A stretch of 44,008 nt of DNA from contig JAFDGZ010000042.1 in NCBI GenBank assembly GCA_019309045.1, positions 1 to 44,008 of the forward strand, given 5' to 3'. This DNA comes from Deltaproteobacteria bacterium. Its GTDB lineage: Bacteria; Desulfobacterota; Syntrophobacteria; BM002. The position numbers were made by a program, and so were the translations under genes. Shown here piece after piece: positions 1 through 44,008 of this stretch. How positions within the stretch are numbered: position 1 is the stretch's first letter; each line of letters begins with the position of its first letter. The notes beneath the pieces were generated by a model. That model did not search any database and was not told where the DNA came from. It was given only the letters and a program-made list of their open reading frames with translations.

Positions 1-8
1 GTTTTGAA

Positions 9-1052
9 ATGATGGCAAGAGTGTTGCGCAGGTGGTGGCGGGATCCCCAGGGTGGGGCAGCACTTATACTTGCTCTGCTCATGATTACCGTTCTGGTGAC
101 GGTGGTTATTGAAAGTCTCAGGGGAGTGCAGGTGGAGGCCACTGGTGCGCGCTACTTTCAGGATGGTTTTCGTGCCGAGGCCCTGGCAAAATCTGGCGTC
201 CATCTGGCCATGCAAATGCTGGCTATTGACGGCGCAGACAACGAGGTCGACCATCTGGGGGAGCCATGGGCCGAAGTGCTGCAGCCTGGCATGCTGCCGC
301 GTTCCCTTGCGGAGGCGGGAACTCTGGAGGGAAAAGTTGTAGACGAGAACGGCAAGTTTCCCGTAAATTTTCTGGTGGACGACAAGGGTGCGCTTCGCCC
401 CGACTATCAGCAGGTCTTCGAACGGCTGCTCACCATGAGCCCTATGTCCCTGGATGCTGAAAAGGCGCATGCAGTGGCCACTGCCCTCAAGGATTGGCTG
501 GATAAAGACGAGGAGACCACGGAGACCACCGGGGCTGAAGCCGATTATTATCAAACTCTGGAAAAGCCGCACGGCTGCAGGAATGGTCCCATTGTCGCCC
601 TTGACGAGCTTCTGCTGGTGCGGGGCATTACCCCGGAGCTGTACTACGGCAAGGATGGCAAGCCGGGACTGAAGGATTTCGTCACGGTGCGCAGCAGTGG
701 CAGGATCAATATCAACACCGCAGGAGTCCAGGTTCTCCAGGCCCTGGTGCCCGCCACGGTGGCTCCGGAAACTGCGAGTGAATGGGCTCAGAATGTGGTA
801 GCCTACCGCAGTGAGCCCTTTCACTACGATTTTCTCAAGGAGAAGGACTGGTACAGGAACAGAATGCCTGGATTCAATGATATTGTCCTGCCTGCTGCTC
901 TGGTAACCACCACCAGCGACTACTTTTCTGTAGAGATGACTGCCAGGGTGGGTGCGGGGAGAAAGTCTATCTTTGCTTATCTGGAGCGGGAGCCGGGTGC
1001 CGGCCGCCAGGGAGAAGCAAAGGTAGTGGCACGTTTCTGGCAGGTATATTGA
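9..1052 (+). CDS. gspK: General secretion pathway protein K (minor pseudopilin)
   Basis: GspK is the large minor pseudopilin that caps the type II secretion pseudopilus tip with GspI and GspJ in the inner membrane/periplasm. The 347-residue product has a short basic N-terminus, a Gly-Gly-Ala-Ala junction at about residues 15-18 typical of a prepilin-peptidase site, one hydrophobic helix (about 17-39), and a large soluble domain. Near residue 230 it has an Ile-Asn-Ile-Asn-Thr-Ala segment (helix-hairpin-helix/SAM-like region) usual in GspK. Two adjacent ATGs (9 and 12) can start it; the upstream gene is outside the window. It is followed 10 bases later by gspL, so it belongs to the gspK-L-M-N operon. 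Family assignment is firm; the exact start is open. Confidence 0.88.
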   Translation: MMARVLRRWWRDPQGGAALILALLMITVLVTVVIESLRGVQVEATGARYFQDGFRAEALAKSGVHLAMQMLAIDGADNEVDHLGEPWAEVLQPGMLPRSLAEAGTLEGKVVDENGKFPVNFLVDDKGALRPDYQQVFERLLTMSPMSLDAEKAHAVATALKDWLDKDEETTETTGAEADYYQTLEKPHGCRNGPIVALDELLLVRGITPELYYGKDGKPGLKDFVTVRSSGRININTAGVQVLQALVPATVAPETASEWAQNVVAYRSEPFHYDFLKEKDWYRNRMPGFNDIVLPAALVTTTSDYFSVEMTARVGAGRKSIFAYLEREPGAGRQGEAKVVARFWQVY

Positions 1053-1062
1053 CCTCTGGTTG

Positions 1063-2643
1063 ATGACAATGGCAGAGAAGATTCTCGGTATAGATATCGG
1101 CAGCAAGGTGCTCAAGGTGGTGCAGCTGAGTCGCACCCTGCGAACAGCGCGAATCGAGGGGTATGCCAGCAAAGCGCTGCCGCCCGAGGCCTCGCCGCCG
1201 CAGATTGCTGAGACTCTCCGGGAGCTGCTGGCCCAGCACGGCCTGGAAGGCGACCGATTTTTTCTGACAGTGGGCTGCCAGGACGCTTTTTTGCGGCGGG
1301 TTGCCCTGCCGTTTACTTCTGAACGCAAGATTGCTCAGGTCCTGGGTTTCGAGATCGAAGCCACCTTGCCCGTGGCCCTGGAAGAGGTGGTGGTTGACTC
1401 CGTACTCAGTGACGACCGCGCAGACGGCAGCCACAGCGTGCTGGCGGTCGCTTTCCCCAGACGGGTTCTCACTCCCTACCTGGAGGCCTTCCGGGAGATA
1501 GGCATTGTGCCAGAACTGGTAGATCTGGACGGGGGCGTGCTCGGAGTCATTGCCGGTGAACTGGCGGAGCAGATTCCTGAACGGACGCTTCTTCTGGATA
1601 TCGGCCACCGGAAAACCAACTTTCTTCTGCGGAAGGGAGGGCGTACTTCTTACCTGCGCGCCCTGGCTTTCGGCTGCAGCCGCCTGGCTGACACCTTTGC
1701 CAGATCTGCCAACATATCTCTGGAGGATGCCTTCAAGCAGCTCTTTGCCCACGGCTTCAACGGCCAGCCCGCCGGCACCGGCAAGGATGGCTCCGAAGGC
1801 GAGGTGCGCCAGGTGGTGCAGGCCTTTGCTCGCGAAGTGGAGATGACCCTGCTTGCCGCCCAGGAGCAGGAGACCGCGGCACCGCCGGAACTGGTGCTGC
1901 TGCTCGGCGGCGGCTCGCTGATAAAGGGCTTTGCCGCACTGCTCGGTGAAGAGCTGCAGCTGCCAGTGCGCCGGGTCACCGAGCTGACGGACCTGGGAGT
2001 GCTCGGACAATTTCAGGATCTCAGCAATGAGGCGCCCATTTACGCGGTGGCAACGGCAGCAGCCCTGAGAGCGGCAAGGCGCAAAGGCAGCTTTAACCTG
2101 CAGGCAACGGCAGCGCCGAGCCTCGACCCACTGGTGCGCTGGCGGCCGCAGATCATCTACGGACTCATGGCCGCGGCCCTGGTGGCACTGAGCTGGCTGG
2201 GATCCGTAGGTGCAGACATCTATGCCAAGAACAAGCAGCTGCAGCAGCTCGATAGAGCCATTGAGACGGTGATCAAACGAGAGCTGCCGGAGTTGAGCGG
2301 CTCGCTGAAGCCGAGCCAGTATGTGAGTGTACTCAAGGGCAAAGTGGACGAATTGAAGCAAACAGCCGCCCTTTTCGGCAGCAGTGTGGAGCAGTATTCC
2401 ACGGTGGAGGTCCTGCGGGCCATCAGCGAGGCCATACCGCCCGATCTGCAGGTATCTCTGCAAATGCTCTCGATGGATCAAAAACAGGTGCGCCTCAACG
2501 GCAGGGCTGATTCCTTTGGCACTGTGGACAAAGTGAAGAACCGCCTGATGGAATCGCCGGAATTCAGCAAGGTGAACATCAGCGGGGCCAAGGCGGCCAA
2601 GGATGGCAAAGGAGTGGACTTCAGCATCGAGCTGCAGCGCTAA
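1063..2643 (+). CDS. gspL: Type II secretion protein L, PilM/PilN-like
   Basis: Inner-membrane platform protein that couples the secretion ATPase GspE to the periplasmic GspM. Residues about 5-330 form an actin-like PilM fold: an N-terminal Gly-Ile-Asp-Ile-Gly-Ser phosphate loop, a second Leu-Asp-Ile-Gly loop near residue 185, and a Leu-Gly-Gly-Gly-Ser adenosine motif near 285. A single membrane helix lies at about 365-385, then a coiled region and a PilN-like ferredoxin-fold periplasmic domain. At about 526 residues it is longer than enterobacterial GspL and looks like a PilM-PilN fusion. ATGs at 1063 and 1069 are both possible, with no clear ribosome-binding site. It lies between gspK and gspM. 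Function is assigned with good confidence from context plus fold. Confidence 0.85.
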   Translation: MTMAEKILGIDIGSKVLKVVQLSRTLRTARIEGYASKALPPEASPPQIAETLRELLAQHGLEGDRFFLTVGCQDAFLRRVALPFTSERKIAQVLGFEIEATLPVALEEVVVDSVLSDDRADGSHSVLAVAFPRRVLTPYLEAFREIGIVPELVDLDGGVLGVIAGELAEQIPERTLLLDIGHRKTNFLLRKGGRTSYLRALAFGCSRLADTFARSANISLEDAFKQLFAHGFNGQPAGTGKDGSEGEVRQVVQAFAREVEMTLLAAQEQETAAPPELVLLLGGGSLIKGFAALLGEELQLPVRRVTELTDLGVLGQFQDLSNEAPIYAVATAAALRAARRKGSFNLQATAAPSLDPLVRWRPQIIYGLMAAALVALSWLGSVGADIYAKNKQLQQLDRAIETVIKRELPELSGSLKPSQYVSVLKGKVDELKQTAALFGSSVEQYSTVEVLRAISEAIPPDLQVSLQMLSMDQKQVRLNGRADSFGTVDKVKNRLMESPEFSKVNISGAKAAKDGKGVDFSIELQR

Positions 2644-2684
2644 CCATGCTGGAGAACTGTTGATTTACAGCGAAGGAAGAGGAA

Positions 2685-3215
2685 ATGGCCAGGCTTAACC
2701 AGAGGCAGTTGTTGATAGCGGCCGCAGCTGTTGTGCTGACGCTTGCCACCGTACAGTGGGTGGTGAGGCCGGTGATGAACTACCGGGAGCGCCTGGCCAG
2801 AAATGTGGTCAGAACTGAGCAGCGCCTCCACGAACTGCTGCGGTTGGAGAAGGCCTATAGAAAGGCCAGGGCGGAATATCAGGCCTCGGAGAAAAATGTA
2901 CGCAATCGGCCGCCTGGCTTCACTCTTTTTGCCTTCCTGGAGAATCTGGCTGGCCGCGATGGTCTCAAAGAAAAAATCGAGTACATGAGGCCCTCGGTGA
3001 AGCCGCTCGACGAAGAGCATCAGCAGGAGCAGGTGGAGATGCGTTTGAAGGGCATTTCTCTGAAGGGCCTGATACCCTACCTCTACCACATCGAAACCGC
3101 TCCGGAGCAGGTTCGCATCGAACGGCTGTCGATTCGCCCCGAGCAGCGTCAGCGGGCGCTGCTTGACGTAAACCTGGTGATTGTTGCCCGGGGCTACCGG
3201 GGAACAGCCGGCTGA
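2685..3215 (+). CDS. gspM: Type II secretion protein M (PilO-like)
   Basis: Small bitopic inner-membrane protein that pairs with GspL. The 176-residue product has an N-terminal membrane helix (about 8-27), a charged coiled-coil stretch (about 35-75) and a C-terminal ferredoxin-like domain, the standard GspM/PilO plan. The ATG has a strong purine-rich ribosome-binding site immediately upstream (GGAAGAGGAA). It starts 41 bases after gspL ends and is followed by gspN. Sequence identity with characterised GspM cannot be judged here, but length, topology and position agree. Confidence 0.82.
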   Translation: MARLNQRQLLIAAAAVVLTLATVQWVVRPVMNYRERLARNVVRTEQRLHELLRLEKAYRKARAEYQASEKNVRNRPPGFTLFAFLENLAGRDGLKEKIEYMRPSVKPLDEEHQQEQVEMRLKGISLKGLIPYLYHIETAPEQVRIERLSIRPEQRQRALLDVNLVIVARGYRGTAG

Positions 3216-3262
3216 CAGTCCCCCCATGTTTCTTACTCGAGTGGTGTGAGTAGTTTTTCCCG

Positions 3263-4132
3263 ATGACACGGAGACCGCTAGTTTATCTGCTCTATATCGT
3301 GGTTCTCGCCGCGGTGCTGGTGCTGTGGAAATTTCCTTACGCCAGGTTGGAGCCTGGAATTGAACAGCTGCTGAGCAGACACCTGGGGGTGGCCGTTGAC
3401 CTGCATGACATATCCCTCGGTTTTCCCCTGGTCCTCAAAGCAGGCAGGTGCACGGTCTGGCAGGAGGGCTCCCGGCCGCAGCTCCTGTGGGAAACAACAG
3501 GAGTGTCGCTGCGGCCACACCTGCTGCCTCTATTCAGGGGAAGGCTCGAGGTGGGATTCCGTGGCAGGGCCTATGAGGGCACCCTGGAGGGCAGACTGAA
3601 TGTGGGGCCCGTCTATGCCCCTGACAATTATCGCCTCTCTCTGGCGTGGACAGACATCATGCTGGAGCCGAACCAGGCATTGACCTCACTGTTTGGCCGG
3701 CAACTCAGTGGTAAGCTGACCGGGCAGCTGCACCTCGAGGGTGCACCCGGAGACTGGCTGAACTCCAGGGGAAGCACCGAAGTTGCTTTGCAGGAAGGAA
3801 CCTGCAGCGTGGTTTTTCCTTACCTGGTGACGGACACTCTGCGCGGCCTGGAGATCAGGGCCGAGGCCACGGTCCATGACAGGAAGCTGCAGATCAGCAG
3901 GTGTGTATTCCGAGCCGATGGCCTCAGGGGATCACTGCAGGGCACCGTAAAACTGCGGCAGGATCTTCGCCGGAGCAGAATGGATCTGCGCGGCCAGGCC
4001 CAGGTCGATGCCGCCCTGATAAATCTTGCCACAACCACGGGCAATGCGGCCCGAGCCCTTTTCCAGAGAGGCAAATCCATCCCCTTCCATCTCCGTGGTA
4101 CGCTGAAAAGGCCGAGGGTGCAGATATTTTAG
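3263..4132 (+). CDS. gspN: Type II secretion protein N
   Basis: A 289-residue protein with an N-terminal signal-anchor helix (about 8-25), then a beta-rich, AsmA-like periplasmic domain with a repeated pattern of short amphipathic strands, as in the GspN family of Desulfobacterota secretion operons. Its exact role is unclear even in studied systems; it is thought to assist assembly of the outer-membrane or platform parts. It starts 47 bases after gspM and is the last gene of this operon. The stop codon runs straight into a GGCGCA-type heptamer array, so the operon ends against repeat DNA rather than a recognisable terminator. The call rests on position and overall pattern. Confidence 0.75.
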   Translation: MTRRPLVYLLYIVVLAAVLVLWKFPYARLEPGIEQLLSRHLGVAVDLHDISLGFPLVLKAGRCTVWQEGSRPQLLWETTGVSLRPHLLPLFRGRLEVGFRGRAYEGTLEGRLNVGPVYAPDNYRLSLAWTDIMLEPNQALTSLFGRQLSGKLTGQLHLEGAPGDWLNSRGSTEVALQEGTCSVVFPYLVTDTLRGLEIRAEATVHDRKLQISRCVFRADGLRGSLQGTVKLRQDLRRSRMDLRGQAQVDAALINLATTTGNAARALFQRGKSIPFHLRGTLKRPRVQIF

Positions 4133-4133
4133 G

Positions 4134-4220
4134 GGGGCGCAGGGCGCAAGGCGTTGGGCGCAGGAGAGAGGGCGCAAGGCGTTGGGCGCAGGGCGCACGG
4201 CAGAAGGCGCACAGCGCAAC
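4134..4220 (+). repeat. GGCGCAN heptamer array (left flank of four-helix gene)
   Basis: About a dozen degenerate 7-base units (GGCGCAG, GGCGCAA, GGCGTTG, GGCGCAC) lie in tandem. The same family recurs in inverted orientation at 4652-4704, on the other side of the four-helix-bundle gene. Confidence 0.85.
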
Positions 4221-4269
4221 AATATCTCAAAAAGACAGTTTGATTGCACTTAATCGAGAGGGGGCATCA

Positions 4270-4644
4270 ATGGGAAAATTCCAGGATCTTAAAGTCTGGC
4301 AGAGAGGGAAGAATCTGGCCGTATTTGTTTACCGGATTACCAGCAAGCATCCTTTCACAAAGGACTATGGGCTCAGGGACCAGATTCGCAGGGCCACTGT
4401 TTCTATACCGAGCAACATTGCCGAGGGCAACGACTTGAGGACTGACAAACAGGCCATCAGGCATTTTTACATTGCTAGGGCTTCCGCTGCAGAAGTTTTT
4501 ACACAGGCTATTATTGCTCTTGAGATTGGGTACTTGGGGCAAGAGGCCTTCGATTATATCGAGGAAGAATGTCGCAGGATCTCTGCCATGCTGACGCGAC
4601 TCATTCAATCACGCACAAGGTCGAATAAAAAGGACATTCCATAA
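4270..4644 (+). CDS. Four-helix-bundle protein, 23S rRNA intervening-sequence (S23) family
   Basis: A 124-residue all-helical protein that opens with the family motif Phe-Gln-Asp-Leu-Lys-Val-Trp-Gln and carries the central Arg-Arg-Ala-x-Val-Ser-Ile-Pro-Ser-Asn-Ile-Ala-Glu-Gly signature (about 40-54). These mark the S23/IVP-like four-helix-bundle family, first named from ORFs in 23S rRNA intervening sequences and related to the accessory Avd protein of diversity-generating retroelements. No enzymatic function is known. There is no rRNA or reverse transcriptase nearby. The gene is flanked by heptamer repeat arrays in opposite orientation, which suggests a cassette. An in-frame extension upstream overlaps gspN and the repeats and is unlikely; the ATG at 4270 matches the family N-terminus. 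Confidence 0.85.
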   Translation: MGKFQDLKVWQRGKNLAVFVYRITSKHPFTKDYGLRDQIRRATVSIPSNIAEGNDLRTDKQAIRHFYIARASAAEVFTQAIIALEIGYLGQEAFDYIEEECRRISAMLTRLIQSRTRSNKKDIP

Positions 4645-4651
4645 ATCTTTA

Positions 4652-4704
4652 CCCTGCGCCCAACGCCTAACGCCATGCGCCCGATGCGCAGCGCCTTGCG
4701 CCCT
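4652..4704 (-). repeat. GGCGCAN heptamer array, inverted (right flank)
   Basis: Reads as CGCCCAA/CGCCTAA/CGCCATG/CGCCTTG units on the plus strand, so it is the inverted counterpart of the array at 4134-4220. The stop codon of era lies directly beyond it at 4709. Confidence 0.8.
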
Positions 4705-4708
4705 CCCT

Positions 4709-5605
4709 TTACATATATCCAAACTCCCGCAGGGCGCGTGGGTCTTTGCGCCATTTCTTGCGCACCTTTACCCATAATTCCAGGTATACCCTGGCCCCGA
4801 GCAAGTGCTCCATGTCCAGTCTGGCCTGCTGGCCGATCTGCCGCAGCATGGAGCCCTTCTTGCCTATGATGATTCCTTTCTGTGAGGGCCGTTCCACATG
4901 CACTTCGGCATGGATGCGGATGAGGTTCCTTTCCGGGTCTTCCTTAAAGGAGCTGATAGTGACCGCAGTGGCATAGGGAATTTCTTCGGAGGTGAGGTGG
5001 ATGATTTTTTCCCTGATAATTTCAGCACAGATGGCCCGTTCTGGAATGTCCGTGAGGGTGTCTTCATCATAGTAAGGCGGACCAGGAGGCAGCATGGCAG
5101 CGATTTTGTCGAGCAGCTCCTGGATGCCGCTCTGATAGAGAGCCGAGATGCACGCTTTCTGAGCAAATGGATAGCGGCTGCTCCAGTTTTCAACTATCTC
5201 TGGCAGGGAAGCCTCTCCTGTCAAGTCAATCTTGTTGACGGCGAGAAACACGGGGGTCTTTACCCGCTGCAGCACCTCGAGCACGGTGTTGTTTTCCCTG
5301 TCGCGCGGCTTGTGTGCCTCTACCAGAAAGAGGATCAGGTCTACAGTCTCGAGAGTTGCCACTGCAGTGCGCACCATGGCCAGGTTCAGTTGCCCCCTGG
5401 CTTGATGAATGCCCGGAGTGTCAAGGAAGACCATCTGGTAGTGGTCCGTAGTTCTCACACCAAGGATCCTGGTGCGGGTAGTTTGCGGCTTTGGGGAAAT
5501 AATGGCGATTTTTTCGCCCACAAGGAGGTTCAGCAGAGTAGACTTCCCCACATTGGGAGCGCCGATAATGGCTATGAACCCTGATTTGAAGGATGTTTCC
5601 GGCAT
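4709..5605 (-). CDS. era: GTPase Era
   Basis: Essential ribosome-assembly GTPase that binds the 3' end of 16S rRNA. The 298-residue product shows all GTPase motifs: G1 Gly-Ala-Pro-Asn-Val-Gly-Lys-Ser-Thr (15-23), G3 Asp-Thr-Pro-Gly (62-65), G4 Asn-Lys-Ile-Asp (124-127) and G5 Ser-Ala-Leu (about 154). The C-terminal type II KH domain has its Gly-Lys-Lys-Gly loop near 248-251. Length matches the family. The ATG at 5605 was chosen because GGAG lies 7 bases upstream; a TTG at 5638 would add 11 unusual residues. The gene stands alone here, transcribed against its neighbours, whereas era is often beside rnc; rnc is about 7 kb away on the same strand. Confidence 0.95.
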   Translation of the reverse strand: MPETSFKSGFIAIIGAPNVGKSTLLNLLVGEKIAIISPKPQTTRTRILGVRTTDHYQMVFLDTPGIHQARGQLNLAMVRTAVATLETVDLILFLVEAHKPRDRENNTVLEVLQRVKTPVFLAVNKIDLTGEASLPEIVENWSSRYPFAQKACISALYQSGIQELLDKIAAMLPPGPPYYDEDTLTDIPERAICAEIIREKIIHLTSEEIPYATAVTISSFKEDPERNLIRIHAEVHVERPSQKGIIIGKKGSMLRQIGQQARLDMEHLLGARVYLELWVKVRKKWRKDPRALREFGYM

Positions 5606-5664
5606 AATTGGCTCCAGATGTGGTCTCTTCTTCTGCAAGGCTCGATTCTAGCAATACGGAAGGG

Positions 5665-5730
5665 AGGGCGCAAGGCGTCCGGCAAAGATAGTGCGGAACG
5701 CTGTGCCTTGCCCTGATAACCGATAACTGG
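5665..5730 (+). repeat. Short composite heptamer element
   Basis: A minimal copy of the composite repeat: GGCGCAA-GGCGTCC units, a core (AAGATAGTGCGGAACGCTGT) resembling the core of the element at 11338-11558, then GATAACC-GATAACT units. It lies upstream of era. Confidence 0.6.
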
Positions 5731-5784
5731 GTTAGCAATGGGGGTAGGACCTCCTGTGGGAATGAAAAAGAAAAAGGGCAAGCT

Positions 5785-6132
5785 TTGAGTGGAAAAGAGA
5801 TTCCCTATTTTATCAAGACCAGAGGCTGCAATAATTGTGAGGTGTTCAAGTCCTATACCAGCTTGACGGGAACCGAGTACGGCACTAACCATACTTTCCA
5901 TGCCAAGTGCGTCCACATGGGGTGCGACCGCTATGGCTATAATGTGCTGGCACCGTTCATCACCCCCAGAGAATACCTCAGAATAGGCATCAACACAGGT
6001 CTGCGACACCAGGCCCTGGAGAAGGCCAGGAAGGTGGTGCAACGGTTCACCGATTTCTACGACTCGCGAGGGAATCTCAAGCCCTGGGTGACCGAGGCTA
6101 TCGAAGCAGATGACTCTGCAACGGATGTGTGA
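5785..6132 (+). CDS. Hypothetical protein with Cys motifs
   Basis: No family recognised. The predicted 115-residue soluble protein has a Cys-Asn-Asn-Cys pair near the N-terminus (about 15-18) and two further Cys near 42 and 47, so a small zinc or Fe-S site is possible. A basic helical C-terminal half follows. The only in-frame start near the N-terminus is TTG at 5785, with a weak GGG box upstream, so the start is uncertain. It is divergent from era and upstream of the phospho-signalling genes, but separated from them by about 180 bases holding its own promoter-like site. Coding is supported by codon usage that resembles its neighbours. Confidence 0.55.
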   Translation: MSGKEIPYFIKTRGCNNCEVFKSYTSLTGTEYGTNHTFHAKCVHMGCDRYGYNVLAPFITPREYLRIGINTGLRHQALEKARKVVQRFTDFYDSRGNLKPWVTEAIEADDSATDV

Positions 6133-6230
6133 ATTGGTTGCACAGTGCTGCATTGGGAGCAGCCGAGCCAGGATATTCTGGCAATTATCCCTGGAGCAAT
6201 GCTGCGCAAATATCCAGGTTTGCATAGACC

Positions 6231-6258
6231 TTGAGTTTTAGGCCGATTTGTATACAAT
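6231..6258 (+). promoter_or_regulatory. Candidate sigma70 promoter for the signalling operon
   Basis: TTGAGT (6231-6236) and TACAAT (6253-6258) are separated by 16 bases, close to the -35/-10 consensus, and lie 55 bases before the start of the first gene of the module. There is no experimental support. Confidence 0.5.
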
Positions 6259-6312
6259 CTCCCCAATGAGCATGCCCCATGTGAGGGCGGTGGATCAGGG
6301 GATGAACTGGCA

Positions 6313-6561
6313 ATGAAAGAGTTGGAAGAATATCCGGTAATTACCAGAGAGTTGATAAATGAAATACGTGACCGGCTGCAGCATATCTATCTGGACACGC
6401 GCCGCCTGGTGCCGAACACCCAGGACTACGATCTGCTGATGGAGTGCATCCGGGAGGCGATTACTCCATACTTGCCGTTCACAATGGATATGTTGGACAA
6501 GGTGGTGGACGATGCCTACGGCCTCTACTTGAATTTTCAAGCAGTGGAAAAGATAAAGTAG
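6313..6561 (+). CDS. Hypothetical small acidic protein
   Basis: An 82-residue, mostly helical acidic protein with no signal peptide or membrane segment; family not recognised. It starts at ATG 6313, with an AGGGG element about 12 bases upstream, and ends 58 bases before the PP2C phosphatase. It is probably the first gene of the phosphatase-FHA-kinase operon, so a role as a small partner or substrate of that module is conceivable but not shown. Confidence 0.6.
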   Translation: MKELEEYPVITRELINEIRDRLQHIYLDTRRLVPNTQDYDLLMECIREAITPYLPFTMDMLDKVVDDAYGLYLNFQAVEKIK

Positions 6562-6619
6562 AATCTGGCAAACATGGCCACGCCTCAACAAGAACGATTT
6601 TTTGAGACCCGAGTTACCT

Positions 6620-7414
6620 ATGAAACCAGTCTCTGCAGGATTTTCCGATGTGGGAAGAAAGAGAAAGAACAACGAGGACTCTTTCTACCTGAATGACAAG
6701 CTGGGTCTTTACATTGTGGCCGACGGCATGGGTGGACACCGCGCCGGGGAGGTCGCCAGCGAGACCGTGGTCAGCAGCATCAAAGATTACATGGAGGCTT
6801 TTCACAGCTCACCGGAGGCGCACGAGGTAAAGACTGTGGAAATGTCCCCGGCTGCAGCCGCAGTCAATCACAGCATCGAACTGGCAAACCGCGTGGTGTT
6901 TCAGCTGTCGCAGGACCAGGGGGCCTACAAGGGCATGGGCTCGACCGCTGCGGTGGTCTACCTGGACGGAGGCACCCTGGTGACGGCCAATGTGGGCGAC
7001 AGCCGCATTTACCTCGTCCGCAAGAACAGCATTGAACAGCTCACTCATGACCACACCCTGCTTGCCGAACAATTGCGCAAAAATCCAAAATGGGATCCGA
7101 GTATGTCCTCCATTCCCATGAAACACATTCTGGTTCGCGCTGTTGGCATCCAGGAGACAGTGGAGCCCGAGGTTTACGAAGTGCAGCCCCTGCCTGGCGA
7201 TCTCATTCTCATGTGCAGCGACGGCCTCACAGACATGCTGTCCGATGAAGAGATGCTGGAGATTCTGCAGAACGGCGGGGAGCTCGACGAGTTGTGTGAG
7301 AAATTGATAGCGGAGGCCAACGACCGCGGCGGCGTGGACAACATCACAGCTGTGGTGATTTTGCTGCAGGAAGAAGAAAAGGGATTTCTCAAGAAATTGC
7401 TCCGGTCTCGGTAG
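6620..7414 (+). CDS. PP2C-family Ser/Thr protein phosphatase
   Basis: Cytosolic metal-dependent (Mn/Mg) phosphatase of the PppA/PrpC/Stp1 type, which reverses phosphorylation by Hanks-type kinases. In 264 residues it has the N-terminal Asn-Asn-Glu-Asp-Ser motif (about 17-21), Ala-Asp-Gly-Met-Gly-Gly-His (34-40), Gly-Met-Gly-Ser-Thr, Asn-Val-Gly-Asp-Ser-Arg, Cys-Ser-Asp-Gly-Leu-Thr-Asp and Asp-Asn-Ile-Thr-Ala, which supply the metal-binding aspartates. ATG 6620 matches the family N-terminus; an in-frame TTG at 6602 would add six residues. The kinase at 9990-11333 and the FHA protein just downstream make a full write-erase-read set. Confidence 0.92.
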   Translation: MKPVSAGFSDVGRKRKNNEDSFYLNDKLGLYIVADGMGGHRAGEVASETVVSSIKDYMEAFHSSPEAHEVKTVEMSPAAAAVNHSIELANRVVFQLSQDQGAYKGMGSTAAVVYLDGGTLVTANVGDSRIYLVRKNSIEQLTHDHTLLAEQLRKNPKWDPSMSSIPMKHILVRAVGIQETVEPEVYEVQPLPGDLILMCSDGLTDMLSDEEMLEILQNGGELDELCEKLIAEANDRGGVDNITAVVILLQEEEKGFLKKLLRSR

Positions 7415-7462
7415 CGGAGCTGACACGAGTATGAAGACACATTGGTAATCGAGGGGAGAACC

Positions 7463-8194
7463 ATGGCTCATGTAACCCTGAAATTCAAGGACCTGGTGCT
7501 GAAAGAATTTCCCCTGGAGGGTGGGAGCAAGACTATTGGTCGCGAACCGAGCAATGACATAGTCTTGGAAAACCTGCTCGTTTCAGCCCACCATGCTCGC
7601 ATCGACCAGGCAGGAAGCGACATAATAATAACGGACCTGCAGAGCAAGAATGGCACTTATGTCAACGGGGAGCGGATTACCAGTGTGAAGTTGAAGGACG
7701 GCGACCGCATACTGATCGGCAAACACACCCTGGTGTTCAACCTGGAACCCACCGATGACGGCCAGGGGGATAACCTGGTGGAAGCGACCATGTTCATGGA
7801 GGTGCCCCCGGACCAGGCAAAAGCGCAGCCTCAGCAGAAGCAGGAGCCGGCAGAGGAAGAGGAGCACACAGAAGTGACCTATGTGGGGGCTCCTGGTGAA
7901 AAGTTGGGACTTCTGAGTTATCTGGCAGGCGGGGCGGATGAGATTGCCCTCAAGAAAAAGCTGGTGAAGCTGGGCAAGGGCAGGGAGGCAGATATTCAGG
8001 TGGGCGGACTCTTTACCCCCCGAGTGGCAGCGACCATCAGCAAGCGCCCATCCGGCTATCACCTGACGCCCATGGGGGGACGGGCCAAAGTAAGAGTCAA
8101 CGGGGCTCAGCTGGAAGGGAGCTACCGGCTCAAGGAATTCGACGTTATTGAAGTTGGTTCTGCGCGGCTGCAGTTCTATTACGAGGGAGATTGA
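7463..8194 (+). CDS. FHA-domain protein (second divergent FHA-like domain)
   Basis: Phosphothreonine-reader protein. The N-terminal FHA domain (about 5-90) has Gly-Arg-Glu (26-28), the Ser-x-x-His region (41-44), and Asn-Gly-Thr-Tyr-Val-Asn-Gly (63-69), the canonical phosphopeptide-binding residues. A Gln/Glu-rich linker follows (about 115-140). The C-terminal part (about 150-243) looks like a second, divergent FHA-type beta sandwich with Gly-Lys-Gly-Arg-Glu-Ala and Val-Asn-Gly elements. The ATG at 7463 has GGGGAG seven bases upstream. It lies between the phosphatase and the DUF4388 protein; the likely job is to recruit kinase-phosphorylated partners. Confidence 0.9.
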   Translation: MAHVTLKFKDLVLKEFPLEGGSKTIGREPSNDIVLENLLVSAHHARIDQAGSDIIITDLQSKNGTYVNGERITSVKLKDGDRILIGKHTLVFNLEPTDDGQGDNLVEATMFMEVPPDQAKAQPQQKQEPAEEEEHTEVTYVGAPGEKLGLLSYLAGGADEIALKKKLVKLGKGREADIQVGGLFTPRVAATISKRPSGYHLTPMGGRAKVRVNGAQLEGSYRLKEFDVIEVGSARLQFYYEGD

Positions 8195-8204
8195 AAGATT
8201 GTAA

Positions 8205-9866
8205 ATGGCTCTGCACGGTGACGCAAAAACATTCTCTCTAGGTGCGATCATAAGATTGATCCACGGGGAGAAGAAAAATGGCGTGCTCACGGTCGTCAAG
8301 GACAGCAACCGTTCGCAGATCTATTTCCGAGACGGCAAGATCGTCTTTGTTTACTATACTGGCAAGCGGGCCGAGAAGATCCGCCTCGGCGAACTTCTCA
8401 AGACACACAACCTCATAACAGATGAGCAGCTCGACAATGCCCTGGCTGTTTCCAGAACTATGGACAAGCGCATGGGTACGGTACTGGTAGAGCGCGGCTA
8501 CATTTCCCGCGAGAACCTGGTGCAGCTTCTTCTAGAGCAGTTCAAGGATATGGTCAACAAGATCCTCAACTGGGACGAGGCAGAGTTCACCTACACTGAC
8601 GGCCTCAATGGACTGGAAGAAGATCTGCGTTTAGAACTCGACCCCAGTCGACTGGTGGCAGAGGCGGAGAAATGGGAGCACTACCGTAAAATCATACCCA
8701 ATGACAGCGTGGTCTTCCAGATAAGGCCGGGGGCCCTGAGCTCCAAGTCCATTTACTCTGGCGGGGCGCTGCGCGTCTTGCTTCTCATTGACGGCAAGAG
8801 GACCGTGTCGCAGATCATCAAGGAAACTGGCCACTCCAAGCTGGCAGTGTACCGGGCTATTGCCAACCTGTTCATGCTGGGAGCAATTGTGCGCAAGGGT
8901 GCAGCTGGTGAAAGAGAGAGTTCCGTGCCCTTGGCGGACAGTGCAATTTTTTCTCTCTATGCCAGGGTGCTGCAGACTATCATGGATGACCTCACTGAAG
9001 TGCTCGGCACCAGGGCGGCGGCGGCTTCATTCAAGAAGAGCCTGGAAAGCTGCAGCTATTATTCTCATTTCTCTTCGGTGCGTCCAGAGCAGGGTTTTGC
9101 AGAAGCCATAGAGGAGATCCGCTCCTGCTTCCATGAAAAGATGGATACACTCAGCAAGACGGACCTGATCAAGCTTTTCAATCAACTGGTGGCCTCGCTG
9201 TTCAAAGAAGAGCACCGGCTGCTCGGCTCCAAGGCCGCCGGCATCACAGGCCAGAAACTTCGCAGTTTTCTGGATACAGTCCCAGCTAATTTGCAGGTGC
9301 TGGCCGATCCTGTGAGGCGTTTTCTGGACGCCTACGAGAGTGAATCTCGAGTCCAGGGAGAGAGGAAGTTCACCGCTGCCGGGGGGCCCAGACCGGTTGC
9401 CGCAGCCCCGGGAGCAGGGACGTCCGCAGGATTGGACAAGGTTGATCTCAAGGCGGTCATTCCCTTTTATGCGCAGATGTTTCAGGTGGTAATGGCAAGC
9501 CTGGAACAGGAACTTGGTTCCAAGGCTCGTGATCTTTTCTACGGCATGGCCGGCCAGCTCAGGTCAGGGAGCAATGTTTTTGCGGCCATCCACAGTGATG
9601 ACGGCTGGGAGACCTCACTGGCGCGTCTGCAAGAGCTCTTGAAGGCGGGCAGATTGAAGCTGACTACTGCGGAGCTTGTTGGCGGTTTGCAGCAGCTCCT
9701 CCTGGGACTGCTCAAGCAGGAAAAGCAGCTTCTGGGAGCAAAGGCATCGAGGCTCACTATCTCCCGCATGCGGCAGGCAGTGGAAGCTGCAGGCAGCCAG
9801 CGCAGCCAGCTGCATGAACATTTTGCCGCCTTTCTCTCCGGGAGCGCCGGACAATTCGGAGGGTAG
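8205..9866 (+). CDS. DUF4388 (PATAN-type) protein with duplicated helical domain
   Basis: A 553-residue soluble protein. Residues about 1-130 are a DUF4388/PATAN domain (Gly-Val-Leu-Thr-Val and Ile-Tyr-Phe-Arg-Asp-Gly-Lys-Ile-Val-Phe), found in many Desulfobacterota and myxobacterial signalling proteins. Residues about 170-240 look like a winged helix. The C-terminal part has two related helical units of about 125 residues (near 250-375 and 415-545), each ending in a Leu-Leu-Gly-x-Lys-Ala pattern, joined by a Pro/Ala-rich linker. It starts 10 bases after the FHA gene. Biochemical function is unknown; association with the phospho-signalling module is clear from spacing. Confidence 0.8.
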   Translation: MALHGDAKTFSLGAIIRLIHGEKKNGVLTVVKDSNRSQIYFRDGKIVFVYYTGKRAEKIRLGELLKTHNLITDEQLDNALAVSRTMDKRMGTVLVERGYISRENLVQLLLEQFKDMVNKILNWDEAEFTYTDGLNGLEEDLRLELDPSRLVAEAEKWEHYRKIIPNDSVVFQIRPGALSSKSIYSGGALRVLLLIDGKRTVSQIIKETGHSKLAVYRAIANLFMLGAIVRKGAAGERESSVPLADSAIFSLYARVLQTIMDDLTEVLGTRAAAASFKKSLESCSYYSHFSSVRPEQGFAEAIEEIRSCFHEKMDTLSKTDLIKLFNQLVASLFKEEHRLLGSKAAGITGQKLRSFLDTVPANLQVLADPVRRFLDAYESESRVQGERKFTAAGGPRPVAAAPGAGTSAGLDKVDLKAVIPFYAQMFQVVMASLEQELGSKARDLFYGMAGQLRSGSNVFAAIHSDDGWETSLARLQELLKAGRLKLTTAELVGGLQQLLLGLLKQEKQLLGAKASRLTISRMRQAVEAAGSQRSQLHEHFAAFLSGSAGQFGG

Positions 9867-9884
9867 ATAGGAGAAGGTGATGCG

Positions 9885-9908
9885 GCATCAGAGGCAGGCC
9901 TCTGATGC
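9885..9908 (+). other. Perfect 11-bp inverted repeat between signalling genes
   Basis: GCATCAGAGGC and its exact complement are separated by two bases. No T-tract follows, so it is not a standard terminator; it could adjust expression between the DUF4388 gene and the kinase gene, or be a protein-binding site. Confidence 0.6.
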
Positions 9909-9989
9909 AGTCTTACAGAATGGAGAGGGGCGAAGAGGGGAGGATGTCCAGGATGGCAAACAAAAATTATTTGCTGGGATGGAGATGCC

Positions 9990-11333
9990 ATGGAAGCTAA
10001 CAAGAGCTACTGGATCGCACAGGCATTTATCCTGATACTCTACGTGATTACCCTGATCATTTACAACAGGGCGAAAAAAGAGTATGTCGGCGGCAAGATT
10101 GGTGCGGCAATAAAGCTCATAATGGTCTTTGTCGCCTTTCTGTTCCTCTCTGACTATGTGGACTACTTCCTGAGCAACCTGCTGCCCCTCAGTCCAGACG
10201 TCAAGTTCAGCTTCAAGATTCTATTCAGGCTGGTGGCAATCAGCGTGCTCGCCTTTGGGGGTCTGCGCTTCTTCGTCAGCAAGCCGACCAGCAGCGGCAT
10301 GGTTGAACCTGTGTCCATGCCGCAGCCCACCGCAATGGACAGCGGCAACGATGTGCAGCCTGAACCGGCAATCGAGGAGCCTGCCGGGGAAGTAAGCCTG
10401 GCAGAGGAGAGCTCCTATCCGCCGGTTCCTGACTTTGGTGCTGACGAGACAGTGGTGATGCAGGAGGCAACGCAGACGAAGCCTTCCCTGGGGCGCTATG
10501 AAATCATCGAGGAACTGGGCAGGGGTGCCATGGGCATCGTCTACAAGGGGCACGATCCGAAGCTGGACCGGCTGACAGCCATCAAGACCATTCGGTTTAC
10601 CGATGATTTTGACGAGGACCAGGTTGAGAAAATCAAGGAGCAGTTCTACCGGGAGGCGGAGGTGGTTGCCAAACTGTCGCATCCCAACATCGTCACCATT
10701 TACGACGTGGGCGAGGACCTGGACCTCTCCTATCTGGCCATGGAGTACCTGGAAGGCGTCAGCCTCGAGAGATATGCCCACAAGGACAATCTGTTGCCCA
10801 TAAGGAGGGCGATCGACGTGGTGAGCCAGGTGTGTGACGCCCTGGAATACGCCCATGGGCGGGGCATAGTCCACCGGGATGTGAAGCCGGCCAATATCAT
10901 GATCCTCAATGACGGCCTGGTGAAAGTTACGGACTTCGGCATTGCCCGGGCGACCGCCACTTCCAAGACCCGCACTGGCGTGATCAAGGGGACGCCCTAT
11001 TACATGTCCCCCGAGCAGATTTCTGGAATGAAGGTGGATGGCCGCTCCGACATCTTCTCTCTGGGCGTGGTGTTCTATCAATTGCTCACTGGAGAGCTGC
11101 CCTTTGGCGGCGAGAACCTGGCCGCCATCATGTACCAGATTACCACCGTGCCACACGAACCACCAACTACCTATAATCCCAAGATTTTCAAGGCTGCAGT
11201 AACTATTCTGGACAAGGCCCTCGAGAAGAAATTGGACAAACGTTACCAAAGCGCCAGACAGATGGGAGATCACCTGCGCCTTCTTGGACAAAAATTGGAC
11301 GAGATTCGCGCCCGGGCGAAGAAAAGCGAATGA
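9990..11333 (+). CDS. Membrane-anchored Hanks-type Ser/Thr protein kinase
   Basis: A 447-residue kinase with three predicted N-terminal membrane helices (about 9-26, 39-54, 74-93), a Pro/Glu-rich linker (100-165) and a complete kinase domain (about 170-435). It has a Gly-rich loop at 177-182, Lys199 in Ala-Ile-Lys, catalytic His-Arg-Asp (295-297), Asp-Phe-Gly (315-317) and Ser-Pro-Glu (340-342). All catalytic residues are present. The domain order is unusual: most bacterial kinases of this class have the catalytic domain first and the membrane helix after it. It closes the module that starts with the PP2C phosphatase. Confidence 0.93.
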   Translation: MEANKSYWIAQAFILILYVITLIIYNRAKKEYVGGKIGAAIKLIMVFVAFLFLSDYVDYFLSNLLPLSPDVKFSFKILFRLVAISVLAFGGLRFFVSKPTSSGMVEPVSMPQPTAMDSGNDVQPEPAIEEPAGEVSLAEESSYPPVPDFGADETVVMQEATQTKPSLGRYEIIEELGRGAMGIVYKGHDPKLDRLTAIKTIRFTDDFDEDQVEKIKEQFYREAEVVAKLSHPNIVTIYDVGEDLDLSYLAMEYLEGVSLERYAHKDNLLPIRRAIDVVSQVCDALEYAHGRGIVHRDVKPANIMILNDGLVKVTDFGIARATATSKTRTGVIKGTPYYMSPEQISGMKVDGRSDIFSLGVVFYQLLTGELPFGGENLAAIMYQITTVPHEPPTTYNPKIFKAAVTILDKALEKKLDKRYQSARQMGDHLRLLGQKLDEIRARAKKSE

Positions 11334-11337
11334 AGGA

Positions 11338-11558
11338 AGGGCATTGGGCGCAGCGGACAGGGCGCACGGCGTTGGGCATTGGGCGCAGGGTAAAAGATAG
11401 CGCGAAGCGCTGTCATGTTTTTGCTTCATGGCTTGCAAGCCATCAAAGGGGAAAAGCTCTGATCTATCTGGTCGTGGCTACAGAGCCACTCCTACTCCTA
11501 CCGAGTGTTTTTTGAGACCGGATAACTGATAACTGATAACTGATAACCGATAACCAAC
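11338..11558 (+). repeat. Composite heptamer element (GGCGCAN array, core, GATAACY array)
   Basis: 11341-11390 holds GGCGCA/GGCGTTG/GGCATTG units. 11395-11414 holds the core AAGATAGCGCGAAGCGCTGT. 11520-11555 holds six GATAACT/GATAACC units. This fills the gap between the kinase and the radical SAM gene, which converge; no other signal is seen there. Confidence 0.8.
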
Positions 11559-11564
11559 TAATCC

Positions 11565-12581
11565 TCACACCTCTGCGGTAATCCTCCATTCCCCCTCCTG
11601 CAGGTCTGTGGATCCCACGACTCTCAGGGAGTCTAGGCCCAGTTTTGCCTGCCAGCGGTTGGTGTTGGTGTTTCTGTGCCCACGAATGTCTGAAACCTGG
11701 TGGGCAGCAGCGTGAATGACCAGCCGGGATCCCAGGCGACGCGCTTCTTCCAGGGGCTGCTCCAGACGGTCGTACCAGAGAGCGCTCTTTACCAGCTGGC
11801 CGAAGGCAGGGTGGTAGGGGCCGGCCACAATCCTTCCCTGCTGCTCCAGGGAAAGCACTGCCTGGAGTCCGGTCCTGATCACCGGGATGGAGGCCCTGGT
11901 GAAGCGGAGCAGGGCCTGCTTGCACCAGTGCACCGCCTCGTTCACAGTGAGAGGGCGGTAATGGCCCGAGCGGTAGAGGTGCGCCAATCTGGTGCCGGCA
12001 AGCACCACGGTGGGATACAGCCGGACAAAATCCGGCTCCAGGGAAATAGCCGCGTCAACAGTGCGGAGAAATTGTCGCTCACTGTCTCCAGGAAGCCCGG
12101 GCATCAGCTGGAGCCCGAGGTAAAAGCCGCGGCCGCGGATGCGGTTTGCAGCTTCCCTGGTCTGCGAGCTGGAGTGGCCGCGCTCACAGCGAGCCAGCAC
12201 ACTGTCGCTGAATGACTGGGCTCCCAGTTCTATGGTGCTGACATTCATCTCTTGCAGGAAATTCAGGTTGTGGCTGCTGACAGCATCCGGCCTGGTGGAA
12301 AGCCGCAGAGACTGCACCCGGCCTCTGGCAATGAATCCTTGCACCGCCTCCAGGTAAAAGCGCTGCTTCTTCTCGGAGAGCACTGTAAAAGAGCCGCCGT
12401 AGAAGGCTATCTGCACCGGGGAGCGGCGGCTGTACTGGAGATGCTGCTCCACGTGCTGCTGCAGGCTCGTGGCAGTCCACGACTGCCGAGCAGTACCACT
12501 CACCGCAGTTTGATCGCAGTAAATGCAACGATGCGGGCACCCCTGGTGGGGGATGAAGATGGGGATGATCAGAGGTTTCAT
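11565..12581 (-). CDS. Radical SAM protein (Elp3/HemN-like)
   Basis: A 338-residue protein with the radical SAM cluster motif Cys-Pro-His-Arg-Cys-Ile-Tyr-Cys at 15-22 (C15, C19, C22), followed by Tyr-Gly-Gly-Ser-Phe and the Glu-Leu-Gly-Ala-Gln-Ser and Met-Pro-Gly-Leu-Pro-Gly motifs seen in Elp3-like/oxygen-independent coproporphyrinogen-oxidase-like enzymes. It lacks an acetyltransferase domain, so it is not Elp3 itself; substrate unknown. The ATG at 12581 puts the Fe-S motif near the N-terminus as usual. An upstream in-frame extension is built from repeat DNA and is rejected. It is codirectional with rnc but separated by repeats. Confidence 0.85.
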   Translation of the reverse strand: MKPLIIPIFIPHQGCPHRCIYCDQTAVSGTARQSWTATSLQQHVEQHLQYSRRSPVQIAFYGGSFTVLSEKKQRFYLEAVQGFIARGRVQSLRLSTRPDAVSSHNLNFLQEMNVSTIELGAQSFSDSVLARCERGHSSSQTREAANRIRGRGFYLGLQLMPGLPGDSERQFLRTVDAAISLEPDFVRLYPTVVLAGTRLAHLYRSGHYRPLTVNEAVHWCKQALLRFTRASIPVIRTGLQAVLSLEQQGRIVAGPYHPAFGQLVKSALWYDRLEQPLEEARRLGSRLVIHAAAHQVSDIRGHRNTNTNRWQAKLGLDSLRVVGSTDLQEGEWRITAEV

Positions 12582-12610
12582 GTTGGGATACTCGGTTATC
12601 AGGAAAAAGC

Positions 12611-12902
12611 AGGCGCAAGGCGCACGGCGCAGGGCATTCGGCGAAGGTGGCGCCAAACTCTGTCAAGCCCTTGATTCCTCGCAACCCGAAGTTCCCGCAT
12701 CTCGCAACTCGCGCGCCCCGCAACCAGCGGCCCTGGGCCATTTTATCGGATCGCGGCTAGCCTGTCCCATCGCAGGGGAGAACAACTCCTGCCGCCTTGT
12801 TCCTGACAACTGACAACTGATAACTGATAACTGACAACTGACAACTGGTAACTGATAACTGATAACTGATAACTGATAACTGGCAACTGACAACTGATAA
12901 CC
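12611..12902 (+). repeat. Composite heptamer element, large copy
   Basis: 12611-12652 holds GGCGCA-type units. 12803-12902 is the longest GATAACY array in the window, about 14 units of GATAACT/GACAACT. Polarity is the same as at 11338-11558. It occupies nearly all of the 330-base gap between rnc and the radical SAM gene. Confidence 0.85.
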
Positions 12903-12911
12903 CGCCTCAGG

Positions 12912-13646
12912 CTAGCCCGTCTTTTCAGAATCTTCCTGTTCTTCCAGGACACGCAGGGCTCTGCCAGCGGCCTTTTGTTGGGCGGCTTTCTTGGTGGGAC
13001 CGGAGCCGAAGGCCAGCAGACGGTCGCGCACCCAGACGCTCATGCGAAACCACTTGTTGTGTTCCGGGCCTTCCTCTGCTTCGAGTCTGTACCGGGGCAC
13101 GGTCTTGTCGCGAGCCTGGACGATCTCCTGCAAACGGGTCTTGTAGTCTCTATCGAGAACAATCGGCAGATCCTCTTTGTCGGTGAGAAATGGAGCGAAC
13201 AACTGCTCCACCACCTTCATGACGGCCTCCAGGCCGCCGTCCAGATAGATAGCTGCCAGAACAGCCTCGAGGCTGTCGGACAATAGCGAGGGTTTTGTCC
13301 GGCCGCCGCTTCGATCTTCTCCCTTGCCAAGATGCAAAGCCTCGCCCATGCCGAGCTCCCTGGCTATGCTGGCCAGGTGCTTCTCGTTCACCAGCCCGGC
13401 CCGCAGCCGGGAAAGCTCTCCCTCGTCATAGTCAGGAAATCTTTCCAGCAGCAGATGACTCAAAGCCAGATCCAGAGCAGCGTCGCCGAGAAATTCCAAC
13501 CGTTCGTTGTCTTGCAGCTTCAAATGAGGGTTTTCATTGACATACGAGCGATGGAGCAGGGCGTTGAAGAGCAGCTGTCTATTATTGAAGCGATAGCCCA
13601 GCCTTTCTTCCAGTTCCTGAAGCATAGGGTCAGTGTTGATGTCCAT
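12912..13646 (-). CDS. rnc: Ribonuclease III
   Basis: Double-strand RNA endonuclease for rRNA processing and antisense turnover. The 244-residue product has the signature Asn-Glu-Arg-Leu-Glu-Phe-Leu-Gly-Asp-Ala at 47-56, with the second metal-site pair in Asp-Ser-Leu-Glu-Ala (D124, E127). A C-terminal dsRNA-binding domain spans about 168-236, ending with the Lys-Lys-Ala-Ala-Gln-Gln-Lys-Ala-Ala motif. Length is slightly above the E. coli enzyme owing to a short acidic tail. It is bounded by oppositely oriented composite repeats on both sides, so its expression unit is a single gene here. Confidence 0.96.
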   Translation of the reverse strand: MDINTDPMLQELEERLGYRFNNRQLLFNALLHRSYVNENPHLKLQDNERLEFLGDAALDLALSHLLLERFPDYDEGELSRLRAGLVNEKHLASIARELGMGEALHLGKGEDRSGGRTKPSLLSDSLEAVLAAIYLDGGLEAVMKVVEQLFAPFLTDKEDLPIVLDRDYKTRLQEIVQARDKTVPRYRLEAEEGPEHNKWFRMSVWVRDRLLAFGSGPTKKAAQQKAAGRALRVLEEQEDSEKTG

Positions 13647-13742
13647 GTTTCAGCTACTTGACCAGCATCTGTGAGCAAAATTTCACTACTTTTTATTCTC
13701 CATTATTGGTGAATCCAGTGGCTAAAGTCAAGAAGGGGAGTT

Positions 13743-13886
13743 AGTTATCAGTTATCAGTTATCGGTTATCGGTTATCAGGCAAGATGCAAGCGCGCAGCG
13801 CCGTTCCCTACCCCACCAGTCCTGAGCCCGTCGAAGGATGCCCAACGCCCAATGCCCAACGCCCAATGCCCAATGCCCAACGCCCT
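13743..13886 (-). repeat. Composite heptamer element, inverted copy
   Basis: Plus-strand order is GTTATCR units (13743-13780), a core containing a CCTGAGCCCGTCGAAGG segment, then CCCAACG/CCCAATG units (13840-13886). This is the reverse complement of the elements at 11338 and 12611. It ends immediately before the pyrR promoter. Confidence 0.8.
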
Positions 13887-13894
13887 CTATTACA

Positions 13895-13923
13895 TTGACA
13901 GCGAAAAATTCTTTCGTTATATT
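13895..13923 (+). promoter_or_regulatory. Sigma70 promoter of pyrR
   Basis: TTGACA (13895-13900), a 17-base spacer and TATATT (13918-13923) form a near-perfect sigma70 promoter. It lies about 175 bases upstream of the pyrR start, leaving room for an RNA leader. Confidence 0.75.
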
Positions 13924-13947
13924 GGCAGGCAAAACAATTGAAGCTGG

Positions 13948-13979
13948 AACTGCCGGGAGACTGGCAGTTTCTCTTTTCT
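13948..13979 (+). terminator. Terminator-like hairpin in the pyrR leader (possible attenuator)
   Basis: AACTGCC and GGCAGTT form a 7-bp stem around an 8-base loop, followed directly by a TCTCTTTTCT tract. It sits between the promoter and pyrR, as an attenuator would. The loop only partly resembles the known PyrR RNA-binding consensus, so PyrR autoregulation is inference. Confidence 0.5.
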
Positions 13980-14100
13980 GAAGCAGAGGTCCTAGCAGCA
14001 GCGAGCACGGTGGTTTGGGGAAACAGACGAGGGGGGGATGCGGCCCCTGCTGAAGTTTGCCCTGGACAGGCGCCGGCCATGGTGAGGAGGCTTCATCCCG

Positions 14101-14646
14101 ATGGCAGCAGAACAGAAGGGGCGGCAGATCCTTTCCGCAGAAGAAATGGACAGCACCCTGGAAAAGATGGCGGCAGACATTTACCAGGCGATTGACGACA
14201 AGGATAATCTGGTGCTTGTGGGTATTCGGACTGGCGGGGTTCATCTGGCCAGAAGGATTCAGGAAAAGATCGAGCAGAAATTTGCTCGGCAAATTCCCGT
14301 GGGTATTCTGGACATTGGCCTCTATCGAGACGACTGGACCAGGATAAGCACCCAGCCCATAGTTCGCACCACTGAACTGCCCTTCTCTATAGACGACAGA
14401 ATCGTGGTGCTGGTGGATGATGTGCTCTTTACCGGCAGGACCGTGCGCTCTGCCATGGCTGCCCTTATTGATTTCGGCCGGCCGCAGCGCATCATCCTGG
14501 CGGTGCTGGTAGACCGCGGCCACCGGGAACTGCCCATATGCGCTGACTTCGTGGGAGTCACAGTGCCAACAACCCTGGAGCAGGTGGTAAATGTCTACCT
14601 GGAGGAAACCGGCGAAGAAGATCGGGTGCTGTTAGAAAATATGTGA
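14101..14646 (+). CDS. pyrR: Bifunctional PyrR: pyrimidine attenuation regulator / uracil phosphoribosyltransferase
   Basis: A 181-residue type I phosphoribosyltransferase. The PRPP loop Val-Val-Leu-Val-Asp-Asp-Val-Leu-Phe-Thr-Gly-Arg-Thr is at 102-114, and the N-terminal Gly-Ile-Arg-Thr-Gly-Gly motif (41-46) and Leu-Tyr-Arg-Asp-Asp segment typical of PyrR are present. Length equals the family norm (about 180). AGGAGG lies about 10 bases before the ATG. In many bacteria pyrR heads a pyr operon; here no pyr biosynthetic gene follows, the next gene being an unrelated four-helix-bundle gene on the other strand. RNA regulation is suggested only by the leader hairpin. Confidence 0.93.
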   Translation: MAAEQKGRQILSAEEMDSTLEKMAADIYQAIDDKDNLVLVGIRTGGVHLARRIQEKIEQKFARQIPVGILDIGLYRDDWTRISTQPIVRTTELPFSIDDRIVVLVDDVLFTGRTVRSAMAALIDFGRPQRIILAVLVDRGHRELPICADFVGVTVPTTLEQVVNVYLEETGEEDRVLLENM

Positions 14647-14650
14647 AGCG

Positions 14651-14758
14651 GTTGTCGGTTATCAGTTATCGGTTATCGGTTATCAGTTATCAGTTATCAG
14701 TTATCAGTTGTCGGTTATCAGTTATCGGGTTATCAGTTATTGGTTATCGGTTGTCAGG
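14651..14758 (-). repeat. GTTATCR heptamer array (flank of second four-helix gene)
   Basis: About fifteen units of GTTATCA/GTTATCG/GTTGTCG in tandem. The stop codon of the adjacent minus-strand four-helix-bundle gene lies inside the array. The inverted partner is at 15239-15268. Confidence 0.85.
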
Positions 14759-15193
14759 ATCTTGAGTTGATGTCAAGTATTTGGATAGTTCTTCTTGGAC
14801 AGACGGATGTTTATTTGCTGCTCTTTGCAGGTACTTCATATACCCATTGAGATGTTTGATTGCTTGATGAACCAGATCACGGCCCCTGGATAGGATTTCA
14901 GCTGAGATCAAACCTTCATCATAGGCAGTAATCAGATGGTCCAGGACTTCCCAACAGGACCCTCTAGCGTTACTACAGAATTTCGCATTATCCATGTAAT
15001 GAAATCTGCCATAACCTTCGGCGATGTTGGCAGTGGAAGATCGAGCTGCCTTTATTAGCTGATCTCCCAATCGAAACCGTTCTTCTCTGGGCAGGATCGC
15101 CACAACCTCTTTTGCCACGAAAAGTCGCACCTCTCTGCAACATTTCCAGCACTCTAGGTCTTCAAACGTCCGAATGTGTTTGTTGTGCGCCAT
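14744..15193 (-). CDS. Four-helix-bundle protein, S23 family (second copy)
   Basis: A 149-residue helical protein with the same family hallmarks as the gene at 4270-4644: Thr-Phe-Glu-Asp-Leu-Glu-Cys-Trp at the N-terminus and Lys-Ala-Ala-Arg-Ser-Ser-Thr-Ala-Asn-Ile-Ala-Glu-Gly-Tyr-Gly in the middle. The two copies are clearly diverged from each other. The last residues (Asp-Pro-Asp-Asn-Arg-stop) are encoded by repeat units, so the array has either invaded or shaped the 3' end. It is flanked by inverted GATAAC-type arrays on both sides. No catalytic function is known for the family. Confidence 0.85.
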   Translation of the reverse strand: MAHNKHIRTFEDLECWKCCREVRLFVAKEVVAILPREERFRLGDQLIKAARSSTANIAEGYGRFHYMDNAKFCSNARGSCWEVLDHLITAYDEGLISAEILSRGRDLVHQAIKHLNGYMKYLQRAANKHPSVQEELSKYLTSTQDPDNR

Positions 15194-15238
15194 TTAATCG
15201 CCAGAATCAAGCGGAAGCATTCATGATTACGAATCCGC

Positions 15239-15268
15239 CTGATAACTGATAACTGATAACTGACAACC
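15239..15268 (+). repeat. GATAACY heptamer array (inverted partner)
   Basis: Four units of GATAACT/GACAACC, opposite in orientation to the array at 14651-14758. It separates the four-helix gene from the end of the Hdr locus. Confidence 0.8.
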
Positions 15269-15300
15269 CCAGGCGTAGCCACAGGCGAAGCCAGGAGCCC

Positions 15301-16188
15301 TCATCTCTGCGCCGCCAGCTGCACCTGGTCTTTTTCCGTAGCGAGCAGCGCGGCGCCGTCGCCGTCAGCAAAGAAATTGGCATAGTCAACTTCGAGCCCC
15401 ACAGCAGAGGTGAGCTTTTTCACCTCGGCCGAGAGCTGCGGCTGCGTGAGCAGGACGAGCAGATCGAAGCTGCGGCATTCTTCCCCCTGTGCTGTGGCCA
15501 GGGTTACCTCTACCTCGGCTTTTTCGCCGGCATCCACAGAGACAACCGCGGCTTCCTGGAAGGTTATGTCGGCAAGCTTTTCCAGGTCGGCGGCATACTC
15601 CTGCTGGAAGCCGGTGAGCTCTCCGGCAATGATGGAGATCTCGGCTTCCGGCAGCTTGCCTCGCAGCAGAATTGCCTCGTTGACAGCCAGGCACAGGGCA
15701 GCCCTGTGCACGCCTGAGGCTGCGGCCTCGTAGCTCTGGACAAAACCAATGCGCGCTGGAACCTCACCGTCGTACGGTCGGATGACAAGACCTTTGCTGG
15801 GGCCGTCTTCGTCCAGCATGCGCTCCATTTGCAGATCGGTGATCACGTTCAAATTGCTGCCAAGTTGGAACTTGTCGTCAATGCGCTCCTGAGCCCGCTC
15901 AACTCCGGATGAGACGATCAGCATGTCTGCCTCCACCTCGACTATGTCATCCTCCATGGCGAAATCGATGGCCTCGGGCTTGCATTCGGCCCAGCAGAGG
16001 GCGCAGCCCAGGCAGCGCCGGCAGCTCAGGCACCTCCTGGCCTCTTTGAGCGCTCTTTCCTCGTCGAATCCCAGTTCCACTTCGTTGTAATTGCGGCGCC
16101 GCTCTTCCACATCGATTTCGATCTGGTGCTGCCGCTCGGAGGGAATGTCTGGAAACTCTACAATGTAACGGCCCTTTTTCTCGTACAT
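15301..16188 (-). CDS. HdrA-like C-terminal fragment protein with Fe-S motif
   Basis: A 295-residue protein corresponding to the part of HdrA that follows the GltD-like insertion in the fused protein at 24420-28865. It has an Asn-Glu-Val-Glu-Leu-Gly-Phe lead-in, a Cys-rich stretch Cys-Leu-Ser-Cys-Arg-Arg-Cys-Leu-Gly-Cys-Ala-Leu-Cys (about 54-66), and a Rossmann-like segment. The conserved Gln-Cys-Val-Gly-Ser-Arg-Asp and Cys-Cys motifs of HdrA are absent (Phe-Val-Gln-Ser-Tyr-Glu instead), so the usual active region seems lost. It starts 88 bases after the HdrA/GltD-like gene and is the last gene of the locus. It probably completes that neighbour as a separate subunit. Confidence 0.75.
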   Translation of the reverse strand: MYEKKGRYIVEFPDIPSERQHQIEIDVEERRRNYNEVELGFDEERALKEARRCLSCRRCLGCALCWAECKPEAIDFAMEDDIVEVEADMLIVSSGVERAQERIDDKFQLGSNLNVITDLQMERMLDEDGPSKGLVIRPYDGEVPARIGFVQSYEAAASGVHRAALCLAVNEAILLRGKLPEAEISIIAGELTGFQQEYAADLEKLADITFQEAAVVSVDAGEKAEVEVTLATAQGEECRSFDLLVLLTQPQLSAEVKKLTSAVGLEVDYANFFADGDGAALLATEKDQVQLAAQR

Positions 16189-16276
16189 ACCAGCACCTTT
16201 TTCAAATCAGCAAAGTTCTCATGAGACAGAGCGTCTGCAGAGCACAGGGCGAAAGACAACTTGCCAGAGTGCTCTG

Positions 16277-17953
16277 TCAGGCGGCTGCCCTGCGCTTGGC
16301 TTCGATATAGCGGGCAATGCCCGCAGCTGCCTTGCGACCGCCGGCGCAGGCGGCAATGGCAATGCCCGGGCCGGTCTGAACGTCGCCGGCTGTAAAAACT
16401 CCCGGCACATTGGTCATGAAGGTCTCGGGATCGGCATCCAGAGTGTTCCAGCGGGTAATCTCCAGGCCGCTGTCATCGGGCACAAAGGCAACGTCAGGCC
16501 GCTGGCCGATTGCCGGTATGAGAGTTTCGGCCTCGATGACGAATTCGGAGCCTTCTATGGGAACAGGGCGGCGTCTGCCGCTGGCATCTGGTTCTCCCAG
16601 CTGCATGCGCAAACACTTGAGGGCCTTCATGCGGCCGTTGTCGCCAATCACCTCCACAGGCGCCACCAGGTATTGAAACTTGATGCCCTCCTCCTCGGCA
16701 GCATCGATCTCCCAGGGGCTGGCCGGCATTTCCTTCTTGGTGCGGCGATAGAGGACGTGGACCTCGTCGAAGCCCTCGCGCCAGCTCACTCTGGCAGCAT
16801 CCATGGCCACGTTGCCGCCGCCGATGATGATGACCTTGCCGCGGGCATCGATCTTCTTGCCCATGTTGGCGTCCTTGAGAAACTTGACGCCGTCTACCAC
16901 TCCCTCGAGATCCTCACCGGGAATGCGGAGTTTCATGCCGCTCCAGGCGCCCACGCCAATGAATATGGCGGCATAGTCTCTCTGGAGCTCCTCGAAGGTG
17001 ACATCCTTGCCAATGCGGGTATTGCAGCGCAGCTCCACGCCGTGCTCGAGAATCCAGTTGATCTCCCGCATCAGGGTTGGCGTGGGCAGTCGATACTCTG
17101 GAATGCCATAGCGGAACATGCCGCCGGGCTCGGGCATGGCTTCGAAGCAGACCGAGCGATAGCCGGCCTTGGCCAGGAAATAGCCGCAGGTGAGGCCTGC
17201 TGGACCGGCGCCTATTATGGCCACCTTTTCATCGTGAAACTGCTCGGGGACTTCCACGGGGGGGTCGATGTCGTGGTGCATTTCCCAGTCGGCCACAAAG
17301 CGCTTCAGAGCGCAGATGGCTATGGGCTCATCCACGTGACCACGGTTGCAGGCTCCTTCACAGGGATGCGGGCATACCCGGCCAATGGAGAGAGCGAAGG
17401 GCAGTCTTTCCCTTATTTTAGCAAGAGATTCTGCGTATTTACCGTCGGCAATCAAACCTACATAGGAGCGGATGTCCAGATTGGCAGGACAGGTGGCCTG
17501 GCAGATGGGCATGTCCTCCTTGAAAATATTGTAGACTCCCACACTGGGATTGAAAAAATCGATGGCAGTGCGAAAACCCAGCCCCTCATTGAAGTCATCG
17601 TACATGTGTATGGGGCACACCCGAATGCAGGCCTTGCAGTCGTTGCACTTCTCAGGGTCCACCCTGGGCGTGCGCTGCCTGAGGCGGAAGTGGAAGCTGC
17701 CGTCGGCAGCCTTGGCCTTGAGAAGTTCTGCATTGGTGAGCAGCCGGATGTTGGGGTGCTTCCTGACAGCTTCCCAGTCCACGGCAGAAAACCCCGACTC
17801 ACCGTTGATGATGCGCGTTTGCGGCAGTCTCCTGCCGCCGAAGCTTGGCGCTGCTTCCACCAGGATTACCTGGTTGCCGGCTTCCGCTTGCGACAGGGCG
17901 GCGGCCACGCCGGCTGGATCACCTCCGAAAATTATCACTCGTTTCTTAGACAC
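16277..17953 (-). CDS. HdrA N-terminal/GltD-like NAD(P)H:FAD oxidoreductase
   Basis: A 558-residue Fe-S flavoprotein. Residues about 1-90 are a degenerate HdrA N-terminal FAD domain, with the Thr-Asn-x-Cys-Ala-x-(Cys/Sec) motif replaced by unrelated residues. A ferredoxin-type Cys-Asn-Asp-Cys-Lys-Ala-Cys-Ile-Arg-Val-Cys-Pro follows. The GltD/NfnB-like part carries its Cys-Pro-x-x-Cys-x-x-x-Cys N-terminal cluster, a Gly-Ala-Gly-Pro-Ala-Gly FAD loop and a Gly-Gly-Gly-Asn-Val-Ala-Met-Asp NAD(P)-binding loop. It is likely the NAD(P)H-oxidising flavoprotein of the complex. GTG at 17953 was chosen because GGAGGAAG lies upstream. Confidence 0.88.
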   Translation of the reverse strand: MSKKRVIIFGGDPAGVAAALSQAEAGNQVILVEAAPSFGGRRLPQTRIINGESGFSAVDWEAVRKHPNIRLLTNAELLKAKAADGSFHFRLRQRTPRVDPEKCNDCKACIRVCPIHMYDDFNEGLGFRTAIDFFNPSVGVYNIFKEDMPICQATCPANLDIRSYVGLIADGKYAESLAKIRERLPFALSIGRVCPHPCEGACNRGHVDEPIAICALKRFVADWEMHHDIDPPVEVPEQFHDEKVAIIGAGPAGLTCGYFLAKAGYRSVCFEAMPEPGGMFRYGIPEYRLPTPTLMREINWILEHGVELRCNTRIGKDVTFEELQRDYAAIFIGVGAWSGMKLRIPGEDLEGVVDGVKFLKDANMGKKIDARGKVIIIGGGNVAMDAARVSWREGFDEVHVLYRRTKKEMPASPWEIDAAEEEGIKFQYLVAPVEVIGDNGRMKALKCLRMQLGEPDASGRRRPVPIEGSEFVIEAETLIPAIGQRPDVAFVPDDSGLEITRWNTLDADPETFMTNVPGVFTAGDVQTGPGIAIAACAGGRKAAAGIARYIEAKRRAAA

Positions 17954-18173
17954 GACTTCTTCCTCCACCAGATGGTGACGAGTCCAGAATGTGGGCAGAC
18001 TTCAAAACTTATTGCTGATGGCATCCGCTGGCACCTTCCTGCGGCCTGAGCCGGGACAATGCCCTGGCATTCATCCAGAGAAATGTTGTCGGCAGGCGCC
18101 CCGGCTCCCCTCGGGCTGCAGACTCCTGCGGCCGGGCCATTGTGGCCCCGCTCCTGGCAGGTTCTGGCCGGCC

Positions 18174-18962
18174 TCAGGCTGCGTCGGCTGCCTGTTCTGC
18201 CAGCTCGTACAGAGGGGAGCTGCCTTCCACCCCGGCCAGCTGCACGAATCCCCGACGCTGCAGGGCAAGCACATACCTGAGTACACGATGAGCGGGCAAT
18301 TGCAGCCAGGAGGCGAGCTGCTTTACCGAGGCAGCTCTCTGGCCCAATTGGGCCAGTATCTGATGAGTGGCTACCTCATCCATAATGATGGTGTCCAGAG
18401 TACGCCACATTTCGTGTTCGGTAAAAAGCTCGCCATACTTGTTGCCGGTGGTGGTGAACTCCACAAACTTGCCCACCACCCAGCGGAGCTTCTCTCCGGC
18501 CAGGGCAGCCCGTGCCGCTTCCAGCTTCTCCTGGAGAGCACCGGCTGCAAGTCTATCGCCGCTTCCCAGGGGCCCGAGCTCACGGATGCCCTGGTCAAAA
18601 GTGCTGACGAGCTCCACAAAGCGTTCGCTTTCTGCAGAAGAACATTGCTCGAAAGCCACCCGTCCAGGGTTGAGCCCCACGTAGTCGAGCACCCTGGCGG
18701 CAAGGCCCACCTTGATCTTTCCCTGGACGTTGCCGATGATGTAATGGCAGTCGCCAAAATAACAGCCGACGACCATGACCCCATCTGCCCCGTAGACAAA
18801 GGCCTTGGCGATCATGGTGGGGTCCACGCGGCCGGTGCACATGAGCCGAATGATGCGTATGTCCGTGGTGTATTGTATCCTGGAAACTCCAGCGAGATCA
18901 GCCGCGGAGTAGCCTCACCAGGTGCAACAGAACACCAGTATTCTGGGTGTAAAATCCGCCAA
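18174..18962 (-). CDS. mvhD: MvhD/FlxD-type [2Fe-2S] electron-transfer subunit, selenoprotein with winged-helix-like tail
   Basis: The full 262-residue reading needs UGA at 18915-18917 read as selenocysteine (residue 16): Phe-Cys-Cys-Thr-Trp-Sec, where relatives have Cys-Cys-x-x-Cys. The frame is open from TTG 18962, which has GGAGGTGA ideally placed. The MvhD domain (1-145) continues with Leu-Met-Cys-Thr-Gly-Arg and Gly-Cys-Tyr-Phe-Gly-Asp-Cys-His-Tyr, normal MvhD cluster motifs. Residues about 190-262 look like a winged helix-turn-helix. MvhD passes electrons from hydrogenase or NAD(P)H modules to HdrA. A 222-residue model starting at 18842 would lose the N-terminal cluster motif. A hairpin that can act as SECIS follows the UGA. 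Confidence 0.88.
18880..18910 (-). promoter_or_regulatory. Candidate bacterial SECIS of mvhD (cluster B)
   Basis: Two mutually exclusive hairpins follow the UGA. One is CUGGA-GUU-UCCAG (18880-18892), whose loop G is 27 bases after UGA, as in both hdrA genes. The other is an ACUCC-GCG...CGC-U-GGAGU stem with a bulged U (18886-18910). Confidence 0.6.
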
Positions 18963-19050
18963 GAGGTCACCTCCTCACTCTGGACAATGTAGATGTGTCC
19001 TGGATGATCATCTGCTTGCCTGATGCTCTTCCCACATCAGGCAGATCTCT

Positions 19051-20724
19051 CTAGCCGGTTAAAAATGCCTTTATCTGTTCCTCCACCTGCTGGTCGGTAA
19101 AAGAATTGATGGACAGCGCATGCTGATAGCATGTTGCGGCGCACACACCACATCCCTTGCAGGCCACGGGAATGGGCTGCACCTTGCGGCCCTTTTCCGT
19201 GTGGACGATCTCCAGGGCGCCGTACGGACAGAGAGCAACGCAGAGGCCGCAGCCGCGGCAGGCGTCTTCATCTGCCAGCACCGACACTATGGGCTCCACG
19301 GTCATCACTCCCTTGGCCAGAGGGATGGAGGCCCGCGAGGCTGCTCCGAGGGCCTGGGACACGGCCTCGCGAACGGTGGCTGGATAGTGGGCGTTGCCGC
19401 AGAGATAGACGCCGTCTGTGGCAAAATCCAGGGGCTTGAGCTTCACGTGCCCCTCGAGGAAAAACTGGTTTTCATCAAGGGTGACGCGCAGCAGCTTGGA
19501 GATGGCCTCGTTGTCCTCTCCGGCTATCAACGGCGTGGAGAGCACCACCAGCTGTTGCGGCAGCTCGAGCTCACGACCCAGAAGGTGGTGGTAGACCCGG
19601 ACCTTGCCGTCTTCTACCTGCGGCGGCTTTTCAGGATCGTATTTTATATAGCGTACGCCCAGCTCCCTGGAGCGTTGAAAGAGGACCTCGTTCTCTGTGC
19701 CGTACGCCTGAATGTCCCGGTAGAGCACGTGCACCCGCGCTTCGGGATTGCGCTCCTTGATGGCGATGCTGTTCTTGATGGCGGTCATGCAGCAGATGCG
19801 GGAACAGTAGCGGCGCTCTTCGGAGCGGGCGCCGACGCACTGGATCATCACCACATCGTTGAAGTCCAGCTGCTGGCGCCGCAGAAGTTTCTCCAGCTCC
19901 AGCTGGGTGATGACGGTCTTGCCATCGTAGCCGTACATGCCCTCAGGCTTGAAAACCTGGGCCCCGGTGGCCACAATGATCACCCCGGCGCTGAATTCCT
20001 CCTGGACACCATTGACAGCAACAGTCACCTGGTAGTGGCCAATGTAGCCGGCCACCTCAGTGAGGGTGGCCGAGGTGAACAACCGGATGTTGTGGTGCGC
20101 CTTGACTTTGTCGGCCAGAGATGCGGCCAGGGTCTGGGCGTCTGCCCCGGAAGGAGCGAGTTCGTGGAGCTCCAGCAGGAGGCCTCCCAGCTGGGCCTGC
20201 TTCTCTACCAGAATTACCTCGTAGCCCCTGTTGGCCAGAGTCAGGGCGGCAGTCATGCCGCTGACGCCCCCTCCTATGACCATGGCCCTGGGATCCATTT
20301 CAGATTGAATGGGCTCCTGCGGCTCCAGAAGGACAGCCTTGGCAACTCCCATGCGGATGAGATCACGGGCCTTGGCTGTGCCTGTGTCGCGCTCCCGCAT
20401 GTGCACCCAGGAGCACTGGTCGCGGATGTTCACCATTTCAAAGAGATAGGGATTCAAGCCGGCTTCGGCGCAGGACTCGCGGAACAGTGGTTCATGAGTT
20501 CTGGGAGTGCAGGAGGCCACCACCACCCGATTGAGGTTTTCTTTCTTGATGGCCTCTTTGATCTCGTTGATGCCTGCTTCAGAGCAGGTATAGAGATTTT
20601 CCTTGACAAAGACCACGTGGGGCAGCGTCTTGGCATACTCGGCAAGACTCGGGCAATCGAGATAGCCGGCTATGTTGCTGCCGCAGTCGCAGACAAAGAC
20701 GCCGATGCGAATCTCTTCCGTCAA
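19051..20724 (-). CDS. hdrA: HdrA-like Fe-S flavoprotein (C-terminal HdrA module)
   Basis: A 557-residue protein. It opens with Arg-Ile-Gly-Val-Phe-Val-Cys-Asp-Cys-Gly, then [10 protein letters not shown] and Arg-Asp-Gln-Cys-Ser-Trp-Val-His, all HdrA hallmarks. A Gly-Gly-Gly-Val-Ser-Gly FAD loop follows at about 153, then Gln-Cys-Val-Gly-Ala-Arg and Cys-Ser-Arg-Ile-Cys-Cys. Two C-terminal [4Fe-4S] ferredoxin motifs (Cys-Arg-Gly-Cys-Gly-Leu-Cys and Cys-Lys-Gly-Cys-Gly-Val-Cys) complete it. It aligns in layout with the C-terminal 560 residues of the fused protein at 24420-28865. No selenocysteine. TTG at 20724 has GAGGTG five bases upstream; GTG at 20730 is the alternative. Confidence 0.9.
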   Translation of the reverse strand: MTEEIRIGVFVCDCGSNIAGYLDCPSLAEYAKTLPHVVFVKENLYTCSEAGINEIKEAIKKENLNRVVVASCTPRTHEPLFRESCAEAGLNPYLFEMVNIRDQCSWVHMRERDTGTAKARDLIRMGVAKAVLLEPQEPIQSEMDPRAMVIGGGVSGMTAALTLANRGYEVILVEKQAQLGGLLLELHELAPSGADAQTLAASLADKVKAHHNIRLFTSATLTEVAGYIGHYQVTVAVNGVQEEFSAGVIIVATGAQVFKPEGMYGYDGKTVITQLELEKLLRRQQLDFNDVVMIQCVGARSEERRYCSRICCMTAIKNSIAIKERNPEARVHVLYRDIQAYGTENEVLFQRSRELGVRYIKYDPEKPPQVEDGKVRVYHHLLGRELELPQQLVVLSTPLIAGEDNEAISKLLRVTLDENQFFLEGHVKLKPLDFATDGVYLCGNAHYPATVREAVSQALGAASRASIPLAKGVMTVEPIVSVLADEDACRGCGLCVALCPYGALEIVHTEKGRKVQPIPVACKGCGVCAATCYQHALSINSFTDQQVEEQIKAFLTG

Positions 20725-20749
20725 TTTCACACCTCATTGTGGAGTTCTA

Positions 20750-20966
20750 ATTAACAAATTCAAAAGTTTTAAAATTCAAAAAACTTAACCTTCAACCCGT
20801 AACTACTCCTTGTGCCTTCCACCCTGATAACCCTATACTGCTAGGAAGCTGGAAGGCTAGGAGGCTAGAAAGCTAAAAGACGACAGCGCTTCGCGCCATA
20901 AGCCTTCCACCCATTTCCCCTGCTCCCTGCTTTCCATCAACCATTAACCAATAACCGATAACCCCG
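20750..20966. repeat. Mixed period-8 and heptamer repeat region
   Basis: The 306-base gap between two hdrA genes contains an AAA-TT period-8 stretch (20753-20790), a GGAAGCTN-like period-8 array (20842-20879), the sequence GACAGCGCTTCGCGC (inverse of the composite-element core, near 20884), and a short AATAACC-GATAACC run (20946-20963). No gene or promoter was recognised. Confidence 0.65.
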
Positions 20967-21030
20967 GCGTCTTGTCACGGCGAAGTTTTAACGTAGCCGG
21001 AAGCCGAAGGCTTCTCAGCTTCTATTTTCC

Positions 21031-22575
21031 TTATTTTGCTCCGCCGGCAGCTGCTCTTGGCACAGCAGCCACAATTTCTGCGGCCCGGGCAGCAGCGCTG
21101 CTAGCCTGAGCCACCGATTCTGGAATGTCCATGGGCCCCTGGGCGCAGCCGCAGACAAAGATTCCCGGCCTGCTGGTGTCCAGGGGTATGAGGGGGTCGG
21201 TCTTGAAGAAGCCGTGTTCGTTGAGCTCAAGACCCATCATTTCCGCCAATTTCTGGGTGCCGGCAGCAGGTATACAGGCGGTGGCCAGGATCACCATGTC
21301 AAAGGTTTCCTGCTGTACCTGTCTGCTGGTGGTAGACTCGTACCACACTATGGGATTGTGATCTTTGTCCTCGGTGATCTCGGCTACCCGGCCGCGGATG
21401 TACTGGATGTTCGCTGATTGACCGCCGCGCAGTTTGTACTCCTCGAAGCCCCTGCCCACGGCGCGGAGGTCCATGCAGAAAATAGAGGAGCTCACCTCGT
21501 TGTCGTGCTCGTAGGCGATCATGGCCTCCTTGACCGAGTGCATGCAGCAGTAAGAGGAGCAGAAGCGGTTGAACCTGAAATCTCGGGAGCCCACACACTG
21601 GATGAAGGCGAGCTTCTTGGCAGTGGTGCTTGCTGCGTCGATCTTCTTCAGGGAGTCCAGCTGCTGCTGGCTGGCGTTAACCTTGCGGGCCAGTTCGGCC
21701 CAGCGCTTCAGCTCGGGCTCTTCTGCAGCGGCTTCCTCCTTCCAGGTTTCCAGAAACTCGGCCGTGGACTTGCCGTGCTTTTCTTCCAGTCTCTGCACCT
21801 GCCGGCTGAGCTTCTTGAGGCTTTTTTCCAGGGCGGCAATCTCAGCCCGCAGAGCCAGCTCAGAGGGCCTATCCAGGTGGCCCGCCGTAGGACCGCTGGC
21901 ACTGAGGAGACGCTCGAATTCCATGGCAGTTACCACGTTGGCGATATGCTGGTAGCCGTACTCTGGAATGACCGAGGGATCAAAGACCTCATAGCCGCTG
22001 GCCAGCACGATGGCCCCCACTTCAATATCCAGGAGCTGATCTTTCTGCTCGAAGTCTATGGCCTCGGCCTGGCAGGTCTTGGCGCAGATGCCACACTTCT
22101 TTCCCTGGCCGAGCTGACGACAATTTTCAGCGTCGATGCAAAAGGTGGAGGGGATTCCCTGGGGAAAGTACTTGTAAATAGCCTTGCGTTCACCGAGCCC
22201 GGCGTTGTAGTCGTCCGTGACGGAAGTGGGGCACTTTTCGGCGCAGGCGCCGCAGCCAGTGCAGAGGTCTTCATTGACATAGCGCGCTTTCTTGCGCACC
22301 TTCACCTGAAAATCGCCAGCTTCGCCAGCCACCTGCTCCACTTCGCTGTAGGCGAGAAGATTGATCTTTTGATGCCGACCGGCATCGAGCAACTTGGGCG
22401 ACAGAATTCAGATGGCGCAGTCGTTGGTGGGGAAGGTCTTGTCCAGCTGGGCCATCTTGCCGCCGATGCAGGGCAGCCGCTCTACCAGGTGGACCTGTAT
22501 TCCCATGTCTGCCAGGTCCAGGGAGGCCTGAATGCCGGCAATGCCGCCGCCAATGACCATGACGTCCTTGCTCAC
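21031..22575 (-). CDS. hdrA: HdrA-like flavoprotein, selenoprotein, with coiled-coil insertion
   Basis: A 514-residue protein when UGA at 22408-22410 is read as selenocysteine (residue 56) in Pro-Thr-Asn-Asp-Cys-Ala-Ile-Sec-Ile-Leu-Ser-Pro-Lys; family members have Cys there. GTG 22575 with GAGGTGA upstream gives the proper Gly-Gly-Gly-Ile-Ala-Gly FAD loop. Next come [12 protein letters not shown], a second Cys-rich motif, and Gln-Cys-Val-Gly-Ser-Arg-Asp with Cys-Cys. A charged, probably coiled-coil insertion of about 70 residues (about 240-310) interrupts the HdrA core. Annotating from the first ATG after the stop would lose the FAD loop and active motif. It is the first gene of cluster B. 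Confidence 0.92.
22371..22386 (-). promoter_or_regulatory. Candidate bacterial SECIS of hdrA (cluster B)
   Basis: GAUGCC-GGUC-GGCAUC is a perfect 6-bp hairpin that begins 22 bases after the UGA. The GGUC loop resembles the E. coli fdhF SECIS loop, with its first G 27 bases after UGA. Confidence 0.8.
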
Positions 22576-22603
22576 GCTTCACCTCACAGTTTGTAGGAGT
22601 GGT

Positions 22604-22803
22604 AAAATTCCAAAATTTCAGAGTTACAAAATCTTGAAGTTGTAAAGTTTTAAAATTATAAAATAAACAAATTACCAGGTGATAAAGACGATCTCAGTGA
22701 AACTGTTTGGGGGAGCGGCTTACCCCGACGACGGCACGGCCACATGGTGCCGCTCCCATGGAGTTACATTTTTTATTTTGTAATTTCACAACTTCACAAC
22801 TTA
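22604..22803. repeat. Inverted period-8 arrays around a 9-bp inverted repeat
   Basis: AAAATTCC/AAAATTTC/GAAGTTGT-type octamers (22604-22665) are mirrored by inverted octamers at 22770-22803. Between them GGGAGCGGC (22711-22719) pairs with GCCGCTCCC (22749-22757). It fills the gap between clusters A and B; possibly a small non-autonomous element. Confidence 0.65.
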
Positions 22804-22806
22804 GAC

Positions 22807-23934
22807 CTAGCCAACCGCCTCAGCCAGCAAGATGGTGAGGTCCTTGATTTCCAGATCCATATCCAGGTTGCCCAGGGCGCAGTTCAGGTGAATCTGGCAC
22901 TTGGGGCAGGCAGTCACCAGGGTGCGGGCGCCGGTGGCTGCAGCTTCCTGGAGCCGTTCAGCCTGGATTCTCTTGGAGCCGGTGCCGCAATTGGCCCAGC
23001 CGCTGGTGCCGCAGCATACGGCATTTTCCCTGTTTCTTTCCATTTCCACAAAGTGGCAGCCGGGGAGTTTGCTGAGGATTTCCCGGGGAGCATCATAAAT
23101 TTTGGCCATGCGGCCCAGCCTGCAGGGATCGTGGAAGGTGATGCTGGCAGCACCGTTCTCCCGCAGTTGCAAGCGCTCCTCGGCAAGCATCTGGGAGACC
23201 AGCTCGTAGAAGTGCACCACTTCGAAGCCAAGATCCCCGAAAAACTCCTGATAGTGATGCTTGAAGGTGTAGTAGCCCTCCGGACAGTTGAACACCACCC
23301 GCCTGGCTCCCGAGGCCCGAATGACCTCCAGGTTGTGGGCCGCCAGCTTCTTGAAGACGTCAACGTTGCCGTTCCAGAGCATGTCGTGGCCGCAGCAATG
23401 TTCGTCGTTGCTCACTACCGGGGTGATGCCGCCGGCATTGAGGATCTTGATGATGCTGCTGCTCACACTGAGACTGTCCACGCCGATATCGGCGAAGATG
23501 ACCTGGAAGTATGGCATGCAGCCCACAAAAAAGAAGGTGTCGCCGCGGTCGGCAATCTGGCCGGCCTCGCTGGCCCACTGGGTCTTGTTTTCCTTGATCC
23601 CCTGGGTCTGCAGTTCCATGATGGTCTGCAGCATGCCGTGATGGGAAAGCATGGGGGTGGTGCCCCGCTGCAGGGCCTCTTCACGCAGCAAGCGCATGAA
23701 TTCCGGAAAGTTGATGCTGGATGGGCACCGTTCGAAGCAGCGGCTGCAGGTCAGACACGACCAGAGATCCCGGTCCCTGAGCAGTTCTTCTCCGAGCCCC
23801 AGCAAGGCTTTTTCCACAATAAGCCGAGGTGAAAAGGAAGGCAGTACTCTGGAAACCGGACAGCTGCCGGTGCACACTCCACAGTCGAGGCAAAAGTAGC
23901 TCTGAGTCAGCTGGGCTGCATCTTCTATCTTCAT
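22807..23934 (-). CDS. HdrD-like (HdrC-HdrB fusion) heterodisulfide reductase-type subunit
   Basis: A 375-residue protein. Two [4Fe-4S] ferredoxin motifs form the HdrC part: Cys-Leu-Asp-Cys-Gly-Val-Cys near 15-21 and Cys-Leu-Thr-Cys-Ser-Arg-Cys near 60-66. Two CCG domains follow, with Cys-Cys-Gly-His-Asp and Cys-Cys-Gly-Thr-Ser-Gly, the HdrB site for the noncubane cluster. This layout is that of HdrD, TmcB and BamD. It is the probable disulfide- or acceptor-reducing end of cluster A. Its ATG overlaps the stop of mvhD (ATGA), so the two are translationally coupled. The actual substrate cannot be read from sequence. Confidence 0.92.
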   Translation of the reverse strand: MKIEDAAQLTQSYFCLDCGVCTGSCPVSRVLPSFSPRLIVEKALLGLGEELLRDRDLWSCLTCSRCFERCPSSINFPEFMRLLREEALQRGTTPMLSHHGMLQTIMELQTQGIKENKTQWASEAGQIADRGDTFFFVGCMPYFQVIFADIGVDSLSVSSSIIKILNAGGITPVVSNDEHCCGHDMLWNGNVDVFKKLAAHNLEVIRASGARRVVFNCPEGYYTFKHHYQEFFGDLGFEVVHFYELVSQMLAEERLQLRENGAASITFHDPCRLGRMAKIYDAPREILSKLPGCHFVEMERNRENAVCCGTSGWANCGTGSKRIQAERLQEAAATGARTLVTACPKCQIHLNCALGNLDMDLEIKDLTILLAEAVG

Positions 23935-24356
23935 GCGGCGACTCCAAGGGGTGATTTCCCCAGCTCTTTGATTTTCCTGGTAAAAGAGGTGACTATTTCA
24001 GCAAAGCGGCCTCCCTCGGCTGAAGAGACCCATTCGAGCGCCAGCCGCTCGTTGTCGATTCCCATGAGCTGCAACAGGCTGCGGGTCATTTCCACCATGC
24101 GCTGCGCTTTTTCATTACCATCCTGGTAATGGCAGTCGCCGATGTGTCAGCCGCTCACCAGCACGCCGTCCGCCCCCAGTTGAAAGGCCTTGAGGATGAA
24201 GTCCGGCGATACCCGGCCGGAGCACATCACCCTGATCAGGCGAATATTGGGCGGGTACTGCAGCCGGCTGACGCCTGCCAGGTCTGCGCCGGCATAGGCG
24301 CACCAGTTGCAGCAGAAGGCAATGATTTTTGGTTCGAATTCAGTGCTCATGCTCAT
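23931..24356 (-). CDS. mvhD: MvhD/FlxD/BamF-type electron-transfer subunit, selenoprotein
   Basis: A 141-residue protein when UGA at 24147-24149 is read as selenocysteine (residue 70) in Leu-Val-Ser-Gly-Sec-His-Ile-Gly-Asp-Cys-His-Tyr. The N-terminal Phe-Cys-Cys-Asn-Trp-Cys and Val-Met-Cys-Ser-Gly-Arg motifs have normal Cys. A Sec at this position is known from VhuD/MvhD relatives. Reading stops at 23931, overlapping the hdrD start by ATGA, which itself supports readthrough. ATG 24356 (or 24350) follows an AAAGGA box. It sits between the fused HdrA and HdrD-like genes and should relay electrons into HdrA. Confidence 0.93.
24113..24131 (-). promoter_or_regulatory. Candidate bacterial SECIS of mvhD (cluster A)
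   Basis: CAUUACC-AGGAU-GGUAAUG is a perfect 7-bp stem with a 5-base loop that starts 16 bases after the UGA. It is the strongest SECIS candidate in the window. Confidence 0.82.
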
Positions 24357-24419
24357 CTGTCCTTTATTTCCTCGGGTCCGCGGTTCTGGCCAGGGCATCC
24401 AGGTGCCATAGATTGCCTC

Positions 24420-27400
24420 TCAGTCGCAGAGAGCCGCTTCCACCATGGTCAGCACTTCCATGTCGGTGAAATGCCTGATGTTGGCCGCGCCAGTGGGGCA
24501 GGCAACAGCACAGGCGCCGCACCCCTTGCAGAGCGCCTCCTGAATCTGCGATACCAGGACTCCCTCCGCCACCTCCACCAGCTGCGGCGCGCCGTAGGGG
24601 CATGCCTCCACACATTTGCCGCAGCCGCGGCAGAGGCTCTGGTCCACAGCAGAGACCACTCCCTCCACTTCAATGCCCTTCTGGGAGAGGACTGTGGCTG
24701 CCCGGGCCGCGGCCGCCTGGGCCTGGGCGATGCTCTCGTCGAGTGGTTTGGGATAGTGGGCCAGGCCGCAGACAAACACGCCGTCGCTGGCAAAATCTAC
24801 GGGCCGGAGCTTCATGTGAACTTCCTGGAAGAAGTTGTCCTGGCTGAGCGGCACCTTGAACAGTTGGGCCAGCTCTTCCAGGCCGCGGCTTTCTATGGCT
24901 GTGGCCAGGGTGATGAAATCAGGCTTCAAAGTGACGGGCCGCTGCAGCACGTGATCGACCACGGTGACTTTCAGGCTGCCGTCGGTTTCCTCTTCCACTA
25001 CCGGCTTGTGCTCCAGATCGTAGCGCACGAACAGGACGCCCAGTGCTCTGGCTTCGCTGTAGAGGTCCTCCCGCTCGCCGTAGGTGCGGATGTCGCGGTA
25101 GAGGATGAAGACGTCCATCTCCGGGTTGCGCTTTTTGAGATCAACGGCCTTCTGCACAGAAAAGGTGCAGCAGATTCTGCTGCAGTGAGGGCGCTCTGGT
25201 TCTCTGGAGCCGACGCACTGGATGAAGACGGCGCTGCTGGCCCCGGTGACCAGATCGCTGTCCCAGGCCTCGTCAAGTTCGTGCCAGCTGAACACCCGCT
25301 CGTTTTTGCCGTAAAGGTACTCCTGCGGCTTGAAGGAGTGAGCCCCGGTTGCCAGAATGACAGCGCCGTGCTCCAGCTGCCGCTCGCCGTCCGTGGAGGA
25401 GATCACCCTGGTGCTGAAATTGCCCACAAAGCCGGTAGCTTCTTTGACTTCAGTGTCGAGGAGAACCTCGACGTTGGGGTTCCCCTGCACTTCCTCGGTG
25501 AGAGCAGCCACATAGGCGGCCACGTCTTCATTGCGCCAGGTCTTCTTCACCTGGAGGGCGTGGCCGCCCAGGCGGGCTTCCTTCTCCACCAGATAGGCCT
25601 TGAAGCCCTGCTGCGCCAGGGTAATGGCCGCGACCATGCCTGCCACTCCGCCGCCCACCACCAGAGCCGCAGGAATTACCGGCACCGACGGCATGGGCAG
25701 CGGCTCGATAAGAGCTGCCCGGGCCACTGCCATGCGCACCAGGTCCTTGGCCTTGAGGGTGGCCGCATCCGGTTCATCCGAATGCACCCAGGAGCATTGA
25801 TCGCGAATGTTGGCCTGTTCAAAAAGATACTTGTTGAGGCCGCTGTTTCTCAGAGTTTCCTGGAAAAGCGGCTCATGAGTGCGGGGCGAGCAGGCAGCCA
25901 CCACTACCCGGTTGAGATTCTGCTCGGCGATTACCCGCACCAGCTGTTCCTGGGCATCCTGGGAACAGGAGAAGAGATTTTCCTGCACATAGACCACGTG
26001 CGGCAGCGTCCTGGCGTATTCGGCTACCTCGGGAACGCGCACCACCCCGCCGATATTCACGCCGCAATTGCAGACGAACACCCCGATGCGCGGCGGTTCT
26101 GCCGCCACATCCCGTTCCTCGGGAAAAGACTTTTCCCTCACCAGAGTATGCCGGGCGGCAGCCAGCTTGCAGGCGGCGGCGCCGGCCGCTGCCGAGGCTT
26201 CCATGACCGACTGGGGAATATCCTTGGGTCCCTGGAACACGCCGCAGGCATATACTCCAGGCCGGGAAGTGGCCACCGGTTCGAAGCTCGAAGTGGTGGC
26301 AAAACGGTGCTGGTTGAGATCGATGCCAAGTTTTTCGCCAAGCTGCTGGACATCGGGCGGCGTCTCCAACCCTACCGAGAGAACTACCATGTCGAACTCT
26401 TCGGTGACGATCTCCCCGGCGTCGCTCACGTAGCTGAGCTGCAGGTTGCCTGTGGCAGCAATCGGCTCAATGGAGTGGATGCGCGAGCGCACGAAGCGAA
26501 CGCCGCTTTCCTCGGCCCTGGTGTAGTACTGCTCGAATTCTTTGCCGTAGGTGCGCATGTCCATGAAAAAGATGGCGGTGTCCAATTCCTCTCTGGCATG
26601 CTCCCTGGCAATTACCGCCTCCTTAATGGCGTACATGCAGCAGACTCCGGAGCAGTAGCTGTTGTCGCAGTGGTTGATGTCGCGGGAGCCCACACACTGG
26701 AGCCAGGCTATTTTTTTGGGCTCTCTGTGGTCGGAGGGCCTTATGAGATGACCGCCGAATGGACCACCGGCGCTCAATATTCTCTCGAACTCCATGCTGG
26801 TCACCACATTGGGGTGGTTGGCATAGGAGTAGTCTTCATAAAGGGTGGGGTCGAAGGCCTTGAAGCCGGGGGCCGCAATGATGGAGCCCACCTCGAGGGT
26901 GATGGTCTCCGGCAGCATGCTGTGGTCTACAGCGCCGGCCTTGCATGCCTTGACGCACTCGAGACACTCGCAGCAGGCCATGCAGTTGAGACAGCGAGCT
27001 GCTTCGGCCTGCGCCTGTTCCTCGGTGAGGCCCAGTTCCACTTCCCGAAAGCCTTCTTTTCTTTCGGCGAGCGGTATGGTCTGCATGGCAGGGCGCGAAC
27101 ACTTTTCCAGGTCCTCGGGGATGGGGAGAAAATCCTCCTGGGGAAGCTCCAGGGGTTCCCGGCCGGCGCGCATGTCTTCGCCCCTGAGGTAGCGGCCGAT
27201 GGATATGGCGGCCTCTTTGCCGGCTGCAACCGCGCCAATGGCCACCCAGGGGCCGCTCTGGGCGTCGCCGCCGGCAAAGACCCCCTCCATGTTGGTGGCA
27301 AAGGTGACCTCGTCGGCCTCGATGGTCCCCCAGCGGCTCACTTTGATGCCTGCCCTGGCGAGGGTCTCAGAGGCGGGTGTCTGGCCGATGGCTGGCACCA

Positions 27401-28865
27401 CCATTTCGGCTTCCACCACGAATTCGCTGCCCGGCACGGGCACCGGCCTCCTGCGGCCGGAGGTGTCCGGAGCGCCGAGCTCCATCTTGATGCACTGGAT
27501 GCCCACTACCCTGTCGTCTTTGGTCAGGATTTGCTGGGGCGCCGCCAGGTACTGAATCTCCACGCCCTCTTCCAGGGCATCCTGGAGTTCGTTTTCTCTG
27601 GCTGGCATTTCCGCCCGGGTGCGGCGGTAGAGAATTGTCACCCTGTCGGCTCCGAGTCTGAGCGCTGAGCGGGCTGCATCGATGGCCACATCGCCGCCGC
27701 CTATGACCACCACTCTTCCCTCGACCTTCTGTCGTTCTGCAAGATTGGCTTCTCTGAGGAAGTCGACGCCCGGGACCACGCCCTCGGCGTCTTCCCCGGG
27801 GATGTTGAGCCGCAGGCTGCGGTGCGCTCCGATGGCGACATACACTGCCCTGTAGCCCTGTTGGAACAGCTCCTCGATGGTGAAGTCGCGGCCGAGGGCG
27901 CTGTTATATTTGATCTCCACCCCCAGGCGGGTGATGGCCCTGATCTCCCTGTCCAGGACCTCTGGAGGCAGTCTGTAGTCAGGAATGCCCACCCGCAGCA
28001 TGCCGCCGGCAACAGAGAGGGCCTCGAACACGGTGACCTGGTAGCCCTCCAGGGCCAGGAAGTAGGCGGCTGTCAGGCCAGCAGGACCAGAGCCTATGAT
28101 GGCCACCTGCTCATGCCGTTTTTCTATCTCCGGCAGCGGCAGGCTCTCAATGTCTACCTGATCAGCCACGAACCGCTTCAGGGCGCAGATGGCTATGGGT
28201 TCGTCCACCTGTCCCCGCCGGCAGGCGGTCTCGCAGGGATGGGGGCAAATGCGTCCCAGCACCCCTGGAAAGGGCAGGGTGCGGAGGATGACCTCCATGG
28301 CCTCGCGGTATTTGCCCTGGGCAATGAGTGCTGTGTAGCCGTGGGCATTTACACTGTTGGGACAGGCATTGGTGCAAGGGGAACGGTCCCTCTTGTCGAT
28401 GACATAGCCGCTGGGGATTGCCTGGGCATAGGGCTTGTAGGTGGCCTTGCGAACGCCCAGTCCCTCTTCGAACTCGCTGGGCAGGGTCACCGGACAGACC
28501 TCGAGACAATCGCCGCAGGCCGTGCATTTGTCCAGGTCGATGAAGCGGGGTTTCTTGTTGAGGGTCACCTGAAAGTGCCCCTGTTCGCCAGTGACACTTT
28601 CAAGTTCGGCACAGGTTAGCAGGTTGATGTTGAGATGCCGGCCGACCTCGACCAGTTTAGGCGAGATAATTCACATGGCGCATTCATTGGTCGGGAAGGT
28701 CTTGTCGAGCTGAGCCATGCCCCCGCCAATTGCCGGACTCTTCTCTACCAGGTGGACGAAAAAGCCTGAGTTGGCCAGATCCAAGGCGGCCTGCATGCCG
28801 GCAATGCCGCCCCCGACAACCAGAACCGAGCCAACGCCAGTCTGGTCTGCTTTTTCGGATTTCAT
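24420..28865 (-). CDS. hdrA: Giant fused HdrA-GltD-HdrA flavoprotein, selenoprotein
   Basis: A 1481-residue protein when UGA at 28671-28673 is read as selenocysteine (residue 65) in Thr-Asn-Glu-Cys-Ala-Met-Sec-Ile-Ile-Ser-Pro-Lys. Order: HdrA N-terminal FAD domain (1-100); [4Fe-4S] motif (about 113-125); GltD/NfnB-like module with its own Cys cluster and two Rossmann folds (about 165-565); HdrA core with Cys-rich motif, Gln-Cys-Val-Gly-Ser-Arg-Asp and Cys-Cys (about 610-910); a second HdrA module (about 925-1481) ending in two ferredoxin motifs. ATG 28865 has AGGAGA six bases upstream. It probably binds several FADs and NAD(P)H, as expected for electron bifurcation. BamE-like proteins are an alternative identity, but no bamBC is nearby. 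Confidence 0.93.
28632..28649 (-). promoter_or_regulatory. Candidate bacterial SECIS of the fused hdrA
   Basis: GAGGUC-GGCCG-G(C)AUCUC, an imperfect 6-bp stem with one bulged C, starts 22 bases after the UGA. Spacing equals that of the cluster B hdrA hairpin and the loop also begins with GG. Confidence 0.7.
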
Positions 28866-29009
28866 GGTTTCTCCTGCATTGAACTTGATGGATTGGTTGT
28901 GAGAGGTACTCGAGCTTCGTGCGGCCATGCCACAGATCTTGACCATCATGTTCCCCCCTTGCCAGAGCAGTAGTACAAGAGGGGATGACGTGCTATAGTA
29001 AACGTGCCA

Positions 29010-29038
29010 TTTGTAGACCGTACCCACTGAAATGTCAA
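29010..29038 (-). promoter_or_regulatory. Candidate sigma70 promoter of the Hdr locus
   Basis: On the minus strand TTGACA (29038-29033) and TACAAA (29015-29010) are 17 bases apart, about 145 bases upstream of the fused hdrA start. The rest of the 359-base divergent region (28866-29224) is AT-rich; no convincing plus-strand promoter was found in it. Confidence 0.55.
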
Positions 29039-29224
29039 GAAAAATGTGAAAATATTAACGTAGTACCGCTGAACAAAAAATCTAATTTAGTTGACGAACA
29101 TATTAAAGTCAATTGAAAATAGCAGAGATACGCATACTTGACATAAAAGGATATAGCAAAGACGTACTATTCTTTGTTAACTTGCTCCTGACGGTATGAT
29201 CTGCAAGCAATGTGAGGGCGGTTC

Positions 29225-31144
29225 ATGGGCAAACCCACTTATGCTGAACTGGAACGCAGGGTGGAGGAGCTGGAGCGGATTCTCGCCGAAACCGCTGCCA
29301 GGCGAGATTTCCAGTTCGCCACCAGAGATCTCATCTACTTCCGCGGCTACCGGGACTGGTCCGTGGAGTTCTTCGACCGCAAGATAGAAGAGCTCACCGG
29401 CTGGCCCCTGGAAGATTTTCTCGACAGGAAGGTGAAGTGGCTGCATATTGTCCAGCCAGAATACCGGGAGCAGGCGCAGGATGCCGTGAAAAGAGCGCTC
29501 AAATCAGACAAGTATTACGAAGCAAGGTATCCAATTGTCACTCGCAGCGGCCAGACCAGATGGGTGGCCATTCGCGGCTACATTGTCTGTGACGACCAGG
29601 GTGACTTCCTGGCGGTTCAGGGAGTCTTGAATGACATCACCAGGGAAAAGCAGACGGAGCGGGCCCTGGAGTCCGAGACCGAGCTCTTCACCCGGGTAGC
29701 CAATGTTCTCGAGGACGGCATTTACATCGTCAGAGAGGACTACCGCATTCTGTTCATGAACGAGGCGCTCATCGAGCTGGTGGGGGACCATGTGGGCGAA
29801 GTCTGCCACCAGGCACTGTTCGGGCGCCAGACGCCATGCCCCTGGACGGTGATGTCAACCATTCAGGAGGAGCAGTGCGGCGTGCAGGAGTACCATTTGC
29901 CTGGGGTGGAGCGGATTTTTCAGGTGAGAAGCTTTCCTATAAGGATGCGCGACGGCACCATAGGCAAAGTGGGCCGCATGAAAGAAGTGACGCATACGAG
30001 AAGGCTGCAGAACGAGGTCAAAGAGTTTGCCGTGCGGCAGCAGGCCCTGGAGGATGCGGCCAACAAGGCTGAGCTGGGCATCTGCCTGCTGCAGGACCAC
30101 CTGGGGGTGGAGGCCCGCTTTCGTTTCGTGAATGAGGCATTCTGCAACATTACCGGCTACAGTCCTGAAGAGCTGCTGAACATGGGGTTTGCGGAGCTGT
30201 TCCAGGGGAAGATGCGGCACGAGGCCCTGGAGCGCTATCGCCGCCGGCAGGCCGGGGAGACCCTGAACCAGGTGTACGAGTTCGAACTCCGGCGTAAGGA
30301 CGGCTCTGTTGTCCCTGTCATCTACAGCGCAGCCCTGTCCTTGTGTGAGGGCCGCATGGCGACCATAGGTTTTATGCGGGATATTACCGAAAGACGCACT
30401 GTGCAGCAGATGCTGCTGCAGTCGCAGCGTCTTGCTTCCATTGGCAGGCTGGCAGCAGAGATTGCCCACGAGATCAACAACCCGCTCACCAGTGCGCTTA
30501 CTTTCAGTAAATTGATTCGCAAGATAATGGAGCAGGAGCCCTTTCCAAGTGAACGGCTGGCTGAGCTGCGCCAGTACATTTCCCACCTGGATGCAGAGAC
30601 CAGCCGCTGTGCTGATATAGCCAAGGGTCTGCTCGATTTTGCCCGTCAGGGAAGGATCGAGATCAGAGAAAACGACCTCGGGGTGATCCTCAAGAAGACC
30701 CTGGAGATTATCCGCCACCGGAGCGAGCTCACCGGAATCGAAATAACTACTTCATTTGCAGCCAATCTGCGGCCAATCGTCTGCGACGGAGCTCGACTGC
30801 AGCAGGCCCTGCTCAACATTGTCTGGAATGCCATCGAGGCAATGCCCGATGGGGGTCTTCTCAGCGTTGCTGCCAGCTACGACAAGGGCGAGGGTTTGCT
30901 GGTGGTGGACATAAGCGACACGGGTGTGGGCATCTCCAAGGAAGATCTGCAGCGAATTTTTGAACCATTTCACACCACCAAGAATGAGACCAGCGGCGTG
31001 GGTCTCGGGCTGTCAGTGGCCTATGGCATCATCCAGCAGCACGGTGGGCGGATCTCGGTGGACAGCCAGCTGGGCAAGGGGACTCATTTTCGCATTCAGC
31101 TGCCGCGGCAGCCAGCCGGGAACCTGCATAATGAAGGAGAATAG
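29225..31144 (+). CDS. Cytosolic PAS-domain sensor histidine kinase
   Basis: A 639-residue sensor with no membrane helix. Three PAS-type regions (about 35-140, 155-260, 275-400) precede a HisKA domain with Ile-Ala-His-Glu-Ile-Asn-Asn-Pro-Leu (His415 phosphoacceptor). The HATPase has an N-box Asn-Ala-Ile-Glu-Ala, Asp-Thr-Gly-Val-Gly-Ile and Gly-Val-Gly-Leu-Gly-Leu-Ser. The second PAS has a Cys-rich patch (Cys-His-Gln-Ala...Pro-Cys-Pro-Trp), common in redox-sensing PAS of Desulfobacterota. GAGGGCGG precedes the ATG. It is divergent from the Hdr locus and 63 bases before the cognate NtrC-type regulator. The signal is unknown, plausibly redox. Confidence 0.93.
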   Translation: MGKPTYAELERRVEELERILAETAARRDFQFATRDLIYFRGYRDWSVEFFDRKIEELTGWPLEDFLDRKVKWLHIVQPEYREQAQDAVKRALKSDKYYEARYPIVTRSGQTRWVAIRGYIVCDDQGDFLAVQGVLNDITREKQTERALESETELFTRVANVLEDGIYIVREDYRILFMNEALIELVGDHVGEVCHQALFGRQTPCPWTVMSTIQEEQCGVQEYHLPGVERIFQVRSFPIRMRDGTIGKVGRMKEVTHTRRLQNEVKEFAVRQQALEDAANKAELGICLLQDHLGVEARFRFVNEAFCNITGYSPEELLNMGFAELFQGKMRHEALERYRRRQAGETLNQVYEFELRRKDGSVVPVIYSAALSLCEGRMATIGFMRDITERRTVQQMLLQSQRLASIGRLAAEIAHEINNPLTSALTFSKLIRKIMEQEPFPSERLAELRQYISHLDAETSRCADIAKGLLDFARQGRIEIRENDLGVILKKTLEIIRHRSELTGIEITTSFAANLRPIVCDGARLQQALLNIVWNAIEAMPDGGLLSVAASYDKGEGLLVVDISDTGVGISKEDLQRIFEPFHTTKNETSGVGLGLSVAYGIIQQHGGRISVDSQLGKGTHFRIQLPRQPAGNLHNEGE

Positions 31145-31207
31145 TCAATTTATGGAAAAGAAGCATGCAGGCAAGGTGGTGGGACTCTTGGTTTTGCGGG
31201 AGAGAAT

Positions 31208-32566
31208 ATGAAGGAGAAAGCTCGAGTGTTGATAGTGGACGATGAGCCGATGGTCTGCCTGTCACTGAGCAACTGGCTCCGGGAGGAGAATTATGAAGCC
31301 AGGGCTGTGGAGGACGGGCCAGCCGCTCTCGAGGCTGTAAAACAAGAGAACTGGGACGTGGTTCTCCTGGATCTCAAGATGCCGGGCATGGACGGTGTGG
31401 AGGTGCTGCGGGAAATCAAGAAAATTTCGCCGCAGACCCTGGTCATCATGATGACCGCCTATGCCTCTGTGAGCACTTCAGTGCAGGCCATGAAGGATGG
31501 AGCCTACGACTACATCGTCAAACCTCTGGACGTGGAAGAACTGTCGTTGATGCTCGACAAGATCGTGGCCCATCAACAGGTGGTCACAGAGAACATCCTC
31601 CTGAGAAAGCGTTTGAGTGAGCAGTATGAATTCGGCGACATCATCGGCAAGAGCGCTGCCATGCAACGAGTTTTCGAGACCATCAGCAGTGTGGCCGACA
31701 CCAACGCCAATGTGCTGATCACCGGGGAGACGGGCACGGGCAAGGAGCTGGTGGCCCGGGCCATCCATACACACAGTTCGCGGCGCTACAGTCCCTTTGT
31801 GGCGGTCAGCTGCAGTGCTCTGCCGGACACTCTTCTGGAAAGCGAGCTTTTTGGCTACGAGAAGGGGGCCTTCACAGGGGCGGAGCGCACCAAAAAGGGG
31901 CGCTTCGAACTGGCCTCTTCAGGGACTCTGTTTCTGGATGAGATTGGGGATATTTCAATAAAAACGCAGGTAAAACTCCTCCGCGTGCTGCAAGAGAAGA
32001 GCTTTCGGCGGCTCGGAGGAACCGACCTGGTAGAAGTGGACGTGCGCCTCATTGCCGCCACCAACAGTGATCTCGCTGCCGAGGTAAAAAAAGGCACCTT
32101 TCGCAGCGACCTCTACTACCGTTTGAACGTGGTCAGCATCCACCTGCCGCCGCTGCGGGAGCGCAAAGAGGACATCGCCCTGCTGGCCGCCCACTTCATG
32201 AACAAATACAACGTGGAGGTGGGCAAGAGATTCGACCGCATCGAGCCCAGAGCCCTGGAGTTGATGATGGACTACGACTGGCCCGGCAATGTGAGGGAGC
32301 TGGAAAACGTCATAGAACGTGCGGTTGTCATTGACGAGGGGCCCGAGGTGAAAGTGGAGCACCTTCCCTTTTGCGTCATGGAGCAGCCCCTGCCCGATGG
32401 ACCGCAAACTCTAGAAGAGGTGGAAAAGGCCCACATTCAGAAAATGCTGGAGCGCCAGAACTGGAACATATCTCAGACAGCACGCCTTCTCAATATAGAC
32501 AGGACTACTCTGCACAAGAAGATCAAGAAGTTCGGCCTGCAGCGTCAGTCCAGCAAACCGCAATGA
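31208..32566 (+). CDS. Sigma54-dependent NtrC-family response regulator
   Basis: A 452-residue regulator: receiver domain (about 5-118, phosphoacceptor Asp55 in Val-Leu-Leu-Asp-Leu-Lys-Met-Pro), AAA+ domain with Walker A Gly-Glu-Thr-Gly-Thr-Gly-Lys-Glu and the sigma54-contact motif Gly-Ala-Phe-Thr-Gly-Ala (220-225), and a C-terminal Fis-type helix-turn-helix (about 405-445). GGGAGAG lies before the ATG. It should activate sigma54 promoters when phosphorylated by the kinase upstream. A good sigma54 promoter with an upstream palindrome occurs only 0.8 kb downstream (33340-33355). The stop overlaps the archaemetzincin start. Confidence 0.96.
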   Translation: MKEKARVLIVDDEPMVCLSLSNWLREENYEARAVEDGPAALEAVKQENWDVVLLDLKMPGMDGVEVLREIKKISPQTLVIMMTAYASVSTSVQAMKDGAYDYIVKPLDVEELSLMLDKIVAHQQVVTENILLRKRLSEQYEFGDIIGKSAAMQRVFETISSVADTNANVLITGETGTGKELVARAIHTHSSRRYSPFVAVSCSALPDTLLESELFGYEKGAFTGAERTKKGRFELASSGTLFLDEIGDISIKTQVKLLRVLQEKSFRRLGGTDLVEVDVRLIAATNSDLAAEVKKGTFRSDLYYRLNVVSIHLPPLRERKEDIALLAAHFMNKYNVEVGKRFDRIEPRALELMMDYDWPGNVRELENVIERAVVIDEGPEVKVEHLPFCVMEQPLPDGPQTLEEVEKAHIQKMLERQNWNISQTARLLNIDRTTLHKKIKKFGLQRQSSKPQ

Positions 32567-33141
32567 AGCGAAACAGCACGAGAGGGAGAATCATCTCTTT
32601 GGTACCCATGGGAGCGGTGCGTGCTGATTACCTGCGGAGCCTTGCCGAGGCCATGAGAGAACAATTCGGCCTGCCAGTGGAACTGACTGCCAATCAGGGC
32701 AGGCCAGTGTATGCCCTTGACGCCAAGCGAAAACAGTATAATTCTCAGCTCATAATACGCAAGCTGCCTCAGATAGCTCCAGCGTATGCCCTGAAGATTC
32801 TCGGGGTAACCGATATTGACCTCTTCAGCCCCATCTTCTCATATGTCTTTGGTGAGGCGCAGTTCCACGGCAGGTGTGCGGTGGTTTCCACCTTTCGGCT
32901 GCACCCCAACCCCGAGAGCAATCCCCGGCCAGGCTGTCCTCCGCTGCTGGATCGGCTGGAAAAAGAAGCCATCCATGAACTCGGCCACACCTTTGGTCTG
33001 CGACACTGCCCGGACCCGGACTGCGTTATGAGCTATTCTGTGGGCGTAGATTGTGCCGACAGAAAGTTTCCCTATTTCTGCCCTTCTTGCCGCGATCTCC
33101 TGCTGTGGCACCTGGCCACCGACATTTTTCTGGGCGCCTAG
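32563..33141 (+). CDS. Archaemetzincin-family zinc metalloprotease
   Basis: A 192-residue enzyme with the metzincin site His-Glu-Leu-Gly-His-Thr-Phe-Gly-Leu-Arg-His (H138, H142, H148, catalytic E139), a Met-turn Met156, and the second, structural zinc site typical of archaemetzincins (C149, C154, C173, C176 in Cys-Pro-Ser-Cys). Family members are predicted aminopeptidase-like proteases with poorly known substrates; most are archaeal, some bacterial and animal. The ATG overlaps the regulator stop (ATGA), so it is translationally coupled to the two-component system, an unusual context. No signal peptide, hence cytosolic. Confidence 0.93.
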   Translation: MKRNSTRGRIISLVPMGAVRADYLRSLAEAMREQFGLPVELTANQGRPVYALDAKRKQYNSQLIIRKLPQIAPAYALKILGVTDIDLFSPIFSYVFGEAQFHGRCAVVSTFRLHPNPESNPRPGCPPLLDRLEKEAIHELGHTFGLRHCPDPDCVMSYSVGVDCADRKFPYFCPSCRDLLLWHLATDIFLGA

Positions 33142-33157
33142 CGGGGCCGGCAGGATA

Positions 33158-33194
33158 TGTCGAAATATACCACACTATGTGGTATATTTCGACA
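33158..33194. promoter_or_regulatory. Perfect 17-bp inverted repeat, candidate NtrC-type enhancer
   Basis: TGTCGAAATATACCACA is followed by CTA and its exact complement. It lies about 190 bases upstream of the predicted sigma54 start site, where NtrC-type regulators bind. A second TGTGG-N7-CCACA site (33246-33262) lies about 110 bases upstream. No T-tract follows, so it is a poor terminator. Confidence 0.6.
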
Positions 33195-33339
33195 ATATAA
33201 AAATATCATATATTCCCGCTAGTTATCATGACACAGATCTCTGACGTGTGGCGTATTACCACATTCCTGCTGCACCCTTCTTGCAGTCGTGGCAAAACAA
33301 ATTAAATAATATCAGCTAGTTATAGTTGCCTCCTCCATG

Positions 33340-33355
33340 TGGCATGGCCATTGCT
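33340..33355 (+). promoter_or_regulatory. Sigma54 promoter of the GcvH-like gene
   Basis: TGGCAT-GGCCA-TTGCT matches the -24/-12 consensus TGGCAC-N5-TTGCW with one mismatch and exact GG-to-GC spacing. The predicted start is near 33366, 70 bases before the GcvH-like ATG. Confidence 0.78.
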
Positions 33356-33436
33356 TTGCTTATGGGCACACTGAGTGAACACAATTATCCATGTTTTGCC
33401 ACAGACATCAGAATAGAGTGAAAGGAGCAGGAGATC

Positions 33437-34366
33437 ATGAAAGAAAAAGGAAAGGCTGCCAGATTCAAGGCAGTGCCCAACGGCGACGGCAAGTGCATCT
33501 GGATGGAGGCGGGGGTCATAGACTTCAAACTTTGCAACAATCATTTCAACTGTCATACCTGTGCCTTCGACAGGGCCATGCGCGAGACTGCCAACAAAAA
33601 CGTGGCCGCTCGCCTGCAGGGGCTGGAGCCTCGGGGCAAGAAGGCTCACATCATACCCTGGCAGGAAACCATGAAAAAACGCACGGGTACGCATCGGAAA
33701 TGCAGGCACACGCTCTCTGGTCGGGCACCTTTTCGACTCTGCCCCTATGACTACGAATGCCACCAGTGCCAGTTCGACCAGATGCTGGAAGACGGCTGGG
33801 AGCTGCAGATCCCCTATTACCTGGAACAGGTTCCCCAGGTGGAGGGCTATGGGCTGCCGGAAGGACATTTTTTCCATCTGGGTCATACCTGGGCACGTAT
33901 CGAGCAGGGCGGGCGTATACGCATCGGACTCGATGATTTCAGCATGAAGGTATTTGGTCCCGTGGATGCACTGGATCTGCCTCTTACCGGTGAAGAATTG
34001 AAATTCAGCGAGGCGGGCCTGGGCTTCAAGAGAGAGGGCAAGATTGCCTCAGTACTGGCGCCTCTTTCCGGAGTTGTCACGGCAGTGAACTACCAGATCA
34101 CCAAGCAGCCTGAAGTGGTCAAGGAAGAGCCTTACAACGACGGCTGGCTGGCAGTTCTGGATCCCACAGAAATGAAGAAAAATTTGAAAGACCTTCTCTT
34201 CGGTCGTGAGAGCACTGAATGGATCAAAGAGGAGCACGTCAAGTTGATTGAACTGGTGAGTGAAGTGGGGGTGACCTACGCTGACGGCGGTCCCATTGAA
34301 GACGTGGTGGGCAGGGTGCCCGACCTTTCCTGGGACACCCTGACCAGAAGTTTTCTGGGAACCTGA
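33437..34366 (+). CDS. GcvH-like lipoyl-carrier-type protein with Cys-rich N-terminus
   Basis: A 309-residue protein. The N-terminal half has two copies of a Cys-x5-Cys-x2-Cys-x-Phe-Asp motif (C33/C39/C42 and C102/C108/C111). The C-terminal half (about 140-290) resembles glycine-cleavage H protein, with Gly-Lys-Ile-Ala-Ser at 201-205, where Lys202 matches the lipoylated lysine, followed by Pro-Leu-Ser-Gly-Val-Val. It is longer than true GcvH (about 130) and no gcvT or gcvP is nearby, so a glycine-cleavage role is unlikely. AGGAG precedes the ATG. It has its own sigma54 promoter and a downstream terminator, so it is a single-gene unit, probably controlled by the adjacent NtrC-type regulator. 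Confidence 0.82.
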   Translation: MKEKGKAARFKAVPNGDGKCIWMEAGVIDFKLCNNHFNCHTCAFDRAMRETANKNVAARLQGLEPRGKKAHIIPWQETMKKRTGTHRKCRHTLSGRAPFRLCPYDYECHQCQFDQMLEDGWELQIPYYLEQVPQVEGYGLPEGHFFHLGHTWARIEQGGRIRIGLDDFSMKVFGPVDALDLPLTGEELKFSEAGLGFKREGKIASVLAPLSGVVTAVNYQITKQPEVVKEEPYNDGWLAVLDPTEMKKNLKDLLFGRESTEWIKEEHVKLIELVSEVGVTYADGGPIEDVVGRVPDLSWDTLTRSFLGT

Positions 34367-34407
34367 CTTGAGGGCCTGTTGCCAGAGCAAACAAAAACAA
34401 TAGTGGA

Positions 34408-34444
34408 AGACCCGGCCAGGAGGGATGTGCGGCCGGGTCTTTTC
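34408..34444 (+). terminator. Rho-independent terminator of the GcvH-like gene
   Basis: AGACCCGGCC pairs with GGCCGGGTCT (10 bp) around a 13-base loop and is followed by TTTTC. It also abuts the end of the convergent small zinc-ribbon gene. Confidence 0.85.
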
Positions 34445-34625
34445 ACTTTGCTGTCCTGGCCAACCGGGGCGGTATATAGACCAGCACCCTGGCATCACAC
34501 CGGGAGCAAATGAGTTCTACTTTTTCAAAAGTCCTGCCATCCTCGAGTACATACTGGCGCGCTTTCCTTTTCACTTTCACCACGGTGCGGCAGTGTTCAC
34601 AGTACATGTAGTCCAGGTTGACCAT
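34443..34625 (-). CDS. Small zinc-ribbon protein
   Basis: A 60-residue basic protein with Cys-Glu-His-Cys (9-12) and Cys-Ser-Arg-Cys (40-43), a compact zinc-ribbon pattern, otherwise unrecognised. ATG 34625 is the likely start; GGAG lies about 13 bases upstream, and an internal Met at 34607 is possible. It follows the 84-residue gene by 46 bases on the same strand, so the two may be cotranscribed. It could bind nucleic acid or protein; nothing more can be said. Confidence 0.6.
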   Translation of the reverse strand: MVNLDYMYCEHCRTVVKVKRKARQYVLEDGRTFEKVELICSRCDARVLVYIPPRLARTAK

Positions 34626-34671
34626 AGCAGCTGGAAGCTCCAGACCCCCCACGTCGTAGGGTGAGATACGG

Positions 34672-34926
34672 TCAGCGCAAGGCCCCTTCCCATTCGCCCT
34701 CTTGCCAGTGCTTTGCACCAGAGAGCTCATAGAGCAGCCGGGCGGCCTGCTCATCTCGACCTTCGAAGGCCTGATCGCGGATGTAGCTGTACATTTCCAG
34801 GCTGCATTCGTCTCTGGTGGGGGCAGCGGTGTCTCTTCTCTCGAAGATGCAGAATGAGAGGTAAGATTCAAAATCACTTACAGTGGGTTCACTCTGGCAT
34901 CTTTCGAAAAACGCTTCAAACTCCAT
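34672..34926 (-). CDS. Hypothetical acidic helical protein
   Basis: An 84-residue acidic protein, probably helical, no recognised family. ATG 34926 has a perfect GGAGG six bases upstream, strong support for real translation. It lies upstream of the small zinc-ribbon gene on the same strand. No membrane segment, no signal peptide, three scattered Cys without a clear motif. Confidence 0.65.
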   Translation of the reverse strand: MEFEAFFERCQSEPTVSDFESYLSFCIFERRDTAAPTRDECSLEMYSYIRDQAFEGRDEQAARLLYELSGAKHWQEGEWEGALR

Positions 34927-35020
34927 TGTGGACCTCCAGAAAGACACGTCTGCTCAGCAAGGCTCTTTATTTTAATCATAACAAAAGAAGAAATTATGTC
35001 TATTACTATAAAGACGTCGA

Positions 35021-35110
35021 GCACCCTTCGACAAGCTCAGGACAGGTGGGGCACCCTTCGACAAGCTCAGGGCAGGTTGAGCGTCCTCCGACAGGCTCAG
35101 GACAGATGGG
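35021..35110 (+). repeat. Three 30-bp direct repeats (CCTTCGACAAGCTCAGG type)
   Basis: Three tandem units of 30 bases, the first two nearly identical, the third diverged. A related segment occurs inverted in the core of the composite element at 13743-13886. The whole 478-base gap (34927-35404) holds only repeats and no gene. Confidence 0.85.
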
Positions 35111-35208
35111 GGGTCCTCCGGGATTTGTCCAGAAGTACCTCTAGACCCTCCTCCTTTCTAAACCATGACCTGTCAACGCTTTTCTTGACCAGGGTTTATT
35201 TTACCAGC

Positions 35209-35269
35209 AACCGATAACCGATAACTGATAACCGACAACTGATAACTGATAACTGATAACCGACAACCG
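35209..35269 (+). repeat. GATAACY heptamer array upstream of sucC
   Basis: About eight units of GATAACC/GATAACT/GACAACT. It lies about 135 bases before sucC; no strong promoter was found between them. Confidence 0.85.
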
Positions 35270-35404
35270 CAGTCATTGGCCATTTCTGAATTTTGTGATA
35301 AAAGGGCTTGACTTGACGGGCGAAACTCAGAGAATGGCTCCAGGGTTGCCTCAGAGTCATAAAGGAAATTTTTACTGGGCGCTGGCGATTAGGAGATCTC
35401 AACG

Positions 35405-36568
35405 ATGAAAATTCACGAGTATCAGGCTAAGGAATTGTTCGACAAGTTCCAGATCCCCATACCCAGGGGCCGCCTGGCCACGGATGCGGCGGCAGCGAGA
35501 GCAATTGCCGAGGATCTCGGTACGCTGCCGGTGGTGATCAAGGCTCAGATTCATGCAGGCGGCAGGGGTAAAGGCGGCGGTGTGCAGCTGGCTCACTCCC
35601 TGGACGAGGTGGAGAAGGCAGCTGGCCAGATTCTGGGCATGACCCTGGTTACCCATCAGACCGGCCCTGAGGGCAAACTGGTGCGCAAGGTGCTGGTGGA
35701 GGAGGGGCTGGATATTGCCAAAGAGCTCTACCTCGGCATTGTGCCGGACAGGAGCAGCGCTACTCTGGTGATCATGGCCAGTGAGGCTGGCGGTATGGAG
35801 ATCGAAGAGGTGGCGGCAGCAGCCCCGGAGAAGATCATCAAGCAGCAGGTGAAGCCGGACCGTGGTCTGCAGTCCTTTCAGGCCAGGACGCTCGCTTATG
35901 GCCTGAATCTGCAGCCGGCTCTGGTGAAGCAATTCATACCCATGGTCAGCAGGCTTTTCGATCTATTTGTGCAGTACGACTGTTCCCTGGTGGAAATAAA
36001 TCCGCTGGTGATCACCAGTGACGACAAGCTCATTGCTCTCGATGCCAAAATGAACTTCGATGACAACGGCCTGTATCGTCATCAGGATATTGTCGCCTAC
36101 AGGGATCTGGATGAAGAGGATCCGCAGGAGGTGGAGGCATCCAGGTACAATCTCAATTACATCAGGCTGGACGGCAACATAGGCAACATGGTGAATGGCG
36201 CTGGTCTGGCCATGGCCACCATGGATATCATCAAGCTTGCCGGGGCCGAGCCGGCCAACTTCCTCGATGTGGGCGGCGGAGCCAGCGCAGAAATGGTGGA
36301 AAACGGCTTTCGCATCATCCTGAGCGACAAGAATGTCAAAGGAGTGCTCATCAACATATTTGGAGGCATACTGCGCTGTGACGTACTGGCCAGCGGGGTG
36401 GTGGAAGCGGCGAAAAAGGTGGGTATCACAGTGCCAGTGGTGATCCGCATGGAGGGCACAAACGTGGATGAAGGCCGGAAAATCCTCGAAGAGTCCGGCC
36501 TGGACTTGAATGTTGCCGAGGACGTCTGGCAGGCAGCTGCCAAGGTGGCCGAGATAGCCCGGGCCTAG
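35405..36568 (+). CDS. sucC: Succinyl-CoA synthetase, beta subunit
   Basis: ATP-grasp subunit of succinate-CoA ligase (ADP-forming), interconverting succinyl-CoA and succinate with substrate-level phosphorylation. The 387-residue length matches the family. Visible motifs are the N-terminal His-Glu-Tyr-Gln-Ala-Lys, the Gly-rich [11 protein letters not shown] nucleotide loop, Leu-Val-Glu-Ile-Asn-Pro-Leu, Val-Gly-Gly-Gly-Ala and Asn-Ile-Phe-Gly-Gly-Ile. AGGAG lies 9 bases before the ATG. sucD follows after 106 bases, so they form the alpha-beta pair. No other citric-acid-cycle gene is near. Confidence 0.97.
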
Positions 36569-36674
36569 TGTTCAACTCGCGGCTGGCCCGGTTGTTCAGC
36601 CGCCACTGCAAGTTGGGCTCGCGGGCAACTGCATCCCGCAGGCAAGGATATATGGAGAGATCGAGAGGTTCACT

Positions 36675-37544
36675 ATGAGTATACTTGTTGATGAACAGAC
36701 GCGCTTGCTCGTCCAGGGAATTACCGGCAGGGAAGGGCAGTTTCACACCCGCCAGTGCGTGGCCTACGGCACCAGAGTGGTGGCCGGGGTTACTCCAGGC
36801 AAGGGGGGCCAGCTCATGGATGACATTCCCGTGTTCAATACGGTAGAGCAGGCTTGCCGGGAGACGGGCGCCAATGCCAGTATGATCTTTGTACCACCTG
36901 CCTTTGCAGCCGACGCCATTATGGAGGCGGCGGCTGCCGGCGTACCGTTGATTGTTGCCATTACTGAAGGGATACCTGTTCTGGACATGATGAAGGCCTA
37001 TCACTTTGTCAAAGAAGCAGGTTCTTGTCTAATAGGGCCGAACTGCCCCGGGATTATTTCCCCAGGCAAGTGCAAGGTGGGCATCATGCCCGGGCCGATC
37101 CACAAGCAGGGCTCCATAGGCGTGATTTCTCGCAGCGGCACCCTCACCTACGAGGTGGTTGATCAGCTCACCAAGAACAATGTGGGCCAGAGCACTTGCC
37201 TGGGTATTGGCGGCGATCCCATTATTGGCACCTCTTTTATTGATGCCCTCAAACTGATGGAAGCAGATCCCGATACCAGCGGCATGGTGATGGTTGGCGA
37301 GATTGGCGGTTCTGCAGAGGAGGATGCCGCAGAGTTCATTACCCGGGAGGTGAGCAAGCCGGTTGTCGGCTTCGTGGCAGGTCTGACAGCGCCGCCCGGT
37401 CGTCGCATGGGGCATGCGGGCGCCATCATCAGCGGCTCCAGCGGCACAGCCCAGGCCAAGATCGATGCCATGGAAGCGGCAGGCATCACCGTGGTGAGGA
37501 ATCTCGGCCAGCTGGGCACGACGGCCCGCGAGGTGTTTGGCTAA
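36675..37544 (+). CDS. sucD: Succinyl-CoA synthetase, alpha subunit
   Basis: CoA-binding, phosphohistidine subunit. The 289-residue protein has the Rossmann CoA site (Gly-Ile-Thr-Gly-Arg-Glu-Gly, 15-21), Gly-Pro-Asn-Cys-Pro-Gly (121-126), Ser-Gly-Thr-Leu-Thr-Tyr-Glu (154-160) and the active His247 in Gly-Arg-Arg-Met-Gly-His-Ala-Gly-Ala. GAGAGG lies six bases before the ATG. Downstream a short GTTATCGGTTATCGG run follows the stop at once, then a REP-like hairpin; no clear terminator. Confidence 0.97.
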
Positions 37545-37649
37545 GCAGTTATCGGTTATCGGTTGATGGCAAAATGAAAGTACACCTGATAAACAATATC
37601 GTCAACCAGGCGTGACAGGGGATTGCAGACACGGCAACGAATTGGTAGC

Positions 37650-37667
37650 CGCAGGCTTTAGCCTGCG
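37650..37667 (+). repeat. REP-like hairpin 1
   Basis: CGCAGGC-TTTA-GCCTGCG within GGTAGCCGCAGGC context. It is nested in a GGCAAC...GTTGCC pair, as in common extragenic palindromes. It lies between sucD and the next gene. Confidence 0.7.
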
Positions 37668-37833
37668 TTGCCCTGTGTTGTTATCTATTTCGGCAAGCAA
37701 TTGCGCTATGGCGTCATTGTAGTACTGGCCGCTGGTGCAGCCTTTCCCCTTTTCCCTCGCCGACATTGAGATGGCTGAGGATTCACCGGTAAGCCGTGAG
37801 GGCAGCACCATTGCGTTGTTGGAGTAATTTGCA

Positions 37834-38166
37834 ATGAAACAGTACGTGATCGATCAGTTGCGCGAAAGTGACTTTCATGCTCTCGAGAATCACCTGGACC
37901 ATCATGCGGAGCAGGGAGATCTCCCGGGCATTTATTGGGTGCCAATTCCTGAGCTGCTCTACGAGGCGGTTCAGCGGGAACACAGCAGTTGCCAACCATT
38001 CTATTTTGCCATCAATCTGCATAGAAACTCTATCAGCTTTGAGTTGCTGGTGCGCACGCGGCAGCGGCTGCGGTGCAGCTGCATTCAGTACGCCAGCCAG
38101 AGGCAACGGCAGCACATTATGGACTATGCAGACGACCTTTTCGATGAGCTCAATTTGAAGACCTAG
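37834..38166 (+). CDS. Hypothetical protein
   Basis: A 110-residue soluble protein, alpha/beta in character, with two near-adjacent Cys in Arg-Cys-Ser-Cys near residue 82. Family not recognised. The ATG has GGAG about 11 bases upstream. It stands alone between repeat-rich gaps, so no functional partner is suggested. Codon use resembles its neighbours, and the reading frame is cleanly open, which supports coding. Confidence 0.65.
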   Translation: MKQYVIDQLRESDFHALENHLDHHAEQGDLPGIYWVPIPELLYEAVQREHSSCQPFYFAINLHRNSISFELLVRTRQRLRCSCIQYASQRQRQHIMDYADDLFDELNLKT

Positions 38167-38254
38167 CTACTTTTGTCAACTGATGAGAAGGCGGTCAGCA
38201 GCAGGGGTGAATGGCAAAATAAAGGTGCACTCCCGTCACTGTACATTCGGTAGC

Positions 38255-38272
38255 CGCAACCTTCAGGTTGCG
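38255..38272 (+). repeat. REP-like hairpin 2
   Basis: CGCAACC-TTCA-GGTTGCG with the same GGTAGC lead as hairpin 1. A third, inverted and slightly imperfect copy (CGCAGTC-TGAA-GCCTGCG) is at 38342-38359. Confidence 0.7.
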
Positions 38273-38341
38273 TATGTGGCGATCAATACATTACATCTTG
38301 CCGCCAATTATGCCCCATGAATCGATGGGCGGACCGGCCAA

Positions 38342-38359
38342 CGCAGTCTGAAGCCTGCG
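38342..38359 (-). repeat. REP-like hairpin 3 (inverted)
   Basis: CGCAGTC-TGAA-GCCTGCG, opposite in orientation to hairpins 1 and 2, with one non-Watson-Crick pair. Hairpins 2 and 3 form an inverted pair about 70 bases apart. Confidence 0.6.
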
Positions 38360-38454
38360 CCTACGGACCTGTTGCCGTGATATCTACCAGCAAGTAGTAA
38401 TATTGCCCCAGCCAAAGGCGAAAGCCTCACAGCCTCCCAGCCTAAACTCCCCGC

Positions 38455-38676
38455 GCCAAATAAATAACTTGATAAGGCGGCGCAGCCGCCTGCCCTGTGC
38501 CCTGCGCCCTGCGCCCTGCGCCAAAAAAATAACTTGATAAGGCGGCGCAGCCGCCTGCCCTGCGCCCTGCGCCCTGCGCCCTGCGCCAAAAAAATAACGC
38601 CAAATAAATAACTTGATAAGGCGGCGCAGCCGCCTGCCCTGTGCCCTGCGCCCTGCGCCCTGCGCCCTGCGCCAAA
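38455..38676 (+). repeat. About 65-bp direct repeat, three copies (minisatellite)
   Basis: Each copy has AATAACTTGATAA, the palindrome GGCGGCGCAGCCGCC, then CCCTGCG heptamers. Copies start near 38455, 38521 and 38599, with a short duplicated joint before the third. The remaining parts of the 705-base gap (38167-38871) hold REP-like hairpins and no recognisable gene. Confidence 0.88.
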
Positions 38677-38871
38677 AAAATAACCATAACCAATAACCGA
38701 AAACCCGAAGTGTTTTTGCTGGATTTCGCAATAACCATTCGCTAGAATGCTGGAAGCCCAAGGCCGGACACTGCCAGGATTACGCAGGGAGCAGTCTGCT
38801 CTGTGTTCTCAGGGAAAGTTGCGCAAGGTCATGGCTTTCCCGGGAAAAGGCGAGCCGACGATCAAGCAGGG

Positions 38872-39705
38872 ATGTGGTGGGTGAGTGAGCAGAATCCTTC
38901 AGACAACGGCTTACTTCAGCTGGTGCAGGTGAATGCTCCTTTTGATCTCCTGGTTGAAAAATACCTGGATGTCTTCCTCTACCACCGAGTCAATCCAGAG
39001 ATTGGCTTCAGCGCAGCAGTCCTTGATGAGGTGGACCACAAACGTTTGCAATTTGTGGCGGACCTGCTGGCCCGGCATGGGCTGACAACCACGGTGCACG
39101 GCCCCTTCATGGATCTGGCGCCCGGTGGCCTGGATGAAGAGGTCAGGCAGGTAAGCCGCCGCCGGTTCCATCGTCTCCTGGACCTGGCTCCCATTTTCGA
39201 GCCAAAGGCGATCGTCTTCCATGCCGGCTACGATGACCGTCGATATCACGAACACCGCAGCCGCTGGCTGGAAAACAGCATCACTACCTGGGAGCCCCTG
39301 GTGGCAAGAGCCGAAAAACTTCGAGTCCCCATTCAGCTGGAAAACACTTATGAGGAGACTCCGGAGATGATTCTGGCGGTTTTGGAAAAGATATCTTCAG
39401 ACTATTTTGGTTTTTGTTTCGATATTGGACACCAGCATGTCTTTGCCAGAGCTCCCCTGGCGGAATGGTTGGATTGTCTGGGAGACTACCTCGGCCATGT
39501 TCATCTTCACGACAATGATGGCCGCTGTGATTCTCACCAGGCCATAGGAGACGGCAGTGCACCTTTCCATGAACTTTTTCAGTACCTTGGCAACAACAAC
39601 AGGCGGCCGGTCATAACCCTGGAACCACACGCAGAGGAGAACCTCTGGCTCAGCCTGCAAAGTCTGAGAGAACTCTGGCCATGGGAGCTTACAGGTCCAG
39701 CATAG
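38872..39705 (+). CDS. TIM-barrel sugar phosphate isomerase/epimerase-like (AP endonuclease 2 family)
   Basis: A protein of about 277 residues with the xylose-isomerase-like TIM barrel pattern: His-Gly-Pro-Phe near 80, Phe-His-Ala-Gly-Tyr-Asp, Leu-Glu-Asn-Thr-Tyr-Glu-Glu, Cys-Phe-Asp-Ile-Gly-His, Val-His-Leu-His-Asp-Asn-Asp-Gly and a final Leu-Glu-Pro-His. These supply His/Glu/Asp metal ligands of the AP_endonuc_2 superfamily. Endonuclease IV itself has further conserved zinc residues, so a sugar isomerase or unknown metal-dependent role is more likely. ATG 38872 or GTG 38881 may be the start; an upstream GTG at 38803 gives a longer, less likely N-terminus. Confidence 0.82.
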   Translation: MWWVSEQNPSDNGLLQLVQVNAPFDLLVEKYLDVFLYHRVNPEIGFSAAVLDEVDHKRLQFVADLLARHGLTTTVHGPFMDLAPGGLDEEVRQVSRRRFHRLLDLAPIFEPKAIVFHAGYDDRRYHEHRSRWLENSITTWEPLVARAEKLRVPIQLENTYEETPEMILAVLEKISSDYFGFCFDIGHQHVFARAPLAEWLDCLGDYLGHVHLHDNDGRCDSHQAIGDGSAPFHELFQYLGNNNRRPVITLEPHAEENLWLSLQSLRELWPWELTGPA

Positions 39706-39825
39706 AGACTCTGGGACCTGAGGTTCCACAAAACAGAAGTGGGTTCAGGGCAGATCTGGACCACAGATGTCACAGCCGCTGGATCGTGATGGAGAGAGCT
39801 GCAGAAAGTGGACGGGGGGATAGGA

Positions 39826-40056
39826 ATGAAAGCGTTGGTGGAATACATTGTCAAGGCGCTGGTGGATCATCCAGAGCAGATCCTCATAGCCGAAAGAAGC
39901 GGACGCAACACCATAATTATAGAACTGGCGGTGGCCAAAGACGATATAGGCAAGGTTATCGGCAAAGATGGCCGGACAATCAATGCCATACGCACCATAG
40001 TCAATGCCGCTGGCGCCAGCCAGAAAAAGAGGGTTGTGCTGGAAGTAATGGGTTAA
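39826..40056 (+). CDS. khpA: KH-domain RNA-binding protein (KhpA/YlqC-like)
   Basis: A 76-residue single KH domain with the Gly-Lys-Val-Ile-Gly-Lys-Asp-Gly-Arg-Thr loop (Gly-x-x-Gly RNA-binding motif, about 43-52). This is the KhpA/YlqC family, which binds RNA, often with KhpB/Jag. In many bacteria khpA lies between rpsP and rimM; here it is alone between the TIM-barrel gene and the Lon-related gene. ATG 39826 has GGATAGGA upstream; GTG at 39808 would add six residues. Length equals the family norm. Confidence 0.92.
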   Translation: MKALVEYIVKALVDHPEQILIAERSGRNTIIIELAVAKDDIGKVIGKDGRTINAIRTIVNAAGASQKKRVVLEVMG

Positions 40057-40254
40057 AATGTAGATGACTGTGGCTGGGAGACGGATGGTACAGAAGCCTG
40101 GCGAAGCCGAAAAGAGATTATTTTGTCAGGCCCAGCCGTTTTTGCTGTCTATGGAAAAACAGTGATAATGACGCGAGCACGAGCTGCCCTGGTCTGCGGC
40201 TACGAAAAATCGTGCGGAGAAGAACCTCTGTAAAGGTGGTAAGGAGAGAGCATT

Positions 40255-42696
40255 ATGGCGAAGAAGTACAGGGAAGTGCCAGTAGCTGAACTTGCAGCCC
40301 GCATCGACCCCAAGGAACTCGGTTTCGAAACCACAGATAGCCTCTGTCCTCCTGAAGAAGGTGTGGTGGCGCAAGACAGAGCAATTCAGGCCATCAAGTT
40401 CGGCATGGGTATGAAAGACATTGATTACAATGTTTTTGTGGCTGGCGAGCCCAAGACCGGCCTCACCTATCTGGCCCGCACCTTTCTGGAAAAGACAGCC
40501 AAAGACGAACCCACGCCTCCGGACTGGTGTTATGTGTACAACTTCAAGGAACCGGACAGTCCCAAAGCACTCAGTCTGTCTGCTGGGCGGGGCAAGGAAT
40601 TGAAGAAGAGTATGGAGCAATTTGTCCATACTCTCCAGGCAAAAATTCCCGAAGTGTTCGACAGCGATGATTACCGGGCCAAAGAGGCCGAGGTGCACCA
40701 GGCATTTGAAAAGAAACGGCGGGAACTCATCGACGAACTGGCTGCCAAGGCGAAAGAAGAGGGTTTCATTCTGCAGTTTTCCCAGGTGGGAATGGTGATC
40801 GTTCCAGCCAGGGAAGACGGCCAGCCAATGTCTCAGGAAGATCTCAGCCAGCTGCCCGACGAGGAGAAAAAGAGTCTGCGGGAAAAGAGCGATCAACTAC
40901 AGAAGGAGATGAGCGAGGCCATCAAGGAGATTCGCAAGGCGGAGGCTGCCTTTCGCGAGAAGCACAGCAAGCTGGATGCAGAAATCGCCATGTACGTGGT
41001 GGGCCATCTCATGGAGACTCTGGAAGAACAGTTCAAAGAAGAAAAGGATGTGCTCGAATATCTCAAGGAGGTGCAGGAAGATATTCTTGAAAATATCGAC
41101 GACTTCAAGAAAAAGCCCGAGCAGCAACAGCAGCAGCCAGCTCCGTTTCCACAGCCCCCCAAGGAAGTTACCATGCGCAAGTACGATGTCAATGTATTGA
41201 TCGACAACTCGGAAACCAGGGGGGCGCCGGTAATCATCGAGTCCAATCCCAGCTATCCCAATCTTTTCGGCAGCATTGAGCGGCAGGCCTATTTTGGGGC
41301 TCTGTTCACCGATTTTACCATGATAAAGCCCGGGGCGCTGCACAAGGCCAACGGCGGCTACCTGGTGATGAAAGCCCTGGACCTGCTCAAGTACTGGATT
41401 TCCTGGGAAGCTCTCAAGAGAGCCGTAAAAGACGGTGAAATAAAGATTGAAGACCTCGGTGAACTGTATGGCATATTCAGCACCCGCACCTTGAAGCCGA
41501 CGCCAATCCCGCTCAAAGTAAAGCTGGTGCTGACCGGCGACGCCTATCTATACCAGCTGCTTTACACCTATGACGATCGTTTTCCGAAGATGTTCAAGGT
41601 GAAGGCCCACCTGGACACTGAAGTTGATCACACCGCTGATATGTTGAAGCAGTGTGCCTGCGTCATGTCCAAGTTCTGCGGTGAGCAGAAGCTCCGCCAT
41701 GTCACCAGCGATGGAGTGGCCAGAGTGCTCGAGCACAGCATGGAACTCACCGGTGACAGGGAGAAGCTCACTCTGAAACTGGGCGATGTCAGCGACCTGC
41801 TCAAAGAGGCCAATTATTATGCTGGACTCGATGGCGCCGAGTTCATAAACCGCAGCCACGTGCAGACAGCCATCGACAACAAGATATACCGGGCCAATCT
41901 GTATGAAGAGAAGGTGCAGGAGCTGGTCAAGAAAGATATTTTCTGGGTGGAGACTGACGGCTACAAGGTAGGCCAGGTAAATGGCCTGTCCATTCTGCAA
42001 ACAGGCGACCACGTGTTCGGCAAACCGAGCCGCATTACGGCCACGATCGCCCTGGGCAAGGAAGGGATAGTGGATATCGACCGGGAGGCGAAACTGAGCG
42101 GCAATATTCACACCAAAGGCGTCATGATCCTCACCTCTTTCCTTCGGGAGAAGTTTGCCCAGGACAAGCCGCTGAGCCTGTCGGCGAGTCTCTGTTTCGA
42201 GCAGAGCTACGGCATGATTGATGGCGACAGTGCTTCCAGCACTGAACTCTACGTGCTGCTCTCTGCCATATCTGGAGTGCCCATTTTTCAGGGGATTGCC
42301 GTTACCGGCTCGGTGAGCCAGAAGGGTGAGATCCAGCCCATCGGTGGAGTTACCAGGAAGATTGAAGGGTTTTTCGAAATCTGCAAGCACAAAGGACTCA
42401 CCGGTGCCCAGGGGGTGCTGATCCCTGAAAAGAACGTCAAGAATCTTATGCTCAAGCAAGAAGTTGTGGAGGCGGTGGAGAAGGGTCAGTTCCATATTTA
42501 CCCGATCTCAACCATTGAGGAAGGCATCGAGATTCTCACCGGTGTGGAGGCAGGAGTCCGCCAGGAAGACGGCACCTATCCTGAAGGTACGGTCTTTCGC
42601 AAAGTCGACGACAAGCTGCGAGAGATGGCCGAGATGGCAAAAGAATTCGGCAAGGGCAGGGAAGAGGAAGAAAAGAAGAAAAACGAAGAGAACTGA
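40255..42696 (+). CDS. Lon-related ATP-dependent protease (AAA_32/LonB-type)
   Basis: An 813-residue protein: N-terminal AAA-like region, a long Glu/Lys-rich helical insertion (about 125-310), further AAA parts, and a C-terminal Lon protease domain. The catalytic dyad is Ser659 in Asp-Gly-Asp-Ser-Ala-Ser-Ser and Lys702 in Thr-Arg-Lys-Ile, spaced 43 residues, as in E. coli Lon. The Walker A region reads Gly-Glu-Pro-Lys-Thr-Gly-Leu-Thr (64-71): the invariant Lys is Leu, so ATP hydrolysis may be weak or absent, as seen in some members of this family. GGAG lies before the ATG. It was not possible to tell it from LonC by eye. Confidence 0.93.
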   Translation: MAKKYREVPVAELAARIDPKELGFETTDSLCPPEEGVVAQDRAIQAIKFGMGMKDIDYNVFVAGEPKTGLTYLARTFLEKTAKDEPTPPDWCYVYNFKEPDSPKALSLSAGRGKELKKSMEQFVHTLQAKIPEVFDSDDYRAKEAEVHQAFEKKRRELIDELAAKAKEEGFILQFSQVGMVIVPAREDGQPMSQEDLSQLPDEEKKSLREKSDQLQKEMSEAIKEIRKAEAAFREKHSKLDAEIAMYVVGHLMETLEEQFKEEKDVLEYLKEVQEDILENIDDFKKKPEQQQQQPAPFPQPPKEVTMRKYDVNVLIDNSETRGAPVIIESNPSYPNLFGSIERQAYFGALFTDFTMIKPGALHKANGGYLVMKALDLLKYWISWEALKRAVKDGEIKIEDLGELYGIFSTRTLKPTPIPLKVKLVLTGDAYLYQLLYTYDDRFPKMFKVKAHLDTEVDHTADMLKQCACVMSKFCGEQKLRHVTSDGVARVLEHSMELTGDREKLTLKLGDVSDLLKEANYYAGLDGAEFINRSHVQTAIDNKIYRANLYEEKVQELVKKDIFWVETDGYKVGQVNGLSILQTGDHVFGKPSRITATIALGKEGIVDIDREAKLSGNIHTKGVMILTSFLREKFAQDKPLSLSASLCFEQSYGMIDGDSASSTELYVLLSAISGVPIFQGIAVTGSVSQKGEIQPIGGVTRKIEGFFEICKHKGLTGAQGVLIPEKNVKNLMLKQEVVEAVEKGQFHIYPISTIEEGIEILTGVEAGVRQEDGTYPEGTVFRKVDDKLREMAEMAKEFGKGREEEEKKKNEEN

Positions 42697-42745
42697 AGGC
42701 GCCAGCTGGGACTGCTTGCCTGGAAAGCACGAGGGCGAAAACCTT

Positions 42746-43261
42746 ATGGCTCGAATTATCTATAATTTAGAGTCATATAGCAAGGGCTTCTACCACATCT
42801 ACACTGACCTTGATTTCTGGGACGCCCGCAAGATTCTCAAAGGCCTTGCCAATGTGAAGCGTAATTTCGGTCAGTCTCCCTCGGGGGACGAGTATCCCAC
42901 ACAGGTGATCGTTGAAGACCTGAGTCCGGCGCGGAAGAAGGAAATTGAAAGAAGACTCAAGCGGGCCATTGCTTCGCCGCCGCGGCACCTTATTGTGCAG
43001 GAGATAATTTTTTCAGGCAAATTCGAATTCGACTGGACCAGATACTACCCGAGCCGCTGGTCGCCAGCCAGGGCTCTGTTCTTCACCCGCAAGCGGCTGC
43101 CAATGAATCAGCCGGTTATAAGCAGCCGCTACAAGTGGGTCGAACTCTCCATCCAGGGCAGCACCATCACTATTGTGCAGCACAGAGGCGTGCCGCCCAA
43201 GGACACGGATGAGCGGCAGAGCCGGAAAGATGCCTCCACCATGGGACCGTCCTGTTTCTAA
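42746..43261 (+). CDS. Hypothetical protein
   Basis: A 171-residue basic protein without recognised family, membrane helix or signal. GAGGG lies about 10 bases before ATG 42746, and the gene follows the Lon-related gene by 49 bases, so it may be in the same operon. It has several conserved-looking aromatic/charged stretches (Phe-Tyr-His-Ile-Tyr-Thr-Asp, Phe-Asp-Trp-Thr-Arg-Tyr-Tyr-Pro). It could be a small partner or substrate of the protease, but that is only inferred from position. Confidence 0.65.
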   Translation: MARIIYNLESYSKGFYHIYTDLDFWDARKILKGLANVKRNFGQSPSGDEYPTQVIVEDLSPARKKEIERRLKRAIASPPRHLIVQEIIFSGKFEFDWTRYYPSRWSPARALFFTRKRLPMNQPVISSRYKWVELSIQGSTITIVQHRGVPPKDTDERQSRKDASTMGPSCF

Positions 43262-43676
43262 CCAGCGAGGGCGGTGAATCACCGGGCAACAGGGAGTAGG
43301 CGTGACAGGGGATTGGCCAGGGCCAGGGATACGAGGCCCGTTTCGGCTCTCGGCCACGGCTTTCGGCTTTTCCTTCGTTGCTGTGCCCCGTTCAGTTTCG
43401 CGGCAACATGCCGCTGCTACGATTATCGGCCAGGGCCAGAGTTAGGAGACACGGTAAATTACTGGGCACCAGGCAGTAAGCAGTGGGACTCATTTTTTGG
43501 ACACGTAGCCTAGAACCGTAGCGGAAACGGGCTTCGTAGCCGTAGCCCCTCTGACGTGTAGGGTTACGAGGCCCGTTGAACTACTAGGCACCAGGCAGTG
43601 AGCAGTAAGCACTGGGACACATCAGCGTGAACCGGTGCCTGATGGGCAAAATATAGATGTGCAAGGAGAAACGGAG
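43262..43676. repeat. Repeat-bearing gap
   Basis: A 415-base stretch without a gene. The pattern GGCACCAGGCAGTRAGCAGT occurs near 43467 and 43587, ACGAGGCCCGTT near 43331 and 43567, and GGCGTGACAGGGGATTG at 43298 is shared with 37607. No promoter or RNA was recognised. Confidence 0.6.
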
Positions 43677-43967
43677 ATGACCGATGCGGATGTGGTCAGC
43701 CGCCTGCGGCAGCTGTACCACCTGTACAAAGAACACGCTGACAATCAGAACCTGGACACCCTCAAGGAGAGGAACAAACTCCACCTGGAACTGAGCGACA
43801 AATTCACAGCCCTGAAGCCGTATATAAAGAAGCACTCCAGGCTTCAGTGGTACGAGCCGGTGTACACCTATGCCATCTCAGGCAACCTGGAGTATATCGA
43901 AGAGGTGAGAAAAGATCTGAGCCACATCGTGCAACAGATCAATGACCAGCTGACGAAAAAGACATAG
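43677..43967 (+). CDS. Hypothetical helical protein
   Basis: A 96-residue, highly charged, mostly helical protein (Leu/Lys/Glu-rich), possibly coiled coil in its first half. No family recognised. ATG 43677 is preceded by AAGGAGAAACGGAG, a strong ribosome-binding region, so translation is well supported. It lies alone after a repeat-rich gap; the downstream neighbour is outside the window. Confidence 0.7.
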   Translation: MTDADVVSRLRQLYHLYKEHADNQNLDTLKERNKLHLELSDKFTALKPYIKKHSRLQWYEPVYTYAISGNLEYIEEVRKDLSHIVQQINDQLTKKT

Positions 43968-43977
43968 AGAATTGACG

Positions 43978-44008
43978 GGCGCAGGCGCACAGGTTTCGGC
44001 CACGGCTT
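43978..44008 (+). repeat. Start of a GGCGCA-type repeat at the window edge
   Basis: GGGCGCAGGCGCACAGG resembles the GGCGCAN heptamer family, followed by TTTCGGCCACGGCTT, also present near 43351. It is cut by the window end. Confidence 0.5.

Follow-up and report, generated by a model that had tools for sequence, protein, structure and literature searches.

A predicted sigma54-dependent switch with three repeated dyad sites upstream of a GcvH-like gene in a deltaproteobacterium

Introduction

In a 44,008-nucleotide stretch of DNA from a Deltaproteobacteria bacterium (contig JAFDGZ010000042.1 of assembly GCA_019309045.1; hereafter the window), a perfect inverted repeat lies upstream of a gene for a GcvH-like protein, near a gene for an NtrC-type response regulator. 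The arrangement raises the question of whether the regulator acts through the repeat to control the neighboring gene, as the initial annotation had proposed, or whether the repeat has some other origin or another binding partner. The comparisons described here make it very probable that the repeat belongs to a sigma54-dependent switch of the GcvH-like gene, operated through three upstream sites by the adjacent two-component regulator.

Results and Discussion

Genes at the locus

Four genes on the forward strand run in the order histidine kinase (HK), response regulator (RR), metalloprotease (M54), and GcvH-like protein. The PAS-domain histidine kinase (29225–31144), the predicted partner of the RR, is syntenic in 14 of the 18 relatives described below. 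The RR (31208–32566), the predicted activator, belongs to the NtrC family: it has a receiver domain with the phospho-acceptor D55, an AAA+ domain (Sigma54_activat) with the GAFTGA motif, and a Fis-type helix-turn-helix (HTH_8), an architecture that it shares with AtoC/ZraR/NtrC1-like response regulators. D55 and GAFTGA are invariant among 19 orthologs, and the recognition helix, DR[TS]TLHKKI, is nearly so. Among solved structures, the best match by sequence is 4l4u, an entry labelled NtrC-family transcriptional regulator. Unlike AtoC, NtrC, and ZraR themselves, the RR scores below the NCBIfam cut-offs of all three and therefore corresponds to none of them. The archaemetzincin-family (M54) gene (32563–33141), whose product scores above the cut-off of NCBIfam NF033823, overlaps the RR gene at ATGA and lies between it and the control region.

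The predicted target (33437–34366) encodes a protein of 309 residues that matches Pfam GCV_H with an E value of 4.6e-18. Like GcvH and the lipoate-binding protein LbpA, it has a C-terminal GCV_H domain; unlike them, it has an additional Cys-rich N-terminal part, and in the alignment to 1onl a glycine stands opposite the lipoyl lysine, with a lysine one position farther on. Its scores against the NCBIfam GcvH models, 62.9 and 59.9 bits, are far below the cut-offs of 117 and 115.85 and place it outside GcvH proper. The N-terminal part carries the motifs CNNHFNCHTC and CPYDYECHQC.

Farther downstream, a small reverse-strand reading frame (34443–34877) encodes a zinc-ribbon-like CxxC...CxxC protein, with a partial match near the GcvH-like gene at two other loci (L048 and L061). 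The intergenic segment at 35010–35260, before a sucC-like gene, contains tandem-like repeats, CACCCTTCGACAAGCTCAGG units and then AACTGATAACCGAC units.

The control region

Sigma54 promoters are recognized by a GG-N10-GC arrangement at −24/−12, with the consensus TGGCAC-N5-TTGCT. The forward-strand sequence TGGCAT-GGCCA-TTGCT at 33340–33355 has the correct spacing and 10 of the 11 consensus bases; about 80 bp separate it from the ATG at 33437, which is preceded by the ribosome-binding site AAAGGAG. The genome encodes RpoN (PF04552 match, E 2.1e-64), and TGGCAY-N5-TTGCT occurs 46 times on its two strands, versus 3 occurrences of a control pattern.

Upstream of the promoter lie three predicted regulator sites, all given on the forward strand. 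Site A (TGTCGAAATATACCACA, 33158–33174) is 182 bp before the promoter TGG. Site B (TGTGGTATATTTCGACA, 33178–33194), 20 bp from A, is its perfect mirror copy: the arms are complementary at 17 of 17 positions across a gap of 3 nucleotides, and sequence and repeat search alike give a perfect 17+3+17 bp inverted repeat spanning 33158–33194. Each arm is an imperfect palindrome in its own right, so this 37-bp repeat is better described as two tandem 17-bp dyads than as one operator. Site C (TGTGGCGTATTACCACA, 33247–33263), a step of 69 bp from B and 93 bp before the promoter TGG, is a third copy of the same dyad, TGTnG-N7-CnACA. In 100,000 Markov shuffles of the 186-bp stretch before the promoter, three sites with the full 8/8 core arose in none, two in 1, and one in 270. 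Genome-wide, TGTSG-N7-CSACA is found 34 times in 3.9 Mb, versus 13 times for the reversed control pattern. An Rfam search returned no match. The 69-bp step from B to C does not correspond to an integral number of helical turns, a point against the preferred explanation.

The promoter, the perfect 17-bp inverted repeat, the additional TGTGG-N7-CCACA-type site, and the nearby NtrC-type regulator gene had all been named in the initial annotation, and each is present at the position given there. What had been described as a palindromic regulator site is, however, a pair of mirror-image sites within a three-site architecture.

An IHF-like sequence (TATCAGCTAGTTA, 33310–33322, forward strand) with 8 of 9 matches to WATCAA-N4-TTR lies downstream of site C, ahead of the promoter. 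Most relatives have their better IHF-like match between B and C (9/9 in seven of them), and others have it between C and the promoter; the B–C counterpart is degenerate in the window, and this too counts against the preferred explanation. Matches of 9/9 are found in 8 of 19 loci, versus 0.4 expected. Genes of the IHF/HU family are present in the genome, with scores below the IHF-alpha cut-off. IHF may act at this control region.

Conservation of the promoter and sites

GcvH-like orthologs (64–74% identical) were found in 18 other genomes of the comparison set, in addition to a contig-end fragment in G050; the collection of named genomes supplied one relative only, CP070735.1. TGGCA-N7-TGC precedes the GcvH-like gene in every one of the 18. 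A counterpart of site A is located 181–184, 192–194, or 206–208 bp before the promoter in 16 of them, a counterpart of site C at 92–95 or 103–105 bp in 15, and a counterpart of site B at 162–164 or 172–175 bp in about 11. The shift in these distances between lineages is roughly 10 bp, one helical turn. Over the window and the 18 relatives, sites with at least 7 of the 8 core bases number 47, versus 1.4 expected and no more than 5 in any of 300 shuffles; full-core sites number 24, versus 0.05 expected. In an alignment of the 19 promoters, identity to the window is 50–65% in the sites and 72% in the sigma54 box, versus 32–37% in the spacers. Two loci, L063 and L065, retain one recognizable site each, an observation that weighs against the preferred explanation.

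The region thus has the hallmark of an enhancer, repeated dyads upstream of a promoter at conserved spacing, and these alignments mark the promoter and the sites before it as a phylogenetic footprint that accompanies the GcvH-like gene. The footprint does not include the palindrome. The sites recur in orthologous intergenic regions at set distances, but their perfect symmetry is not kept: in relatives, A and the reverse complement of B agree at 7–14 of 17 positions, the same as across genomes. Exact mirroring between A and B is therefore peculiar to this genome and dispensable for function. It probably reflects recent local homogenization, for which quasipalindrome correction by template switching, discussed in PMC7202029, is a candidate mechanism.

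Association with the two-component system

The complete order HK–RR–M54–GcvH is found in 14 of the 18 relatives. Across 98 genomes, RR orthologs (70–76% identity) co-occur with GcvH-like orthologs with one exception, G005, where the GcvH-like gene (L057) is present with its promoter, site A, and site C, and no RR ortholog exceeds 51% identity; this genome is 88% complete. In G051, G054, and G041 the HK–RR–M54 genes are elsewhere in the genome, yet the GcvH-like gene keeps its promoter and between one and three sites; the sites are thus not tied to the M54 3′ end. G054 has two copies of the HK–RR–M54 operon (G054:C16 and G054:C125; L142 and L143), neither of which adjoins the GcvH-like ortholog; one of them is about 20 kb from it on the same contig. 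The conserved footprint and, G005 excepted, the co-occurrence of the RR support the original proposal that the GcvH-like gene and the palindromic site are the target and DNA site of the adjacent two-component system; from them we infer binding by the RR.

The circuit appears to be small. A scan of the 46 strong sigma54 promoters in the genome for full-core sites within 300 bp found them at the GcvH-like promoter only and at none of the other 45, so that no further regulon member was detected among these promoters. This result fits a one-target circuit. The best motif matches elsewhere, where their surroundings were examined, fall within open reading frames. On this sequence evidence the circuit appears to be local, with the GcvH-like gene as its only detected target. 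Autoregulation of the HK operon through the same motif was considered and rejected, as in its upstream region the motif reaches no more than a 7/8 match, at 29012, and a sigma54 site is absent.

Alternative explanations

The sites could form a genuine sigma54 enhancer and yet be bound by a different enhancer-binding protein, such as a paralogous regulator or a one-component activator. TGT-N11-ACA-type sites are common to several Desulfovibrio enhancer-binding proteins (PMC4641369), and a first-look search gave about 100 candidate RR matches in the genome, so another such protein could use the sites; G005, which keeps sites in the absence of an RR ortholog, also fits. The conserved adjacency and near-perfect co-occurrence of the RR with the GcvH-like gene speak for the neighboring regulator instead, as does the lack of full-core sites at any other strong sigma54 promoter, and we consider the involvement of a different protein improbable.

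Much less probable still is a role for the inverted repeat in RNA, as a transcription terminator or mRNA hairpin closing the HK–RR–M54 operon. The repeat begins 16 bp past the M54 stop codon, and its 17-bp stem folds as RNA at −24.4 kcal/mol; but the stem is AT-rich, has no T tract, and is not among the terminator-like matches. In relatives, the complementarity of A and B within a genome is no greater than that with the partner site of other genomes (means of 11.1 and 10.5 of 17), and the sites persist where M54 is not upstream. On the missing T tract, the A/B complementarity, and the sites that lack an upstream M54 gene, this explanation was rejected. Perfect inverted repeats of such length can also be remnants of mobile elements, and scattering of the palindrome as a MITE had been named as one outcome that would overturn the initial proposal. 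The region matches only itself in the genome, and the sites are conserved in position among relatives, so that a MITE, another dispersed repeat, or a chance palindrome is refuted, with hardly any probability left to it.

Proposed mechanism

In the mechanism proposed for the neighboring regulator, sigma54-RNA polymerase would wait in a closed complex at 33340–33355. Once phosphorylated by the adjacent histidine kinase, the RR could bind as dimers to A and B, side by side, and to C, nearer the promoter, and could assemble on these sites into an AAA+ oligomer. DNA looping, probably aided by an IHF/HU-type bend, would bring the RR to the promoter, where remodeling of the closed complex would switch on the GcvH-like gene. 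Binding by the neighboring RR, dependence on phosphorylation, looping, and a role for IHF are predicted from the conserved arrangement and from the domains of the proteins.

Comparison with known sigma54 circuits

The sigma54 regulons of Desulfovibrio vulgaris Hildenborough include local circuits in which the gene for the enhancer-binding protein lies beside its sigma54 promoter (Kazakov et al. 2015, PMC4641369; Rajeev et al. 2011, PMC3333781). In Desulfovibrio, three groups of motifs consist of TGT and ACA half-sites 9, 11, or 12 bp apart, and most regulons comprise one to four operons, usually co-localized (PMC4641369). The present locus resembles these circuits in its TGT-N11-ACA sites and its local regulator gene, and it differs from them in having a GcvH-like target and three sites at conserved spacing; the main texts of PMC4641369 and PMC3333781 make no mention of a GcvH-like or glycine cleavage target. 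The predicted switch would work as the Desulfovibrio TGT/ACA-site circuits do, and its type of mechanism is already known. A literature search found no paper describing the RR, the GcvH-like target, or the module, and none treating archaemetzincin together with glycine cleavage.

Paralogous modules and implications

The same genome contains a paralogous module (L140; G000:C2, about 120780–125190) composed of HK, RR (50%), M54 (38%), and a convergent GcvH-like gene (38%), the last with its own sigma54 promoter, TGGCACTCTTGTTGCT, and an upstream palindrome, TGGCTACAC-CCA-GTGTAGCCA. More distant modules have comparable layouts: in G015 (L166), A and B are identical copies 20 bp apart and C follows 81 bp on, and in G050 (L204) the A–B distance is again 20 bp and C comes 72 bp later. 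A further 40 upstream regions, most of them belonging to GcvH-like paralogs (35–47% identity), have a sigma54 site in the sense orientation in 31 cases and in the antisense orientation in 3, versus 1.9 in shuffles. It is conceivable, though we would not call it probable, that HK, NtrC-type regulator, archaemetzincin, and sigma54-driven GcvH-like protein form an old and repeatedly duplicated module that occurs across the phylum, in which the kinase–regulator pair and the protease may serve to monitor the GcvH-like protein or its cargo, or to process either, as an undescribed regulatory or redox-carrier circuit.

No description of the function of such GcvH-like proteins was found in the literature searched. 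The analysis provides a handle on these proteins, which accompany archaemetzincins and NtrC-type regulators in many related genomes of the former Deltaproteobacteria, and an uncharacterized two-component system gains a concrete, testable predicted DNA site and target.
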